Below are positions 1-64,000 of a stretch of DNA of 64,000 nucleotides, in pieces; the first letter of the stretch is position 1, and each line of letters opens with the position of its first letter. The notes beneath the pieces are model-generated. The model saw only the letters and a list, made by a program, of their open reading frames with translations. It was not told where the DNA came from and did not search any database. The position numbers and the translations under genes were made by a program. Source of the DNA: Sulfurovaceae bacterium (GTDB lineage: Bacteria > Campylobacterota > Campylobacteria > Campylobacterales > Sulfurovaceae); NCBI GenBank assembly GCA_028714675.1, contig JAQTLV010000003.1, forward strand, positions 124,001 through 188,000, written 5' to 3'.

Positions 1-1
1 C

Positions 2-802
2 GATTATTTTTCTATATTTGGTGGAACGGATGAATTGGAGCTTGATTATTTCGCTACTCTCTTTGAGTTTATTGAAAACAAATTTATTCGTAACCTTGAA
101 ATTATATCTTTACAAATAGAGCCAACATATATATTGGAAAGCCCATATAGAGAAGTTCTTATGGCAATAGCAAAGGGGGATGGAAAGATATATTCATCTA
201 TAAAAAAAGCTAAGCTAAATGAACATTTGGGCGAAAACATAATAAAAGATTTAACAAAATTAGGAATTATTAGGCTAGAAGAATCAAAAGAATTAGAATC
301 AAATTCTTTCAAAAGATACAGAATACAATCAAAGCTTAGGTTTAAAAAACCATTTTTGAGATTTTGGTTTGGTTTTGTTGAGCCTTTCAGAAAAGAGTTG
401 GAAGCTGGTGTTTACGAAAATTTTATAGCAAATTTTAAAGCACATTATGAAAGACTAAGAAGTCTTGTTTTTGAGCATCTATCAGAAGAGTTTTTATTAG
501 ATTACTATAACAATAAAGGTATTAATATTATTTTTTCTGGTAGTTATTGGGACAAGGATAATGAATTTGATATAGTTGCTATTACAGAATCAAAAGAGAT
601 TATTTTGGCTGAATGTAAATACAAAGATAGAAAAGTATGCAAAAATGAATTAACAAAATTAAAATTAAAAGCAACACAATCTAACTTAACAGCAAAACAT
701 TGGGTACTCTTTTCTAAACAAGGATTTTCAATTGAGTTGAAAAATTCTAAAGATAAAAATTTACTGCTTTTTGATTTACAAGATTTATCACAATGGAATT
801 AG
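2..802 (+). CDS. 3' part of a DUF234-type AAA ATPase (partial, runs off left edge)
   Basis: The frame is open to the first base of the window, so this is the C-terminal part of a longer protein. The leading residues (DYFSIFGGTDELEL) resemble the region after the ATPase core of prokaryotic AAA/STAND-like ATPases with a C-terminal DUF234 domain. What remains is a winged-helix-like middle section and a C-terminal restriction-nuclease-like fold, with FDIVAITESKEIILAECKYKD supplying the D...ExK-type residues seen in DUF234. Function is unknown; family members are often accessory. It converges on mltG with a 3-base gap. A TTG at 35 is an internal codon, not the start. Confidence 0.7.
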   Translation, partial: DYFSIFGGTDELELDYFATLFEFIENKFIRNLEIISLQIEPTYILESPYREVLMAIAKGDGKIYSSIKKAKLNEHLGENIIKDLTKLGIIRLEESKELESNSFKRYRIQSKLRFKKPFLRFWFGFVEPFRKELEAGVYENFIANFKAHYERLRSLVFEHLSEEFLLDYYNNKGINIIFSGSYWDKDNEFDIVAITESKEIILAECKYKDRKVCKNELTKLKLKATQSNLTAKHWVLFSKQGFSIELKNSKDKNLLLFDLQDLSQWN

Positions 803-805
803 TTA

Positions 806-1897
806 TTATTTATTTTCTTCTATAGCATTTCTGTGCGATTTAAAATCTTTTGAAAAAGTGTGAACGCCAGTTTTATTTTTCACAAAATATAGATAATTTG
901 TTTTGCTTGGTTTTATGGCTGCTTCTATTGCCTCTTGAGATACCGAGCCAACAGGAGATTCTGGTAAGCCGTAGTTTTTGTAGGTATTGAATGTAGTATT
1001 GTCAGTTTTTATTCTCTCGGCTGTTACCGCTATATGTGAATATTTGCCATAGTTTAAGGCACCATCCATTTGCAACTTCATTTTTTTTGCTATTCTATTG
1101 TCTATGACAGATGAAACTATTGGCATTTCTTCCTTGTTTGCTGCTTCTTTTTGTATAATAGAGGCTTTTATTAGGATTTTATTCCATTCTTCTTTGTTGT
1201 ATGTTCCAAAGTATTTTGTTGCTAATTTATCATATTTTTGTTCTGATGGTTTTAAAAGAAATTCTATAAGTTTTTTTTCATTCATGTTGGTATTTGTGAA
1301 ATAGGTATCAGGACTAATACCAGCTTCTTTGTAGAATGATTGTTTTTCATATTCATCCATAAGGATTGTTTTATTCAAATTCATCTGCTTTGCAACTTTT
1401 TCAAAAAAAACTTCCAATGTTTCGCCTGGTATTAAAGTAATATGATTATCTACTCCACTTGCTTTAGTATTTGCAATTTTATACAAAAAGTTAATTCTAG
1501 ACAGTGTTTCATTTTTATCAAAATAAATTATTCCTGCCCTAGGAGTACCAAGAATAGTTAGAAGATATTTGTCTATAATATTAACACTATAGCCTTGTTT
1601 TTTTAAGCCATTAACTACTTGGGAGATTCCTCCATATTTTATTTCAACTTTTTCTTTTGGTTGTATTGACTCAAAGATATACAATACAAATATAATAGAT
1701 ACAATAGATATAACTGCTTTTAAAATAACAATTAATTTATCTATTTTTATATGTTTTTTTGGTTTTGTAGTTTTGTTTGAAACGGTATTTTTTATTTTTT
1801 TGGGAGTGGTTCTTGTTTTTTTAGGCGTGCTTTTTCTTTTGTTTTCCGTATCTTTTTTTTTGCTTTGATTATTATTGTTTTTTCTTTCCTTTGCCAA
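806..1897 (-). CDS. mltG: Endolytic murein transglycosylase MltG
   Basis: Predicted inner-membrane lytic transglycosylase of the YceG/MltG family, which cuts nascent glycan strands and helps set their length. Residues 1-50 are an unusually Lys/Thr/Asn-rich cytoplasmic tail, followed by one TM helix (about 55-75) and then the periplasmic LysM-like and catalytic domains. The signature around the catalytic Glu (ASIIQKEA) and the later GKYSHIAVTAERI...NTYKNYGLPESPVG block are clear. Start is TTG with an AAGGA at 1904-1908. It is the last gene of the minus-strand run secA-lolC/E-mltG. Confidence 0.93.
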   Translation of the reverse strand: MAKERKNNNNQSKKKDTENKRKSTPKKTRTTPKKIKNTVSNKTTKPKKHIKIDKLIVILKAVISIVSIIFVLYIFESIQPKEKVEIKYGGISQVVNGLKKQGYSVNIIDKYLLTILGTPRAGIIYFDKNETLSRINFLYKIANTKASGVDNHITLIPGETLEVFFEKVAKQMNLNKTILMDEYEKQSFYKEAGISPDTYFTNTNMNEKKLIEFLLKPSEQKYDKLATKYFGTYNKEEWNKILIKASIIQKEAANKEEMPIVSSVIDNRIAKKMKLQMDGALNYGKYSHIAVTAERIKTDNTTFNTYKNYGLPESPVGSVSQEAIEAAIKPSKTNYLYFVKNKTGVHTFSKDFKSHRNAIEENK

Positions 1898-1906
1898 AAA
1901 ATATCC

Positions 1907-3112
1907 TTATTCGTTTCTAAGTGCAATTATTGGGTCTATTTGTGATGCTTTTCTGGCTGGATATAGTGACGATATTATAATAATAAAAGTTGTTCCAAGT
2001 ATTATCATTGCGTAATCACTAAACATTAAATCAATTGGCAACTTTGTAGTACCATATACATCTTCAGGCAATGTGATAATGTCAAAATTTTCCAATATCC
2101 ATTTGCCAATAATACCAAGAAATGATCCAGTTATTAATCCAGCAATCCCTATTATGAGACCAAGCCTAAAAAATATACTACTTATTTCAGATTTTGTTGC
2201 ACCTAGTGTTTTTAGTAATGCTATTTCATTTCTTCTGCTCATTACAGTCATCAAAATAGAAGATATTATATTTAAAGAAGCTACTAAAATGATTAATAAG
2301 AGCACTAAAAAAAGTGCTTTTTTCTCCATTTGCATTGCTGCAAAAAAACTACCATTTTGTTGCCACCATCCTTCTATTAATAAATTTTCAGGAAGAGTAG
2401 CCTCTATATCTTTTATAGTACTCATTGGATTCTTGGCATAGATATGTATACCATCATAAAAACCTTTTGGTCTATCTAAAATTTTTTCAAATGCTTCTAG
2501 GGTTGTGTATATTATAGCCTTGTCATAAGCTTTTAAACCACTTTTAAATACACCATCAATCATAAATCTTTTTTGTAATGGCATAGTATCAAATCCTATG
2601 GCTTGCTGTTCTGAAAAATATAAAGTTATTTTATTTCCAGTTGAAACATTCATTTCATTTGAAAGTCCATCGCCTATAACAATTTTAAATGGCATATCAG
2701 CCGTACTATTTGCTTTTTTAAAAATTTCATTTATATTGCTTTCTTTTTTGAAATCAACACCATATAAAAGACTTCCTTGAACAAGCGAATCATTCTTGCT
2801 TATTATTTGAGTTGTGTAGTATGGGCTAAATTTTAAATCAGGAAATTTTTTTTGAAGATTTGATATTAGTTTATCATCTATTTCATTTGGCATAATTGAT
2901 GTTATAGTGAGAGGGTAGTTCATCACAAAAAGTTTTTTTTCAAACTCTTTTTGAGTTCCATTCATTATTCCCATTGCCAGCATAAGAACCATTACACCAG
3001 CAGTAATTCCTAGATATGCCAAGAGGGCTGCTATGAATATAAATGGATTATCTCGGTCATATTTTAGATAATGCCTTATAATGGTATTAACAAATGAATT
3101 ATTTTTATTCAT
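1907..3112 (-). CDS. LolC/LolE-family ABC transporter permease
   Basis: Membrane component of a lipoprotein-releasing (Lol) type exporter: an N-terminal TM helix (about 25-45), a large periplasmic MacB-like domain, and a C-terminal FtsX domain with three TM helices (MSRRNEIALLKTLGATKSEI cytoplasmic loop is typical). I chose the ATG at 3112, which overlaps the secA stop as TAATG; the upstream start at 3154 would add 14 residues inside secA. The gene sits between secA and mltG. A dedicated LolD ATPase is not adjacent. LolA is encoded divergently about 2.8 kb away. LolC and LolE cannot be told apart from sequence alone. Confidence 0.88.
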   Translation of the reverse strand: MNKNNSFVNTIIRHYLKYDRDNPFIFIAALLAYLGITAGVMVLMLAMGIMNGTQKEFEKKLFVMNYPLTITSIMPNEIDDKLISNLQKKFPDLKFSPYYTTQIISKNDSLVQGSLLYGVDFKKESNINEIFKKANSTADMPFKIVIGDGLSNEMNVSTGNKITLYFSEQQAIGFDTMPLQKRFMIDGVFKSGLKAYDKAIIYTTLEAFEKILDRPKGFYDGIHIYAKNPMSTIKDIEATLPENLLIEGWWQQNGSFFAAMQMEKKALFLVLLLIILVASLNIISSILMTVMSRRNEIALLKTLGATKSEISSIFFRLGLIIGIAGLITGSFLGIIGKWILENFDIITLPEDVYGTTKLPIDLMFSDYAMIILGTTFIIIISSLYPARKASQIDPIIALRNE

Positions 3113-5712
3113 TATGCGAGTAAGCCTTTTTTGGGTCCACTTGTTCCGCAACAATTTTTATATTTTTTACCACTTCCGCAAGGGCAATCATCATTTCTTT
3201 TTGGTTTTTTTGTTGAAGAAGATGGTGTTTTGGCACTATTCTTTGGTTTTTCTAAATCTTGTGCCATTTCATTTTTCATGTTTTCTATCTGTTCTCGCTC
3301 ATCCGTTTCATCCAAAAAGTCCAACTGTATAATTTGCAATGTTTTTACAGCTTCAAATTTTATTCTATTAATCAAATCTGCAAATAGGCGGAAACTATCT
3401 TGTTTGTATTCAGTTAGTGGATCTTTTTGATTATATCCTCTTAGTCCAATACCAGTTTTTAGTGTATCCATCTCGTATAAATGTTCTCTCCACTCTTTGT
3501 CCAATATCTGAAGATAAAGGATTCTCTCTATCTCATCTCTTTGTTCTTTAGTAACTTTTGACATTTTTGATTCATATTGACCAGCCATATTTGCAAAAAT
3601 AAGGTTGCTTAATTCTTCATAGTTTTTATTTTTAAGTAAATCTATATCTGTTATAAACATTAACTCTTCTTGAAGTAGAAGTTGGAGTTTTTCTAAATTA
3701 AATTCAGATTCATCCATTGAATCATATATTTCACATTCTGACAATAGATAACCTATATACTCAATTCTATTTTCTTCTATTTTGGAAGATATATTAAAGT
3801 TTGTATCTAGAAGTTGATTTCTAAAACCATATATTGCTTTTCTTTGGTGGTTGGCTACATCATCATATTCCAATATATGTTTTCTTGATTCATAGTGCAT
3901 ATTCTCAACTTTTTTCTGAGCTTTTTCAACACTTCTAGTAACAAGTTTTGAATCTATATATTCTCCATCTTGTACACCTATTTTATTCATAATACTTCTG
4001 ATTTTTTCACCACCAAAAATTCTTAAAAGATTATCATCCAAACTCAAGTAAAATTGACTTTCTCCAGGATCGCCTTGTCTTCCACTTCTTCCTCTTAATT
4101 GATTATCTATTCTTCTACTTTCATGTCTTTCCGTACCAAGTATATAAAGACCACCAAGTTCTCTTACTTCATCTGTAATTTTTATATCAACACCACGACC
4201 TGCCATATTTGTTGCAACAGTAACGGCACCTTTTTCTCCAGCACGCATGATTATTTCTGCTTCTTGTTCATGATTTTTTGCATTAAGGACATTGTGGGTA
4301 ATTTTTTCTTTTTTTAGTCTAGTGTTTATCATTTCACTTTTTTCTATTGATGCAGTACCAACTAGAACAGGCTGTCCTTTTTTATGCAACTCTTTTATTT
4401 TTTTTACAACAGCATCAAGTTTTTCTCTTTCTGTATTATATATGAGGTCATTTTTATCCATTCTCATTACTGGAATATTTGTAGGAATAGAGATAACATC
4501 AAGATTATATATTTGAGCGAATTCACTAGCTTCTGTTTGTGCAGTTCCAGTCATACCAGAAAGTTTGTTGTATAGTCTAAAATAGTTTTGGTATGTGATT
4601 TCAGCAAGTGTTTGACTCTCTTCTTTGATAAAAACACCTTCTTTTGCTTCTAGCGCTTGATGTAATCCTTCACTATATCTTCTGCCTTCACTTAGTCTAC
4701 CTGTAAATTCATCAACTATTATAATCTCATCATCTTTAATCACATAATCAACGTCTTTTTCAAAAAGATATTGTGCTTTTAATGCTTGATCTAGATGATG
4801 AGAAAGAGCAGCATTTTCTAAACTATATAGGTTATCAACTTCAAACAGTTCTTGTGCTTTGCTAAGTCCATCTTCTGTCATTATTATTATACGATTCTTT
4901 TCATCAACAATAAAATCTCCAGTTGTCTCTTCTGGCTCTCCTGCTTTTGTTTCCTTTTTTTCGCCTCGTATCATTTGTAGCGCTATTTTATTTGCAGTAT
5001 CATAATGTTTTTGTTCTCTTCGTGCTGGACCAGAGATTATTAGTGGTGTTCTAGCTTCATCTATCAAAATGGAGTCAACTTCATCTACAATTGCAAAATT
5101 ATGCTCTCTTTGAACTTTTTCTTCAGCTCTAACTTTCATATTGTCTCTTAGAAAATCAAAACCATATTCATTGTTTGTGCCATAGGTTATGTCAGAATAA
5201 TATTGAGCTTTTCTAGTAACTTCATCATATAGTCCAGATATTATACACCCAGTACTAAATCCTAAAAACTCATATAATTTTCCCATTTCCTCAGAGTCTC
5301 TTTTTGCCAGGTAGTCATTTACTGTAATTACATGAACACCTTTGCCGCTCATTGCATTTAAGATAACTGCAAGTGTCGCCACAAGCGTTTTACCTTCACC
5401 TGTTTTCATTTCTGCTATATCGCCTTGATGTAAAACAAGTCCACCAACCATTTGTACATCAAAATGACGCAATCCTAAAACTCTTTTACTGGCTTCTCTA
5501 GTTATAGCAAAAGATTCATTTAATACATCATCAATTGTTTTACTTTCATTTTGAACACTTGTTTTTAGTTCTAAAAAAGCATTTTTGAGTTCATCATCAC
5601 TTAAATTCAAATAGTTTTCTTCTAAAGCATTGATTTTTTCAACTCTCTTGAGTAGTTTTTTTACCTTTTTGTCGTTTTGTGTTCCAAAAATTTTATTTAA
5701 GATGCCCAACAT
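3112..5712 (-). CDS. secA: Preprotein translocase ATPase SecA
   Basis: Motor ATPase that drives export of unfolded preproteins through SecYEG. The 866-residue protein shows Walker A MKTGEGKT (102-109), the [19 protein letters not shown] block, [17 protein letters not shown], the [25 protein letters not shown] helicase motif and a C-terminal zinc-binding [13 protein letters not shown] tail after an acidic/Lys-rich linker. Length and all blocks are standard. The stop overlaps the start of the lolC/E permease gene by one base, so they are probably co-transcribed. Divergent from lolA. Confidence 0.98.
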
Positions 5713-5815
5713 ACCTATCCATTTAGTTTATATTTTGTATAATTTTGAAGCTATTTTACCAAAAAAATGTAAAAGTATTGTTATTCTATTTTTCCACAAT
5801 TTTTTGTAAAGATTC

Positions 5816-5844
5816 GTATTATAAACCATAATACAATAGTATTG
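5816..5844. promoter_or_regulatory. Inverted repeats in the secA/lolA divergent promoter region
   Basis: GTATTAT (5816-5822) and ATAATAC (5828-5834) form a 7-bp inverted repeat with a 5-base spacer, followed at once by the palindrome CAATAGTATTG (5834-5844). It lies 24 bases upstream of the lolA start, between divergent secA and lolA. It could be an operator, or simply AT-rich promoter sequence; no regulator can be named. Confidence 0.3.
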
Positions 5845-5867
5845 TGAAAAAATATTTAGGATGTTAA

Positions 5868-6395
5868 ATGAAATTAAAATTTTTATTATTTTTATTACTT
5901 ACAATGTTTCTTGGTGCTGATAGCATAAAGTTGCCAGTATCTTTTGATTCTAGCTTTACTCAAGAGATAATTTCACCAAAAAATAAAAAAATACTATATA
6001 AAGGAAGAGTGTTATACTCTGACAAATCTCTTCTTAAATGGATATATTCATCTCCTACAAAAAAAGATGTTTGTACAAATGGTAAAGAGCTAGTTGTTGT
6101 TGATAATGATTTAGAACAAGTATCTTTCTATACTATAAATAAAGGCTTTAATTTGCCAGAAGTGCTAAAAAGTGCAAAAAAAGATAATAATGGGATATTT
6201 TTAGCAACATATCAAAAGAAAATATATAGTATCAAACTAAATCAAAATGGTGAACTTTTCCAAGTTTCGTATAATGATGATTTGGACAATAAAGTTACTA
6301 TAACTTTTGATGAAATAAAGTACAAAAATAGCAGTATTCCTGCTGAAAAATTAAAGTGCATAATTCCAAAAAACTATGATATATCTAGAGGTTGA
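5868..6395 (+). CDS. lolA: Outer-membrane lipoprotein carrier protein LolA
   Basis: Periplasmic chaperone that carries lipoproteins from the inner-membrane Lol complex to the outer membrane. The 175-residue product has a short signal peptide (MKLKFLLFLLLTMFLGADS) and then the LolA half-barrel pattern: FTQEIISPKNKKILYKGRVLYSD near the N-terminus, WIYSSPTKKDVCTNGKELVVVDNDLEQVSFYTI in the middle, and repeated hydrophobic strands. RBS AGGA sits 10 bases before the ATG. The LolC/E-type permease encoded divergently fits the same pathway; grouping with secA is also functionally sensible. Confidence 0.85.
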   Translation: MKLKFLLFLLLTMFLGADSIKLPVSFDSSFTQEIISPKNKKILYKGRVLYSDKSLLKWIYSSPTKKDVCTNGKELVVVDNDLEQVSFYTINKGFNLPEVLKSAKKDNNGIFLATYQKKIYSIKLNQNGELFQVSYNDDLDNKVTITFDEIKYKNSSIPAEKLKCIIPKNYDISRG

Positions 6396-6450
6396 TTAAA
6401 TTTTTAGTTCTTTTAGATAAAATACGCACAAATAAATATAAGGAATTATT

Positions 6451-8046
6451 TTGCTATCTACAGTAAATTTAACTCAAAGATATGGTAAAAGAGTACTATT
6501 TGACAAAATAAATATAACTCTTGATGCAGGGAAGAGATATGGTTTGATTGGTGCCAATGGCGCTGGAAAATCAACATTTATTAAAATTCTATCAGGTGAA
6601 ATTGAACAAACCGATGGCGAAGTTCAACTTCAATCTGGTGTAAAACTTGGAGTTCTTGGACAAAATCAATATGCATTTGAAGATTTTACTCTAAAAGATG
6701 CAGTTTTGTATGGCAATAAAAAACTTTATAATGCCCAAAAAGAAAAAGAGCGACTTTATATGGAAGGCAACTTTGATAGCGATGAAGTAAATAATCGTTT
6801 GGCAGAGCTTGAAATGATTTGCGCAGATGAGGATCCAACTTACGAAAGTGATGTAAAAATAGAAAAACTTTTAGAAGTTCTTGGGTTTCCAGCTTCACAG
6901 CATGATGACTTGATGAGCTCACTTACTGGAGGCGATAAATTTAAAATTCTTCTTGCGCAAGTGTTGTTTTTAAAGCCAGATGTATTGCTTCTTGATGAGC
7001 CTACAAATAACCTTGATATTGAAACTATAAGCTGGCTTGAAAATGAACTTCAAAGACATGAAGGTACATTGCTTATCATTTCGCATGATAGACATTTTAT
7101 AAACAATGTTGTTACCAATATACTTGATCTTGATTTTCAAAATATTAGAGAGTTTACTGGGAATTATGATGATTGGTATATAGCTGCAAACTTAATTGCA
7201 AAACAAGCACAAACAGATAGAGATAAAGCATTAAAAGAAAAAGGTGATTTGGAGAAATTTATAGCGAGATTCTCTGCAAATGCTTCAAAAGCAAAACAAG
7301 CAACAAGTCGTCAAAAACAGCTTGAAAAACTTGATATTGCAGAAGTCAAACTATCTTCTAGAAGAGACCCTTCAATCATGTTTAAACCAAATAGGGATAT
7401 AGGAAATGAAGTTTTAGAAGTTACTGATATTTGTCATAATTATGGCGATTTGCAAGCACTGAAAAATATCTCCTTTAAAGTAAAAAAAGGCGATAAAATA
7501 GCCCTTATAGGCTCAAACGGTGCAGGAAAAACAACCTTGCTTGAAATACTTATGGGAAAACTCAAACCAACAAGTGGAAAATTCAACTGGGGTCAGACTG
7601 TATTTACTACTTATTTTCCTCAAAATACAACAGACCTTATTGGGGGCGAGGATGTACTGCCTCAATGGATACAAAACTTTGATCCAAAATGGCATATTGA
7701 CGAGATAAGAAAGTGTTTAGGCAGAATGCTTTTTACAGGTGAAGAACAAGGTAAAAAAGTAAGTGCTTGTAGTGGTGGAGAAAAGCATCGTTTGATGCTT
7801 AGCAAGATGATGATGGATAGTGCAAACTTTTTAGTTCTTGATGAACCAAATAACCATCTTGACCTTGAGGCTATCATAGCACTTGGCGAAGCATTATATG
7901 AATATCAAGGCGGGGTTATATGTGTAACTCATGACCGTGAGTTAATTGATGCTTTTGCAAATCGTATCATTAAAATACTTCCAGATGGAAGTCTGATAGA
8001 TTTTGAAGGTGATTATGAAGCATTTGTCGAGGAATATGGGCATTAA
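6451..8046 (+). CDS. ABC-F family ATPase, YbiT type
   Basis: Soluble tandem ABC ATPase of the ABC-F family, whose members act on the ribosome rather than in membrane transport. Two nucleotide-binding domains: Walker A GANGAGKS then LTGGDKFKILLAQ/LLLDEPTNNLD in the first half, and GSNGAGKT then CSGGEKHRLMLS/LVLDEPNNHLDLE in the second. The linker contains the SRQKQLEKLD interdomain motif. Length (531) equals E. coli YbiT. Start is TTG, preceded by AAGGA (6440-6444). The downstream 8047-8214 gap contains a hairpin. Confidence 0.92.
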   Translation: MLSTVNLTQRYGKRVLFDKINITLDAGKRYGLIGANGAGKSTFIKILSGEIEQTDGEVQLQSGVKLGVLGQNQYAFEDFTLKDAVLYGNKKLYNAQKEKERLYMEGNFDSDEVNNRLAELEMICADEDPTYESDVKIEKLLEVLGFPASQHDDLMSSLTGGDKFKILLAQVLFLKPDVLLLDEPTNNLDIETISWLENELQRHEGTLLIISHDRHFINNVVTNILDLDFQNIREFTGNYDDWYIAANLIAKQAQTDRDKALKEKGDLEKFIARFSANASKAKQATSRQKQLEKLDIAEVKLSSRRDPSIMFKPNRDIGNEVLEVTDICHNYGDLQALKNISFKVKKGDKIALIGSNGAGKTTLLEILMGKLKPTSGKFNWGQTVFTTYFPQNTTDLIGGEDVLPQWIQNFDPKWHIDEIRKCLGRMLFTGEEQGKKVSACSGGEKHRLMLSKMMMDSANFLVLDEPNNHLDLEAIIALGEALYEYQGGVICVTHDRELIDAFANRIIKILPDGSLIDFEGDYEAFVEEYGH

Positions 8047-8066
8047 TTTGGCTTTTTCTTCACGGG

Positions 8067-8094
8067 AAAGTCTGCTATGCTACTAGCAAACTTT
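8067..8094 (+). other. Stem-loop downstream of the ABC-F gene
   Basis: AAAGT-c-TGCTA (8067-8077) pairs with TAGCA-a-ACTTT (8084-8094), one mismatch, 6-base loop. It follows the ABC-F stop by 20 bases but has no U-tract after it, so it is not a classic intrinsic terminator; it may mark the 3' end of the transcript. Confidence 0.35.
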
Positions 8095-8214
8095 CTGCTA
8101 AATATATCTAATGAATATACCTCAATAAAATTAATCTAAAATATCAATTTTTATAATATCTTATTAAGTATTATTAAATTATAATCTTAATCATAATTTT
8201 ACAAAGGAAACAAT

Positions 8215-8595
8215 ATGACATTTGCTGAATCTATAAATACATGTTTGAAACAAAAGTATGCTGACTTTAACGGAAGAGCTTCTAGAAGTGAGTATTGGTG
8301 GTTTGCACTTTTGCAATTTTTAATTTTTCTTGTTCTTTCATTTATAACTGGTGGATTAATAAATTATGAAACTGGTGAAATGAATGGCTTAGGAGCTGTT
8401 ATTTTTGTATTAGCAATTTTGGCACTAATAGTTCCAGCTATTGCTGTATCAGTAAGAAGACTTCATGATACTGATAAAAGTGGATGGTGGTATCTAATAT
8501 CTTTAGTTCCTTATGTTGGAGGACTTGTTCTTCTTGTTCTTATGGTTTTACCACCAAAAGAGCCAAACAGATTTGGTGATACACCTTTAAGCTAA
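8215..8595 (+). CDS. DUF805 family membrane protein
   Basis: Small inner-membrane protein of unknown function. It begins with the family signature FNGRASRSEYWWF (18-30), followed by a first TM region, a second around residues 60-85 and a third at 101-117, with the conserved RRLHDTDKSGWW block between them. RBS AAAGGA precedes the ATG. It appears to be a single-gene transcript that converges with yebC; the yebC terminator lies in the 22-base gap. Confidence 0.9.
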   Translation: MTFAESINTCLKQKYADFNGRASRSEYWWFALLQFLIFLVLSFITGGLINYETGEMNGLGAVIFVLAILALIVPAIAVSVRRLHDTDKSGWWYLISLVPYVGGLVLLVLMVLPPKEPNRFGDTPLS

Positions 8596-8596
8596 T

Positions 8597-8623
8597 AAAA
8601 AAGCGTAAGCACTATGCTTACGC
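8597..8623 (-). terminator. Rho-independent terminator of yebC
   Basis: A perfect 9-bp stem GCGTAAGCA / TGCTTACGC (8603-8611 and 8615-8623) with a 3-base loop, followed in the minus-strand direction by TTTTTT (complement of 8597-8602). It overlaps the yebC stop codon. On the plus strand there is no U-run, so it serves mainly the minus-strand gene. Confidence 0.85.
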
Positions 8624-9355
8624 CAAATTAGTATAAACTACTTGCACATCCTCATCGTCTTCTAATTTTTCGATAAGAATTTCTACATCATTCATTTGTT
8701 CTTCTGTTATCTCGATAGGAGTATTTGGTATAAATTCAAGAGTTGATTTACTTACTTCGATGCCTTGGTCTTCAAGTGCCTTACTAAGATCTCCAAAAGA
8801 TGTAAAATCGCCATAAATTCTTATGATAGCCTTGTCATCACCATTTTCTTGTGCTTCCACATCCTCTTCTATCTCTTCAAGTCCAAAATCTATAAGTTCA
8901 AGTTCAAGCTCTTCTATATCTATATTATCTTTTTTGTCAAATACAAAAACAGCCTTTCTAGTAAACATAAAATCAAGTGCTCCAGATGTAAGCATCTCAG
9001 CTTTATTTCTTACAAGTATGGCTTTGACATTTGCTACGGTTCTAGTGTGGTTATCTGTAGCACATTCGATTACGAGCTGAACTCCATAAGGACCTTTGGC
9101 TTCATATCTAATCTCTTTTATGTCTGCCGCATCTTTGCCACTTGCTCGCTTAATTGCATTATCGATAACATCTTTTGGTACATTTTCAGCTTTTGCATTT
9201 TGTATTATAGTTCTTAATTTGGCATTTTGATCTGGATCAGGTACGCCATCTTTTGCTGCCATAGTGATAAGTTTGCTATATTTGGGAAATACTTTAGACA
9301 TATTTCCCCATCTTTTCATTTTGGCTGCTTTGCGATATTCAAAGGCTCTTCCCAT
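8618..9355 (-). CDS. yebC: YebC/PmpR family transcriptional regulatory protein
   Basis: Member of the YebC/PmpR family, whose bacterial members have been described as DNA-binding regulators and, more recently, as translation factors. The product begins MGRAFEYRKAAKMKRWGNMSK, the canonical N-terminus, and continues with the VPKDVIDNAIKRASG block and the acidic C-terminal domain. The ATG at 9355 is preferred over the longer frame (9391) because AGGAG lies directly before it and family homology begins there; this gives 245 residues, the usual length. Single-gene transcript ending in the hairpin at 8603-8623. Confidence 0.95.
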   Translation of the reverse strand: MGRAFEYRKAAKMKRWGNMSKVFPKYSKLITMAAKDGVPDPDQNAKLRTIIQNAKAENVPKDVIDNAIKRASGKDAADIKEIRYEAKGPYGVQLVIECATDNHTRTVANVKAILVRNKAEMLTSGALDFMFTRKAVFVFDKKDNIDIEELELELIDFGLEEIEEDVEAQENGDDKAIIRIYGDFTSFGDLSKALEDQGIEVSKSTLEFIPNTPIEITEEQMNDVEILIEKLEDDEDVQVVYTNLA

Positions 9356-9453
9356 GATGACTCCTGATATTGTTTTGATGGTATTATACAATGAGGCTCT
9401 TTAGGAGTCGCTTTTATTGAGTTTTGCTATAATTCATTCTCATTTTTTAATCC

Positions 9454-9855
9454 TTATTCTGTTGTTTTATTATTTGCTTCATTTTTAATTTTATACAATA
9501 TATATATTTGTGCAGTTATGAATAAAATAGGTATCAAAGATAGAACATGTGAATCAATTTTTTTAAATAAATTAATAGTGAAAAAAAGGAATATAACAAC
9601 AAGTATCATATTTACTTTCAATTTATTCTTTTCTTTAAAGCTATCAAGTTCTTTTATTGCCAAAAGTGGTAATAAAACAAGTGGTATAAATGTTAAAATG
9701 AATCCAATTCCACTAAATGCAAAATGTGAGATATTTAGAGTTTCAAAATTTACAGATGTTGCTCTAATCCAAAAAGTTGCTTTTATTGTAATAATTGCAC
9801 CAAATACAATTATTATCCAATAGTAAAATTTAAGATATTTTATTTGGTTTTTCAT
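9454..9855 (-). CDS. Hypothetical four-TM membrane protein
   Basis: I do not recognise this 133-residue protein. It is strongly hydrophobic, with four predicted TM helices at about 10-30, 45-68, 80-96 and 105-122, a basic first loop and a short Asn/Thr-rich tail. RBS AAGGA is at the expected place (complement of 9861-9865). It stands alone between yebC and a repeat-containing gap. Confidence 0.65.
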   Translation of the reverse strand: MKNQIKYLKFYYWIIIVFGAIITIKATFWIRATSVNFETLNISHFAFSGIGFILTFIPLVLLPLLAIKELDSFKEKNKLKVNMILVVIFLFFTINLFKKIDSHVLSLIPILFITAQIYILYKIKNEANNKTTE

Positions 9856-9965
9856 TTTTATCCTTCTTGATGATTTTAAAAGTATATAGATAATAGTTTA
9901 TCTGTTAGATTTTTAAAGTAGTATTAAAGATTGTTATTTATTGTGATATTTTGTTTTAGGCTTTA

Positions 9966-10003
9966 GTATGCGTTCCACCTATGGAGAGGTGGAACGAGAG
10001 AAA
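9966..10003 (+). repeat. TTCCACCT hairpin repeat, copy 1
   Basis: CGTTCCACCT (9971-9980) and AGGTGGAACG (9987-9996) form a perfect 10-bp stem with a 6-base loop, flanked by AGTATG on the left and AGAGAAA on the right. The same unit with the same flanks recurs at 17.6, 58.1, 61.9, 62.6 (inverted) and, as stem only, 63.2 kb. This copy lies in a divergent intergenic region. Confidence 0.8.
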
Positions 10004-10009
10004 AAGAAA

Positions 10010-10053
10010 AAGTGCATAGTGAAGTATGGATTTAGCATATCCATTATGCACTT
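10010..10053. repeat. Nested palindrome / long stem-loop
   Basis: Outer arms AAGTGCATA (10010-10018) and TATGCACTT (10045-10053) pair over 9 bp; inner arms ATGGAT (10026-10031) and ATCCAT (10039-10044) pair over 6 bp, with a 7-base bulge on the left side only. It sits 7 bases after hairpin repeat copy 1 and about 60 bases before the thioredoxin gene. No other copy was seen in the window. Confidence 0.6.
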
Positions 10054-10114
10054 TATCAAGAGGTCTCAATACTCTTTTGCTATAATTTTGCAAGTTTTAG
10101 TTGCGAGGTAAAAT

Positions 10115-10432
10115 ATGGATATAGAAGAGTTAGAGCAGTTTATAAGTACACATGATGGAGTAATGCTCTATTTTAGTGGTGAGAATTGCGGCGTGTGTGA
10201 TGCGCTGAAGCCAAAAATAAAAGAGGTTATAGAGACAAATTTTCCCAAAATTGAACAGGTATATATCAAAACACAAGAAAATATAGAGATAGCTTCACAA
10301 GTAGGTGTATTTAGTGTTCCAACAATCATAATATATTTAGACGGTAAAGAATTTTTGCGAGAAGGCAGAAATATAAGCCTTTTGGAGTTTGCTGCTAAAC
10401 TCTCAAGACCTTACAATATGATGTTTAGCTAA
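10115..10432 (+). CDS. Thioredoxin-fold protein with CGVC active site
   Basis: Small thiol-disulfide oxidoreductase-like protein (105 residues, no signal peptide, cytoplasmic). The redox motif CGVC is at 25-28 in the expected position after the first beta strand (VMLYFSGENCGVC), and the cis-proline segment FSVPTIIIYLDG follows near 66-77. The CGVC dipeptide differs from CGPC of classical thioredoxin, so reduction potential and partner are unknown. RBS GAGG precedes the ATG. Located immediately upstream of gyrA with its own gap. Confidence 0.85.
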   Translation: MDIEELEQFISTHDGVMLYFSGENCGVCDALKPKIKEVIETNFPKIEQVYIKTQENIEIASQVGVFSVPTIIIYLDGKEFLREGRNISLLEFAAKLSRPYNMMFS

Positions 10433-10478
10433 AAAATAAGACTTATATAGTGCAATAGTCTATTAAGCCTTGCTTGGA

Positions 10479-10484
10479 TATAAT
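10479..10484 (+). promoter_or_regulatory. -10 element of gyrA
   Basis: TATAAT lies 34 bases before the gyrA start codon. No good -35 hexamer is visible, as is common for sigma-70 promoters in Campylobacterota. Confidence 0.5.
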
Positions 10485-10517
10485 ATTTAAACTTTTTGAC
10501 AGAACAAAGGGAGTCGG

Positions 10518-12989
10518 ATGAACTTGTTTATAGAAAATACAGAAGAAGTACTTATAGAAGATAGTATAAAAAGTAGTTACCTTGATTACTCAATGAGCGT
10601 AATTATTGGCCGTGCTTTGCCAGATGCTAGAGATGGATTGAAACCAGTTCATCGTCGTATTTTGTTTGCGATGAATGAATTAAATTTGGGATATAGAAGT
10701 GCTTATAAAAAATCAGCCCGTATCGTAGGGGATGTTATAGGTAAATACCATCCACATGGTGATACTGCAGTTTATGATGCACTTGTTAGAATGGCACAAA
10801 ATTTTTCTATGAGAGCACCACTTATTGATGGACAAGGAAACTTTGGTTCTGTTGATGGCGATAATGCTGCGGCTATGAGATATACAGAAGCTAGAATGAC
10901 AAAGATAGCAGAAGAGTTGCTTGCTGATTTGGAAAAAGATACTGTTGATTTTGTTCCAAACTATGATGATAGTATGAGTGAACCAGATGTGTTGCCTAGC
11001 CGTATTCCAAACCTACTTTTAAATGGAAGTTCTGGAATAGCAGTTGGTATGGCTACAAATATCCCTCCTCATAGAATCGATGAGCTTATACAAGCGCTTA
11101 TTTATAGAATAGATAATAGTGATACAACTATTGCTGATTTGCAACAAATTATACAAGGACCAGATTTCCCAACAGGCGGGATTATATTTGGTAGAAAAGG
11201 TATAAATGAAGCTTATGAGACTGGTCGTGGGCGTATCAAAGTAAGAGCAAAAACACATATAGAACAAAAAGGAAATAAAGAGACTATTATCATAGACGAA
11301 CTTCCTTATCAAGTAAACAAATCGAGACTTATAGAAAATATCGCCCAACTTGTAAAAGATAAACAAATAGAAGGCATTTCGGAACTTAGAGACGAGAGTG
11401 ATAGAGAAGGCATAAGAGTTGTTATAGAGTTAAAACGAGACGCTATGAGTGAAATTGTTTTGAATAATCTATTTAAATCTACTCAAATGCAAACAACATT
11501 TGGGATAATCATGCTCGCAATTGTTAACAAAGAGCCAAAAGTGTTTAACATATTGGAGCTTTTTGATCTATTTTTAAATCATAGAAAAACAATAGTAATT
11601 AGAAGAACTATATTTGATCTAGAAAAAGCAAGAGCAAGAGCTCATATTTTAGAAGGTCTAAAAATTGCCGTTGACAATATAGATGAAGTCATAAAAATCA
11701 TCAGAGCTAGCAATGATGACACTGAAGCAAAAGACAACTTAATAAAAAGATTTGACCTTTCTGAAATACAAGCAAAATCTATTCTTGAAATGAGACTTAG
11801 ACGACTTACTGGATTAGAGATAGAAAAAATAGAAACCGAGCTTGCAGAGCTTAAAAAAATTATAGAACACCTTGAAAGCGTACTAAAAAGCGAAGATATG
11901 ATAAATAAAATTATCAGAGCCGAATTAGTAGAAATAGGTGAAACATACACATCAAAAAGACTAACAGAAATTGTAGATGATTATGATGATATTGATATAG
12001 AAGATTTGATTCCAAATGAGCCAATGGTTGTAACTATTACTCACCGTGGATACATCAAAAGAGTTCCAGTTAAACAGTATGAAAAACAAAATCGTGGTGG
12101 TAAAGGCAAGATAGCAGTTACAACATATGATGATGACTTTATAGAAAGATTCTTTATATCAAATACACATGATACATTATTGTTTGTTACAGATAAAGGG
12201 CAATTGTATTGGTTGAAAGTTTATAAAATACCAGAAGGCAGTAGAACAGCAAAAGGGAAAGCAGTAGTAAATCTAATCAATCTTCAAGCAGAAGAAAAGA
12301 TAATGGCTATTATCCCAACAACTGATTTTGCAGAAGATAAAAGTATGGTATTTTTTACAAAAAGAGGAATAGTAAAAAGAACAAATCTTAGTGAGTATTC
12401 AAATATCAGAAGCAATGGTGTAAGAGCTATAAATCTTGATGATAATGATGAGCTAGTTGAGACACATATAGCAACAAATGAAACAAAATATCTTTTCATA
12501 GCTACTAAAAAAGGTATGTGTATAAGATTTAAACTTGATGATCTTAGAGAAATTGGAAGAGTAGCAAGAGGTGTTACTGGAATCAAGTTTAAAATAGCAG
12601 ATGATTTTGTATGTGGCGCAACTACTATCAATGATGAACAAAATGAAATCTTGATGGTAAGTGAAAAAGGTATAGGTAAGCGAACAACAGCTAGTGAATA
12701 CAGAGAGCAAAGCAGGGCAGGTAAAGGTGTAATTTCTATGAAATTAACTCCTAAAACTGGCGATGTTGTAGGCGCTATATTTGTAGAAGATGATAAAGAC
12801 TTGATGTGTTTAACAAGTATTGGCAAAATGATTAGAGTAGATAGCGATACCATAAGAAAAGCTGGTAGAAATACATCTGGTGTGATAATAGTTAATGTTG
12901 ATAGTAAAGATCAAGTTGTAAGTATTGCCAAATGTCCAAAAGAAGGAATAGATGAGAGTCTTGATGAAAATACGGATGAGCAGGAGTAA
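10518..12989 (+). CDS. gyrA: DNA gyrase subunit A
   Basis: Breakage-reunion subunit of DNA gyrase, which introduces negative supercoils. Hallmarks: [26 protein letters not shown] and the catalytic tyrosine in [10 protein letters not shown] (Tyr122), then six C-terminal beta-pinwheel repeats including the GyrA box QNRGGKG. The quinolone-determining positions equivalent to Campylobacter Thr86 and Asp90 are Thr83 and Asp87, the wild-type residues. RBS AGGGAG. It heads a tight run gyrA-asd-yqhA-hemE (gaps of 2 bases or overlaps). Confidence 0.98.
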
Positions 12990-12991
12990 AA

Positions 12992-14026
12992 TTGAAAAAA
13001 TATAATGTAGCAGTTGTGGGCGCAAGTGGTGCAGTTGGTGAAGAGCTTTTTAGGATTCTTGAAGAACAGAAATTTCCAGTAGAAAACCTATTGCCTTTGG
13101 CAAGTGCAAGAAGTGCAGGTGAGATAATAGAGTTTAATGGCGAAGAATACAAAATAGAAGAATTAACAGATACTGTTTTTGAAGGTCGCAACATAGACAT
13201 AGCATTTTTTAGTGCTGGTGGAAGCATCTCTGCAGAGTTTGCTAAGTATGCAGTAGAATCAGGTGCTGTAGTGATAGACAATACAAGTCATTTTAGAATG
13301 GATCCTAAAGTTCCTCTTGTTGTTCCAGAGGTAAATCCAGAAGATATTGAGCTTTGGGAAGAGAGTGGAATTATAGCTAATCCAAATTGTTCAACTATTC
13401 AAATGGTACAACTGTTAAAACCACTTCATGATTTATATGGTATCAAAAGAGTTGATGTTAGTACATACCAAGCGGTAAGTGGTGCAGGTAAAAAAGGCAT
13501 GGAAGAGTTAGTACAACAGTTGCAAGACTTTTTTGCTTTCAAACTTGACGAGAGCGAGGTAAAAGCATTTGCTCATAGAATAGCCCTAAATGTAATTCCT
13601 CACATAGATACACCTCTGCCTAGTGGTTATACCAAAGAAGAGATGAAAATGGTAAACGAAACAAACAAGATAATGCACTCAAACTTTGCTGTTAGTGCTA
13701 CTTGTGTTCGCGTGCCAGTTTTGAGAAGCCATAGTGAATCTATCACTATTACTTTTGAAGACGGTGTCGATGTTGATGTGGATAAGGCTAGAGAAGTTTT
13801 AGCAAACTTTGAAAATGTAAAAGTTATAGATGATTTACCAAACAACAAGTACCCTATGCCTTTACTTGCAACTGATACAGATTATACATATGTTGGAAGA
13901 ATTAGAAAAGACAATTTTGCTTCAAATATACTTCATTTATGGGGTGTTGCAGATCAAGTGCGAGTAGGAGCTGCTACCAATGCAGTTAGAATTGCACAAA
14001 AATGGATAAAATTGGAGGAAATATGA
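12992..14026 (+). CDS. asd: Aspartate-semialdehyde dehydrogenase
   Basis: NADPH-dependent reduction of aspartyl phosphate to aspartate semialdehyde, the branch point to lysine/diaminopimelate, methionine and threonine. NADP-binding GASGAVGEE (10-18) and the catalytic Cys133 in NPNCSTIQM are present, with the SGAGKKGMEEL and later HSESITI blocks. Start is TTG, 2 bases after gyrA, with AGGAG overlapping the gyrA end. Length 344 is normal. DapD, later in the same pathway, is encoded at 33.6 kb. Confidence 0.97.
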   Translation: MKKYNVAVVGASGAVGEELFRILEEQKFPVENLLPLASARSAGEIIEFNGEEYKIEELTDTVFEGRNIDIAFFSAGGSISAEFAKYAVESGAVVIDNTSHFRMDPKVPLVVPEVNPEDIELWEESGIIANPNCSTIQMVQLLKPLHDLYGIKRVDVSTYQAVSGAGKKGMEELVQQLQDFFAFKLDESEVKAFAHRIALNVIPHIDTPLPSGYTKEEMKMVNETNKIMHSNFAVSATCVRVPVLRSHSESITITFEDGVDVDVDKAREVLANFENVKVIDDLPNNKYPMPLLATDTDYTYVGRIRKDNFASNILHLWGVADQVRVGAATNAVRIAQKWIKLEEI

Positions 14027-14547
14027 ATTTAATAGAATCTATATTTGAACATGGTCTTTGGAGCTCACGCTTCATTATACTTTTAGCAGTTATTTTTGGT
14101 TTAGTTGGCGCTGTACTTCTTTTTGCCGTTGCTAGTATAGATGTGTATCAAACAGCTGTATATGTTATAAGTACTTATACTTCTGGTGCACACCCTGAGC
14201 GTTTTCACGAAGAGGTTGTTGGAGGTATTATAGGTGCAGTTGATATATATCTTATAGGTGTAATTATGATTATTTTTTCATTTGGTATATATGAACTTTT
14301 TATATCAGATATAGATCCAGCGAAAGATGAGGCAGGAAAAGAAAATCAACTCTTAGCAGTTCACTCTCTTGACCAACTCAAAGACAAGATCTCAAAAGTA
14401 ATAGTAATGGTTCTTGTTGTAGGATTTTTTCAAAAAGTAGGACATACGGTATTTACTGGAGCATTAGAGTTATTTTATCTCGCACTTTCTATAACAGCAG
14501 TTGCTGTTGGGCTTTATTTCTTGAGCAAAGTGGGGCATCATGAGTAA
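14023..14547 (+). CDS. YqhA family membrane protein
   Basis: Inner-membrane protein of the UPF0114/YqhA family, function unknown. Three to four TM helices (about 18-40, 62-90, 125-145, 150-168) separated by a charged loop; the [19 protein letters not shown] start and [29 protein letters not shown] segment are family-typical. I chose the ATG at 14023: it follows GGAGG by 6 bases and overlaps the asd stop as ATGA. The 7-codon longer start at 14002 lacks these. Its end overlaps hemE by 8 bases. Confidence 0.88.
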
Positions 14548-15571
14548 AATTTTCGTAGATGCATGCTTTGGCAAGCCTACACCATATACACCTGTATGGA
14601 TGATGAGACAAGCAGGAAGATACCTTCCTGAGTATATGAAAGTTAGAGCAAAAGCTGGTAATTTTTTAAATCTTTGCCATAATCCTGCTCTTGCAGCTGA
14701 AGTTACTTTGCAGCCAGTTGATATAGTTGGAGTTGATGCAGCAATTTTATTTAGCGACATACTTGTTGTTCCAAATGAGATGGGGATGAAGCTTGATTTT
14801 ATCAAAGGTGAAGGTCCTGTATTTGAAAAGCCAATTGTAACAAGTGAAGATATAGATAATTTACTTGGCGGCGAGGAAGCAGCTGATAGATTAACTTATG
14901 TGTATGAGACTATAAAAATTGCTAGAGAGCAGTTATCGTCTGATAAAGCACTCATAGGTTTTACCGGCGCACCTTGGACACTTGCTACATATATGATAGA
15001 AGGTCAAGGCACAAAAACATATAATGTTTGTAAAAAAATGATGTATTCAAATCCAGATTTGCTTCATAAAATCCTAACAAAAGTAACTCAAGTAGTTAAA
15101 TATTATCTTGAAAAACAGATACTTGCTGGTGTTGATGTAGTTCAGATATTTGATAGCTGGGCATCTGCTATAGAGCCATCTAAATATGATGAATTTTCAT
15201 GGAAATATATGGTTGAAATAAGTGACTTCATAAAAGCAAAATATCCTCATATCCCTATCATTATGTTCCCAAAAGGAATTCCTGCATTTTTAGATAAAGT
15301 GTATGGTAATTTTGATGTGTTTGGAGTTGATTGGGGTACTCCTATGACTTTGGCAAAAGAAAAACTAGGCACCAAATATGTGCTTCAAGGAAATATGGAG
15401 CCTTGTAGGCTTTATAGCCAAGAAGCAACTTTGGAGTGTGTTAAATCTTTAGCAGACACCATGAAAGACGGTCGTCATATATTTAACCTCGGACATGGAA
15501 TACTTCCAGATGTTCCAGTAGAAAATGCAAAATATTTTGTAAAAATATGTCAAGAGTTGAGCAAGAGATAA
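14540..15571 (+). CDS. hemE: Uroporphyrinogen decarboxylase
   Basis: Decarboxylates the four acetate side chains of uroporphyrinogen III to coproporphyrinogen III in haem synthesis. The N-terminal substrate motif [16 protein letters not shown], the [14 protein letters not shown] block, [16 protein letters not shown] and C-terminal [15 protein letters not shown] are all intact; 343 residues. Translationally coupled to the YqhA gene. Confidence 0.97.
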
Positions 15572-15646
15572 ATATACTACAAATAGATTTAGATATCCAT
15601 AATTTGTGATAAAATTACTCATTAGCAAATCAATAAAGGAGAAGTA

Positions 15647-16561
15647 ATGAGTAGTATAATTTTTGGTCCTCTTCTTTCTCGTAGATTTGGCAAATCTCTT
15701 GGGATTGATTTGAGTCCAAATAAAAAACAATGTAATTTTGATTGTTTATATTGTGAGTTAAAACCTGCTAAAACCGTAGACAAATATGATGATATTATCC
15801 CTATCGAAACCATAATAAATGCTGTCGAAGATGCTTTGGCAGAACATAAAGACATAGATGTTATTACTATTACTGCTAATGGCGAACCAACTCTCTATCC
15901 GTATCTTGGAAAATTAATCAACCGTATCAATAGTATAAAAGGCGATATTAAAACATTGATTTTAAGTAATGGAAGCACTATTGGTGACTTGAATGTTCGA
16001 GAAGCATTGGCAAAACTAGATATGGTAAAACTTTCTCTTGATTGTGCTACTGATAAGTGTTTAAAAAAACTTGACCGTGCTCATGATGGTTTAAATATTG
16101 CTGATATCATGCAAGGTATGCTTGACTTTAAAGCCATTTATGACAAGCCTCTTATTATTGAAGTTTTGCTCGTCAAGTCTATAAATGATGATGTGAAGAA
16201 TATAGAGGCATTAAATGATTTTTTAATCAAATTAAAACCTACTAGAGTGGATATAGGAACCATAGATAGACCACCAGCGTATAAAGTAGAAGCTTTGAAT
16301 TATGATGAATTAAAAGGGGTAGTGTCATTGTTTGATCCATCATTACCCGTATATATAGTTAGTAGAAAAACAGCTGGCAAAAGGGTACAAAAATATACAA
16401 ATGATGAGATACTTCAAACACTTTCAAATCGTCCTTTAAGTAGTGATGATATAGAGATATTATTTGATGAAGATACAAAAAATAGATTGAAAGATTTATT
16501 AAACTCAGACAAAATAAAAATAAAATCTTATGGTGGGATAGATTTTTATAAATTGCCCTAA
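15647..16561 (+). CDS. Radical SAM protein
   Basis: Radical S-adenosylmethionine enzyme with a 4Fe-4S cluster motif CNFDCLYC (Cys29, Cys33, Cys36; CxxxCxxC), preceded by the GPLLSRRFGKSLGIDLSP element characteristic of a widespread family of uncharacterised radical SAM proteins. ITANGEPTLYP supplies the SAM-binding GE(P) motif. The C-terminal 60 residues look like a small winged-helix-like domain. Substrate is unknown. RBS AAGGAG. Single gene upstream of tRNA-Asn. Confidence 0.87.
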   Translation: MSSIIFGPLLSRRFGKSLGIDLSPNKKQCNFDCLYCELKPAKTVDKYDDIIPIETIINAVEDALAEHKDIDVITITANGEPTLYPYLGKLINRINSIKGDIKTLILSNGSTIGDLNVREALAKLDMVKLSLDCATDKCLKKLDRAHDGLNIADIMQGMLDFKAIYDKPLIIEVLLVKSINDDVKNIEALNDFLIKLKPTRVDIGTIDRPPAYKVEALNYDELKGVVSLFDPSLPVYIVSRKTAGKRVQKYTNDEILQTLSNRPLSSDDIEILFDEDTKNRLKDLLNSDKIKIKSYGGIDFYKLP

Positions 16562-16566
16562 ATCCC

Positions 16567-16595
16567 TTGACATTTAATCTTTTTTTTAATATAAT
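16567..16595 (+). promoter_or_regulatory. Consensus sigma-70 promoter of tRNA-Asn
   Basis: A perfect TTGACA (16567-16572) and TATAAT (16590-16595) separated by exactly 17 bp that include a T-run. The transcript would start near 16602, about 36 bases before the mature tRNA. It is the only full consensus promoter I noticed in the window, as expected for a stable RNA gene. Confidence 0.9.
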
Positions 16596-16637
16596 ACTGC
16601 CCACAAAAGATAGGAAATATTTCATCTTTTAGAGCAT

Positions 16638-16712
16638 TCCGGATTAGCTCAGCGGTAGAGTAGGTGACTGTTAATCACTTGGTCGCAGGTTCGAATCCTG
16701 CATCCGGAGCCA
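16638..16712 (+). tRNA. tRNA-Asn (anticodon GTT)
   Basis: Cloverleaf is clear: acceptor TCCGGAT pairs with ATCCGGA, D-loop AGCGGTAGA, anticodon stem GTGAC/.. with loop containing GTT at 16670-16672, T-arm CAGG-TTCGAAT-CCTG, discriminator G and an encoded CCA (16710-16712). Preceded by a consensus promoter. Confidence 0.97.
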
Positions 16713-16768
16713 CTACATTTTATACAAAATCACAAATTATTTTATTGTAAACATTATCAAATCAAATA

Positions 16769-17494
16769 CTATCTATCATCCTCTAAAAATATCCTAGCAA
16801 ATTGCTTATTTGCATCGATATAAGATTGTTTGCTTTCGTCTGTATCCACATCGGTATATTGCCAATTCCAACTTAGATTATTCACAGCATTAAATCCAAA
16901 ATATTCCAATACTTTCTTTTGAGTATCGAGTACTTGTTTGCCATTCCAATTTTGAGATATGATAATGATACCAGCATCTATATCTTTGACGATATTTTCT
17001 TCTTTGAGCGTTGAGTGTCTGTTTTCTATCCAAGTAAGGCGTTCGATGAGTTTTTGATATTCGCTATTTGTTTGTCCCCAGCGAACGGAAGCAAAGAATA
17101 CTACACAATCAGACTCAAATAACTCTTTGCTTATCTTCCAAAGCTCATCATCATGATTGTTTATGCTAGCCCAACAGCGATGATTGCCTGATGGATTTTT
17201 AGATGGATCTTTTAGTCTTGCACTAGCTAAACCACAAGAATTTCCGCTCTTTGTTGATACATTTCCTTCGCATGGATAAATCTTGAGTAGCGGAACTTCT
17301 ATGATAGAAATGTTTGAGCTTTTAAGTCGTTTTGCGATCTCGTATGCCAACAGAGTGCTTTTAGGCTTTTCGCTATTTTCTTCTCCGTTCCAACGATTGG
17401 AAGTTGTTAAAAATAGTATTTTTTTATATTTTTTAAGTGCTTGTAATGTGTCATCAAATATATTTTTATAATCTTGCTCATCATCTAATGTCAT
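16769..17494 (-). CDS. Flavodoxin-fold NAD(P)H/FMN oxidoreductase-like protein
   Basis: Predicted cytoplasmic flavoprotein of the flavodoxin-like NADPH-dependent FMN reductase superfamily. Strand-loop KKILFLTTSNRWNGEENSEKPKST (phosphate-binding loop region, 25-48), DCVVFFASVRWGQTNSEYQKLIERLTW (about 129-155, flavin contact segment) and IDAGIIIISQNWNGKQVLDTQKKVLEYFG fit the fold. Four cysteines in the middle are unusual for a simple FMN reductase. Substrate unknown. Single gene on the minus strand, divergent from the accessory pair at 17.7 kb. Confidence 0.7.
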   Translation of the reverse strand: MTLDDEQDYKNIFDDTLQALKKYKKILFLTTSNRWNGEENSEKPKSTLLAYEIAKRLKSSNISIIEVPLLKIYPCEGNVSTKSGNSCGLASARLKDPSKNPSGNHRCWASINNHDDELWKISKELFESDCVVFFASVRWGQTNSEYQKLIERLTWIENRHSTLKEENIVKDIDAGIIIISQNWNGKQVLDTQKKVLEYFGFNAVNNLSWNWQYTDVDTDESKQSYIDANKQFARIFLEDDR

Positions 17495-17610
17495 ATATCA
17501 ACCTCATTTTCAAGTATATACATATTACATAATTATACATAAAAAAATGGCTTTGGATTAAGTAACTTTTTATTCATCACTTAGCACTTGATATGGAGTT
17601 TAATTTTGAT

Positions 17611-17650
17611 TAAATATGCATTCCACCTACGGAGAAGTGGAACAAGAGAA
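17611..17650 (+). repeat. TTCCACCT hairpin repeat, copy 2
   Basis: TTCCACCT (17621-17628) and AAGTGGAA (17635-17642) pair with one mismatch, flanked by ATATGCA and CAAGAGAA as in the other copies. It is the most diverged intact-length copy and lies just upstream of the unrecognised gene pair at 17737-19574. Confidence 0.7.
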
Positions 17651-17736
17651 GATATAAATTTCCTTATTAAGAAATATAGTATAATCATTATTGAAGTTCA
17701 CATTTGTATGAAAACAATTGAAACAAGGAAAAAAAT

Positions 17737-18381
17737 ATGGAAATAACTATTTTAATTTTCCAAATACTTATATTATTTTGCATTGGCGGAATTATCTTTT
17801 TTAGAAAATATCTGTTTTCGTATGCATCCGAAAAAGGAAAGAATATTGCAACCAAAGAAGATGTTGCCGAAATAACAAAAAAAGTAGAAGAAGTTAAAAT
17901 ACAGTATGCTTCCGAAGTAGAACATTTAAAGATGAGTTTGTCTATTTTATCAAAAAAACATAGTATATTGTTTGATGAAAAAATACGTGTTTTCAAAAAA
18001 CTCCAAAAAACTTTAGTCGATTTCAAAAAGTATTGCGAAGCCGCATTGGGCTCTTATCGAGATGATGGTAATGAGTTTCATCCTACATTAGATTGTCTAG
18101 ATACAAATATACCACAAGCCACACTCCAACACATTACGTTGTTGCATGAAATAAAACAAGAGGATTTTATATTTTTATCAAATAGGTCTAAAAAAGCACT
18201 AAAGAAACTTCATGATAATTGTATGATAATGTGTAGCATGGAGTTGACCCTATATACAAACATTGATGATGAGATGATTAGAAATAGTGTTGTGCCTGTG
18301 TATGAATCTGCTATTGGTCGCATAGATACATGCTTGCAATGTCTATATGAAGAATTGGAATTTCCAGAAAAAGGGGAATAA
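17737..18381 (+). CDS. Hypothetical membrane-anchored coiled-coil protein
   Basis: No family recognised. The 214-residue product has one N-terminal TM helix (about 3-24), then a basic stretch and a coiled-coil-like helix (GKNIATKEDVAEITKKVEEVKIQYASEVEHLK..., about 36-80), and a helical C-terminal half with scattered Cys (including CLQCL). RBS AAGGA. Its stop overlaps the next start as TAATG, so the two genes form one unit. The TM plus ATKEDVAEITKKVEEVK arrangement resembles small membrane proteins seen in defence-type gene sets, but that is inference. Flanked by hairpin repeat copy 2. Confidence 0.7.
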   Translation: MEITILIFQILILFCIGGIIFFRKYLFSYASEKGKNIATKEDVAEITKKVEEVKIQYASEVEHLKMSLSILSKKHSILFDEKIRVFKKLQKTLVDFKKYCEAALGSYRDDGNEFHPTLDCLDTNIPQATLQHITLLHEIKQEDFIFLSNRSKKALKKLHDNCMIMCSMELTLYTNIDDEMIRNSVVPVYESAIGRIDTCLQCLYEELEFPEKGE

Positions 18382-19574
18382 TGATATACAAAAACTATAT
18401 TTTTAGGATGTGCCAAAAAATATTAAAAAGCAAGGATGAATTTATTGTTAAACTGGGTTATTGTAATGACATAAAAATTAGCACCCCATGTGCTACAATT
18501 CCTTTTGAAACTATATGGGAAAATGAATCATTTAGAAATAAAATTTTAGCTTTTTTAAAATTAAAATGGAATCCAGAACAAGACTTGTTGGAGAAAATTG
18601 CAAAAGATATTTTTATTGAAGAGATATTTGGAGAGCCAGAAGACTTAGCAGAAGGACTTTTTGACTTGATGAATTGGCATTTTAGTCAAGATTGGGAATC
18701 GGACAATCTAACAGAAATTGATATAGAAAAAGCTAAGGCATTAGAAGCGATGACATCACTGACAAACAAAAGATATTGGGAATTGGATTCTCTAAATTTA
18801 AATCTTAAATTAGTTTTAAAGGCACCATTGGTTTGTTCGTTGATTTGTCCAGTTGTGGCAAAAGTTCCAATTATATCAATTCGGTACTATATTCACATAC
18901 ACATAAGATATGCATTCAATTCTATTAGAAGATCAAAGCATAAGTACTCAGATGAAATTATTGCTTATATGTATGAAATTCTCGTTTTACAACAAAAAAC
19001 AGCTATAGCTTTTCATACGCTAATAAAATTAATTGTTAATCTTGACACAAAGGTATCTATTTTGCATAAAAATGATATAGATGCAATAATGAATATTGAT
19101 ATAATCGTAACTAATTTAAAATCGTCAATCGAAAAGATGATTGTGCTAGTCGGATATATATATCATATAGCCAATCTAGAAGATAAAAAAACACACAAGG
19201 CAAAGCTTCAGGCATTAAATAATCAAATACCCGATTTAGTTAAGAGGCAGTGGTATTATCAATTTTTTGAAAAATTCATTAGTTCGGATCAAATTAATTT
19301 ATTGAATCAATATAGAACGGGACAATTGCACAAGAAAGGAATCTCCATATTTCAACCTCATAATTATTTTGGAAAAGATTCGGTACAAAGTTTATCTAAA
19401 ATTTTTTATGAATTACATGATCAGCATTCAAAAAACTCTGCAATAATGATTGCAGCATCCGCATTACTAACCGATGAACTGGTTAAGCTTGATAAACCAA
19501 GTTTTAATGTTACAGATATACCTTGTGATAAGATAAATAATATTATTTATGGTGAAACTTTTGGGTCAGGTTAA
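18381..19574 (+). CDS. Hypothetical helical protein, possible HEPN-like domain
   Basis: Unrecognised 397-residue, mostly helical protein without signal or clear TM segments (a moderately hydrophobic stretch lies at about 148-172). Near residue 314 the sequence LLNQYRTGQLHKKGISIF contains R-T-G-Q-L-H, which fits the R-x4-H core of HEPN RNases and sits in a helix-loop context like those domains. The assignment is tentative. If correct, this would be a candidate toxin or abortive-infection RNase paired with the membrane protein upstream (1-base overlap). Its stop codon lies inside a GGGTCAGGT element shared with the 61-64 kb island. Confidence 0.65.
   Translation: MIYKNYIFRMCQKILKSKDEFIVKLGYCNDIKISTPCATIPFETIWENESFRNKILAFLKLKWNPEQDLLEKIAKDIFIEEIFGEPEDLAEGLFDLMNWHFSQDWESDNLTEIDIEKAKALEAMTSLTNKRYWELDSLNLNLKLVLKAPLVCSLICPVVAKVPIISIRYYIHIHIRYAFNSIRRSKHKYSDEIIAYMYEILVLQQKTAIAFHTLIKLIVNLDTKVSILHKNDIDAIMNIDIIVTNLKSSIEKMIVLVGYIYHIANLEDKKTHKAKLQALNNQIPDLVKRQWYYQFFEKFISSDQINLLNQYRTGQLHKKGISIFQPHNYFGKDSVQSLSKIFYELHDQHSKNSAIMIAASALLTDELVKLDKPSFNVTDIPCDKINNIIYGETFGSG
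19563..19571 (+). repeat. GGGTCAGGT element, copy 1
   Basis: GGGTCAGGT ends in the codon before the stop of the preceding accessory gene and is followed by TTAAACACAATGATAAC. A related sequence (GGGGCAGGT then AACAATGACAACC) occurs at the same position relative to a stop codon at 61316, with further copies at 61394 and 63855. Confidence 0.4.
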
Positions 19575-19830
19575 ACACAATGATAACTCACCTTCCCCAT
19601 TAAGGTTTCCATATGAATATATAATCATCATTTCTTTGCAAGATACCATCTTTCTATTAAGACAATGGGAACCAGCAAAAATGTCGCTAATGTCAAAACA
19701 TTAACCATTGCTACCATTGTTTTTATGATAATTAGCAACAATGAGAACCAGTAAGATAGCTTCCATTTAAAACATTCCAATTTTTTCGCTTTGTGCTATA
19801 ATTTGATATTCTCATTTTAAAGGAGATAAA
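19575..19830. other. Intergenic region with imperfect short repeats
   Basis: No ORF of note. It holds two related sequences, CAATGGGAACCAGCAAAA (from 19663) and CAATGAGAACCAGTAAGA (from 19738), and several CCATTG words, suggesting a decayed repeat. The last 30 bases carry the AAGGAG ribosome-binding site and a likely promoter of the rhodanese gene (TATAATTTG near 19797). Confidence 0.4.
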
Positions 19831-20280
19831 ATGCCAGATAGTATTCATAAAAAGTTAGAATCAATATCAGCACAATGTGATGAATTGTTACTCAATGAGC
19901 ATTTAGCAAAATTGGTTGCTGAAGCAAATACCAATATCCCTCAAATCGAAGTAAAAGATTTGGTCATAGATGAAAACACAATACTGCTCGATGTCAGAGA
20001 GCCTGAAGAGTTTGCAAGTGGATTTATTCCAGCTTTTATCTCTCTAGCTATCCCTAGAGGTAAATTAGAATTTTTGGCGATTGATAAAATAGCCAAAGTT
20101 TACGGACAAAATGCCAAGATAATAACATATTGTCTAAAAGGACCAAGAGGAAGTTTGGCAGCAATGCAACTAAAAAGATTAGGTTTTACAGATGTATCCA
20201 CTATCAAAGGCGGGATATTGGAATGGGTAAAAAGTGGAAAAATGATAAAAAACTATATGGGAGAGTTTAAACTTGTATGA
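19831..20280 (+). CDS. Rhodanese-like domain protein
   Basis: Single-domain rhodanese homologue (149 residues, cytoplasmic) that probably handles sulfane sulfur. N-terminal 40 residues are a helical extension; the domain starts near VKDLVIDENTILLDVREPEEFASGFIPAFI (42-70, with the DVR and E residues of the CH2A motif), and the active-site loop is CLKGPRG with Cys101. RBS AAGGAG. Stop overlaps the next gene by ATGA. Confidence 0.9.
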   Translation: MPDSIHKKLESISAQCDELLLNEHLAKLVAEANTNIPQIEVKDLVIDENTILLDVREPEEFASGFIPAFISLAIPRGKLEFLAIDKIAKVYGQNAKIITYCLKGPRGSLAAMQLKRLGFTDVSTIKGGILEWVKSGKMIKNYMGEFKLV

Positions 20281-20690
20281 AAAAGTTTATATTGTTTTTT
20301 ATTTTGATATCTAGTTTTGTTTCTGCCTCAGATGCCTATACCCCACCAAAAGGCAGTCTTGAGAGAGCAAGCATCATGAATGCATTAAGGGTCGAAGTTA
20401 AAAAATATCACAACATTGATGTTATTTTTAAAGTTCAATACCTCAGAGTAAAGGATGGTTGGGCTTGGGCTGATACAATGCCGATGAGTAAAGATGGAAA
20501 GAATAATTACGAGGATGTCATCGCAATACTTCATAAGAAAAAAGGCGTTTGGAGTGTCGCAGAGTTGGTTTGCACGGAAGTTGAAACCGAAGGATGCATA
20601 GATGATCCAGAATATTTTCAAAAATTAAATAAAAAGTTTCCAGACATACCAACTGAGATAATACCAGTAATTGCTTCTCCTGTTTATTAA
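20277..20690 (+). CDS. Periplasmic protein of unknown function
   Basis: Exported protein: signal peptide MKKFILFFILISSFVSASDA, mature part about 118 residues with two cysteines (LVCTEVETEGCIDDPEYF) that could form a disulfide. The pattern NALRVEVKKYHNIDVIFKVQYLRVKDGWAWADTMPM resembles small periplasmic proteins often found beside other envelope genes in proteobacteria. Translationally coupled (ATGA) to the rhodanese gene, so probably co-expressed. It converges with the AEC permease by 4 bases. Confidence 0.75.
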   Translation: MKKFILFFILISSFVSASDAYTPPKGSLERASIMNALRVEVKKYHNIDVIFKVQYLRVKDGWAWADTMPMSKDGKNNYEDVIAILHKKKGVWSVAELVCTEVETEGCIDDPEYFQKLNKKFPDIPTEIIPVIASPVY

Positions 20691-21574
20691 TTGATTAGTT
20701 CAAACAGTTTGCTAAAAAGTGGAACAGTGACAAGGCTAAAAAGTATCCCATAGCCTACTAATGATGCACTTAGTTTAGGTGCAAAATTAGCATTTATCGC
20801 TAAAACACCAGCGGTTATCATCGATGGCATAGCGACTTCAAGTAGAGTTGTTTGAGCTACCAAGTCATCAAATCCTAAAAGTTTAAATATCACCAATACG
20901 ATAAGTGGTATCAAAATAAGTTTTACCAATATAGCTTTTGTAAAAATTGCCCTATGTTCATCTATGCGAAGTTTCATAGATAAGCCTACACTTACGATAG
21001 CAAATGGAGTCAGAGTACTTGCTAGTATCTCGACAAGTGGAGTTATAATATTTGGTACATATCCTATGAAAAAAGAGTAAATTAAAACTATAAAAGGCGG
21101 AAATAGGGCGATTTTTTTCACTATAGCTTTAGTATTAACCACACCATGTGTATAGACAGAAACTACAGCTGTTCCATAGATAGCAAGTATTAAAAAACTT
21201 CCAAGTTGATCATAAAGAATGGCATATTGTAGTGATTCTTTGCCTAAGATAGACTCTATGAGAGGAAAGCCTAAAAATGAGGTATTACCAAGAGGAATAA
21301 GGAGCAAGAGTGCAGCTTTGGTTTTAGTTTCAGCTTCTCTAAAAACAACAAAAACAAATAAAATACTTAGTAACAAAACAACCCAAGGTGTAATTATGGG
21401 GAGCAATAGATTTGTGGAAAATTCTATTTTTGGAGCATGCAGTAAAACAGTTGCTGGGAATGATACATATATGACTATTTGATTTAAAATATGTGATGTA
21501 TTTTTTGGTAGTTTTGTAAATTGCAAAATATAACCAAAAGATAACAATAATATTATAAAATATATTTGTCCCAA
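20687..21574 (-). CDS. AEC family transporter (auxin efflux carrier type)
   Basis: Inner-membrane permease of 295 residues with about ten TM helices in two five-helix halves joined by a short loop, typical of the bacterial AEC/BASS-like family (organic acid or other small-molecule transport). Repeated motifs PLGNTSFLGFPLIESILG and LEVAMPSMITAGVLAINANFAPKLSASLV mark the two crossover regions. Substrate unknown. Single gene, divergent from gatB. Confidence 0.87.
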   Translation of the reverse strand: MGQIYFIILLLSFGYILQFTKLPKNTSHILNQIVIYVSFPATVLLHAPKIEFSTNLLLPIITPWVVLLLSILFVFVVFREAETKTKAALLLLIPLGNTSFLGFPLIESILGKESLQYAILYDQLGSFLILAIYGTAVVSVYTHGVVNTKAIVKKIALFPPFIVLIYSFFIGYVPNIITPLVEILASTLTPFAIVSVGLSMKLRIDEHRAIFTKAILVKLILIPLIVLVIFKLLGFDDLVAQTTLLEVAMPSMITAGVLAINANFAPKLSASLVGYGILFSLVTVPLFSKLFELIN

Positions 21575-21695
21575 AGTAAATCCATTATTTTTAAAAGTAT
21601 TTTACTATTTGGTTTATAAAATCTTCCCTGTTATCCAAAACATAATCGATGTTTGGCTATAATAGGAATAATTTACGAAGTTTATAAGGAAACAA

Positions 21696-23129
21696 ATGCA
21701 GTTTGAAACGGTAATCGGATTAGAGATTCATGTCCAATTAAATACAAAATCTAAACTTTTTTGCTCATGTGCTACGAGTTTTGCACATCATCAAAATAGT
21801 AATACTTGCCCAGTATGTTTGGCTCTTCCAGGAGCATTGCCTGTGGTAAACATAGAAGCAGTTAAAAAAGCAATGTCTTTTGGGTATGCCGTAAATGCAA
21901 CAGTCAATCAAAAATCAATCTTTAACCGTAAAAGTTACTTTTATCCAGATAGCCCAATGGCTTATCAAATAAGTCAGTTTGATATACCAATAGTTGAAAA
22001 TGGAGAGCTTTTTATCGATCTCGAAGATGGAAGTATAAAAAGAATAGGTATCACAAGAGCACACCTAGAAGCTGATGCAGGCAAAAACTTACATGAAGGT
22101 GCGATATCCAAAGTTGACTTAAATCGTGCAGGAACACCCCTTTTAGAGATAGTAAGTGAACCAGAAATGAGAAGTAGCGAAGAAGCAGTTAGTTATCTTA
22201 AAAAACTACATTCAATTGTTAGATATCTAGATATTAGTGATGCAAATATGCAAGAAGGTTCTTTTAGATGTGATGTCAATGTATCTATTCGTCCTGTTGG
22301 ACAAAAAGAGTTTGGCACAAGAGTAGAGATAAAAAACATTAACTCATTCCGTTTTGTTGCAGCTGCGATTGCTTACGAAGTAAACAGACAAACAGAAGCA
22401 TATGAAGATGGTATTTATGAAAGTGAAGTTTATCAAGAAACTAGACTTTGGGATGTTGCAAAAGGTGTAACAAAAAGTATGAGAGGCAAAGAAGATAGTG
22501 CTGATTATAGATATTTCCCAGATCCTGACTTAAGACCTGTAATAGTAACAGATGAAATGATGCAAGAGGCAAAAAATATACCTGAACTTCCAGATGCAAA
22601 AGTTGCAAGATATGTTGATGTAATTGGCATAAAAAGAGAAGATGCACTTGTGATAACAGCACAAAAAGAGACGGCTTATTATTTCGAAGAGATGCTAATA
22701 TTTGAAAGTGATCCCAAAATGGCTGTAACTTGGTTAACTAGTGAGCTACAAGGAAGATTAAATAAACTCGGACTCGACATATCAAATTCTCCAATTGATG
22801 CTAGAGTGCTGTCTAACATAATATCTAAAATATCAGATGGTACCATATCTGGAAAAGCTGCGAAAGATGTGTTGGATTATATGCTTGAGAATGTTAGCAG
22901 AGATGTTGATGATATCATAGCAAAACTTGGACTTGCTCAAGTTAGTGATGATGGCGCTATAAATGCTATGATTGATGAAATACTAAATGCAAATGCCGAC
23001 AAAGTTGCAGAATACAAATCAGGAAAAGATAAACTTTTTGGGTTTTTTGTAGGACAACTCATGAAAGTAAGTGGCGGAAGTGTAAATCCTGCTAAAGCAA
23101 ATGAGTTACTCAAACAAAAACTTTCATAA
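21696..23129 (+). CDS. gatB: Asp/Glu-tRNA amidotransferase subunit B
   Basis: Kinase/transamidation subunit of GatCAB, which converts mischarged Glu-tRNA(Gln) and Asp-tRNA(Asn) to the correct aminoacyl-tRNA. Starts [15 protein letters not shown], with zinc-binding CSC...CPVC, then [26 protein letters not shown] and a C-terminal YqeY-like tail domain ([23 protein letters not shown]). 477 residues, standard. RBS AAGGA. First gene of a compact plus-strand run to gpsA. Confidence 0.97.
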
Positions 23130-23138
23130 GGAGAGTTT

Positions 23139-24656
23139 GTGCAAAACTTTTTAGTTAAAATAGCCTTTTTTTTATATCGCTCAAAAGGATACAATCAAAC
23201 TAAAAAGTTCTTTTATGATTATCTCGAAAATAATGAAAAAGCAACCAAACATTATATTGATCTGTTTTTTATTTTTTTGATTTTATTTTCTGTGTTTGAT
23301 CTTGTGCATAGTGTTAAAAATGAAACTCCTTATTGGATAGTTTTTGTTGATTACTACATCATAACAACTATATTTATCATAGAGTATATTTTAAGATTAT
23401 GGGTACATGGCAGTACACATCATATAATCATAAGAGAACATGAAAAGTCAAAATTTTTACAAACAAATTTTTCTTCGAAAGATACAATAAAAAATATTCT
23501 TTTGGAAAAATGGCAATACATAAAATCGCCAATAGCTTTGATAGACCTAATCGCTATTATTCCAATTTATAGAGAAATTAGAATTATCAGAATATTTAAA
23601 CTTACAAGATATATAAGAAGTGTAAAACAATTTTTCGATGTTTTGAAAAGTAAATATTTTGAGCTTATGACTCTTGCCATACTTTTGTTATTTGTTATAG
23701 GCGTTGCTGGAGTTTCTATGTATACTCTAGAAGGAAATATAAATAGTAAAATCAACTCTTTGCTTGACGCTTTTTATTGGGCATTGATTACAGCTACAAC
23801 AGTCGGTTATGGGGATATATCTCCTGTATCAAACATGGGTAAAATAATATCTATGATTACAGCTGTTGTTGGATTGATTATAATAGCATTTGGTACTTCT
23901 TTGATGGTATCTGCATTTTTTGAAAAACTTGGAGAGATAAAAGACAATAGAATCATTGATGAGATAAAGAAAATAGATAATTTTGTTATTATTTGTGGTT
24001 ATGGTCAAATGACAAAAATGCTTCTAAGAGAAGATGATTTTGATGGTAAATATATCATAATAGAAAAAAATCCAGATGTTGCAAAACAAGGGGCTAAAGA
24101 TGGCTACAACATAATAATGGATGATGCTAGTAAGCATAATGTTTTGGAAAAATTTAAAAATAGTTATTCAAAAATTTCTCTTATATGTCTTGTGAATAAT
24201 GATATTGAAAACATATATATAACACTAAATGCAAAAAGCATATCAAAAGATATAATGGTAGTTGCAAGAGCAAGTAATGCATCTATGGAGAAAAAATTTA
24301 AAATTGCTGGTGCGGATAATGTTATAGTTCCAAATATTGCTGCAAATACAATGCTATTAACCGCTATAAACAATCCTATTATGTATAGTGCTATGCATTC
24401 ACTGCTTTCTGGGAAAAATGCTGCATATTTGGATGAAATTAAAGTTTTGGGTTATGATAATATAGTGGGTAAAAAAATAGCAGATATTGATTTCAAAGAG
24501 TACAAATTGCTTTTGATTGGGTTAAAGAGAAATGATGATTTCATTTTCAACCCTAATAGAGAAATGGTTCTTGAGAGTGATGATACTCTGTTAGTTATGG
24601 GACTTAAAATAAGTATAGAGTATTTTCATAGAGTAATACAAGGAAGTCTTTCATGA
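23139..24656 (+). CDS. Six-TM voltage-sensor-type potassium channel with RCK domain
   Basis: Inner-membrane K+ channel subunit of 505 residues. Selectivity filter TTVGYGD is at 220-226 between S5 (about 174-195) and S6 (about 234-256). Upstream are S1-S3 and an S4-like helix with positive residues every third position (REIRIIRIFKLTRYIR, 145-160: R145, R148, R151, K154, R157, R160), as in voltage sensors. The cytoplasmic part holds an RCK/TrkA-N domain (VIICGYGQMTKML) and a TrkA-C domain. Start is GTG with AAGGAG. The next gene overlaps by ATGA and encodes a second RCK-like protein. Confidence 0.9.
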   Translation: MQNFLVKIAFFLYRSKGYNQTKKFFYDYLENNEKATKHYIDLFFIFLILFSVFDLVHSVKNETPYWIVFVDYYIITTIFIIEYILRLWVHGSTHHIIIREHEKSKFLQTNFSSKDTIKNILLEKWQYIKSPIALIDLIAIIPIYREIRIIRIFKLTRYIRSVKQFFDVLKSKYFELMTLAILLLFVIGVAGVSMYTLEGNINSKINSLLDAFYWALITATTVGYGDISPVSNMGKIISMITAVVGLIIIAFGTSLMVSAFFEKLGEIKDNRIIDEIKKIDNFVIICGYGQMTKMLLREDDFDGKYIIIEKNPDVAKQGAKDGYNIIMDDASKHNVLEKFKNSYSKISLICLVNNDIENIYITLNAKSISKDIMVVARASNASMEKKFKIAGADNVIVPNIAANTMLLTAINNPIMYSAMHSLLSGKNAAYLDEIKVLGYDNIVGKKIADIDFKEYKLLLIGLKRNDDFIFNPNREMVLESDDTLLVMGLKISIEYFHRVIQGSLS

Positions 24657-25357
24657 GCTTGAAAAAGAAAGTATGGATATTTGGGTATTCTAAAGAGTCA
24701 AAGATGATAGCCAGCTCTTTAAAAGATGTAAATTTTGATATAAATATAGTTGAATCAAATGATAAAAACTCAAATGATGCACTATTGGATGGATTTAAAA
24801 CCATGGTTTTAATGGATATTACAAATGACGATGAACTAGAACCACTTGGTATTGAACCTAATGATTATATAATTTGCGTTATGGATGATGAACATCTAAA
24901 TGTATTTTTGACTCTTTCCCTCAGATCAATGTGTCCAGAAAATGAGATAATATCTATATCACATTCTATATATACAACACAAAAACTAAAAATGGCTGGA
25001 GCATCAAAAGTAATTGATTTATATCAAGTTAGTGCGAACAGAATACATAGTATTTTTAAAAAACCAATTGCTACAAAAATACTTGATAGTTTTATATCTT
25101 CAAGTTATGATATATCCTTTGGAGAATTTACTATAGCAAAAGGTTCATGTTTGGATGGCATAATTTTAGAGAATTTTGATTTTTCGCAGTATAATATAAT
25201 TCTTGTTGGTGTTCTTGATTGGGAGCTTGGAGATGAATTTATATTTTCTACAACAAATATTTCCCACAAACTTGATGCTGATGATATAATAGTATGTATA
25301 GGAAATAATAACGATTTAGAAAAGTTTGAAAAAAAATTAAAAATGAGTAGCAAATGA
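24653..25357 (+). CDS. TrkA-N/TrkA-C (RCK) domain protein
   Basis: Cytoplasmic 234-residue protein with a degenerate Rossmann-type RCK domain (VWIFGYSKESKMIASSL near 7-23, IVESNDK after beta2) followed by a TrkA-C domain (FTIAKGSCLDGIILENFDFSQYNIILVGV). No membrane segment. It is probably the regulatory partner of the channel encoded just upstream, with which it is translationally coupled (ATGA), giving a channel with two different RCK layers. The glycine-rich NAD loop is incomplete, so ligand binding is uncertain. Confidence 0.85.
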   Translation: MSLKKKVWIFGYSKESKMIASSLKDVNFDINIVESNDKNSNDALLDGFKTMVLMDITNDDELEPLGIEPNDYIICVMDDEHLNVFLTLSLRSMCPENEIISISHSIYTTQKLKMAGASKVIDLYQVSANRIHSIFKKPIATKILDSFISSSYDISFGEFTIAKGSCLDGIILENFDFSQYNIILVGVLDWELGDEFIFSTTNISHKLDADDIIVCIGNNNDLEKFEKKLKMSSK

Positions 25358-26241
25358 AGATAGCGATTATAGGTGCAGGAAAATGGGGTCAGGCACTTTT
25401 TCATGCATTTAAAGAAAAAAATGAGTGTGTGATAACATCAAGAAAACATAGAGATATAGATGGATTTGTATCTTTAGATACCGCTTTGCAATGTCCATAT
25501 TTAGTTATAACCATTCCAGCACAAGAAGCAAGAAAATGGATGGAAGAAAACTTCAAAGACAATGGACAATCTATTTTGGTTGCTGCTAAGGGCATAGAGA
25601 TAAAAAGTGGAGCCTTTTTGAATGAAGTTTATGAGAGTTTCATAGATGGGGATAGACTAGCTTTCTTATCGGGTCCATCATTTTCTTCTGAAGTTGAAAA
25701 ATCACTTCCAACAGCACTTGTTGTGAGTTCAAAAAATGAAAACTTATCTAAGCAATTTAGCAAAGCACTACCTGATTTTATAAAAGGATATATTAGCAGT
25801 GATATAGTTGGCGAAGAAGTAGCGGGAGCATATAAAAATGTTATAGCAATTGCAGGTGGAGTTAGTGATGGATTGGAGCTTGGCAATAATGCCAGAGCAG
25901 CACTTCTTGCTCGCGGACTTGTAGAAATGAGTAGATTTGGACAAGCTTATGGAGCCAAAAGTGAAACTTTTCTATCTCTTGGAGGAGCAGGGGATTTGTT
26001 TCTCACCGCCAGTTCAACCTTATCTAGGAACTATCGTGTAGGTTTTATGCTTTCGCAAGGTAAAAGCCTTGAGGATATATTAAAAGAGCTTGGTGAAGTA
26101 GCTGAGGGCGTAGCAACAGCTAAGGCACTCTATGATATAGCGATAAAAAATGACATATATCTGCCTATTGCAAAACAAGTATATGATATGCTCTTTATGG
26201 GCAAAAATCCACGAGAGAGCGTTAAAGATTTACTTAGCTAA
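25354..26241 (+). CDS. gpsA: Glycerol-3-phosphate dehydrogenase [NAD(P)+]
   Basis: Makes sn-glycerol 3-phosphate from dihydroxyacetone phosphate for phospholipid synthesis. NAD(P)-binding GAGKWGQAL (7-15), FLSGPSFSSEV, GAYKNVIAIAGGVSDGLELGNNARAALLARGL (containing the catalytic Lys) and GAGDLFLTASSTLSRNYRVG are all present. 295 residues, near the short end for the family, as in other Campylobacterota. ATGA overlap with the RCK gene. Confidence 0.96.
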   Translation: MKIAIIGAGKWGQALFHAFKEKNECVITSRKHRDIDGFVSLDTALQCPYLVITIPAQEARKWMEENFKDNGQSILVAAKGIEIKSGAFLNEVYESFIDGDRLAFLSGPSFSSEVEKSLPTALVVSSKNENLSKQFSKALPDFIKGYISSDIVGEEVAGAYKNVIAIAGGVSDGLELGNNARAALLARGLVEMSRFGQAYGAKSETFLSLGGAGDLFLTASSTLSRNYRVGFMLSQGKSLEDILKELGEVAEGVATAKALYDIAIKNDIYLPIAKQVYDMLFMGKNPRESVKDLLS

Positions 26242-26261
26242 AAACAAAAAAGGATTTTTGG

Positions 26262-26999
26262 ATGGAAAAAGAACAAAATATCGCCTTACTCATTGATTGT
26301 GATAATGTTAGTTATCATGCCATTTCTGGGGTGCTTAATGAGCTTGCTAAATATGGTGTAATAAATATACGTAGAGCATATGGTAACTGGAAAAGTTCAA
26401 ATATGCAAGGCTGGGAATCACAACTACATCCATATGCAATTGCTCCGATTCAACAATTTTCATATACTTCTGGAAAAAATGCAACAGATATTGCTATGGT
26501 TATTGACGCAATGGATCTCCTTTATACAAAATCAATTGATGCTTTTGCTTTTATGACTAGCGATAGTGATTTTACACCAATGGTGATGCGTATTCTTGCA
26601 AATGGTCTTAAAGTCTATGGGTTCGGGGAGCAAAAAACACCAGAATCATTTGTTAATGCCTGTTCACAATTCATCTATACAGAAAATCTTGAGTTATCCG
26701 ATGAAGAAGCGGAGAAAGTAGAAGATGTCGAAAGCAAGTTAAAACGCTTAAAAAATAAATTACGCGGAGATTCAGGATTGGTTAAAAATTTACGAACAGC
26801 GATTGAGCAAACAGCGGAAGATGATGGATGGTCGCATTTGGGAAAAATAGGACAATATATATCAAACAATACATCTCTTTCGCCGGTCAATTATGGTTTA
26901 AAGAAATGGAGCGATTTGATTCGTGCTATTGAGTTATTTGAGATTGATATGCGTAAAAATAACTCTGAGATGTATATTAAGGATAAACGTAAAAAATAG
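26262..26999 (+). CDS. NYN-domain protein with C-terminal OST-HTH/LOTUS domain
   Basis: Predicted RNA-processing protein. The N-terminal 135 residues form a NYN (PIN-like) nuclease domain with the expected acidic residues (LLIDCDNVS, KNATDIAMVIDAMD, FMTSDSDFTPMV); residues about 165-240 fit a LOTUS/OST-HTH RNA-binding domain (GWSHLGKIGQYISNNTSLSPVNYGLKKWSDLI). A charged helical linker joins them. RBS AAAAGGA. Cellular substrate unknown. Codon use is slightly less AT-rich than its neighbours. Confidence 0.9.
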   Translation: MEKEQNIALLIDCDNVSYHAISGVLNELAKYGVINIRRAYGNWKSSNMQGWESQLHPYAIAPIQQFSYTSGKNATDIAMVIDAMDLLYTKSIDAFAFMTSDSDFTPMVMRILANGLKVYGFGEQKTPESFVNACSQFIYTENLELSDEEAEKVEDVESKLKRLKNKLRGDSGLVKNLRTAIEQTAEDDGWSHLGKIGQYISNNTSLSPVNYGLKKWSDLIRAIELFEIDMRKNNSEMYIKDKRKK

Positions 27000-27067
27000 A
27001 CTTTTATTAATTAATAGTTTAAAAGAATAGAAAATGCATATAAATTGATAAATATCTAAGGAAATAT

Positions 27068-27496
27068 ATGTTTCATTCATTTAAACCTGAAATTCTTTTT
27101 TATGAGAAAACGGGATGCATGGGAAATGCAAAACAAAAAAAACTTCTAGGTGATTATGGTATAGGATTTAAAACACTAAGTCTATTGGACACTAGGTGGA
27201 GTTTTGAAAGTTTGAGTGATTTTTTTGATGGACTCACCAAAGATGAGATTATAAATCCATTCGCTCCAAGTGAAGAGTTAGAAAAAATTGACTTAAAAAC
27301 TATGAGCAAAGATGAGCTTATAACTCATATGGTGAAAAATCCTATTTTAATAAAAAGACCTCTAATCTCTATTGGGGAAGTTAAAATATGCGGTTTTGAT
27401 ATACCTAAAATAAATTCCGCATTAAATCTACATATCTGTGAAAAATTAACTATAAATAGTTGTCCCAATGAAGATAAAAAATGTGTAAGCGATTAA
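27068..27496 (+). CDS. ArsC/NifO-like nitrogenase-associated family protein
   Basis: Thioredoxin-fold protein related to ArsC-type reductases, closest in my recall to the nitrogenase-associated protein family. The N-terminal motif YEKTGCMGNAKQKKLLGDYGIGF (one redox Cys at 17), and the later ILIKRPLISIGEVKICGFD block match the ArsC pattern in which a substrate Arg follows Lys. The C-terminus is Cys-rich (NLHICEKL...SCPNEDKKC), which is unlike ArsC. It converges with a NifX/NifB-like gene, which supports the metal-cluster association. No nif structural genes are in the window. Confidence 0.72.
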   Translation: MFHSFKPEILFYEKTGCMGNAKQKKLLGDYGIGFKTLSLLDTRWSFESLSDFFDGLTKDEIINPFAPSEELEKIDLKTMSKDELITHMVKNPILIKRPLISIGEVKICGFDIPKINSALNLHICEKLTINSCPNEDKKCVSD

Positions 27497-27506
27497 ATAT
27501 TTATTA

Positions 27507-27872
27507 CTAATGCGTTGAACAAGTTCCTTGCCCATTGATAGTTTGTAAACTTCCAGAAACGAATCTTTCCACACTCTCTTTTACGGTTGCACTAGCTTTA
27601 TCTACATAAACATCTAGTTCAGCTTTAGCAAATCCTGCTGCAGGACTTCCTCCTATGCCTCCTACTATAAGAGCATCAGGATTTAGTTTCATGATATTCA
27701 TGATAGCATTTCCGCAAGCTCCACTATCATGCCCGCTGTTAGCAATGCTTTCAACATCTACTATTTCATTATTTTTTAGCGTTATAATGGTATAGAATTT
27801 AGCTTTACCAAAATGTGCTCCTCTTGCTGATAGATAACCATTGTTTTCGTCTGTTGGGAAAATAATTCTCAT
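27507..27872 (-). CDS. NifX/NifB-family FeMo-cofactor-type binding protein
   Basis: Small cytoplasmic protein (121 residues) of the dinitrogenase iron-molybdenum cofactor biosynthesis domain family. Conserved features: MRIIFPTDENNGYLSARGAHFGKAKFYTII at the start, HDSGACGN in the middle and DALIVGGIGGSPAAGF. The ending TINGQGTCSTH adds a Cys/His. Such stand-alone proteins occur in many anaerobes without nitrogenase. The start overlaps the stop of the DUF134 gene (ATGA), so they form an operon. Confidence 0.9.
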   Translation of the reverse strand: MRIIFPTDENNGYLSARGAHFGKAKFYTIITLKNNEIVDVESIANSGHDSGACGNAIMNIMKLNPDALIVGGIGGSPAAGFAKAELDVYVDKASATVKESVERFVSGSLQTINGQGTCSTH

Positions 27873-28168
27873 ATTTCTTCCTTTGCATTCTTTATATGAA
27901 GTGCTTTTTGATGTAGTAGAGCATTGCTTATCTTTTTATGTGCAGAAGAGAGGATTCTAGAAAATGTAGATCTAGATACTCCCATAGAAATGGCACACTC
28001 TTCATGGTATTTTGCCTCATAATCTGCAAGTCTAATGGCTTCTATTTCATCAGGATCTAGCCATATATGCTCCAAGTTTACAGCTCTTATGCCACATGGT
28101 TTAAAACAAAAATCTGAATAATCTTTAGGTATAAGCCTATTTATCTTTTTCCTACCACACTGTTTCAT
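27869..28168 (-). CDS. DUF134 family DNA-binding protein
   Basis: 99-residue protein with an N-terminal RPKKxxxI-like segment (GRKKINRLIPKDYSDFCFKPCGI) and a helix-turn-helix (EECAISMGVSRSTFSRILSSAHKKI, about 57-81) resembling sigma-70 region 4. DUF134 genes commonly sit beside NifX/NifB-type genes, as here. RBS AAGGAGTG lies 4 bases before the ATG. The 22-bp palindrome at 28180-28201 directly upstream is a likely autoregulatory operator. Confidence 0.9.
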   Translation of the reverse strand: MKQCGRKKINRLIPKDYSDFCFKPCGIRAVNLEHIWLDPDEIEAIRLADYEAKYHEECAISMGVSRSTFSRILSSAHKKISNALLHQKALHIKNAKEEI

Positions 28169-28179
28169 TTACACTCCTT

Positions 28180-28201
28180 ATTTTGAACATATGCTCAAAA
28201 T
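28180..28201. promoter_or_regulatory. 22-bp palindromic operator candidate
   Basis: ATTTTGA (28180-28186) and TCAAAAT (28195-28201) are perfect inverted arms around a core that contains CATATG; only one base pair of the 22 breaks the symmetry. It begins 12 bases upstream of the DUF134 start codon, next to its RBS, where a bound regulator would block transcription or early elongation. A -10-like TATACT lies further upstream on the minus strand. Confidence 0.65.
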
Positions 28202-28273
28202 ATAATTGAAGTATATCATATTTTTATAGTTTTAAGAATAAATTATAATTTTTATAAGAAAATATATTGGAAT

Positions 28274-28813
28274 TTATGTAAAATATCTAATAGAGGCAAA
28301 TCCAACAGCACCAGCTTCTGAACATTCTTGTATCTGTTGAGCAGTTATTATGCCACCAAGTGCAATTACTGGTATATGGACTCTTGATACAACTTCTTTT
28401 AGTTTAACTAATCCGATTGCTTCGCCTTTATTTGGAGAATCATATATAGGACTAAGTGTTATCATATTAGCACCTAGATTTTCTGCCATCAATGCTTCTT
28501 TTAGAGTATGTGTACTGACAACTATAAAAAGGTTTTTGCTTTTCGCATAACTAATATCTTTTATTTGAGAACTTTGAAGATGTATGCCATCTGCTTTTAA
28601 CTCATAAGCTAGATCTATATCTGTATGAAGTAGTATTTTTTTGAATGGATATTTTTTAGCAGTTTTTAAAAAAAGTTTGGAATTTTCTTTGTAGTTGTGA
28701 TTGTTTTTGTCTCTATAAACAATCATAGAAGCTCTTGAAGCAATCCTATTCAAGGATGCTTCAAGATTGTTAAAGTCTAAATTTGTTTTATCACTTATAG
28801 CATAAGCTATCAT
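28274..28813 (-). CDS. thiE: Thiamine phosphate synthase / TenI-type protein
   Basis: TIM-barrel protein of the ThiE/TenI superfamily. Present: LLHTDIDLAYELKADGIHLQSSQI, VVSTHTLKEALMAENLGANMITLSPIYDSPNKGEAIGL and IPVIALGGI...CSEAGAVGFASIRYF. At 179 residues it is shorter than typical ThiE (about 210) and lacks some N-terminal pyrimidine-binding residues, so the TenI-like thiazole function or a shortened ThiE, as in other Campylobacterota, are both possible. It directly follows atpB on the same strand. No TPP riboswitch is seen. Confidence 0.78.
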   Translation of the reverse strand: MIAYAISDKTNLDFNNLEASLNRIASRASMIVYRDKNNHNYKENSKLFLKTAKKYPFKKILLHTDIDLAYELKADGIHLQSSQIKDISYAKSKNLFIVVSTHTLKEALMAENLGANMITLSPIYDSPNKGEAIGLVKLKEVVSRVHIPVIALGGIITAQQIQECSEAGAVGFASIRYFT

Positions 28814-29497
28814 TTAGTGATGCTCATCCTCGCTTACAACAACTGCACCAGCAAGATAAACATAAGTAAGTATCATAAAGATAAATGTTTGTAGTATTGC
28901 AGAGAATGTAAGCAATATATATGCAGGAAGCGGAAGAAACCAAGGCACCAACATCAAAAGTACCCACAAGAATAAATCGTCACCTTTAATATTACCAAAA
29001 AGACGAAAAGAAAGAGAGATAATTCTAGATATATGAGAAACTATCTCAATAGGAAACATAAGGGGCGCTAACAACTTAACAGGACCAGCGAAGTGTGCAA
29101 AGTAATGAATAACACCTTGCTCTCTAATACCTTCAAAGTTATAGTAAACAAATACTATAAGAGCCAAAGTAAGTGTTACGTTGATATTTGAAGTAGGAGA
29201 TTCAAATGCAGGAATAATTCCAATAACATTTGAAAAGAACACAAATAAACCAATAGTTGCCACTAATGGCAAATATTTTCTAGCAAGATCTTCGCCAATT
29301 ACATCTTTGCCCATAGCAATGATACCCATTAGGTATGCTTCCATGATATTTTGAGCTCCACTAGGAACCAATTTCATACTTTTTGTAGCAAAAAATGCAA
29401 CTAATAAAGCAAGTGTTATGGCTAAAGCAATATGAGAAATAATAAGCCCATTTCCATGACCAAAAATTGAACCAAATATGGTATATACACCTTCCAT
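28814..29497 (-). CDS. atpB: ATP synthase F0 subunit a
   Basis: Proton-channel subunit of F1F0 ATP synthase. 227 residues with five to six TM helices; the essential helix carries [23 protein letters not shown] with the conserved Arg, and the final [31 protein letters not shown] matches the family. As in other Campylobacterota, atpB stands apart from the atp operon. Adjacent to thiE with no gap. Confidence 0.96.
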
Positions 29498-29569
29498 ACA
29501 GAAACCTTCTTAAAAAATTTGTTTATTTTACAAAAAAGCTCCTAAATAGCTCATTAAGTATAATTAGTT

Positions 29570-30331
29570 TTATGTTATTTTTTTGATAATTTCATCTAAA
29601 TTTTTTTCCTGACCAATTCTATATAATGCAAAATCATACTTGACTGGGTCAAAAGTGTCAAATTTTTTTAAATTTTTAGTAGCTTCAAGGGCAGCTTTTA
29701 AATCATAAGTTTTTCTAGAAAGCAATCCTAATTTTCTACAAACATTAAAAGTATGAGTATCTAGCGGAAGTATTAAATTTGCTGCATCTATCTTGCTCCA
29801 CAGCCCCATATCCAAACTATCAAATCTTGTCATCCACCTAAAATACATCATGTATCTTTTATAAGGGCTACTTGAATTTGTTTTGCCCACTAAAAAATCA
29901 TAACCTTTAGTATTGGAAACTGGACCAACATCTCTAATCGCATCAATTAGACTATTTGCCCCATCTATAAGATTATTTTCTTTTTTATATCCTTTGAAAA
30001 CTATATTTTCTATAGTGTCAACTTTTTTTAGTCTTTTTAATGCTATAAAAATATTTATAACATCATTTGGTTTTTGAAAACGATAATAATGTTTTGATAG
30101 GGCTTTTTTTATCTTGGCTTCACTGCTGTCAATGATTGAAAAATCTAATGAATTTAAAAATTTTACTATTTGTTTGGCATTGCCATATGCAAACAATGCA
30201 CAAATAAGAGATATTGTCTCATCTTTATATTTTCTAGCAACCATTAGTGGATCTGGTTTTTCTTCTGATAGTTCACAAGAATTATTTCTATAATAAATCT
30301 CATTATCCAAAATCATTTTTAATTTTTTCAT
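29570..30331 (-). CDS. TIGR02757 (DUF2400) family protein
   Basis: Uncharacterised 253-residue cytoplasmic protein of the TIGR02757 family, whose fold is thought to resemble HhH-GPD DNA glycosylases. Diagnostic segments: DPLMVARKYKDETISLICALFAYGNAKQI, GPVSNTKGYDFLVGKTNSSSPYKRYMMYFRWMTR and LILPLDTHTFNVCRKLGLLSRKTYDLKAALEAT. Last gene of the dapD-to-TIGR02757 run; start overlaps the fur-like stop by ATGA. Confidence 0.87.
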   Translation of the reverse strand: MKKLKMILDNEIYYRNNSCELSEEKPDPLMVARKYKDETISLICALFAYGNAKQIVKFLNSLDFSIIDSSEAKIKKALSKHYYRFQKPNDVINIFIALKRLKKVDTIENIVFKGYKKENNLIDGANSLIDAIRDVGPVSNTKGYDFLVGKTNSSSPYKRYMMYFRWMTRFDSLDMGLWSKIDAANLILPLDTHTFNVCRKLGLLSRKTYDLKAALEATKNLKKFDTFDPVKYDFALYRIGQEKNLDEIIKKIT

Positions 30332-30711
30332 TCATGTGCTCTTTTTTTGTTACACTTTGCACATTTGCCATAAATTATAACATTTTGAATTAAGTAATTA
30401 TTAGGTGCAAGTGTATTGTCAATTTCATTAAGACACTCTATGTGATTGCATATATTGCAAACAAAATGATTATGTGGTTTTTTGCAAATATGATAATATC
30501 TTTTTTTGTCATTGGATTCAAAACTTTGTAATAAACCTATATTTTCAAAAGCACTTACATTGCGATAAAATGTTGCTTTATCCATAGATATAACATTTTT
30601 TATATCTTCATAGCTTATAGGCTTTGAAGATTTTTCAAATATATCCAATAAAGTTTCTCTTGCTGGAGTAAACTTTAATGATTTAGATTTGATAAGTTCT
30701 TTTGAATTCAT
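30328..30711 (-). CDS. Fur family metal-responsive regulator
   Basis: 127-residue member of the Fur/PerR/Zur family. N-terminal winged helix (TPARETLLDIFEKSSKPISYEDIKNVISMDKATFYRNVSAFENIGLLQSF), a His/Cys metal region (HICKKPHNHFVCNICNHIECL), and a C-terminal CAKCNKKR that completes two CxxC pairs for structural zinc. The sensed metal cannot be told; its position among housekeeping genes and short length are unlike the main Fur. Confidence 0.88.
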   Translation of the reverse strand: MNSKELIKSKSLKFTPARETLLDIFEKSSKPISYEDIKNVISMDKATFYRNVSAFENIGLLQSFESNDKKRYYHICKKPHNHFVCNICNHIECLNEIDNTLAPNNYLIQNVIIYGKCAKCNKKRAHE

Positions 30712-30723
30712 GTGAAATTATAC

Positions 30724-31446
30724 TCAAAAAGTGAAATTCTCACCAAGGTAGTATTTTTTTACATCCTCATTTTCTATTATCTCTTCACTTTTTCCAAAAG
30801 CTAGCATTTCTCCACTTCTCATTACATAAGCCCTATCGCAGATGCCTAAAGTTTCCCTTACATTGTGATCTGTTATGAGTATTCCCATATCAAGCTCTAT
30901 AAGTTGTTTTATAATATTTTGAATATCAATTACTGCTATAGGATCAACTCCTGCAAAAGGTTCATCAAGAAGTAGAAATTTTGGTTTTCCCATAAGAGAT
31001 CTTGCTATCTCAACTCTTCTCCTCTCTCCACCACTCAATCTAATACCTTCACGATTTCTGATAGGTTCGATATTGAAAATTTCTAAGAGTTTTTCGATTC
31101 TCTCTTCCATAGTATTTTTATCAAGTCCTAGAGCTTCACCCGCAATTTGTAGATTTTCTTCTACTGTTAAATCTTTAAAAATACTAGATTCTTGAGGTAA
31201 ATAGCCAATACCAAGTTTTGCTCTTGAGCTTAGAGGCAGATTTGTTATATCCTTTTTGTCAAGCAGTACACTACCATTGGTTGAAGTTGCAAGACCACAT
31301 ATCATATAAAAAGTTGTAGTTTTTCCAGCTCCATTTGGCCCAAGCAATCCAACCACTTCTTTTGTTTTTATTTTTAGTGATATATCATGAACAAGTTTTG
31401 CTTTTTTTATAGTTTTTGATAAGTTATTCGCTTCTAAAGTATGCAC
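30724..31446 (-). CDS. lptB: Lipopolysaccharide export ATPase LptB
   Basis: ATPase of the LptB2FG complex that moves LPS from the inner membrane toward the outer membrane. Walker A GPNGAGKTT, signature LSGGERRRVEIARSL, Walker B FLLLDEPFAGVDP and the LptB-typical ending VLITDHNVRETL...G..A.G are clear. 240 residues. Adjacent to tsaE with no gap. Other Lpt genes are not in this window. Confidence 0.95.
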   Translation of the reverse strand: MHTLEANNLSKTIKKAKLVHDISLKIKTKEVVGLLGPNGAGKTTTFYMICGLATSTNGSVLLDKKDITNLPLSSRAKLGIGYLPQESSIFKDLTVEENLQIAGEALGLDKNTMEERIEKLLEIFNIEPIRNREGIRLSGGERRRVEIARSLMGKPKFLLLDEPFAGVDPIAVIDIQNIIKQLIELDMGILITDHNVRETLGICDRAYVMRSGEMLAFGKSEEIIENEDVKKYYLGENFTF

Positions 31447-31866
31447 TTAGGCTCCTATTATATATTCTCTACTATTAGAATTCAAAATATTAATAGTAAT
31501 GTTAAATGTATTATATCCAGCACTATCTAAAAAGGTTTTGAGTTTAAGGTCTCCCCACTCAACTATATGCCAACCACTCTTTTCAAACTCTTCATATAGT
31601 CCCAATTTTATTATCTCTTCAAAAGTTACTCTGTAAAGATCATAATGATATAAATCATCACTATATATATTTTGCAAAGAAAAAGTAGGCGATGTAACAG
31701 ATTCTTTAATGTTTAATTCTTTAGCAATGGCTTTTGTTAATGTAGTTTTTCCAGATGCTAGTGTCCCATTTAAAAATATGATGCAATTTTTCGGCAATAT
31801 CTCTTTTAGCTTTTTTGCTACATCAGAAATGTTCTCTAAAGAGCTTATGATTTTTGTTTGCATCAT
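31447..31866 (-). CDS. tsaE: tRNA threonylcarbamoyladenosine ATPase TsaE
   Basis: P-loop protein that works with TsaD/TsaB in making t6A37 on ANN-decoding tRNAs. Walker A-like GTLASGKTTLTKAIAKEL (about 34-51), VTSPTFSLQNIY and HYDLYRV...IKLGLYEEFEKSGWHIVEWGD are the conserved blocks. 139 residues, normal. Five bases downstream of trpD. Confidence 0.94.
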   Translation of the reverse strand: MMQTKIISSLENISDVAKKLKEILPKNCIIFLNGTLASGKTTLTKAIAKELNIKESVTSPTFSLQNIYSDDLYHYDLYRVTFEEIIKLGLYEEFEKSGWHIVEWGDLKLKTFLDSAGYNTFNITINILNSNSREYIIGA

Positions 31867-31871
31867 TTGGC

Positions 31872-32849
31872 TTATTTGAAAGAATTTGAAAATTCTATAA
31901 TTTTTTCAAGATGACTCATTGCTTTTTTGCTATCCAGCACGTTGTAGACTTTTTTAATAGCTTCTTTTAAATCTATAGCACTACCTTCTATAAATAGTGC
32001 AAATGCCGCATTTATTACTATAACATCTCTTTTTGCACCTTTTTCTTTTCCAGAAAAAACATCTTTTATTATTTGAGCATTAGTTTCACTATCCCCACCA
32101 AGAACTTCATTTGCTTCGTATTTTTTAAATCCAAGCTCAATAGGGTCTATTTCGCCTCGTGATACAAAGTTATCTTCTACAAAAGCAAATTGTGTTTTTG
32201 TAGAAATAGAAATCTCATCAACATTATCTATGCTACTTACTACCATTGCCCTCTTAATTCCTAAATCAACCAATGCATTTGCAACAACATCTATAAATTT
32301 TGGTTCACTAACACCAATGAGATATTTTTTAACATTAGCAGGATTCGTCAAAGGCCCAAGCAGGTTAAATATGGTTCTATGAGGAATCAAGTGTCTTATT
32401 GGCATAATGTGTTTCATTGCTGGATGATGATTTGGAGCAAACATAAAACAAAAACCAACATTTTCAAGCATTAAGGCTTGTTGCTCTGTAGTGAGATTTA
32501 GATTAATACCTAGTTTTTCAAGTACATCAGCTGAACCAGATTTGCTTGTTATGCTTCTATTTCCATGTTTTGCAACATAACATCCCATTGATGAAAGCAG
32601 AAGAGATGTTGCACTAGATATATTAAAAGTGCCACTTTTATCTCCACCTGTACCAACAATATCAATAACTTTTTCTCTTAGTTCCTCTGGAATTACAAGT
32701 TCTTTAGAGTATTTTCTCATAACTCTTGCTGCAACTGCCAAATCAGAAGCACTTTCGCCATTTTCATATAATGCAACAAGAAACTCTTTTGCTTCTTCTT
32801 CGCTCATTTCATTTGCAAATAATTTTTCAAAACTAACTTGAGTTAACAT
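31872..32849 (-). CDS. trpD: Anthranilate phosphoribosyltransferase
   Basis: Second step of tryptophan synthesis, joining anthranilate and PRPP. PRPP-binding VDIVGTGGDKSGTFNISSA, KHGNRSITSKSGSADVLEKLG and RTIFNLLGPLTNPA are intact; 325 residues. Not next to other trp genes here, so it is presumably controlled with the surrounding run rather than by a trp operon leader. Confidence 0.95.
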   Translation of the reverse strand: MLTQVSFEKLFANEMSEEEAKEFLVALYENGESASDLAVAARVMRKYSKELVIPEELREKVIDIVGTGGDKSGTFNISSATSLLLSSMGCYVAKHGNRSITSKSGSADVLEKLGINLNLTTEQQALMLENVGFCFMFAPNHHPAMKHIMPIRHLIPHRTIFNLLGPLTNPANVKKYLIGVSEPKFIDVVANALVDLGIKRAMVVSSIDNVDEISISTKTQFAFVEDNFVSRGEIDPIELGFKKYEANEVLGGDSETNAQIIKDVFSGKEKGAKRDVIVINAAFALFIEGSAIDLKEAIKKVYNVLDSKKAMSHLEKIIEFSNSFK

Positions 32850-32859
32850 ATCTTTCCTT

Positions 32860-33105
32860 CTAGATCTCTTTCACATAAAGATCTTTTTGACTTTTTGGAA
32901 TAGTTTTTGTTGTTGGTATATTCAACACTTGATAATTCTTATCTTCCGCCAAGTATTTTATCCTAATTTTATCTCCAATTGAGATATTTTTTGATGGTTT
33001 TGCTTCTATTTCATTTATAAAAACAACACCACTTTTGACCATATCTGTTGCAATGGTTCTTCTTTTGATGACATTTACACTTGCAAGCCATTTATCTATT
33101 CTCAA
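32860..33105 (-). CDS. S4-domain RNA-binding protein (HslR type)
   Basis: 81-residue protein consisting of one S4 domain: MRIDKWLASVNVIKRRTIATDMVKSGVVFINEIEAKPSKNISIGDKIRI. This matches Hsp15/HslR, which recycles stalled 50S subunits carrying peptidyl-tRNA, but is shorter than E. coli Hsp15. Sits 2 bases after the Sel1-like gene. Confidence 0.88.
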   Translation of the reverse strand: MRIDKWLASVNVIKRRTIATDMVKSGVVFINEIEAKPSKNISIGDKIRIKYLAEDKNYQVLNIPTTKTIPKSQKDLYVKEI

Positions 33106-33107
33106 AA

Positions 33108-33371
33108 TTACTCCTTACAACACTGGCTAGTTGTTTGAGATATTTCCAAAAGTGCATACTGGGCATCCAAGCTTCCAGCTTTGCTTGCTTTTTTCCATAA
33201 AGAGATAGCATAATCTATGTTTTTTTCGATGCCAAGCCCATCATAATAGTGTTTTCCTAGCATGTACATAGCATCTCTATCTTTTGTCGTTGAAACTATT
33301 TGAGTGTATATCTCAAATGATTCATTGAACCTATCTTCATTGAATGCTTGGTTTGCTTTAATGTTATCCAT
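33108..33371 (-). CDS. Small Sel1-like repeat protein
   Basis: 87-residue helical protein with Sel1/TPR-like repeats: AFNEDRFNESFEIYTQIVSTTKDRDAMYMLGKHYYDGLGIEKNIDYAISLWKKASKAGSLDAQYALL contains one complete and one partial repeat. Ends in SQCCKE. No signal peptide. Such proteins mediate protein contacts; partner unknown. Operonic position between an unrecognised gene and the S4 gene. Confidence 0.8.
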   Translation of the reverse strand: MDNIKANQAFNEDRFNESFEIYTQIVSTTKDRDAMYMLGKHYYDGLGIEKNIDYAISLWKKASKAGSLDAQYALLEISQTTSQCCKE

Positions 33372-33382
33372 CTTTATCTCTT

Positions 33383-33628
33383 TTATTTGTTTAATTGAAA
33401 TTTTTCTTTTGCTTTATTTGCCAATGAAATGCCTAAAAAAGATAAATTATTATCTACTATAGCGCCTTTTGTTTGCAAGTTTTTTACAATCTCTTTTGCT
33501 TCATCGAAGCTCAAAGCTTTTCCTTGGACAAGTATATTTATAGTATCGCTTAGGGTTTCATCCACTTCTTTGTTTAATAAAGCTAGTAAAAGCAAATCCT
33601 CTAAAAGTTCAATATCTTCATTATTCAT
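33383..33628 (-). CDS. Hypothetical small helical protein
   Basis: About 81 residues, acidic, Leu-rich, no signal or TM. Not recognised. I prefer the ATG at 33628, which follows the dapD stop as TAAAATG; a GTG at 33643 overlapping dapD would add five residues (MTFTK). Neither has a strong Shine-Dalgarno, so translation may be coupled to dapD. DNA-binding is conceivable from the EEDLLLLALLNKEVDE.../KEIVKNLQTKGAIVDN helix pattern but not supported. Confidence 0.65.
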   Translation of the reverse strand: MNNEDIELLEDLLLLALLNKEVDETLSDTINILVQGKALSFDEAKEIVKNLQTKGAIVDNNLSFLGISLANKAKEKFQLNK

Positions 33629-33629
33629 T

Positions 33630-34820
33630 TTAGTGAAGGTCACTATTTAATTTTATTTCTCTCATACTTCTAACTGCCATCATTTCGCCAGTTTGAGAGT
33701 TGTGTCTATAATGGATTCCATTTAAGCCTTGAAGTTCACTGCCTTTAAATATTGTTTTGTCTTCAATTTTTACATTTGGATTTGCTACTTTTATCTTTTC
33801 TAGATTTTCTAGAGATATTTTTATTTTTGTTCCAGCAAGTATTGTTATGCCAGCATCTACTATACAACCATTACCTAGAGGAATACCAGTAACTGAATTT
33901 GCACCAAGAAGAGTATTTTCTCCTATGGTAACAGGATTTCCATCTGTCCCGCTTAGTACTCCAAGTATACTTGCTCCACCACCGACATCAGAACCACTTC
34001 CTACAACAGCAGAACTTGAAATTCTTCCTTCGACCATAACAGGTCCGAGTGTTCCAGCATTGAAGTTGATATAACTAGCTCCTGGCATAACTGTAGTTCC
34101 AGCAGCAAGTTGAGCTCCCATTCTAACTTTGCTTGCATCAAGTATCCTTGTATTGTCAGCAGGTATAATATGCTGTAAGTATCTAGGGAATTTATCTACA
34201 CTATCAATATTTGGATAAGTACCAGCTAGCTTCATCTCTATTTCATTTTCTCTTAAATATTCAAGCTCATAAGGTTTATTTCCTATCCATGCTACATTAC
34301 TAAGAATTCCAAAAGCACCATTTAGATTTATGCCTCTTAATTTTGCTTTTGAAAGTGAAAGAGCATACAGTTTTAGATAAACAGCTTCTACGCTAGCTGG
34401 ATTTGCATCTTCAAATAAAAACACTACTTTATAATTTGAATCAAGTTGTTTTATATTTGCTAGAGTTTTTATAACTTGTACATTTTTATGTGCATCGCCA
34501 GATGCTTCGTTGATATATGGCGTAAAAATATTTAGAGCATTAGAAACAAAACTTTCGTTTATAGTCGCTACAAATTCAGAACCACTAAAATCTACTTTTA
34601 TTCCAGCATCTTCAAGCGATGCTATAAAAACAGCAGCTGAGCCATAATTTTCCATCCAATTTATAAAAGGAAAACTAGCTTGTAAAATCTTTTGGGCATT
34701 TTTCTGTCCTCTATCAACTCTTGCTATACCAAATGCGATAGGTTCTCTGTATCCATCTTTTGACTTTGTATTTTCTATAAAGTTTTTGAACTCATCAATA
34801 GTCAAAATTTGTTTTATCAT
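33630..34820 (-). CDS. dapD: Tetrahydrodipicolinate N-succinyltransferase (long type)
   Basis: Succinylates tetrahydrodipicolinate in the diaminopimelate/lysine pathway. The C-terminal third is a left-handed beta-helix of hexapeptide repeats (VRMGAQLAAGTTVMPGASYINFNAGTLG, SSAVVGSGSDVGGGASILGVLSG, IGENTLLGANSVTGIPLG). At 396 residues it belongs to the long form found in Campylobacterota rather than the 274-residue enterobacterial form. First gene of the minus-strand run to 29.6 kb. Confidence 0.95.
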   Translation of the reverse strand: MIKQILTIDEFKNFIENTKSKDGYREPIAFGIARVDRGQKNAQKILQASFPFINWMENYGSAAVFIASLEDAGIKVDFSGSEFVATINESFVSNALNIFTPYINEASGDAHKNVQVIKTLANIKQLDSNYKVVFLFEDANPASVEAVYLKLYALSLSKAKLRGINLNGAFGILSNVAWIGNKPYELEYLRENEIEMKLAGTYPNIDSVDKFPRYLQHIIPADNTRILDASKVRMGAQLAAGTTVMPGASYINFNAGTLGPVMVEGRISSSAVVGSGSDVGGGASILGVLSGTDGNPVTIGENTLLGANSVTGIPLGNGCIVDAGITILAGTKIKISLENLEKIKVANPNVKIEDKTIFKGSELQGLNGIHYRHNSQTGEMMAVRSMREIKLNSDLH

Positions 34821-34939
34821 AAAAATTCCTTGTGTCTATTAGTTTTTATCTATATTATACTTTTATTTTTTTAAACTATTAAGGGAAGACCAAATAGTTT
34901 TCGAGGCATATTGAAGTAAAAATAGTATATAATTTATTT

Positions 34940-35599
34940 ATGAATCGTAAGAAATTTTTTTCTAAATACTATATTTTATTGGCACTTTTTAATGGATTGA
35001 TACACGCCAACAATAGTGTGCAAAATATTTCGCAAAATTTTAAAAATGATATGATAAAAAATAAAAACTATTATCATGGCTGTCCCGTTGAAATAGAAGA
35101 TTTGCGTATAGTAAATGTAAAATATTATAACTTTGAAAATAAAATCAAAAATGGCGACTTGATAGTTCACAAAGATGCATCTAGCGATGTTGTGAAAATA
35201 TTTGATGATCTTTTTGCTATAAAATATCCTATTAGACAGATAGTTCCTATACATAACTTTAACAGTAATGATTTTGCATCTATAGAAGCTGATAACACAT
35301 CTGCATTTAATTGCAGAAAAGCAACAGGTGAAAATAGTTGGTCAAAGCATGCTTACGGAAAAGCCATAGATATAAACCCTATTGAAAATCCTTTTATATT
35401 TAAAGATGGGCACACAGCTCATGATAAATCATTAAAATTCAAAAATAGAATTCATAAAAATTTGCAAGATCCACAAGATATAGCATTATTGTTGCCGAAT
35501 GATGAAGCTGTAAAAATATTTGCGAAGCATGGCTGGGGATGGGGTGGCTCGTGGAGCGGCACTAAAGATTATCAACATTTTTATAAGATAGAAAAATAA
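34940..35599 (+). CDS. M15-family D-alanyl-D-alanine carboxypeptidase-like protein
   Basis: Exported zinc peptidase-like protein, 219 residues, with a signal sequence (KYYILLALFNGLIHANN). The M15 signature appears as SKHAYGKAIDINPIENP (His and Asp ligands) and the third ligand in DYQHF near the C-terminus; GWGWGGSWSG precedes it as in family members. Likely trims peptidoglycan cross-link peptides. No obvious RBS before the ATG. Single gene. Confidence 0.88.
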   Translation: MNRKKFFSKYYILLALFNGLIHANNSVQNISQNFKNDMIKNKNYYHGCPVEIEDLRIVNVKYYNFENKIKNGDLIVHKDASSDVVKIFDDLFAIKYPIRQIVPIHNFNSNDFASIEADNTSAFNCRKATGENSWSKHAYGKAIDINPIENPFIFKDGHTAHDKSLKFKNRIHKNLQDPQDIALLLPNDEAVKIFAKHGWGWGGSWSGTKDYQHFYKIEK

Positions 35600-35603
35600 T
35601 AGT

Positions 35604-35768
35604 ATGAAACATTTACGAGGATTTGGTAACCGTTACTTTTCACTTGCAGTTATCGCAATGTACTCTACTCTTTTTAAGTTATGTAAAAGTGATAGTAATA
35701 GAGTATATCATCAAAAGCCTCATATCATAAAGATTCCCAAAACATCGCCACCAAATATCATATTTTAA
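35604..35768 (+). CDS. Possible small ORF, 54 codons
   Basis: An open frame from ATG at 35604 to TAA at 35766, starting 4 bases after the peptidase stop. The predicted product is basic with a short hydrophobic stretch (RYFSLAVIAMYSTLFKL). There is no convincing Shine-Dalgarno and no recognised family, so it may be chance in an otherwise empty 200-base gap ahead of the TonB receptor. Confidence 0.25.
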   Translation: MKHLRGFGNRYFSLAVIAMYSTLFKLCKSDSNRVYHQKPHIIKIPKTSPPNIIF

Positions 35769-35810
35769 TTCACCAATAAGTTATAAATAATTTTTTAATA
35801 GGAATAAAGT

Positions 35811-37634
35811 ATGAAAACAAATATAATACTACTATCATTAGTAGCTATTCAAACACTATTATTTTCTAATAGTGAGAGTTTGGGTGAAATAGAAGTTATA
35901 TCAACTAATAAGACAAAACAAAAAGTGACAAAGACAACCTCAAATATAGATGTTATCACAAGTGAAGACATCAAACAAAACGGATATATATCCGTTGTTG
36001 ATGCACTATCAAGCACTTTGGGTATAAATATATCTCAAAATGGAGGGGCAGGACAAAAAAGTTCATTTTTTCTAAGAGGAATGGATAGTGGTAAAATTTT
36101 AGTTCTTGTTGATGGGATGAGACTCAATGATCCTTCAACTACAAATAACACATCAATGATAGAATATTTGCCTATCTCAAATGTAGAGCAGATAGAAGTT
36201 ATAAGAGGCGGAAGTTCAAGTGTATGGGGAGCAAATGCAAGTGCAGGTGTCATAAATATCATAACAAAGAAAGCTCTCAAAGATGGAGTAAGCGGAAGTG
36301 TTGGATTGGAAGGCGGAAGCCATGGAACAAAGGGTAGTGATTTGTCTTTGTTTTATAAAAATGGCAAATTAAATGCAAAATTACTAAGCTCTATTTTTGA
36401 TACAAATGGTATATCAGCATTAGCCCCACAAAGTTCAGAAAAAGATGGGCATACAAATAAAAATATCACAGCAGGCATAGGCTATGATTTTACAGATATG
36501 ACAAAGGCTTCAATTGCTCTAATCAAAACAAAAACCAAAGGCGATTATGACGACGAATATAATAGCAATGGCGCAAATGATGATTATAGTAATTTTATAA
36601 CCGATAGTACAAATGTTAGCGGATCTGTCTCAACAAAAATAGGTTTACTTGATTCTGTTTTAAATGTAACTCACGGAAAATATAAAAGAGAATATTTGAC
36701 GACATCTTTGTGGGGCGATGGAGACAATAGATATGAAGCCACAACAAACGAATATTCTTTTATAAATTCTTATGTCCACAAATTTGGAAAAAGTGTTTTA
36801 GGGTTTGAATATAAAGAGATTGATGGATTTAATCAATACAATACCTATTCGCCTACAGATGGAAGTTTTACAAACAGAGGTATATTTTTATCCAATAGTA
36901 TAAATCCAATAGACAAGCTACTTATTGAGGCAAATCTAAGATATGATGATTTTGATAAGTTTGATGGGAAAGTGACATATAAACTAGGTGGAAAATATAA
37001 GCTATCTGATGATTTTGCACTCAAAGCAAACTATTACACTTCACTCAATGCACCTTCGGTTTATCAGCTTGCAAATATACTTTTTGGTGAAACGCTAAAG
37101 CCAAGTTTTGTAAAAGGTTATGATGCCTCTTTTTCTTACAAAGACTATCTCTCTTTGACATATTTTGACAATAGTATAAAAGACGATATAGTTTATGACA
37201 ATATTCTCTGGGGATATAAAAATAATACAGCTGATGAAAATATAAGAGGTATTGAAATATCATCAAGCACTCCAACTCTCCTTGATAGATTTATAATAAG
37301 AGCAAACTATACACATCTTATCAATATGAAAGATGAAAGCGGTACACCACTTTACAATAGAGCACAAGATGAGCTAAATGGATGGCTAGAGTATTTTTAT
37401 GATGAGAGTACAACGCTAAGTCTTAATGCGCACTATGTTGGAGAAAGGGTATCATATGGTAATATGCCAAGCGGAAACTATACTGTTTGGAATTTGAATT
37501 TGACTAAGCAATTTAATGATAATTTTGATTTGGGATTATATATCAAAAATCTATTTGACAAAGATTACCAAAGTATCTATAATTATAATAGTGAAGGTAG
37601 AAGTATATATGCAGATATCAAATATAGATTTTAA
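35811..37634 (+). CDS. TonB-dependent outer-membrane receptor (BtuB-like)
   Basis: Outer-membrane gated channel energised by TonB. Signal peptide about 1-20, TonB-box region ESLGEIEVIST, plug domain (NIDVITSEDIKQNGYISVVDALSSTLGINIS, FLRGMDSGKILVLVDGMRLNDPS, IEVIRGGSSSVWGANASAGVINIITK), then a 22-strand barrel ending in an aromatic residue (ADIKYRF). 607 residues is BtuB size, which suggests cobalamin or a small siderophore/haem-type ligand, but no cobalamin riboswitch was found upstream. Followed after 3 bases by a membrane-protein gene. Confidence 0.9.
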   Translation: MKTNIILLSLVAIQTLLFSNSESLGEIEVISTNKTKQKVTKTTSNIDVITSEDIKQNGYISVVDALSSTLGINISQNGGAGQKSSFFLRGMDSGKILVLVDGMRLNDPSTTNNTSMIEYLPISNVEQIEVIRGGSSSVWGANASAGVINIITKKALKDGVSGSVGLEGGSHGTKGSDLSLFYKNGKLNAKLLSSIFDTNGISALAPQSSEKDGHTNKNITAGIGYDFTDMTKASIALIKTKTKGDYDDEYNSNGANDDYSNFITDSTNVSGSVSTKIGLLDSVLNVTHGKYKREYLTTSLWGDGDNRYEATTNEYSFINSYVHKFGKSVLGFEYKEIDGFNQYNTYSPTDGSFTNRGIFLSNSINPIDKLLIEANLRYDDFDKFDGKVTYKLGGKYKLSDDFALKANYYTSLNAPSVYQLANILFGETLKPSFVKGYDASFSYKDYLSLTYFDNSIKDDIVYDNILWGYKNNTADENIRGIEISSSTPTLLDRFIIRANYTHLINMKDESGTPLYNRAQDELNGWLEYFYDESTTLSLNAHYVGERVSYGNMPSGNYTVWNLNLTKQFNDNFDLGLYIKNLFDKDYQSIYNYNSEGRSIYADIKYRF

Positions 37635-37637
37635 ATT

Positions 37638-38192
37638 ATGAAATTAATTCCTAAATATTTCTTTGCTTACAAAGCATTAAACAGTCTTTTTTTGGGACTT
37701 AGTATAGGTTCTATTTTTACAATATATGCTCCACTTAAACCAGAGGTTTACTCTGTTGGTGGAGTTATTTTAGCCTTTGGGACACTGCTTATAGCTACTT
37801 TGTATTCTAAAATATTAAATCTTGAATGGTTTTTTAGGATTTCTCTTTTTGTAGAATTTGTCCTTTTTGCTATGGTAATTATGTTTTTATTTTTCCCATA
37901 TAATTATATGTTGGCACTTTTGATGTATGCCGGTTATCAGATATTATTTACATTTGGTAGTTATCTTGTAAGATCTGAAACGATATTTTTAAATGAAACA
38001 GAATTATTGACAAAGCTAGATAGTTTTAAGCAGATTGGTTATATAGTTGGGATGGGAATCTCATATCTGTTTTATAAATCTATAGATTCAAAAAATAACT
38101 TTGAACAAGTGTATGAGCTTCATTATATTTTACTCATTGTTCAAATTTTTATAATTTATTTTGTATTTAAAAGTTTTAAAAAAATGAGATAA
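37638..38192 (+). CDS. Hypothetical five/six-TM membrane protein
   Basis: 184 residues, five to six hydrophobic helices (about 12-32, 37-53, 63-82, 86-106, 127-147, 158-178); basic ends. The pattern LGLSIGSIFTIYAPLKPEVYSVGGVILAFGTLL resembles half of an MFS-type transporter, but no known motif is present. Begins 3 bases after the TonB receptor, so probably co-transcribed with it. Confidence 0.7.
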   Translation: MKLIPKYFFAYKALNSLFLGLSIGSIFTIYAPLKPEVYSVGGVILAFGTLLIATLYSKILNLEWFFRISLFVEFVLFAMVIMFLFFPYNYMLALLMYAGYQILFTFGSYLVRSETIFLNETELLTKLDSFKQIGYIVGMGISYLFYKSIDSKNNFEQVYELHYILLIVQIFIIYFVFKSFKKMR

Positions 38193-38223
38193 TATTTTAT
38201 AAGGTTTTTATTAGGATGAGGTA

Positions 38224-38937
38224 ATGAAGATAGATAAATCAATTTTAACAAATTTAGTAGCTTTTTTGATAGTGGTATCATCTTTTTTTGTGTCACAAAC
38301 TATATCAAAACATCTTTTTAATACAGGATTTTATGCCCTTTCAGGTGCTATTACAAATTGGATTGCAGTATATATGCTTTTTGAAAAAGTTCCTTTACTT
38401 TATGGCTCTGGAGTCATAGAGCTTAATTTTGAAGTTTTTAAAAAGTCTATTAAAGATATGGTGATGGAACAATTTTTCAGTCAAAAAAGTATACAAAATT
38501 TTTTAGAAACCGAAGAGATGAAGATAGACTTATCTGGAGTCATAGAGAATGTAGATATGAATAAGGCTTTTGATGCACTTAAAAGTACTATTATGGAGTC
38601 AAAATTTGGCGGAATGATAGGTATGTTTGGCGGAGAAAGTGTTGTAGAGTCCTTTAGGGAGCAATTTTTAGATAAACTTAGAGTATCACTAGCTTCTATT
38701 GTAAGATCTAATTCTTTTCACGAAGAGATAAAAAAACATTTAAATAGTTCAAGTTTGCAAAGAGATTTGATAAATTCTATAGAGATAATAGTTATAAATA
38801 GACTAAATGAATTAACTCCAAAAATGGTAAAAGATCTCATAAAAACACTCATTAACGAACATCTCGGATGGCTTGTAGTATGGGGTGGTGTTTTTGGAGG
38901 AATTATTGGACTTATAGTGTCTTTTGTGTCTATTTAA
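38224..38937 (+). CDS. DUF445 family membrane protein
   Basis: 237-residue protein with TM helices at the two ends (about 8-28, 35-52 and 212-234) and a long amphipathic helical middle, as in DUF445/YheB-like proteins. Signature GFYALSGAITNWIAVYMLFEKVPLLYGSGVIELNFEVFKKSIKDMV and the C-terminal LGWLVVWGGVFGGIIGLI fit well. Function unknown. RBS GAGG. Confidence 0.87.
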   Translation: MKIDKSILTNLVAFLIVVSSFFVSQTISKHLFNTGFYALSGAITNWIAVYMLFEKVPLLYGSGVIELNFEVFKKSIKDMVMEQFFSQKSIQNFLETEEMKIDLSGVIENVDMNKAFDALKSTIMESKFGGMIGMFGGESVVESFREQFLDKLRVSLASIVRSNSFHEEIKKHLNSSSLQRDLINSIEIIVINRLNELTPKMVKDLIKTLINEHLGWLVVWGGVFGGIIGLIVSFVSI

Positions 38938-38962
38938 AAATTTTAAGTATAAAGGATAATAA

Positions 38963-39388
38963 ATGAATAATTTACATATAGTGTGTCCACATTGTTATAA
39001 AACAAACTCAATTCCACCTAAAGAAACCTATATAAAAGCTAATTGTGGAGCATGTAAAAAATCTTTATTGGATACTAAGCCAGTTGTGTTGGATATGAGT
39101 AATTTTGATAGCTTTATAACAAATAATGACATACCAGTAGTTGTTGATTTTTGGGCACCATGGTGTGGCCCATGTCGCATGATGGCACCAACTTTTGAAG
39201 AGGTGGCAAAAAAGTTTCCTCTTAAAATACGATTTGCAAAACTCAATACTGAAGATTTTGGTTCTATTTCAAGTAAATATAACATTAGCGGTATTCCAAC
39301 TATGATACTCTTTAAAAATGGTAAAGAGCATAAAAGAATTTCTGGAGCACTAGATGCACAATCGATGATACAATGGCTTAGTTCATAA
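38963..39388 (+). CDS. trxC: Thioredoxin 2 (TrxC type)
   Basis: 141-residue thioredoxin with an N-terminal zinc ribbon (Cys8/Cys11 and Cys28/Cys31) and active site WCGPC at 67-71, followed by the cis-Pro segment GIPTMILFKNG. This domain order is diagnostic of thioredoxin 2. Reduces cytoplasmic disulfides, often under oxidative stress. RBS AAAGGA. Confidence 0.95.
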   Translation: MNNLHIVCPHCYKTNSIPPKETYIKANCGACKKSLLDTKPVVLDMSNFDSFITNNDIPVVVDFWAPWCGPCRMMAPTFEEVAKKFPLKIRFAKLNTEDFGSISSKYNISGIPTMILFKNGKEHKRISGALDAQSMIQWLSS

Positions 39389-39485
39389 AAGCACAAAATT
39401 TACATAGATAATTTAAATAAAGTTAGCAGAGTTTATAAGCTCTATGGTATAATCTAAACAATTTATTTTATAAGGATTTGAACTC

Positions 39486-40721
39486 ATGGAGTCGTTTCTA
39501 AAAGATGCCAAAAATTCAGCCAACAAAGTCGCTACACTTACGCCAAAAGACAAAAGTAGAATTTTAAACGATATGGCAGATGCCCTTTTATCCAACGCAA
39601 AAAGGATAATTGTTGAAAATCAAAAAGATTTAGATTCTGCTGCTTCTTGCGGACTTAGTAGTGCCATGATTGATAGACTTCTTCTTGATGAAAAAAGAGT
39701 AAATGCTATGGCAAATTCTCTTAGGGAGATAGCATCACTAAAAGAGCCAGTCGGAAGAGTGTTAGAGGGATGGGTAAATGAAGATAACCTTCGTATAGAA
39801 AAAGTCAGCGTTCCTATCGGGGTTGTGGCAGTTATTTACGAATCTCGTCCAAATGTTACAAGTGATGTTGGAGCATTGTGTTTTAAAAGTGGTAACGTAG
39901 CAATACTAAAAGGCGGAAAAGAGGCAGAGTATTCAAACAAAATCATAGCAACAATTTTAGGTGAAGTTTTGGTGGAAAATAATTTACCAAAAGAGATTAT
40001 TTCTTTACTTCCAGATAGTAGTAGAGAAGGTGTTGCAAAGCTAATTAAAATGGATAAATATGTAGATTTAGTTGTGCCTAGAGGCGGTGAAGAACTTATA
40101 AAGTATATCTCGGCAAATTCAACAATTCCAGTAGTTAAGCATGATAAAGGACTTTGCCATACATATATTCATAATGATGCTGATCATAAAAAAGCTATCG
40201 ACATAGCTATAAATGCAAAATGCCATAGACCTGGAGTTTGTAATGCCATGGAGACACTCATCATAGATAAAAAAATAGCTCCAGATATTTTACCAAAGCT
40301 AGCAGAAGCTTTTAATGTTAAGGGAACACTTTTAAAAGGTGATCCTGAAATTATTGAAATTATCAAAATGGAGTTAGCAACTGAAGCTGATTTTGATACC
40401 GAGTATCTTGCAAATACACTTAATATCAAAATGGTGAATGATGTAGAAGAAGCAATAGCACACATTAGACGATTTGGTTCTGCTCATTCTGAAGCCATTG
40501 TGACAGAAAATTATACTATTGCTGAGTATTTTTTAAATCAAGTGGATGCTGCTTGTGTATATGTAAATGCAAGTACAAGATTTACTGATGGTGGTGTGTT
40601 CGGTTTTGGAGCTGAAGTTGGAATATCAACCAACAAACTTCACGCTAGAGGACCGATGGGTATCAATGAATTAACTACATATAAATATAAAATTTATGGA
40701 GATGGTCAAATTCGTGCATAA
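39486..40721 (+). CDS. proA: Glutamate-5-semialdehyde dehydrogenase
   Basis: NADPH-dependent reduction of gamma-glutamyl phosphate in proline synthesis. IGVVAVIYESRPNVTSDVGALCFKSGNVAILKGGKEA, the catalytic-cysteine block CHRPGVCNAMETL and RFGSAHSEAIVTEN...VDAACVYVNASTRFTDGG...ELTTYKY are present; 411 residues. ProB is not adjacent. RBS AAGGA. Confidence 0.96.
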   Translation: MESFLKDAKNSANKVATLTPKDKSRILNDMADALLSNAKRIIVENQKDLDSAASCGLSSAMIDRLLLDEKRVNAMANSLREIASLKEPVGRVLEGWVNEDNLRIEKVSVPIGVVAVIYESRPNVTSDVGALCFKSGNVAILKGGKEAEYSNKIIATILGEVLVENNLPKEIISLLPDSSREGVAKLIKMDKYVDLVVPRGGEELIKYISANSTIPVVKHDKGLCHTYIHNDADHKKAIDIAINAKCHRPGVCNAMETLIIDKKIAPDILPKLAEAFNVKGTLLKGDPEIIEIIKMELATEADFDTEYLANTLNIKMVNDVEEAIAHIRRFGSAHSEAIVTENYTIAEYFLNQVDAACVYVNASTRFTDGGVFGFGAEVGISTNKLHARGPMGINELTTYKYKIYGDGQIRA

Positions 40722-40781
40722 CACCACAAATAATTCACATTTTTTTGGGACACTAAAGAATATTTTTATAGGCAGATTTTG

Positions 40782-42518
40782 ATGCGATATATTTTTTTGA
40801 TTGGTATTGTTTTGTCAACAACTTGCATAGCTGAACAAAAAAATGAAATGGTATTTAAAACTGTAGAGATATTAGGAAACAAAAATATAGAGACAGAATC
40901 TGTGGAAGATGCTCTTGATATCTCTAGAGGTAGTATGCTTGCTTTTTGGAAAGATAAAACTCCAAAAATAAATTCAAGACTCATTAAAACTTTACCAGAA
41001 ACTCTTAAGAGCTTTTATGAATCAGAAGGATTTTATGATGCTACTTTTATGATAGGTGAAAACAATAGCTCCATTAGAATTTTAGTAGATGAAAAAGAGC
41101 CCATAAAGCTAGAAAGTGTTGCCGTAACAAGTGATTTTGATATTTCTGACTTTGTTTATAACAAAGAAAATAGTGTTTTTAAATCAAAAGAGTTTATTGA
41201 AAGTAAAAAGGAAATCGTTGATAAATTATTAAATAATGGCTATTGTAGTTATGATTTAGATGCAAAAGCTTATATTGATCTCGAAAAACATAGGGCAGAT
41301 TTGGTTTATAATCTAAAAAAAGGTGATATATGTACTTTTGGAGAAACAACAATAAAAGGAGCCCAAGGGATAAATGATAGTGTCATTTTATCTCGCGTAG
41401 AAGCATTGAATGGTCAGCAATTTAACACACAAAGAGTAAAAGATACATATCAAAGAATAGAAGATCTTGATGCATTTGATACAATACTTGTTAATGCTGA
41501 TAGAAAAATTTATAATGTTGTTCCTATAGACATAACACTAAAAAATGTGGAAAATCCGTATTATTTTAGTGGTGGTATAGGTTATGATAGTTTTGCTGGT
41601 ATGAAACTTGAAGCACAGTTGGTAAAGAGGAACTTTTTTGATAATGCACAAAAGCTAACATTAACTGGAAAATATTCCATGAAAGATAAAGTTTTGAGTG
41701 CTGATTTTTTTAAGCCCGCTCTTTTTTACTATGATGGATATTATTTAGATTTTGGGCTAAATACAGGATATTCGGATACTGAATTTGAAGGTTTTGGTGA
41801 AGAAAAAGAGTACATAAAAGGTTTTCTTGTTTATCAATTTGATAGACTGCTTATCAAAAGTGGCATAGGTTTAGAAAATATAAATATTTATGATTTAGGT
41901 ACGATTGAGCCTGGTGTTACCTATGGAACTTATGTTTTGAATTATCCATTTTTACAAGTTGTCTATGATGCTAGAGATGATAGATTGAATCCAAAAAATG
42001 GTTATTATTTTTCTGGATATGCAGAATATGGTATGCCATACAATACAGATGCAAGTGACTATACAAAATTTGAACTAGAAGCAAGAGGCATTTATACACA
42101 CAAAGATATAACATTTTCTGCTGTTGGGAAAATAGGAGCAGTAGAGGAAATATCTGGACATGTTCCAGAATCAAAGTTATTTTTTGGCGGAGGTATGTTT
42201 AGCAATCGTGCATATGGGTATAATCAGTTAGGAGTTATAACTTCTCCAACAGAATTTTTAACAAGTGGTGCTTTGAGTATGGCAAATTTATCTTGTGAAA
42301 TTAATTTTCCTATTAATGAGGAAATTTATGGTGCAGTATTTACTGACAATACAATGCTTAGTCAAAATAGTTATGATTTCAATGGTGAAATAATATCTTC
42401 AGCTGGTATAGGAGTTAGGTATATTACGCCAGTTGGTCCACTTAAAATTGATATAGGCTCAAATATAAATGATGTTTCACAATTTAGTATTCAATTTCAA
42501 CTAGGGCAATCATTTTGA
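40782..42518 (+). CDS. tamA: TamA/Omp85-family outer-membrane protein
   Basis: Outer-membrane beta-barrel of the Omp85 superfamily. Signal peptide about 1-17, three POTRA-like domains (VEILGNKNIETESVEDAL; LESVAVTSDFDISDF; ETTIKGAQGINDSVILSRVEALNGQQFNTQRVKDTYQRIEDL) and a 16-strand barrel with VYDARDDRLNPKNGYYFSGYAEYG and GGGMFSNRAYGY, ending in F. 578 residues, TamA size. A TTG at 40779 directly before the ATG is the alternative start. Overlaps tamB, its inner-membrane-anchored partner. Confidence 0.93.
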   Translation: MRYIFLIGIVLSTTCIAEQKNEMVFKTVEILGNKNIETESVEDALDISRGSMLAFWKDKTPKINSRLIKTLPETLKSFYESEGFYDATFMIGENNSSIRILVDEKEPIKLESVAVTSDFDISDFVYNKENSVFKSKEFIESKKEIVDKLLNNGYCSYDLDAKAYIDLEKHRADLVYNLKKGDICTFGETTIKGAQGINDSVILSRVEALNGQQFNTQRVKDTYQRIEDLDAFDTILVNADRKIYNVVPIDITLKNVENPYYFSGGIGYDSFAGMKLEAQLVKRNFFDNAQKLTLTGKYSMKDKVLSADFFKPALFYYDGYYLDFGLNTGYSDTEFEGFGEEKEYIKGFLVYQFDRLLIKSGIGLENINIYDLGTIEPGVTYGTYVLNYPFLQVVYDARDDRLNPKNGYYFSGYAEYGMPYNTDASDYTKFELEARGIYTHKDITFSAVGKIGAVEEISGHVPESKLFFGGGMFSNRAYGYNQLGVITSPTEFLTSGALSMANLSCEINFPINEEIYGAVFTDNTMLSQNSYDFNGEIISSAGIGVRYITPVGPLKIDIGSNINDVSQFSIQFQLGQSF

Positions 42519-45373
42519 AAAAGCTTCTTTTTTTATTCATGATAGCGATTGTCTCCATAACAGTTATAGCTACTATTTTGGTAAACACTCCTGTATTTAT
42601 AAAAAATGTTACACATGATTTTTTGCAAGAACACAATATAACATACAAAAAGATTGACGGGGATGTATTGCAAGGTGTTAGTTTTTATGATGTTAAATAC
42701 AATAAAAAACCCATAACTACAAAGTTGCAACTTTTTTGGAGTCCCCTTTCTTTGGTTGAAAAAAAAATTGTGATACACAAAGTCAATATTGAAGATCTCA
42801 ATATTACAAATTTAACAAAATTAGCCAAATCGTTTAAAAGTGATAATAATAAAACTACGCAAAAGTTAGATTTGACATTTGTTTTGCAAAAAGCAAATAT
42901 AACTACAACAAAATATTCATATAAACATTATGTATTTAATTCAATGAAAGCAGAGTTGTCAAATATTTCATATAATATATATGATAACAAATTCAACTCT
43001 GGAGAAATTAACTACACAGTAGATTTAAACTATGGTAAAATTAATCTGTATGCCAAGGTGGTTGGAGATTTTGAATTCAAAGGAAAGGGAAACCTTAGTG
43101 TTAATCAGACTTTTTATGATAGATATCATGTTCCTTTAATTGCTTCGAATGCAGGTAATGCAAATATTAGTGAATTTAATGTTTCAAAAACAGGCTTTAC
43201 TATATTAGCCGACACCAAAGGCAACAATATATTTAAGGATTTAAATGCCACAAATAATCTTGATGCTCTGCAAGTAAACTCAAAAATAAGCTATAACTGG
43301 AAAACGAAAAATGTTATCATTGATTCAAATGCAATCGCGAAAAGTTATTATGCACCAATATTGAAAATAACAAATTATGTTGTTGTTGATAAAGATAGAA
43401 AAACAGTATATAGCGGAACTGTTAAAGCAGATAAAATAACTTCTCTTAATCCAAAATTAATTCAAATATTAACCTCTCCAAAAGCAGTATTTAAAGGAAA
43501 AGAAAAGAGCCTAAGTGTTGCTTTGGATACGAAAGATTTCAAAGGAATATTTACAACCAATGATTTTCAAACAGGCTTGCTAAAAGCAAGCTCTAAAAGG
43601 CAAATTTATATAAAAGATTTTTTATATTTACCAAAAAGCTTAGAGGCATCTACTGGAGATATTGAGATAACTGTGCCAACTACTTTTAAAAAACCATTTT
43701 TTAAAGATTTCGATGCTATTGTAAAATCTGATTTAGTAAATTTGAATGGAAAAGTTACAAATGATAAGGGCATTTGGACCATAGACACGAAAGTAGCTTC
43801 TGTGCCTACAAGCTCTATTCTAAAAAAAGATTATAGTTTTGTAAAATGGGACTCTTTTATAGATTCAAATATCATGTTGGTTATAAAAAATGATATTACA
43901 AATATAAATATAAAGTCTAAAGATTTGGTATCAAGTGTAGATTATTCGAGTTCAACTAATGCTATAAATGGTACTTTTTCATTGTCTGGAATTTCTGGTA
44001 GTATCGATGGCAATACAAAAGGAAATATTTTAGTAAAATCAAATAGTAGCGATATGCAAAGTTCGCTAAATTCATTATCAAAATATTTAGATTTTACGCC
44101 ACCTCTTATGAGTGGGGATGGTAAATTTGATTTGATTATAGATTCAAATGGAAAAACAAACTTAACATTAAATTCTTCTAGTATTCTTTTGGGCGATAAG
44201 TCAAGATATGCAAAACCAATAACAGATATAAAAGCCCAACTAACTATGGATGGAAACAAAATTACAATAGATGGATATAGCTTTTTATATGATAAATTAC
44301 AATTTTTTGCCACAAAACAATCTATTATTAATTTTAGCAATGGAATTTTAGACTTTAATTCTTTGTGGGTAAATGACCAGCTATTTGCAAATGGAAAGTA
44401 TGATATAAAAACAAAAAATGGTGATTTTTCAATCAATGGAAAAAATATTTTTATATCTCATGAATATGCGACAGTAAAGCTAAATGCAGATTTAAAAGCC
44501 AATATTAAAAATAATGCAATAAATTTAAATGGAAATCTTGTTGTGCTAGAAGGAGATATACTCTATTATCTCGGTCAAAAAACATTTCCAACGGACAGTG
44601 ATATTATAATACTTCAAGAGGAAAAGCAAAAAACCCCATCACCATTGATTGATAATCTTTCAATGTCCTTGAAGATACACACACTTAAACCACTTAGATA
44701 TAAACAAAGAAACTCTAGTTTTCAAGTAAATTTAGACTTGGGTGTTGAAAAGGTTGCTGGTGAATCAATACTAGTTGTTGGAGGTGCTAAAATTTTGCAA
44801 GGCGGATACTATTTTTATGAAGATAAAAAATTTGCTTTACAACCAAGCGGCATCTATTTTACTGGTGATGTTAATAGACCAATGCTAGATATTCAAGCAG
44901 TATACGAAGCACCAAACCATACAATTAGGACAATAGTAACAGGTACACCAGGTAGTCCAATTGTTAATTTTAGTTCAACACCAAAACTTACAAAAGAGCA
45001 GATATTGGCTCTTATAATGTTTGATTCTGAAGTTGAAGCTGATAAATATACCACAGATGAGATGATGAAAATGATGGGAGGAGCTGTTGCCAAATCACTC
45101 CTTTCTAATATGGGAATAAGTTTTGATCATTTGGTTTTTGGATCAAACAATAGTGTAGAAGTAGGAAAAAAAATAAATAGAAGAACTACATTGATATATG
45201 CAAATGATGAAGTATCGAAAGCAAAATTACGATATGAATTCAATCCAAGCATAGATGGTGAACTAAGTGTTAGTAAAAAGTCAACTAGTGCTGATATAAT
45301 CTATAAAAAAGAATTTAAAAATTTCAAAGATTTATTTAATAGGCCAAAAAAAGATAGCAATACAACACACTAA
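42515..45373 (+). CDS. tamB: TamB-family translocation/assembly module protein
   Basis: 952 residues: one N-terminal signal-anchor helix, then a long beta-rich periplasmic bridge of the AsmA-like/TamB type, and the family C-terminal domain (LNGNLVVLEGDILYYLG, GGAKILQGGYYFYEDKKFALQPSGIYFTGDVNRPMLDIQAVYEA, LTKEQILALIMF). Thought to span the periplasm for phospholipid transport or barrel assembly with TamA. Start TTG overlaps the tamA stop. Convergent with nspC. Confidence 0.93.
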   Translation: MKKLLFLFMIAIVSITVIATILVNTPVFIKNVTHDFLQEHNITYKKIDGDVLQGVSFYDVKYNKKPITTKLQLFWSPLSLVEKKIVIHKVNIEDLNITNLTKLAKSFKSDNNKTTQKLDLTFVLQKANITTTKYSYKHYVFNSMKAELSNISYNIYDNKFNSGEINYTVDLNYGKINLYAKVVGDFEFKGKGNLSVNQTFYDRYHVPLIASNAGNANISEFNVSKTGFTILADTKGNNIFKDLNATNNLDALQVNSKISYNWKTKNVIIDSNAIAKSYYAPILKITNYVVVDKDRKTVYSGTVKADKITSLNPKLIQILTSPKAVFKGKEKSLSVALDTKDFKGIFTTNDFQTGLLKASSKRQIYIKDFLYLPKSLEASTGDIEITVPTTFKKPFFKDFDAIVKSDLVNLNGKVTNDKGIWTIDTKVASVPTSSILKKDYSFVKWDSFIDSNIMLVIKNDITNINIKSKDLVSSVDYSSSTNAINGTFSLSGISGSIDGNTKGNILVKSNSSDMQSSLNSLSKYLDFTPPLMSGDGKFDLIIDSNGKTNLTLNSSSILLGDKSRYAKPITDIKAQLTMDGNKITIDGYSFLYDKLQFFATKQSIINFSNGILDFNSLWVNDQLFANGKYDIKTKNGDFSINGKNIFISHEYATVKLNADLKANIKNNAINLNGNLVVLEGDILYYLGQKTFPTDSDIIILQEEKQKTPSPLIDNLSMSLKIHTLKPLRYKQRNSSFQVNLDLGVEKVAGESILVVGGAKILQGGYYFYEDKKFALQPSGIYFTGDVNRPMLDIQAVYEAPNHTIRTIVTGTPGSPIVNFSSTPKLTKEQILALIMFDSEVEADKYTTDEMMKMMGGAVAKSLLSNMGISFDHLVFGSNNSVEVGKKINRRTTLIYANDEVSKAKLRYEFNPSIDGELSVSKKSTSADIIYKKEFKNFKDLFNRPKKDSNTTH

Positions 45374-45374
45374 A

Positions 45375-46520
45375 TTATGATAATCTATTTTTAAAATCGC
45401 TGTATTTAAATTCTTTTATTATGTCTATACTTCCATCCATTCTTTGTATGGCAATTGAAGGAAGAGGTATGCCATTAAATGTTGTAGCTTTTACCATGGT
45501 ATAGTGCATTTGGTCCTCAAAAATAACTTTATCGCCAATTTTTAAAGGTTGATCAAAACTATAATCTCCCATAATGTCACCAGCCAAACAAGTATTGCCA
45601 CCTAGTCTATATGTATATGCTTTTTCGCCCGCTAAACCAGAATTTCTTACATCAGATCGGTATGGCATAAGTATGGTATCAGGCATATGCGCTTCTGCCG
45701 ATGTGTCAAGAATAGCTATATCTATACCATTATTAATTACATCAAGCACGGTAGAGTATAGTGCTCCTGTTTGCCAACCAACAGCTTCTCCAGGTTCTAG
45801 ATAAATTTCTATATCGTTATATTTGGCTTTGAAATCTTTTATTAGATTTATGAGTTTTTTTACATTATAATCAACTCTTGTTATGTGATGACCACCACCA
45901 AAATTAACCCACTTTAATTTAGGTATAAATTTTCCAAATTTATCTTCAAAGTTTTTTAAAACTCCCTCAAGAGCTGAACTATCTTGTTCGCAAAGTGCAT
46001 GAAAATGTAAGCCATCACAATATTCCAATATACTCTCATCAAAATTTGCTTTTGTAGTACCCAATCTAGAATAAGCACCACATGGATTATACATTTCTGT
46101 TGGAGATTCTGAATACTCAGGGTTAACTCTAAGCCCAAGTGATATTGTAGGATTTACTTCAAGAGCTATTTTTGCAAATTTATGAAATTGATTTGGCGTG
46201 TTAAAAACTAAGTGATGAGAAATTTTTGCAACCTCTTTTATGTCATCATCCTTGAAAGCTGGAGAATAAGTATGCACCTCTTTTTCAAACTCTTCAGATG
46301 CAAGTTTTGCTTCATGTAGCCCACTTGCACAACACCCATCAAGTGTTGGGCGTATGATATCAAAACTTTTCCATAGTGCATAGCCCTTTAATGCCAATAA
46401 TATTTTTGCCCCACTTTCTTTCTTTACTTGTTGTAAAATTTCCATATTTTTACGAAGTTTGCTCTCATCTAAGAGCCAACATGGAGACGGCAAATTATTT
46501 ATATCACTTATCTTTTTCAT
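45375..46520 (-). CDS. nspC: Carboxynorspermidine/carboxyspermidine decarboxylase
   Basis: PLP enzyme of the alanine-racemase-fold decarboxylase family that completes the carboxyspermidine route to spermidine/norspermidine. Lys of LLALKGYALW binds PLP; WVNFGGGHHITR, YLEPGEAVGWQ and LGGNTCLAGD are the other family blocks. 381 residues. This polyamine route is characteristic of Campylobacterota. Single gene. Confidence 0.95.
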   Translation of the reverse strand: MKKISDINNLPSPCWLLDESKLRKNMEILQQVKKESGAKILLALKGYALWKSFDIIRPTLDGCCASGLHEAKLASEEFEKEVHTYSPAFKDDDIKEVAKISHHLVFNTPNQFHKFAKIALEVNPTISLGLRVNPEYSESPTEMYNPCGAYSRLGTTKANFDESILEYCDGLHFHALCEQDSSALEGVLKNFEDKFGKFIPKLKWVNFGGGHHITRVDYNVKKLINLIKDFKAKYNDIEIYLEPGEAVGWQTGALYSTVLDVINNGIDIAILDTSAEAHMPDTILMPYRSDVRNSGLAGEKAYTYRLGGNTCLAGDIMGDYSFDQPLKIGDKVIFEDQMHYTMVKATTFNGIPLPSIAIQRMDGSIDIIKEFKYSDFKNRLS

Positions 46521-46659
46521 AGATGAATTATAGCATTTAAGCCTTATTATTTTTTATAAAAATATTTATGCAATATTCTGATTAAAAAATAATCATATGT
46601 TGTTATATCTTAAAATTTAATTTTGTGTATAATTTTGTAATTACATAAAAGGGGATTTG

Positions 46660-47082
46660 ATGATTAAAGTTACTCCAATAGATGAAGAGTATATTTTTGA
46701 AGATGGATTGATAGTAAGTTCTACGGATTTAAAAGGTATTGTAACTTATGCCAATAGAAAGTTTTGTGAAATAGCAGGATACACAAAAGAAGAGCTTATA
46801 GGATCCAACCATAACATTATTAGACATCCAGATATGCCTCGTGTGGCATTTGAGGATTTATGGAGTAAAATTCGCAATGGACAAGAATGGGAAGGTGTAG
46901 TTAAGAATTTAAGACAAGATGGGAAATATTATTGGGTACATACCTTTATAACCCCAATCAAAGATGAAGATAGGGTTATAGGATATAGTGCTGCTAGAAC
47001 ACCAGCAACCAAAGAAGAATTGGAAGTTGCACAATCTTTATATAAGAATCTTTTACAACAACAAGAAAAAAAAATTTATTAA
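46660..47082 (+). CDS. PAS-domain protein, CetB/Aer-like (copy 1)
   Basis: A 140-residue protein that is essentially one PAS domain with the energy-taxis signature EEYIFEDGLIVSSTDLKGIVTYANRKFCEIAGYTKEELIGSNHNIIRHPDMP, as in the N-terminus of Aer and the stand-alone CetB of Campylobacter, where it binds FAD and pairs with a membrane transducer. No TM, HAMP or MCP domain. ATG at 46660 chosen; a TTG just before is possible. RBS AAAGGGG. About three quarters identical by eye to the next gene. No transducer partner is in the window. Confidence 0.9.
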   Translation: MIKVTPIDEEYIFEDGLIVSSTDLKGIVTYANRKFCEIAGYTKEELIGSNHNIIRHPDMPRVAFEDLWSKIRNGQEWEGVVKNLRQDGKYYWVHTFITPIKDEDRVIGYSAARTPATKEELEVAQSLYKNLLQQQEKKIY

Positions 47083-47177
47083 TAGAATAGACACACTTAT
47101 TTAATAAAATATATTTTTTATATAACATTGGGATATAATAGTGAAATTAATATGTAAATTTCACAAAAGGATAAAGT

Positions 47178-47612
47178 ATGCCCAAAGTTATTCCAATAAA
47201 TGAAGAGTATTATTTTAAAGATGGATTAATTATAAGTTCTACTGATTTAAAAGGTATTGTAACATATGCCAATAGGACATTTTGTGAAATCTCAGGATAT
47301 AGCAAAGAAGAGCTTATAGGAAGTAACCATAATATTATCAGACACCCAGATATGCCCAAAGCTGCTTTTGAAGATTTGTGGGATACTATTAGTTTGGGAA
47401 GAGATTGGGAAGGTGTTGTAAAAAATTTAAGAAAAGATGGAAGATATTATTGGGTTTATACGTTTATCACTCCAATAAAAAATGGAGACAGCATCGTAGG
47501 ATATAGTGCTACTAGAAGGCCTACCAAAAAAGATGAATTAGAAAAGGCCATAGCTATATACAGTGATCTTTTGGCCAAAGAGTTAAGCGAAAGCTATACA
47601 GTTAAACTGTAA
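47178..47612 (+). CDS. PAS-domain protein, CetB/Aer-like (copy 2)
   Basis: 144 residues, a close paralogue of the preceding PAS protein: EEYYFKDGLIISSTDLKGIVTYANRTFCEISGYSKEELIGSNHNIIRHPDMP, WEGVVKNLRKDGRYYWVYTFITPIK. Differences cluster in the C-terminal helix (KDELEKAIAIYSDLLAKELSESYTVKL). Has its own RBS (AAAAGGA) and a 95-base upstream gap, so it may be transcribed separately. Probable redox/energy-taxis sensor. Confidence 0.9.
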   Translation: MPKVIPINEEYYFKDGLIISSTDLKGIVTYANRTFCEISGYSKEELIGSNHNIIRHPDMPKAAFEDLWDTISLGRDWEGVVKNLRKDGRYYWVYTFITPIKNGDSIVGYSATRRPTKKDELEKAIAIYSDLLAKELSESYTVKL

Positions 47613-47786
47613 AAGTAAAGTTAATATTTTTTTGTTTTTCACAAAATGATATCTTTGAAGAAAATAGTTTAGATTTTCCTCAAAATGCTTTATTAATCAT
47701 TATCAAAGTCTTGTTTGGATAAAATAATCCGTTTTTAATGCCTTTAACAAATGGGGATTAATCATTTAATAATTTCAAGGATTCGT

Positions 47787-47921
47787 ATGAAAAGAACATA
47801 TCAACCACATAAAACACCTAGAAAAAGAACTCATGGTTTTAGAGCTAGGATGAAGACTAAAAATGGCAGAAAAGTAATTGCTGCTAGAAGAGCTAAGGGT
47901 AGAAAAAGATTAGCTGCATAA
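47787..47921 (+). CDS. rpmH: 50S ribosomal protein L34
   Basis: 44-residue ribosomal protein: [44 protein letters not shown], the complete conserved L34. RBS AAGGA at 47777-47781. First gene of the conserved rpmH-rnpA-yidC-jag-mnmE cluster. Confidence 0.98.
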
Positions 47922-48247
47922 AACATTTTGTTCGTATTCGAACAACTAACCAGTTTAATGAGATTTATTCAAAGCCAAACAATGTTTGGCATAACCAGCA
48001 GTTTGTACTTTTTTATAAAGAATCAAAAGAGTATAATGTGGGGTTCGTAGCTGGCAAAAAAGTAGGAAAAGCAGTTCAGAGAAATAGAGCAAAAAGGCTT
48101 ATGAGAGCTTTGTTTATAAAAAATGCTGATTTAATCAAGTCTGGCAATTATATATTCGTAGCAAAGTCAGACATATTGTCCGAGTCATTTTTGAATCTAT
48201 CTAATATCTTTGACAATACTTTGAAGCGAGCCTCATTATTTAAATAA
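47909..48247 (+). CDS. rnpA: Ribonuclease P protein component, non-canonical start
   Basis: Protein subunit of RNase P, which matures tRNA 5' ends. The frame is open from 47903 (after TAG at 47900-47902) and encodes the whole expected Rnp[29 protein letters not shown]...[25 protein letters not shown] with the RNR signature. There is no ATG, GTG or TTG before a GTG at 48038, and starting there would remove the first helix and strand. ATT at 47909, 9 bases after AAGGG, would give 112 residues, the normal size; ATA at 47918 overlaps the rpmH stop. I chose ATT. Frameshift in the source data is another possibility. Confidence 0.75.
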
Positions 48248-48269
48248 TTTCACACAAAGGCAAAACTTA

Positions 48270-49904
48270 GTGGAACAACAAGATTTACACAAAAGATTAC
48301 TAATAGCTTTAATTTTATCTGCTTTGGTTTTTCTAGGATATAGCTATATAGTTCCTAGTCCAAAAACATCCAATACAGCAAAAATAGAACAAAATTCAAC
48401 AACTAATAACAGTGCACCTGTTTTAAGTGAGACTCCAGACACAACTCCTGCAAGCGAAACTACAAATACAGTGAAAGCTTCTCCGGTTTTATCAAATGAA
48501 GATACCATTGCTACTATTAAATCTAAAAAATTTATTGCAACAATTGATAAATTTGGCAGAATTTCTCAGTTTACTTTACTTGAACCAAAATATAAAACAG
48601 AAGAGGGTAAAGCGCTTGTTCTTTTTGATGCGAAACAAGTTAAGCCACTTGAAGTTAGATTTAGTAATACTGCATTAAATGATGAAGCATTTAAAGTAGC
48701 TTACAGCTCTGACAAAGCAGAAATAAATGTAGAAAATAGTGAACAAAGTGTGGTTTTAACTCAAAAACTCTCAAGTACTACTGTAACTAAAACTATAACA
48801 TTCAAACCAAGTGGTGAATACGCACTTAAGATTTCCACTTCTATCCCAACGCAGTTTTTTGTAACTACAGGAAGTCGTCCAGTAGCCGATAAAGCAAAGT
48901 ATATGGCCGTAAAAGGTGCTCTTGTTAAAGAAGCAGATAGCACAATCAAAATCTTAGAAGATGGTGATGTATCATCAAGTGAGAATTTTAAAAAAGCAAG
49001 TATAGTTTCTGCGTTTGATAGATATTATTCTTCACTATTTTTTGATTTAAAAAATGGCATGAATGTATCTATTTTAAAAGAGGGGGATGATAATCCTTTG
49101 GCATTTGTTGGCGGCAACCAAAATCTTGTTCTTGGCGGATATATAGGATCAAAAGAATATAAAACTCTAAATTCTATATCACCAGAGTTAACAGATGTTA
49201 TAGAATATGGATGGTTCACATGGTTGGCTCGTCCATTTTTTAGTTTAATCCAATCTATACATAATTATGTTGGGAACTGGGGTTGGGCTATAGTTATATT
49301 TACAATATTTATAAAAGTTTTACTTTTCTGGCCAACATATAAAGGTATGCTTTCTATGCAAAAGCTGAAAGATCTTGCCCCTAAAATGAAAGATATCAAA
49401 GAAAAGTTCAAAGATGATCCAGCAAAAATGAATATGAAAACGATGGAGTTGTATAAAAAGCATGGAGCAAATCCATTTGGCGGATGTTTGCCTATAATTC
49501 TCCAAATACCTATATTTTTTGCTCTCTATAGAGTTCTTTTAAATGCTGATGAACTTCAAGGAGCTCCTTGGATACTTTGGATACATGACTTGGCAAGAGC
49601 AGATAATCAAATTTTAATACCATTTATTAATTTGCCATTACCAATTTTACCATTGCTTATGGGCGTAACTATGTGGTATCAACAAAAAATTACTCCATCA
49701 AATTTCACAGATCCAATGCAAGAGAAAATTTTTAAATTCTTCCCAGTATTGATGACAGTATTTTTTATCACATTCCCAGCAGGACTAGTACTTTATTGGC
49801 TTACAAATAATATTCTTTCGATAGGTCAACAAATGTTTGTAAATCGTGCATATGCAAAACATAAACTTGAAGAGATAGAAGCTCATAAGCATAAAGGCGA
49901 TTAA
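48270..49904 (+). CDS. yidC: Membrane protein insertase YidC
   Basis: Inserts and folds inner-membrane proteins with or without SecYEG. N-terminal TM (about 8-27), a large periplasmic beta-sandwich domain (about 75-300), then the conserved core: GWAIVIFTIFIKVLLFWPTYKGMLSMQKLKDLAPKMKDIKEKFKDDPAKMNMKTMELYKKHGANPFGGCLPIILQIPIFFALYRVL and further TMs. 544 residues. Start GTG with AAAGG. It follows rnpA directly; the usual yidD between them is absent. Confidence 0.97.
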   Translation: MEQQDLHKRLLIALILSALVFLGYSYIVPSPKTSNTAKIEQNSTTNNSAPVLSETPDTTPASETTNTVKASPVLSNEDTIATIKSKKFIATIDKFGRISQFTLLEPKYKTEEGKALVLFDAKQVKPLEVRFSNTALNDEAFKVAYSSDKAEINVENSEQSVVLTQKLSSTTVTKTITFKPSGEYALKISTSIPTQFFVTTGSRPVADKAKYMAVKGALVKEADSTIKILEDGDVSSSENFKKASIVSAFDRYYSSLFFDLKNGMNVSILKEGDDNPLAFVGGNQNLVLGGYIGSKEYKTLNSISPELTDVIEYGWFTWLARPFFSLIQSIHNYVGNWGWAIVIFTIFIKVLLFWPTYKGMLSMQKLKDLAPKMKDIKEKFKDDPAKMNMKTMELYKKHGANPFGGCLPIILQIPIFFALYRVLLNADELQGAPWILWIHDLARADNQILIPFINLPLPILPLLMGVTMWYQQKITPSNFTDPMQEKIFKFFPVLMTVFFITFPAGLVLYWLTNNILSIGQQMFVNRAYAKHKLEEIEAHKHKGD

Positions 49905-50725
49905 TGAAAAAATTTGAAGCACCAACACTAGAAGATGCATATTTAGAGGCATCAAAGTTTTTTGGTTGCTCAATTTTGGAGCTCCAGTGCGAAGTTGTTC
50001 AAAATCCAGCAAATGGAATTCTCGGATTTGGTAAAAAAAATGCGATTATTGTTGCAGACATATCAAAAGATAAAAATGAAAACAAAAATAAAGAAATCGT
50101 TAGAATTATAAAAGAAGAGTCCACAAAAGAATCAAAATCAATAGATAAAAAATCAAATCAAATCAAAATTGTAGACGATAGTGTAAGTGAGAATTTTTTT
50201 AAAGAAAAAACAATTCCCACAAGTTATGTAGATAAAAATTGTTCTGATAGTATAACACCTACTTGCAATGCACCTTTGGCAAAAGAGATTGAAAAAGAAT
50301 TAAAAAAATTATTATCTAAAAGTTGTTTTAATATAGATACAGTTGAAGTTGATGTTGTTGATAACACAGCTCTCATTTTCATAGATGGCGATGATGCAGC
50401 TCTTTTGATAGGCAAAGAAGGCTATCGATACAATGCTCTATCGTACATGATATTTAATTGGTTATACACCAAATATGAACTATTTGTAAAACTTGAAATA
50501 GCTAGATTTTTAACTTCTCAAAAAGAGATGATTTGTGTTCATTTGGAGCCAATTATAGAATTAGTGAAAAAGAATGGTAGAGCAAAGACTAAGTCATTTG
50601 ATGGAATTCTAGTTCAGATAGCTCTAGAAAAACTTAGAGATGAATTTCCAACTAAATATGTTGCCATTAAAACAAACAAAAATGGTGAAAAATATATAGT
50701 AATTAATGATTTTATACAAAAATAA
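49904..50725 (+). CDS. jag: Jag/KhpB RNA-binding protein
   Basis: 273 residues. N-terminal Jag domain (KKFEAPTLEDAYLEASKFFGCSILELQCEVVQNPANGILGFGKKNAIIVA), a Lys/Ser/Asp-rich linker of about 70 residues, then KH-II (ALIFIDGDDAALLIGKEGYRYNALSYMIFNWL) and a C-terminal R3H-like region. Cytoplasmic RNA-binding protein linked to cell-envelope control in other bacteria. Start overlaps the yidC stop as TAATG. Confidence 0.93.
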   Translation: MKKFEAPTLEDAYLEASKFFGCSILELQCEVVQNPANGILGFGKKNAIIVADISKDKNENKNKEIVRIIKEESTKESKSIDKKSNQIKIVDDSVSENFFKEKTIPTSYVDKNCSDSITPTCNAPLAKEIEKELKKLLSKSCFNIDTVEVDVVDNTALIFIDGDDAALLIGKEGYRYNALSYMIFNWLYTKYELFVKLEIARFLTSQKEMICVHLEPIIELVKKNGRAKTKSFDGILVQIALEKLRDEFPTKYVAIKTNKNGEKYIVINDFIQK

Positions 50726-50728
50726 ACA

Positions 50729-52069
50729 ATGAATGAAACAATTGTTGCTATAGCTACTGCAAATGGTGTAGGTTCAATTGCCATTGTTAGAATAAGTGGC
50801 GAAAAAGCACTACAAATCGCCAAAAAACTTTCTAAAAAAAATGAAATCACACCAAGATATGCATATCTTACATATATATCAGACAAAGAAGAATTGATTG
50901 ATCAAGTTGTGATGTTGTATTTTAAATCACCAAATAGTTTTACAGGCGAAGATGTAGTAGAGTTTCAGTGTCATGGTGGGGCTATAGTGGCAAATGAGAT
51001 TTTAGAGATAACTTTGAAAAACGGAGCTAGACTTGCAATGCCTGGTGAATTTTCAAAGAGAGCATTTATAAATGGAAAAATAGATTTAACACAAGCAGAA
51101 GCAATCGCAAAAATGATAGAAGCCCAAAGCGTAGATGCAGCAAAGATACTTGCTCGTCAACTGAAAGGTTCTTTGAGTGCTTTTGTAGACGAGAGTAGGG
51201 AGTTGCTACTATTAGCACTTGCACATAGCGAAGTTATGATTGATTATGCAGAGGAAGATTTGCCAAAAGATATAATTGATTCAATTAAAAATAAACTAGA
51301 CGCACTAGAGCTAAAATTGGAAGATTTATTAGAAAGTTCCAAAAGAAGACATGGTATGATAGATGGATTTAATATTGCCATTATAGGTAAACCAAATGTT
51401 GGTAAAAGTTCTTTATTGAATTCACTTTTGAGTTATGATAGGGCTATAGTTAGTGATATTGCAGGTACCACAAGAGATACCATTGAAGAGAGAATAAAAA
51501 TAGGAACACATATTATTAGACTCATTGATACTGCTGGCATCAGAGATACAAATGATAAAATAGAGAGCATTGGGGTACAAAGATCACTTCGTTCTCTTGA
51601 TGAAGCTGATATAGTCATTGCTTTGTTTGATGGTTCTAGGGAGTGGGATAAAGAAGATGATAATATAGCTAACATTGTAAAAAATCTTGATGATAAAAAG
51701 CACATTTTAGTAGTTTTGAACAAATCAGATTTAACAAGAAAATTGTATAATGTTTTTCTTGATGATTATGAAACATTAGATATGAGTATAAAATCAGATT
51801 CAAAAATAATTAGTAAAAAATTAGAAAATTTACTAAACACTATATCTGCTGGAGATGAGATTATGCTTGTTTCAAATAGACAAATTGAAGCTGTTAAAAA
51901 CAGTATAAATTTTATCAAAGATGCAAAAAAACCACTTTTAAGCGAAGAGCTTGAATTATTTTCTTATCATTTGACTGAGGCGATAAAAGCTATATCTTCC
52001 ATCTCAAAGCCATATGATAATGAAGATATATTGGATAAAATGTTTAGTGAATTTTGTTTAGGAAAATAA
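50729..52069 (+). CDS. mnmE: tRNA modification GTPase MnmE (TrmE)
   Basis: With MnmG, installs the (carboxymethyl)aminomethyl group at wobble U34. N-terminal folate-binding domain (TIVAIATANGVGSIAIVRISG...FTGEDVVEFQCHGG), helical domain, inserted G domain (GKPNVGKSSLLNSLL, DIAGTTRDT, DTAGIR, NKSD) and the C-terminal FCLGK with the catalytic Cys. 446 residues. Three bases after jag. Confidence 0.97.
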   Translation: MNETIVAIATANGVGSIAIVRISGEKALQIAKKLSKKNEITPRYAYLTYISDKEELIDQVVMLYFKSPNSFTGEDVVEFQCHGGAIVANEILEITLKNGARLAMPGEFSKRAFINGKIDLTQAEAIAKMIEAQSVDAAKILARQLKGSLSAFVDESRELLLLALAHSEVMIDYAEEDLPKDIIDSIKNKLDALELKLEDLLESSKRRHGMIDGFNIAIIGKPNVGKSSLLNSLLSYDRAIVSDIAGTTRDTIEERIKIGTHIIRLIDTAGIRDTNDKIESIGVQRSLRSLDEADIVIALFDGSREWDKEDDNIANIVKNLDDKKHILVVLNKSDLTRKLYNVFLDDYETLDMSIKSDSKIISKKLENLLNTISAGDEIMLVSNRQIEAVKNSINFIKDAKKPLLSEELELFSYHLTEAIKAISSISKPYDNEDILDKMFSEFCLGK

Positions 52070-52072
52070 ATA

Positions 52073-52681
52073 ATGAAAAAAATAAGTAAAATATTAGTAT
52101 TAGCAATCGCATTTTTTTTAATAACTGGTTGTGCTAAAAATTCAGATTCACTTCAACCTGTTTTACAACCAACCAATCAATTGGAAAAATTTGATGATAA
52201 TTGGCCCCCAAAAGATAAAATAGAAAAAAGTATTGACTTGTCAGATTTGCAAATAAATGAACTTCCAATTGATGCTGAAGAGTTGAAAGAATTTAACAGT
52301 TTGCCACAAGTGGGAAATTCAACTATTTTTGGAAAAGTAGCTATAAGATTACAAAGCGGGCATTTTATAAATGGTTCATATGCTAATGTTTATTTAATCC
52401 CACAAACATCATATTCAAAGAAATGGTTCAAGGAAAACTATGATAGCGAATTTAGTAGAAGTGTTGATGATAATGTTTATGATTTTATAAAATTTACAAA
52501 ATCTAATCAAAAGGGCGATTTTAGTTTTTCTGATATACCAAAAGGAAAATATTATATTATAGGTAATATGAATTGTGGTGTTGAGTGTGGTTTTGAGGGC
52601 AACAAAAGTATCAGAATGCCAAGTGAGCTTACCGTAGATAAAGATGGAAGTGTTTTGAAAAATATCATCAAAACACTTTAA
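52073..52681 (+). CDS. Lipoprotein of unknown function
   Basis: Lipoprotein signal with lipobox ITGC (Cys20), then a Gln/Pro/Asp-rich linker and a beta-rich C-terminal domain (VGNSTIFGKVAIRLQSGHFINGSYANVYLIPQTSYSKKWFKENY...KGDFSFSDIPKGKYYIIGNMNCGVECGF) that resembles a carboxypeptidase-regulatory-like/Ig fold. 202 residues. Co-directional and 3 bases from mnmE; convergent with dut. Partner unknown. Confidence 0.85.
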   Translation: MKKISKILVLAIAFFLITGCAKNSDSLQPVLQPTNQLEKFDDNWPPKDKIEKSIDLSDLQINELPIDAEELKEFNSLPQVGNSTIFGKVAIRLQSGHFINGSYANVYLIPQTSYSKKWFKENYDSEFSRSVDDNVYDFIKFTKSNQKGDFSFSDIPKGKYYIIGNMNCGVECGFEGNKSIRMPSELTVDKDGSVLKNIIKTL

Positions 52682-52696
52682 AATAAATTTTTAAAA

Positions 52697-53374
52697 CTAT
52701 GAATTATATTTTTCTTTTAGTTTATCATATAAATCATATGGAGTAATGTTTGAGTTGCTAAAAAGGATTTCTTGCATAATGACATTGTCTTCTTTTCCGC
52801 TCCATATTTTTTTGTAACTACCATCTTTGTATCCATTGTCTTGTCGGAATTTGTTTAGTATGTTTTTGCCTATGTATAGTTGGTAAAGGCTGTCTAAATT
52901 TAAACCCGATTGTGACACTATAAAAAAGTAACTATTAGTCATCTCTTTCCAGTCTTGGTCATTAAAAAGCGTCTTTATGAAATTTTCGATATTTATTATT
53001 TGCTCGAAGTGATTATCATCTATATCTTTTGATGGATTTTTTAATATAGAAAAATTTGATAAACTATTGATTTCTTCAACTATATTTTCTATTTGCATAT
53101 TTGATGTTGTTGCATTAATTCTAAGTATTTCACTCATTACAAAATGCCATATATCAACCACTTCAATTTTTATATTTTCTTTGTCTGCTGGAGCATCTAT
53201 GTTTTTCCAGTGTTTCCAAGGATAAGACTCTATGAGCTCAGCAGATTCAAGCAATATACATCTTCTCCAATCTATAGGCTTTCCTTGTTTTGTAATGCCT
53301 TCTTCCCAGCCTTTTCCATTTGTATTGTCATTTAATTCTTGCTGAAGTGTTAGCATAGATTTTATTTTTAGCAT
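52697..53374 (-). CDS. dut: dUTP diphosphatase, dimeric all-alpha type
   Basis: Hydrolyses dUTP to dUMP, keeping uracil out of DNA. It is the dimeric all-alpha (MazG-superfamily) form known from Campylobacter, not the trimeric beta type: LTLQQELNDNTNGKGWEEGITKQGKPIDWRRCILLESAELIESYPWKHWK and IEVVDIWHFVMSE carry the acidic metal ligands (ExxE and ExxD). I use the ATG at 53374, which follows AAAGGG by 5 bases, over a GTG two codons earlier. Confidence 0.9.
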   Translation of the reverse strand: MLKIKSMLTLQQELNDNTNGKGWEEGITKQGKPIDWRRCILLESAELIESYPWKHWKNIDAPADKENIKIEVVDIWHFVMSEILRINATTSNMQIENIVEEINSLSNFSILKNPSKDIDDNHFEQIINIENFIKTLFNDQDWKEMTNSYFFIVSQSGLNLDSLYQLYIGKNILNKFRQDNGYKDGSYKKIWSGKEDNVIMQEILFSNSNITPYDLYDKLKEKYNS

Positions 53375-53531
53375 AATCACCCTTTGATTTATTTATACAA
53401 TTTTATCTTTTTGCGGCTTTTGGAGTGGTTAGTTTGTAGTATTTAGTATTTATAATTTGAAATTATCGTTCTGTTTACTTTCGTTAATATTTATTTCTAT
53501 ATAATTTAAAAATAAAATAAAAAGGAAAGAT

Positions 53532-54023
53532 ATGACAATAGAAAGAAAATGGGTAACGCCACTTGTAACAGGATCTTTTTTGCTTATTGCAATTACTGGA
53601 ATTTTGATGTTTTTTCATATAGATACAGGACTAAATAAAGTTGCACATGAATGGTTAGGACTAGTAATGGTTTTAGGTGTTATTTTGCATATTGTGGTTA
53701 ATTTTAAAGGTTTCAAACAAATGTTTGGCGATACTATTGGGAAAAGCATAGTTGGTACTTTTGCTTTGGTTCTACTGCTAAGCTTTTTAAATTTAGGCGG
53801 GGAGGGTAACGAAAAACCATTTATGACTTCAGTAGAAGTATTAGCAAAAGCATCTATTGCAGATTTGGCACAGGTAAGTCACACAGATAAACAGGTTTTA
53901 CTTGATAGGTTAAAAGCAAAAGGAGTGGTTATAAGTGATGATGCTAAATCTATCAAAGATGTAGTTGGAAATGATATGCATAAACAAATGGAAGTTTTAA
54001 ATGATATTTTAAAAGACCAATAA
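53532..54023 (+). CDS. DUF4405 family membrane protein
   Basis: 163 residues with three to four TM helices (about 10-30, 38-58, 72-88) in a cytochrome b561-like arrangement: FLLIAITGILMFFHIDTGLNKVAHEWLGLVMVLGVILHIVVNFKGFK has His residues at spacing suited to haem or metal binding. The C-terminal 75 residues are soluble and helical. Electron-transfer role is suspected for the family, not shown. RBS AAAGGA; TATAAT at 53500-53505. Confidence 0.83.
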   Translation: MTIERKWVTPLVTGSFLLIAITGILMFFHIDTGLNKVAHEWLGLVMVLGVILHIVVNFKGFKQMFGDTIGKSIVGTFALVLLLSFLNLGGEGNEKPFMTSVEVLAKASIADLAQVSHTDKQVLLDRLKAKGVVISDDAKSIKDVVGNDMHKQMEVLNDILKDQ

Positions 54024-54101
54024 TGCAAAAAAACTGAGGACAATTGTCCCCTTTTCTCTATCCATCTCTATCTTTTCATCACACGTTTAGTACTTTTTTT
54101 G

Positions 54102-54107
54102 TATAAT
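54102..54107 (+). promoter_or_regulatory. -10 element of purL
   Basis: TATAAT 39 bases before the purL start, preceded by a T-run and without a clear -35. No purine riboswitch or PurR-type palindrome is visible in the 120-base leader. Confidence 0.45.
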
Positions 54108-54145
54108 ATATACCTAATTTATACTCTCCTAAAAGGAACATTTTT

Positions 54146-56362
54146 ATGTCGCAACTGGCAAACATTGATGAAGTTTTAAAATCACATAAATTAACACAAG
54201 CTGACTATACTCACATAAAAGAGATATTGGGTCGTGAGCCAAATCTTGTTGAGATAGGTATATTCTCTGCTATGTGGAGTGAACACTGTTCTTACAAATC
54301 AAGTAAAAAATATCTTAATGGCTTTCCGACAAAAGCTCCTTGGGTCATACAAGGTCCTGGTGAAAATGCTGGTGTTATTGATGTAGGCAATGGGATGGCT
54401 GCAGTATTTAAAATGGAAAGTCATAATCACCCAAGTTTTATAGAGCCATTTCAAGGAGCAGCTACTGGAGTAGGTGGTATTCTTAGAGATGTATTTACTA
54501 TGGGTTCTCGCCCTGTTGCCAATCTTAACTCTCTTAGATTTGGGAACATAAAAGGCGATAGTGAAGTTGCTAAATATCAAAGACATTTAGTTCGTGGAGT
54601 AGTAGAAGGAATTGGAAGTTATGGTAACTGTATGGGTGTACCAACAATCGGCGGTGAAGTTAGTTTTGATGAAAGCTACAATGGAAATATACTTGTAAAT
54701 GCATTTGCTCTTGGACTTGTTAAAAAAGAAGATATATTTCTAGGAGTTGCAGAGGGGATAGGCAATCCTGTAATTTATGTTGGTTCAAAAACTGGAAGGG
54801 ATGGACTAGGCGGTGCTGTAATGAGTAGTGATAGTTTCACAGAAGAAAGCAAGTCACTTCGTCCTACCGTTCAAGTTGGAGATCCTTTTACAGAAAAACT
54901 TTTACTTGAAGCTTGTTTAGAGCTTTTTAAAACTGACCATGTTGTTGGTATCCAAGATATGGGTGCTGCAGGGCTTACAAGCTCATCTTTTGAAATGGCA
55001 GGTAAAACAGGTGCAGGGATGATTATGCACCTTGATAAAGTACCTGCAAGAGAAGATGGTATGACACCATACGATTTTATGCTAAGTGAATCCCAAGAGC
55101 GTATGCTTATTTGTGCTAAAAAAGGAAGTGAGCAAGCAATTATTGATATTTACAACAAATGGGATTTAGACTGTGCTGTTATAGGAGAGGTTACTGATAC
55201 GGGCAGAATGGAGCTGTTTTGGCATGGCGAAAAATGTGCCGATATGCCAATCGCTCCAGTTAGTGAAGAGGCTCCGATACTTGATCGTCCAACAGCAAGA
55301 CCAGCTTATCTTGATGATGTAAATAAAAAAACTATCAAAGATTATTCATCTGTTTCAAATCAAGAAGCATTTGAAAAATTACTCGCATCACTTGAAGTTG
55401 TTGATAAAGCTTGGATATATAATCAATACGACTCAATGGTACAAACAAACACTATAAAAGCTCCAGGAAGTTTAGATTCAAGTGTAATTCGTATAAAACA
55501 AAATGGCAAAGCTATCTCTATGAGCAGCGATTGTAACCCTAGATATTGTTATATAGATCCATTCAAAGGGGCAGCCCTTGCAGTAATGGAAAGTGGTAGA
55601 AATGTTGCTATGAGTGGCTCTCGTCCATTGGCAATTACAGATTGTCTCAATTTTGGAAATCCAGAAAACCCAGAAGTTATGTGGCAGTTTGCACAGTGTT
55701 GCGAAGGTATCAAAGAAGCTTGTAAGGAGTTAAATACTCCTGTTGTTAGTGGAAATGTGTCTTTGTATAATGAAACAAATGGCGTAAGTGTTTTCCCAAC
55801 TCCTGCTATCGCTATGGTAGGTTTAAATGATGATGCAAATAAAGTTTTGAAAAGCAACTTTAAAACAGAAGGCAATTCACTATTGCTCATCGGTCAAACA
55901 AAAGGAGAGTTTGGCGGTTCACTTTATGTAAAAGAGCTTTTTGGCGAAACTACAGGTTTGATATGTGATATCGATTATAGTGCTGAACTTAGACTTTGGG
56001 AACTTGTTATAAATGCAAACAAAAAAGGTCTTTTAGAAAGTGCCAAAGACCTTAGTATGGGTGGACTTGCTATCACACTAGCTAAAATGTCAGCGACATC
56101 TGGGCTTGGTATCGAGGCAAAAGTTGCATTTGAAAAAGATATCTATCTATTCGATGAGTCACAAAGTAGAGCAGTTATCGAGCTAAAACCTGAGAACATA
56201 GATGCTGTTGTAAAAAAAGCAATTGATTTGGGATTGCAAGTACAAAAAATTGGTGAAGTTAAAGGCGATGATTTTGTCTTGAATGATATTAGTATGCCAG
56301 TAGCAAAAATGAAAGATATATATTTTAGCACTTTTGCTAAAACGATAGAACAAGATTTATAA
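54146..56362 (+). CDS. purL: Phosphoribosylformylglycinamidine synthase subunit PurL
   Basis: Synthetase subunit of the PurLQS complex in purine synthesis. [65 protein letters not shown]-type block and a second half-repeat ([30 protein letters not shown]) are present. The 738-residue small type needs separate PurS and PurQ, which are not in this window. Eight bases before purH. Confidence 0.97.
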
Positions 56363-56370
56363 AAAGAGAG

Positions 56371-57906
56371 ATGATGAGAGCATTAATAAGCGTAAGTGAC
56401 AAAAGCGGTGTAGTAAATTTTGCCAAAGAGTTAGTATCTTTGGGCTATGAGATAATCAGTACAGGTGGAACATACAAAGCTTTACAAGAGGCAAATATAG
56501 CTGTCATAGAAGCCAACGAAGTTACAAAATTTCCAGAATGTTTTGAAGGGCGTGTAAAAACACTCAATCCATATATTCATGGTGGTATACTCCACAGACG
56601 AGACAAGCAATCACATTTAGACCAAGCCAAAGAGCTAGGTGTTGTGGGGATAGATCTCGTTTGTGTTAACCTCTATCCGTTTAAAGCAACGATTGAAAAA
56701 ACAGATGATTTTGAAGAGATTATAGAAAATATAGATATAGGTGGACCTGCTATGGTTCGCTCTGCTGCTAAAAATTTTGATAGTGTGATAATAGTAACTG
56801 ATGTGGCTGATTATGATTTAGTATTAAATAATATTAAGAACAATACAAACACAGTAGAGTTTAGAAGAGACTTGATGATAAAAGCGTATGAGCATACAGC
56901 AGCGTATGATAGTATGATAGCAAACTATATGAATAGTAGATTTAATGGTGGCATGGGGCAAAAACAATTTATCGTCGGCTCTAAAGTATTTGATACAAGA
57001 TACGGCGAAAACCCACATCAAAAAGGTGCATTGTATGAGTTTGATGAATTTTTTACTAAAAATTTCAAGCAAGTAAAAGGCGAAGCAAGCTTTAACAACC
57101 TAACAGATATAAATGGTGCAATCAAAATAGCTGCAAGCTTTGGTAGCAGAGGTGCTGTATGTATAGTCAAACATGGCAATCCATGTGGTTTTGCACTAAA
57201 TGAAGACTTAACACAGGCTTACATCGATGCACTCAAATGCGATAGCATCTCTGCTTTTGGTGGTGTTGTAGCAGTAAATGGTGTTGTGAGCAAAGAACTT
57301 GCACTTAAAATGAATGAAATGTTTTTAGAAGTTGTGATAGCTGGCGATTTTGAACCTGCTGCACTTGAAGTTTTTGAGAGTAAAAAAAGACTCAAACTCT
57401 TCTCTTATGGAAGTGATAAATTAGTGCTTGCAAATGATAAAAATGACTTTAAACATATCGATGGTGGTTTTGTGTATCAAGACAGCGATATAGTCAAAGA
57501 TTCTGAAGTTGCAAATGCTCTAAAACAAGGAACGCTAGAAGCAGGTGATGCTCAAATGAAAGATTTGGAGATCGCTTATAAAATCGCAAGTCTTACTAAG
57601 TCAAACTGTGTAGTGTATGTCAAAGATAGTATGATGGTAGCTGTAGGTATGGGTATGACAAGTAGAGTTGATGCAGCACAATGTGCACTTAAAAAAGCCA
57701 AAGAGATGGGGCTAGATGTAAGCGGTGCGAGTATGGCAAGTGAAGCATTTTTCCCATTTCGTGATAGCATAGATGCAGCTGCAAGTGCTGGGATAAAAGC
57801 TATCATTGAACCAGGCGGAAGTGTGAGAGATGATGAAGTCATTGCTGCTGCGAATGAGCATGGCATCGCACTATACTTTACAGGCACAAGACACTTTTTG
57901 CATTAG
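56371..57906 (+). CDS. purH: Bifunctional AICAR formyltransferase/IMP cyclohydrolase
   Basis: Last two steps of IMP synthesis. N-terminal IMP cyclohydrolase (MGS-like) domain ([35 protein letters not shown]) and C-terminal AICAR transformylase domain ([69 protein letters not shown] end). 511 residues. Last core gene before the accessory island. Confidence 0.97.
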
Positions 57907-58053
57907 TTCGTCATTGCGAGAACACGCAGTGTTCGCGGCAATCTATCGACGACAACCTTTTAGTCATTCTGAACTTGTTTCAGAATCTTTTTTAGACCCT
58001 GAAACAAGTTCAGGGTGACAACTTTTTTCGTCATTCCGTACTTGATACGGAAT
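57907..58053. repeat. Cluster of three palindromic intergenic repeats
   Basis: Three imperfect palindromes in tandem: GAACAC-gca-GTGTTC (57920-57934) inside a GTCATTGCGAG...GCGGCAATC frame; CTGAACTTGTTTCAG (57969-57983) against CTGAAACAAGTTCAG (57999-58013), flanked by GTCA and TGAC; and ATTCCGTA (58033-58040) against TACGGAAT (58046-58053). All start with a GTCATT word. This style of repeat is widespread between bacterial genes; here it marks the core/accessory border just after purH. Confidence 0.8.
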
Positions 58054-58109
58054 CCATTAGCCTAAAATAATCCAATTTAATTATTATCAATAATTTATCC
58101 TATTTTAAA

Positions 58110-58164
58110 TATAATTATTAGAACAAGTATGCATTCCACCTCAGGAGAGGTGGAACGAGAGAAA
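58110..58164 (+). repeat. TTCCACCT hairpin repeat, copy 3 (55-bp unit)
   Basis: Stem TTCCACCTC / GAGGTGGAA (58134-58142 and 58147-58155) with a 4-base loop. The whole 55-bp unit, including a TATAATTATTA-type left part and GAGAGAAA on the right, matches 61896-61950 with only two differences by eye. It lies 15 bases before the attC-like site at 58179. Confidence 0.85.
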
Positions 58165-58178
58165 GTTATTCAGCAAGA

Positions 58179-58248
58179 GCATAACAAATCATAGGAGTCA
58201 ATCAAAAACCCGTAGGCGGCTTTTTGATTGTTCATTTTAACATTAGAT
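58179..58248 (+). other. Degenerate attC-like site
   Basis: R''-like GCATAAC (58179-58185), then a stem CAATCAAAAA-c-CCG (58199-58212), loop TAGG, CGG-c-TTTTTGATTG (58217-58230), and ATTAGAT (58242-58248) in the R' position. The stem is nearly identical to the well-formed site at 62061-62132. The R' box reads ATT instead of the GTT needed for cleavage, so the site is probably inactive. Confidence 0.6.
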
Positions 58249-58286
58249 TTCACTACAAAATGTCACTCGAACTTTAAAGGAAAATT

Positions 58287-60005
58287 ATGGACAGAATAAC
58301 TAAGAAGCTTTTACAAGATTTTTTAGAAGCTCAAGAAATGGATACAGGTGACGAGTCCTCCGACTTTGAACTATTTTGCAACTACTCTGTACTTGCCAAT
58401 GAATACAATAAAACGTTTGATGTAAAAAGTATTACTGTAGGAGCAGGTGCAGATACAGGTATTGATGGAATTGCAATTATTGTAAACGGGCATCTGATAG
58501 AAGATACAGATGAAATTGATAGTCTACTGGAAGCAAATGGATATTTAGAAGTAACATATCTGTTCATCCAAGCCAAAACTTCGTCTAATTTTGATACAAA
58601 AGAAATGCATGCATTTTACTTTGGAATTAGTGATTTCTTTGCTGAAAATCCAAAATTGGCTAGAAATGAAGACATCAAAAAGTTTGCCGAGCTTTCAGAG
58701 TATTTACTTGATAACGCATCAGAGTTTAAAGACAACCCTGTATGTAAGACTTTTTATATAACTACAGGTGTTGTAAACGAGGACCAAAATATATCAGCTG
58801 TTATTAACTCTTCTGTTGCGGACTTAGAAAGCTATAATCTTTTTGAGCGTGTTGAGGCAAATGTACTTGGGGCAAATGAATTAGGAAAACTCTATAGAAG
58901 GACTAAAAATCCCATCACCTCTAAATTTACATTCGCGAACAAAGTCACTCTTTCAGATATAGAAGGGATTGACCAATCATTTTACGGCGTAATTCCATTC
59001 TCTGAGTTTAGAAAGCTATTGATAGATAATAATGGAAATATTCAAAGCATTTTTGATGATAATGTTCGAGATTTTCAAGGAATCGGAAATTTGGTTAATG
59101 GCAATATTAATGATACATTGAACAGTGAGTTACCTGATCTGTTTAGTGTACTAAATAATGGAGTAACAATAGTTGCAGACTCCATTAAAACATCAGCAAA
59201 TTCATTGACAATTACTGATTATCAAATTGTGAATGGATGTCAAACAAGTAATGTTCTTTATGAGAATCGTAATAATGAAAATATTAATAATATTAATATA
59301 CCTTTGCGGCTAATAGTAACGACTGATGAAGATGTAAAGTCAAAGATTACAGTTTCTACAAACAATCAGACTGCTATCAAAAAAGAACAACTTGCGGCAA
59401 TGTCTGATTTTCAAAAAAATCTTCAACACTACTATGATTCCATAAATGGAGAAGGTAAGTTATTTTATGAAAGAAGGGCAAAGGAATATAATTCAGATAG
59501 AAATGTTGTAAAGAGAAAAGTAATTACTATCGCAAATCAGATTAAGTCATATTCTGCAATGTTTAGTAAAAATCCTCACTTGGTTACGACATACTTAGGT
59601 ACGCTAGTCAAAACAATGGGAAATAAAGGCTCAAATTTATTCGAAGAAGACCATCAATTCTCTCCATACTATATGGCTGGATTAGCATTTTATAGATTAG
59701 ATTCTCTATTCCTTAATGGAAGCATTGACAAAAAATACAAAAAAGTTCGTTTTTACATTTTAATGCTCGTCCCTATGATTGCTAGTAGTGAAGATTTTCC
59801 TCCTCTAAATAGTCAAAAAAAGTGTGAGCGATTCTGTAGTCCTATTATTAAAAAGTTAAATGATGAAAATATATATCCACGCATATTTCAAGAAGCAGTG
59901 AAGGTTATTGACAACTCTGGATCGGATGTTGAGGATAAGCAAGCATTAAAGTCAAGGTTAATGACAGATAAAATTCTAGATGCCTATGCTGGCGAGAAAA
60001 TCTAA
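58287..60005 (+). CDS. AIPR-family protein with Mrr-like nuclease N-terminus
   Basis: 572-residue protein of the AIPR (abortive infection phage resistance) family. The N-terminal 140 residues look like a restriction-endonuclease fold: GIDG with Asp60 and FIQAK with Gln95-x-Lys97 give the D...QxK form used by Mrr-type enzymes. The AIPR core follows (SIFDDNVRDFQGIG.VNGNINDTL, FSVLNNGVTIVADSI, YQIVNGCQTSNVLYEN, TNNQTAIKKEQLAAMS). No methylase is nearby. RBS AAAGGA. First gene of a three-gene set with the 4TM protein and the nucleotidyltransferase; likely defence, by inference. Confidence 0.88.
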   Translation: MDRITKKLLQDFLEAQEMDTGDESSDFELFCNYSVLANEYNKTFDVKSITVGAGADTGIDGIAIIVNGHLIEDTDEIDSLLEANGYLEVTYLFIQAKTSSNFDTKEMHAFYFGISDFFAENPKLARNEDIKKFAELSEYLLDNASEFKDNPVCKTFYITTGVVNEDQNISAVINSSVADLESYNLFERVEANVLGANELGKLYRRTKNPITSKFTFANKVTLSDIEGIDQSFYGVIPFSEFRKLLIDNNGNIQSIFDDNVRDFQGIGNLVNGNINDTLNSELPDLFSVLNNGVTIVADSIKTSANSLTITDYQIVNGCQTSNVLYENRNNENINNINIPLRLIVTTDEDVKSKITVSTNNQTAIKKEQLAAMSDFQKNLQHYYDSINGEGKLFYERRAKEYNSDRNVVKRKVITIANQIKSYSAMFSKNPHLVTTYLGTLVKTMGNKGSNLFEEDHQFSPYYMAGLAFYRLDSLFLNGSIDKKYKKVRFYILMLVPMIASSEDFPPLNSQKKCERFCSPIIKKLNDENIYPRIFQEAVKVIDNSGSDVEDKQALKSRLMTDKILDAYAGEKI

Positions 60006-60028
60006 GAGATAAAAGAGAGGAATCTAAA

Positions 60029-60850
60029 TTGAATAGTTTAGAGCATTACTATACATCAATATATGATGAAGCAGATATTTATTCAGCTTGGAGAATATTT
60101 ATTTTATCATTATTATTTATATCTCTAGGTTGTTCGGTATATACTCAGGGTATTTGGCTATATGTTTCTGCATTTTCTGTTATTTTGTTTCAAATAATAG
60201 TTTGGGTGCTGAAAATTAAAATTAATAATCTAAATACCCTAGCTCATAACTTTCAAAAATACGCCCTTTTAACTAAAGTTTTTTCTAATGCTTTCGATGC
60301 AAATGAAATTTCAGATTTAAAAAGACAAGTGAGTTTATATGTTAGTAAAAAAGCAAAAGAGAAGGAGGATGAAGGTATTAGTTCTGTTGAGTACACAAAA
60401 TTTCAAAATATTTCTAATATAAAAAAGTTACAAATGATGATTCATGAAAATAGTTACTTTAATCATTATTTATATGAAAAAACATATAAAAGAAATTTTT
60501 ATATATCCTTAATATTAATTTTAATATCTATTATTCCGCTAGTATATCTTGCGCCACTTATTAAATTAGATTCAGATTTGTCTATTCCTAGATTAGTTTT
60601 TTCTCTTTTATCATTTACATTAATTTATGAGTTTATTGAAAATACTTATAATTATAAAAAAACATCACAGGCAATGAAGAATATCGATAGTTATTTATAC
60701 CAAAATAGTTCATTAAATGATAATGTAATAACTGAAATATTCTCTAGATACAATGAAGCTAAGTTAATAACGCCCAATATCCCCAATTCTATTTACAAAA
60801 AGTATGAAACTAGAATAAATGAGTCCTGGAATGAACGTGCCAAGTATTAA
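60029..60850 (+). CDS. S-4TM-like putative pore-forming membrane protein
   Basis: 273 residues with two TM pairs: about 22-38 and 42-61, then 157-177 and 186-203, separated by a 95-residue charged helical cytoplasmic segment and followed by a 70-residue helical tail. This topology matches the S-4TM type of effector described next to nucleotide-signalling defence proteins; no sequence motif beyond topology is claimed. Start TTG with GAGAGGA. It overlaps the downstream nucleotidyltransferase gene by 20-32 bases, so the two are made together. AT-richer than the flanking AIPR gene. Confidence 0.65.
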   Translation: MNSLEHYYTSIYDEADIYSAWRIFILSLLFISLGCSVYTQGIWLYVSAFSVILFQIIVWVLKIKINNLNTLAHNFQKYALLTKVFSNAFDANEISDLKRQVSLYVSKKAKEKEDEGISSVEYTKFQNISNIKKLQMMIHENSYFNHYLYEKTYKRNFYISLILILISIIPLVYLAPLIKLDSDLSIPRLVFSLLSFTLIYEFIENTYNYKKTSQAMKNIDSYLYQNSSLNDNVITEIFSRYNEAKLITPNIPNSIYKKYETRINESWNERAKY

Positions 60851-61316
60851 TAGGCAATTAAACTTGTTATATACTGAATTATCTTCAGTAACTGAAAAAT
60901 GGGCAATTACTGGAGGAAGTAATCATTTTATAAGAAAGATTGATAATTCTATTAATGATATTGACATTATAACAACAGCTAAAGGTGGAGAGGAGATAAC
61001 AAAAGCACTTGAACAATATTTAATTCAAGAATATAAATTTAGTGTATGCAATACAATTAAATCTTATTTCGGAGTTTTAAATTATAAAGGTATAAAAATT
61101 GAAGTTATGGGAGATCCAATCAATTTTATTAAAAACAAGTGGATTGAAAATCATGTTTGGAAAAATAATATAGAATTTGTTGGTTGTAAAGATTTTATAT
61201 TACCCCTAACTACTCTTAAATATGAATTATATATCTATAAATTACTAAAAAATCAATCAAAAGTTGAGAAATTAGGAATGTTTAACAAAAATAGTAATAA
61301 AGAGGTTGCTAGATAG
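60819..61316 (+). CDS. Small nucleotidyltransferase-fold protein
   Basis: 165 residues (161 if the ATG at 60831 is used). Polymerase-beta-type nucleotidyltransferase motifs: TGGS (31-34), then NDIDII with Asp47 and Asp49, and a third acidic residue in GIKIEVMGD (Glu95). It is too small for a CD-NTase of CBASS; closer to antitoxin-like or aminoglycoside-type NTases of the AbiEii/MNT kind. Overlaps the 4TM gene. Could be an AMPylating or nucleotidylating control on its neighbours. The stop lies at the start of a GGGGCAGGT element. Confidence 0.75.
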   Translation: MSPGMNVPSINRQLNLLYTELSSVTEKWAITGGSNHFIRKIDNSINDIDIITTAKGGEEITKALEQYLIQEYKFSVCNTIKSYFGVLNYKGIKIEVMGDPINFIKNKWIENHVWKNNIEFVGCKDFILPLTTLKYELYIYKLLKNQSKVEKLGMFNKNSNKEVAR

Positions 61317-61324
61317 GGGCAGGT
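61316..61324 (+). repeat. GGGGCAGGT element, copy 2
   Basis: Begins at the last base of the nucleotidyltransferase stop codon and is followed by AACAATGACAACCCATC, similar to the sequence after copy 1 at 19563. A third copy follows 78 bases later. Confidence 0.4.
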
Positions 61325-61393
61325 AACAATGACAACCCATCTTTCCAATAGAAATGCACGCGAGAGTTTATAGAATTTTATATATAAAATATA

Positions 61394-61466
61394 GGGTCAG
61401 GTGATGAAAATAAACCACAAAAAAATACCTATAATTTTTACAGAAATTTATATATAATTGTTGTTG
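61394..61466 (+). repeat. 66-bp direct repeat with promoter-like end, copy 1
   Basis: Positions 61401-61466 are identical base for base to 63863-63928, and both are preceded by a GGG(T/G)(C/G)CA(G/A)GT-type word (here GGGTCAGGT, 61394-61402). The repeat ends in TATATATAATTGTTGTTG, containing TATAAT at 61453-61458, 38 bases before the next start codon. A diverged copy lies at 62621-62685. Confidence 0.85.
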
Positions 61467-61496
61467 GATAAAGAAGTTAGTTGCATAAGGTAAGAG

Positions 61497-61817
61497 ATGA
61501 GTATTCATAGGCTAATCGGAATAATTTTTGCTATCTTTTTTCTGCTTGTATTTACAGGAATGGTTGATTGGTTTAACGGTATCCAAGAGGTTTTAAATAC
61601 CAAAGAAGAATATGTTGCAGGTAGAGTAGCAGATGGAATAGGAAGTATCTATTTGTTTGCAATACTTGGTGTAATATTTCTTATTTTTCCAGCCCAACTA
61701 ACAAAAAAATTTATTAAACCTCCAGAAGGTTCTCCTTTTGATGATTCGACAATATGGTTAATATGGGGATATCTTTTTGTGCTATCAGATATCGGTCTTA
61801 TGTTTTTGCTTGGATAA
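61497..61817 (+). CDS. Hypothetical three-TM membrane protein
   Basis: 106 residues, not recognised. TM helices at about 5-24, 50-67 and 86-105 with a short charged loop (NGIQEVLNTKEEYVAG) and a Pro/Gly-rich loop. Driven by the promoter-like 66-bp repeat copy 1. No RBS stronger than AAGGTAAGAG. Probably an accessory gene of the island. Confidence 0.65.
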   Translation: MSIHRLIGIIFAIFFLLVFTGMVDWFNGIQEVLNTKEEYVAGRVADGIGSIYLFAILGVIFLIFPAQLTKKFIKPPEGSPFDDSTIWLIWGYLFVLSDIGLMFLLG

Positions 61818-61895
61818 CACTTCTCATCGCTTTAAACTCGTTTCAAGATCTCATATTTTTACTTCAAATATATCTTTAAAAATCATCAAATTAGT

Positions 61896-61950
61896 TATAA
61901 TTATTAAAACAAGTATGCATTCCACCTCGGGAGAGGTGGAACGAGAGAAA
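61896..61950 (+). repeat. TTCCACCT hairpin repeat, copy 4 (55-bp unit)
   Basis: Stem TTCCACCTC (61920-61928) / GAGGTGGAA (61933-61941), loop GGGA. Same orientation as copy 3 and two bases different from it over 55 bp. Together with inverted copy 5 it brackets the cassette remnant, the attC site and the DUF1493 gene. Confidence 0.85.
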
Positions 61951-61956
61951 CGATCA

Positions 61957-62055
61957 TCAGGAGAAACGGTTTTTGATTGGTTAATCGATATCATCAAAAC
62001 CCATGGTCCTGGAGGCGAAGAAGCCGAAGACAACGTTATATTAAAGTTGGAATAA
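61957..62055 (+). pseudogene. 3' remnant of a cassette gene
   Basis: Open frame ending TAA at 62053-62055, reading GETVFDWLIDIIKTHGPGGEEAEDNVILKLE. It is GC-richer than the region, abuts the hairpin unit on its left and is followed 5 bases later by an attC site, exactly where a cassette gene should end. The 5' part is missing, presumably replaced by the hairpin unit. Alternatively, part of it (CGGTTTTTGATTGGT) is the right arm of another attC. Confidence 0.4.
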
Positions 62056-62060
62056 GAGTG

Positions 62061-62132
62061 ATACAACAAATCAGAGGAGACCAATCAAAAAGCCGCAGGC
62101 GGTTTTTTGATTGGTCATTGCAAACGTTATAC
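62061..62132 (+). other. Integron attC recombination site
   Basis: 72-bp site: R'' ATACAAC (62061-62067); a 13-bp perfect stem GACCAATCAAAAA (62079-62091) / TTTTTGATTGGTC (62104-62116) continued by a G-T wobble and CCG/CGG; 4-base terminal loop; and R' GTTATAC (62126-62132). The outer boxes are only partly complementary to each other, but R' is exactly complementary to GTATAAC at the end of the next cassette, as cassette excision requires. Orientation agrees with the genes: attC follows the gene it belongs to. Confidence 0.78.
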
Positions 62133-62151
62133 CTACTGAGGGAAAGACATT

Positions 62152-62532
62152 ATGAATAAACCGTCATTCGAGGAAGTTGTCGCTTTTGTACGAGGCTTCC
62201 ATAGTATTTCTCCTAAACAGGCTATTACATCCGACACACTCTTGGAAGCTGATCTTGGAATAACTGGAGATGATGGCGATGATTTACTACTAGCGGTAAG
62301 TGAACGATTCCAGGTCGACCTTGCATCACCAGAAAAAGGTATCAGTCAAACGCTTGAACTGAGACCGAATGAATTTTTGTTTGGTCCGGAGGGATTCGAT
62401 CCAATAGGCATTACAGTGCTTATTCGATGGCTCAAAGGTGAGCCACGACCGATATATCGTGATTTAACAATAGGAGAACTACATGATGCCATACAAAAAG
62501 CACCATCATCCACTTCTGGCATTAGGGTATAA
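62152..62532 (+). CDS. DUF1493-family acyl-carrier-like protein (integron cassette gene)
   Basis: 126 residues. The signature LGITGDDGDDLLLAVSERFQVDL (about 35-57) is that of DUF1493, a small helical family with an acyl-carrier-protein-like fold that lacks the phosphopantetheine Ser. Such genes are frequent in integron cassettes. Base composition is visibly richer in GC than surrounding genes, indicating transfer. Its start lies 20 bases after the attC R' box, and its stop codon is inside the next R'' box (GTATAAC). RBS GAGGG. Function unknown. Confidence 0.85.
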   Translation: MNKPSFEEVVAFVRGFHSISPKQAITSDTLLEADLGITGDDGDDLLLAVSERFQVDLASPEKGISQTLELRPNEFLFGPEGFDPIGITVLIRWLKGEPRPIYRDLTIGELHDAIQKAPSSTSGIRV

Positions 62533-62573
62533 CAACACATTGGAGACCAATCAAAAACCCGCGGGCGGCTTTT
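62527..62573 (+). other. Left half of a second attC site (truncated)
   Basis: GTATAAC (62527-62533), then GACCAATCAAAAA (62545-62557), CCG-CGGG-CGG and TTTT (62570-62573). The remaining right arm (..TGATTGGTC..GTTRRRY) is missing; at 62574 the sequence switches to the inverted hairpin repeat. GTATAAC is the exact complement of the GTTATAC that starts this cassette. Confidence 0.75.
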
Positions 62574-62574
62574 A

Positions 62575-62607
62575 GCTCGTTCCAACCATCCTAAGGTGGA
62601 ATGCATA
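62575..62607 (-). repeat. TTCCACCT hairpin repeat, copy 5 (inverted)
   Basis: Read on the minus strand this is TATGCATTCCACC...GGAACGAGC, the same unit as copies 1-4 in reverse orientation; one arm has an extra base (TTCCAACC against GGTGGAA). It abuts the broken attC half exactly at the breakpoint. Confidence 0.75.
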
Positions 62608-62620
62608 CGATAATTTAAAT

Positions 62621-62685
62621 TCCCAAAAAATCCAATAACTTTATAGAAATTTATATATAATGGTTTTTAAATAAAGAGTTATGTG
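62621..62685 (+). repeat. Diverged copy of the 66-bp promoter-like repeat
   Basis: Aligns with the right part of the 66-bp repeat: CAAAAAATCCAATAAC-TTTATAGAAATTTATATATAATGG, followed by ATAAAGA-GTTA that also matches the bases after copy 1. The GAAATTTATATATAAT core is identical. It precedes the NTF2-like gene by about 75 bases, so all three copies lie upstream of a gene. Confidence 0.65.
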
Positions 62686-62738
62686 TAAAAATTAAATTCT
62701 ATGATTGTATAATCTATAAATATAAACAAGGGGATGTA

Positions 62739-63203
62739 ATGAATAAAATAATAAGATTATTTGCTGTATTGATATGTATGGTTGTTTTCTCTACAGCTAA
62801 TGCAAATGATTTAACTGGGCAAACTATCAATGTATTTCTTGGTAATATTGATAAAGCCATCGTTGCAAAGAATACGAGTTTGATTTCAGATACATTAAGT
62901 GAGCATGTTATAATAGTTGTCAATGTGAAAATGCAAGGTCAGAATCGTGTTCTTAAACTTACTAAAACAGAATATGTATCTATGCTAGAGCAAGGTTGGT
63001 CTGCATGCAAAAATTATAAATATGCTCGGACAAATGTAAGTATTAAAATTAAAAGTAACAGAGCATTTGTCACTTCAGATGTCAAAGAATCAATGACTGT
63101 GCAAGGCAAAAAAATATCAGGTATATCAAAAGAAGAAACAACGATAGAATTGGTTGATGGTCAACCATTAGTTACTAAAATAGTTGGATATACAAGTATG
63201 TAG
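62739..63203 (+). CDS. Secreted NTF2-like (DUF4440-type) protein
   Basis: 154 residues: signal peptide MNKIIRLFAVLICMVVFSTANA, then a single SnoaL/NTF2-like domain (INVFLGNIDKAIVAKNTSLISDTLSEHVIIVVNV...YVSMLEQGWSACKNYKYARTNVSIKIKSNRAFVTSDVKES). No catalytic residues are evident; such folds bind small ligands. RBS AAGGGG. Ends 1 base before hairpin copy 6. Composition is AT-rich like the host. Confidence 0.75.
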   Translation: MNKIIRLFAVLICMVVFSTANANDLTGQTINVFLGNIDKAIVAKNTSLISDTLSEHVIIVVNVKMQGQNRVLKLTKTEYVSMLEQGWSACKNYKYARTNVSIKIKSNRAFVTSDVKESMTVQGKKISGISKEETTIELVDGQPLVTKIVGYTSM

Positions 63204-63204
63204 C

Positions 63205-63230
63205 CGTTCCACCTCTCTTGAGGTGGAACG
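63205..63230. repeat. TTCCACCT hairpin, copy 6 (stem only)
   Basis: CGTTCCACCTC (63205-63215) and GAGGTGGAACG (63220-63230): a perfect 11-bp stem with a TCTT loop, directly after the NTF2-like stop codon and before the frameshifted gene. It lacks the TATGCA left flank of the other copies. A terminator role is possible, but no U-run follows. Confidence 0.75.
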
Positions 63231-63248
63231 AAAAGAAGGAGTGCAAGA

Positions 63249-63807
63249 ATGAAAGTATTGCGTTTATTGTTTTTGTTTTTTGGGCTAATGCTACTGTCGC
63301 AAATAGCATATTCAGAACCACAGAGATTTGTCGTCGTTGGGCGTGGACTTATTTTTGCACTTGCAGAACCGGCTGGATGGAAGATGGACACAGAGAGTGG
63401 TGCCAGAGATGGTTTGCCTGTGGTGTTCTATCCCTCAACCCAAACTTGGGATACCGCACCTGCGGTGATGTACGCGAATACAGCTATAAAGAAATGTCAG
63501 CCGAGTCCTAGCTTGGTCGCATTCATTAATGACGATGTAAACGAAATCAAAAGCCATGACCCTAGCCTGCGTGTAAGCGATGGTGGCACCATTGAGTGCG
63601 GACGGAAGAATAGTGACCCTAAAGAAGTTCTCGGGTGACCGCTATGGCAACCATGAAGTTGTTGCGTACATAAATGAAAAAGATGTGTTCGTTTCTTTTA
63701 CGCTTAGCACAAAGAATCCCCAACAATATAAGGCTGCTATTTCATCATTCAAAATGCTGGTCACAAGCTATCAATATGTAGGGAGTTCTGGCGGCTGTGC
63801 AAAATAG
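63249..63807 (+). pseudogene. Frameshifted secreted-protein gene (probable former cassette gene)
   Basis: Frame 1 (63249-63638) encodes a signal peptide (MKVLRLLFLFFGLMLLSQIAYS) and FVVVGRGLIFALAEPAGWKMDTESGARDGLPVVFYP...; the next frame continues TLKKFSGDRYGNHEVVAYINEKDVFVSFTLSTKNPQQYKAAISSFKMLVTSYQYVG to a stop at 63805-63807. The change of frame falls at about 63600-63630 and needs one extra base or two missing. The joined product would be about 185 residues. GC-rich relative to the host, like the DUF1493 gene, so likely acquired. A sequencing error cannot be excluded. Family not recognised. Confidence 0.75.
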
Positions 63808-63854
63808 GACTAAGCAGCTGCTCAAGTTCGCTCCATCAGCTCGCTGAAAATAGA

Positions 63855-63928
63855 GGGGGCAAGTGATGAAAATAAACCACAAAAAAATACCTATAATTTT
63901 TACAGAAATTTATATATAATTGTTGTTG
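63855..63928 (+). repeat. 66-bp direct repeat with promoter-like end, copy 2
   Basis: 63863-63928 is identical to 61401-61466 and is preceded by GGGGGCAAGT, a variant of the GGGTCAGGT word at copy 1. It ends 25 bases before the start codon of the gene at the right edge. Confidence 0.85.
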
Positions 63929-63953
63929 AATATGGTTTGAGTAAGGGAATAAA

Positions 63954-64000
63954 ATGAAATCAAGTATTTCTTTTGAAGAAAATTTACAACCACAACAAAA
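63954..64000 (+). CDS. 5' end of a gene truncated by the window edge
   Basis: ATG at 63954 after TAAGGGA opens a frame (MKSSISFEENLQPQQ) that runs off the window. Too short to identify. The position after the 66-bp promoter-like repeat supports it being a real gene start. Confidence 0.55.
   Translation, partial: MKSSISFEENLQPQQ

Follow-up and report, generated by a model that had tools for sequence, protein, structure and literature searches.

Clusters of attC sites lacking an integron integrase, or CALINs, are recognized under the IntegronFinder definition (PMC9024848). How they originate is an open matter, with stray insertion, integrase loss and rearrangement under discussion (PMC8618304). 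Campylobacterota are already among the phyla listed as bearing integrons (PMC8618304), and two CALINs are reported for Sulfurovum sp. NBC37-1 (PMC10295459, Table 1). The locus described here, from the chromosome of a sulfur-oxidizing, Sulfurovum-like bacterium, matches the CALIN definition (PMC9024848) in having at least two attC sites within a few kilobases, oriented with the genes and with no intI nearby, but differs in adding attI/Pc-like repeats and in having one complete attC only. The NBC37-1 CALINs (PMC10295459) share its Sulfurovum lineage and the presence of attC without intI; however, they appear in that source as a table entry, which gives no account of attI or cassette closure. The CALIN of Shewanella prophage M16-3 (PMC9892861) is, in the literature searched, the one precedent for a CALIN beginning at an attI, being an intI-less array whose first element is an attI of the type found in its host lineage. 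A complete integron is also present in the phage, whereas the genomes of the Sulfurovum-like genus that we searched lack intI, and the orphan attI sites described below lie at conserved chromosomal addresses. Finally, the sedentary chromosomal integrons of relatives (G203, G252 and G129) have a near-identical type of attC (~69–72 nt) and show cassette closure, but possess intact intI, attI and long arrays.

attC sites and a gene cassette downstream of purH

The window, the whole 64-kb stretch of DNA that was analyzed (G000:C3:124001–188000), belongs to a genome (G000) of 1.75 Mb in 18 contigs that is 99.8% complete. Since its purH is 86–94% identical to the nearest Sulfurovaceae/Campylobacterales records in a purH search, the chromosome is Sulfurovum-like and of the Campylobacterota type that the earlier note had recognized. 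An island bounded by purH and a rhodanese gene extends from 57907 to ~C3:191270. As the purH–rhodanese gap is only ~0.1–1.2 kb in many relatives, the island represents a variable insertion region. The features of the locus are listed in Table 1.

To identify attC sites, we gathered candidates within 20 kb of intI genes (TIGR02249) in other Campylobacterota genomes and derived a covariance model, R1, from 35 aligned intI-neighboring candidates, none of them from the window's genus. R1 is lineage-specific and, like the R2 model described below, home-made; the training sites of both were computed, without experimental proof, and their E-values are rough. A pattern scan that combined the boxes with folding yielded many false candidates, and the covariance model took its place; an Rfam scan of the window at gathering thresholds reported tRNA only and no attC.

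As the earlier note had predicted, R1 matched sites beginning at 58179, 62061 and 62527; the best remaining match in the window scored 15.1 bits. The first two are also significant genome-wide (E = 8.4e-7 and 1.6e-5, respectively), while the third, taken alone, is not (E = 0.136). On the bottom strand, attC 2 folds into one hairpin of 13 + 3 bp with a 4-nt loop (DNA dG −14.8, z −5.7, with 0 of 200 shuffles equally stable), which, together with its R1 score, bears out the layout of boxes, long stem and 4-base loop proposed for it. The genome does contain other such sites, as R1 located additional attC at C4:716–784 and C4:1448–1519, beside a 5S rRNA gene. Near-identical attC exist in relatives, for example at L130:14946–15017, near intI in G305.

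When a cassette inserts into an integron, the R'' box of its attC is expected to be complementary to the R' box at the cassette's own start. Here GTTATAC (62126–62132) and GTATAAC (62527–62533) are exact reverse complements at 7 of 7 positions. A single match of this kind, taken alone, amounts to a coincidence of ~7%, as the background is 6.8% for random pairings and 6/79 between both boxes within one site. In intI-bearing relatives, we compared 54 pairs of successive attC separated by less than 1.3 kb, and closure was exact (7/7) in 39. This excess over background, combined with the 7/7 match here, makes it most likely that the unit 62126–62573 entered as a closed cassette, and the reading of the two ends as the closure of a cassette circle holds. 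Other parts of the description given in the earlier note fared unevenly. The cassette gene is indeed GC-rich (43% versus 32% for the window), but its match to DUF1493 falls below the Pfam cut-off; the matching attC ends are real with respect to closure, but the right-hand attC is truncated.

Two of the sites have decayed. In attC 3, the right arm and R' box are replaced by a REP-like palindrome from ~62571–62573; with the site truncated after ~62573, the cassette is left without a working right attC. The R' box of attC 1 reads ATTAGAT instead of the expected GTTAGAT, having lost the G of GTT, and there is also a 1-nt deletion; judged from its damaged R' box, this site is probably inactive.

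The palindrome, GTTCCACCTC...GAGGTGGAAC, occurs in the window at 58127–58164, 61913–61950, 62571–62608 and 63205–63228 and often adjoins attC in the island. We rejected an integron link for the GTTCCACCTC palindrome, as it is a genome-wide REP-like repeat. Also rejected was the identification of a 25-bp repeat, GGGTCAGGTGATG..., as the end of an insertion sequence, since it borders a Y1_Tnp (RAYT) gene of contig C1. This gene (G000:C1:119894–120747; L202 1395–2248) has inverted REPs of 24–25 nt on both sides, GGGTCAGGTGATGAAAATAAACCAC, and its REP also heads three of the island repeats.

Among the cargo genes, those for the AbiU/AIPR, 4TM-effector-like and nucleotidyltransferase-like proteins are consecutive at 58287–61316, between attC 1 and attC 2, and this row is probably phage-defense cargo. 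The 154-aa protein encoded further downstream appears to be secreted, and an overlapping pair of frames at 63249–63807 resembles one secreted protein with a frameshift (a pseudogene or a sequencing error). The DUF2569 membrane-protein gene behind the last repeat extends past the window end.

Table 1. Features of the island in window coordinates, followed by intI fragments at orphan attI loci (integrase residues)
Feature	Position	Strand	Evidence or remark
purH	56371..57906	+	left flank of island, purL upstream
attC 1	58179..58248	+	R1 49.0 bits, E 3.2e-8; hairpin z −6.2
AIPR/AbiU-type phage-resistance protein	58287..60005	+	PF10592 147 bits; PADLOC AbiU 407 bits
Membrane protein, 4TM-effector-like	60029..60850	+	PADLOC 'Effector 4TM' 43 bits
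Nucleotidyltransferase-like protein	60819..61316	+	PF10706 at cut-off, 21 bits
Repeat, RAYT-type REP end (61394–61418) + AT-rich attI/Pc-like segment TATATAATTGTTGTTGGATAAAGAAGTTAG	61394..61480	+	
106-aa membrane protein	61497..61817	+	86% identical homologue at purH locus of Sulfurovum clone C5 (L024)
attC 2, complete; ATACAAC...GTTATAC, R' box 62126–62132	62061..62132	+	R1 43.3 bits, E 6.1e-7
Gene cassette, begins GTTATAC, ends in attC starting GTATAAC	62126..62573	+	7/7 closure
Cassette gene, 126 aa, DUF1493-like	62152..62532	+	PF07377 18.0 bits, Pfam cut-off 21
attC 3, left half only	62527..62573 (R1 match 62527–62591)	+	R1 25.8 bits, E 0.005
REP-like palindrome, inverted copy in broken attC 3	62571..62608	-	at least 23 matches in genome
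attI/Pc-like repeat TATATAATGGTTTTTAAATAAAGAGTTATG, before gene at 62739	62640..62690	+	R2 13.4 bits, E 0.0023 in 20 kb
154-aa protein	62739..63203	+	no family above cut-off
Repeat, REP end + attI/Pc-like segment, before DUF2569 membrane-protein gene	63856..63940	+	
intI fragment, L267	residues 1–34		88% identity
intI fragment, L362	residues 263–315		92% identity
intI fragment, L366	residues 224–315		67% identity
intI fragment, L372	residues 34–62		59% identity
intI fragment, L379	residues 9–74		47% identity

Integrases and attC across the phylum

We searched for intI with the TIGR02249 profile at a cut-off of 265 bits and, for a looser count, at E ≤ 1e-40. No intI over the cut-off was found in G000 or 10 congeners (11 genomes), where the best matches reach ~60 bits, the level of Xer-like proteins. 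The 64-kb window contains no integrase, as the earlier note had stated, and no intI fragment was found in G000, near the island or elsewhere. A complete integron (intI, attI and Pc) is therefore not what this genome holds, given best intI matches of ~60 bits against the 265 required. What it holds is a CALIN, with the three attC sites lying within 4.4 kb and no intI over the cut-off in the genome. The overall proposal of an integron gene cassette in a chromosome of the Campylobacterota type is thus sustained by R1 and closure, in the form of a CALIN with one clear cassette.

In the literature searched, reports of integrons from this phylum are indeed rare, but integrons themselves are common there. 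In one draw of 397 Campylobacterota genomes, scored with stricter filters and with contig gaps that could hide intI, the integrase exceeds the cut-off in 34, some of the same family as the window's genome, and is detected in 43 at E ≤ 1e-40. R1 (E ≤ 1e-4) detects attC in 93 of the 397: 39 of the 43 genomes that have intI, and 54 of the 354 that lack it. Integron parts are present in roughly one-quarter of the sampled Campylobacterota, a phylum whose members include vent and sediment autotrophs, and these parts carry accessory genes, including those for phage defense.

attI/Pc sequences with and without an integrase

To characterize attI and Pc in this lineage, we searched the cassette side of intI in the 26 intI loci that had sufficient upstream sequence. 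The search pattern, AAATAGTT, is present in all 26 and takes the form AATAAATAGTT in 25, usually with a TATAAT-like box at a fixed spacing before the attI core. AATAAATAGTT is almost invariant at attI across Campylobacterota families, with the TATAAT box just ~7–8 bp upstream of the core. A sequence-only model built from the 26 intI-proximal sites, R2, is short and AT-rich. At E ≤ 1e-5, R2 matches 84 of the 397 genomes, 51 of which lack intI; 37 of these 51 also have attC (p ~1e-25 for the association within intI-less genomes, which are not independent). We examined 40 R2 loci from intI-less genomes, and attC played no part in their selection. Of these loci, 21 have attC on the same strand within 5 kb downstream and 2 have it upstream, with a second attI accounting for one of the 2. 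In intI-less congeners of the window's genome, R2 matches (E 1e-6 to 1e-10) lie 0.4–1.6 kb upstream of same-strand attC, and the attI core is intact in several of them. Specialists may be surprised by how often Campylobacterota without intI retain a conserved attI/Pc at fixed positions.

An intI fragment occupies the expected place and orientation at five orphan loci (Table 1), of which four belong to the 40 examined and the fifth, L267, comes from the window's genus. For these loci at least, an origin by integrase loss is supported. Weak integrase matches of 22–25% identity in L363 and L383 were not counted as intI fragments but attributed to other tyrosine recombinases. In L267 (G364:C5:379500–387000, 4500–5250), a tandem attI lies behind pyrF and a tRNA gene. 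The order is attI, a partial frame fused to the first 34–39 intI codons, the intI intergenic region, a second attI and cassettes; this arrangement is a frozen picture of integrase loss. A recognizable lineage-specific attI lets the origins of CALINs be distinguished from sequence alone, and in this case it indicates integrase loss at several loci.

Some addresses recur among relatives. In G251 and G139, attI/Pc and cassettes lie behind a 5S rRNA gene (identified with Rfam). G000:C4 aligns to G251 from the 5S gene through the promoter and has a damaged core, AATAAATTGTAAG. The genes behind the three 5S loci differ, and blastn similarity is essentially confined to attC. A tRNA gene precedes attI in both G364 and G400, and the purH loci of L024 (G397) and L090 (G364) contain attC and attI/Pc-like copies.

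The island itself has six AT-rich copies of a repeat, each before a different gene. In three, TATATAATG is followed by AATAAAGAGTTA at a spacing equal to or within one base of that in intI-proximal attI (R2 13.4–16.6 bits; E 0.0002–0.002 in 20 kb, genome-wide E 0.02–0.35). The other three are joined to a RAYT-type REP end, match R2 partially and deviate after GAATA. For the TATAAT box followed at fixed spacing by AATAAATAGTTA, the copies of G000 are weak (13–18 bits, genome-wide E 0.007–0.35), while those of congeners reach 40 bits. Scans for sigma-70 promoters and terminators were at shuffle background. By their sequence, the repeats are possible worn copies of attI/Pc. The competing idea that they are ordinary promoter repeats unrelated to attI is a serious one, if not the one we prefer, since their R2 scores are low, their AT content is extreme and the three REP-joined copies deviate as described. 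However, the other three keep the attI spacing, and outside the island the genome has no copy of the repeats except for their REP part.

Origin of the island

We consider it very probable that the sites are genuine attC and that the region between purH and the rhodanese gene, a CALIN, represents the decayed array of cassettes that belonged to a chromosomal integron platform. Counting against this are that only one of the three window sites is a complete attC, that the 3.9-kb stretch from attC 1 to attC 2 is long for one cassette, and that the attI-like scores in G000 are weak, with the three REP-linked copies matching in part. As to how the region arose, an integron that lost its integrase is most likely, rather than a recipient of stray cassettes, although for the purH locus loss is a matter of inference because no intI fragment was found in G000.

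Could an integrase acting in trans have inserted the cassettes off-target, at a locus that never had its own intI or attI? Off-target insertion is among the proposed origins of CALINs (PMC8618304), and both the lack of an intI fragment near the island and the contiguity of purL and purH in G000 fit it. Nevertheless, we think it unlikely: the island contains attI/Pc-like copies, two congeners (L024/G397 and L090/G364) have them at their purH locus as well, and orphan attI precede attC at syntenic loci, some with intI fragments.

More doubtful still is that the orphan attI continue to function, served in trans by an IntI that resides on a plasmid, a phage or in a minority strain and is missing from the assemblies. 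The 5S rRNA locus, where the same address has different cassettes in three species, favors this, as do the intact attI cores of several intI-less congeners and the finding that one intI match can accompany up to 8 attI matches, as in G165. However, the 11 genomes searched yielded no such IntI, and in G000 the degraded attI-like copies and broken attC suggest no recent use. A further reading, which we offer as a speculation with the odds against it, is that attI plus promoter constitutes a stand-alone landing site at fixed addresses (5S rRNA, tRNA gene, purH) in this genus and many Campylobacterota, exchanging cassettes without an intI in the genome and served in trans by transient integrases. 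If so, CALINs would be platforms, not debris.

It is very improbable that the box match is a coincidence and that the palindromes represent REP-type intergenic repeats or bidirectional terminators: the attC stem core, AAAAAGCC..GGCGGTTTTTT, looks terminator-like and REP-like palindromes are genuinely present in the island, but the attC constitute a low-copy set of their own (5 places), their conserved boxes lie beyond the stem, the best two match a model trained near intI with E 1e-6 to 1e-8, the terminator scan made no call on them and cassette closure is systematic in relatives.

Under the preferred reading, a decayed array whose integrase was lost, the cassette at 62126–62573 would have arrived as a closed circle, and IntI would have recombined the folded bottom strand of its attC next to the older attC at 62061, leaving the complementary GTTATAC and GTATAAC ends. 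The array has eroded since then, with mutation of the attC 1 R' box and interruption of attC 3 by the REP-like palindrome. The platform would have lost its own intI rather than received stray cassettes, and the AT-rich island repeats may be worn copies of attI/Pc and drive the genes that follow.

Two further observations concern integron structure elsewhere in the phylum. Multiple attI/Pc copies, tandem or scattered, occur within one genome at L353, L372, L378 and L387 and in G165, the genome with 8 matches. In another family of the order, an intI gene and attC array lie between purL and purH (L135; G074:C1:310000–329900), with one stop codon in the intI frame.
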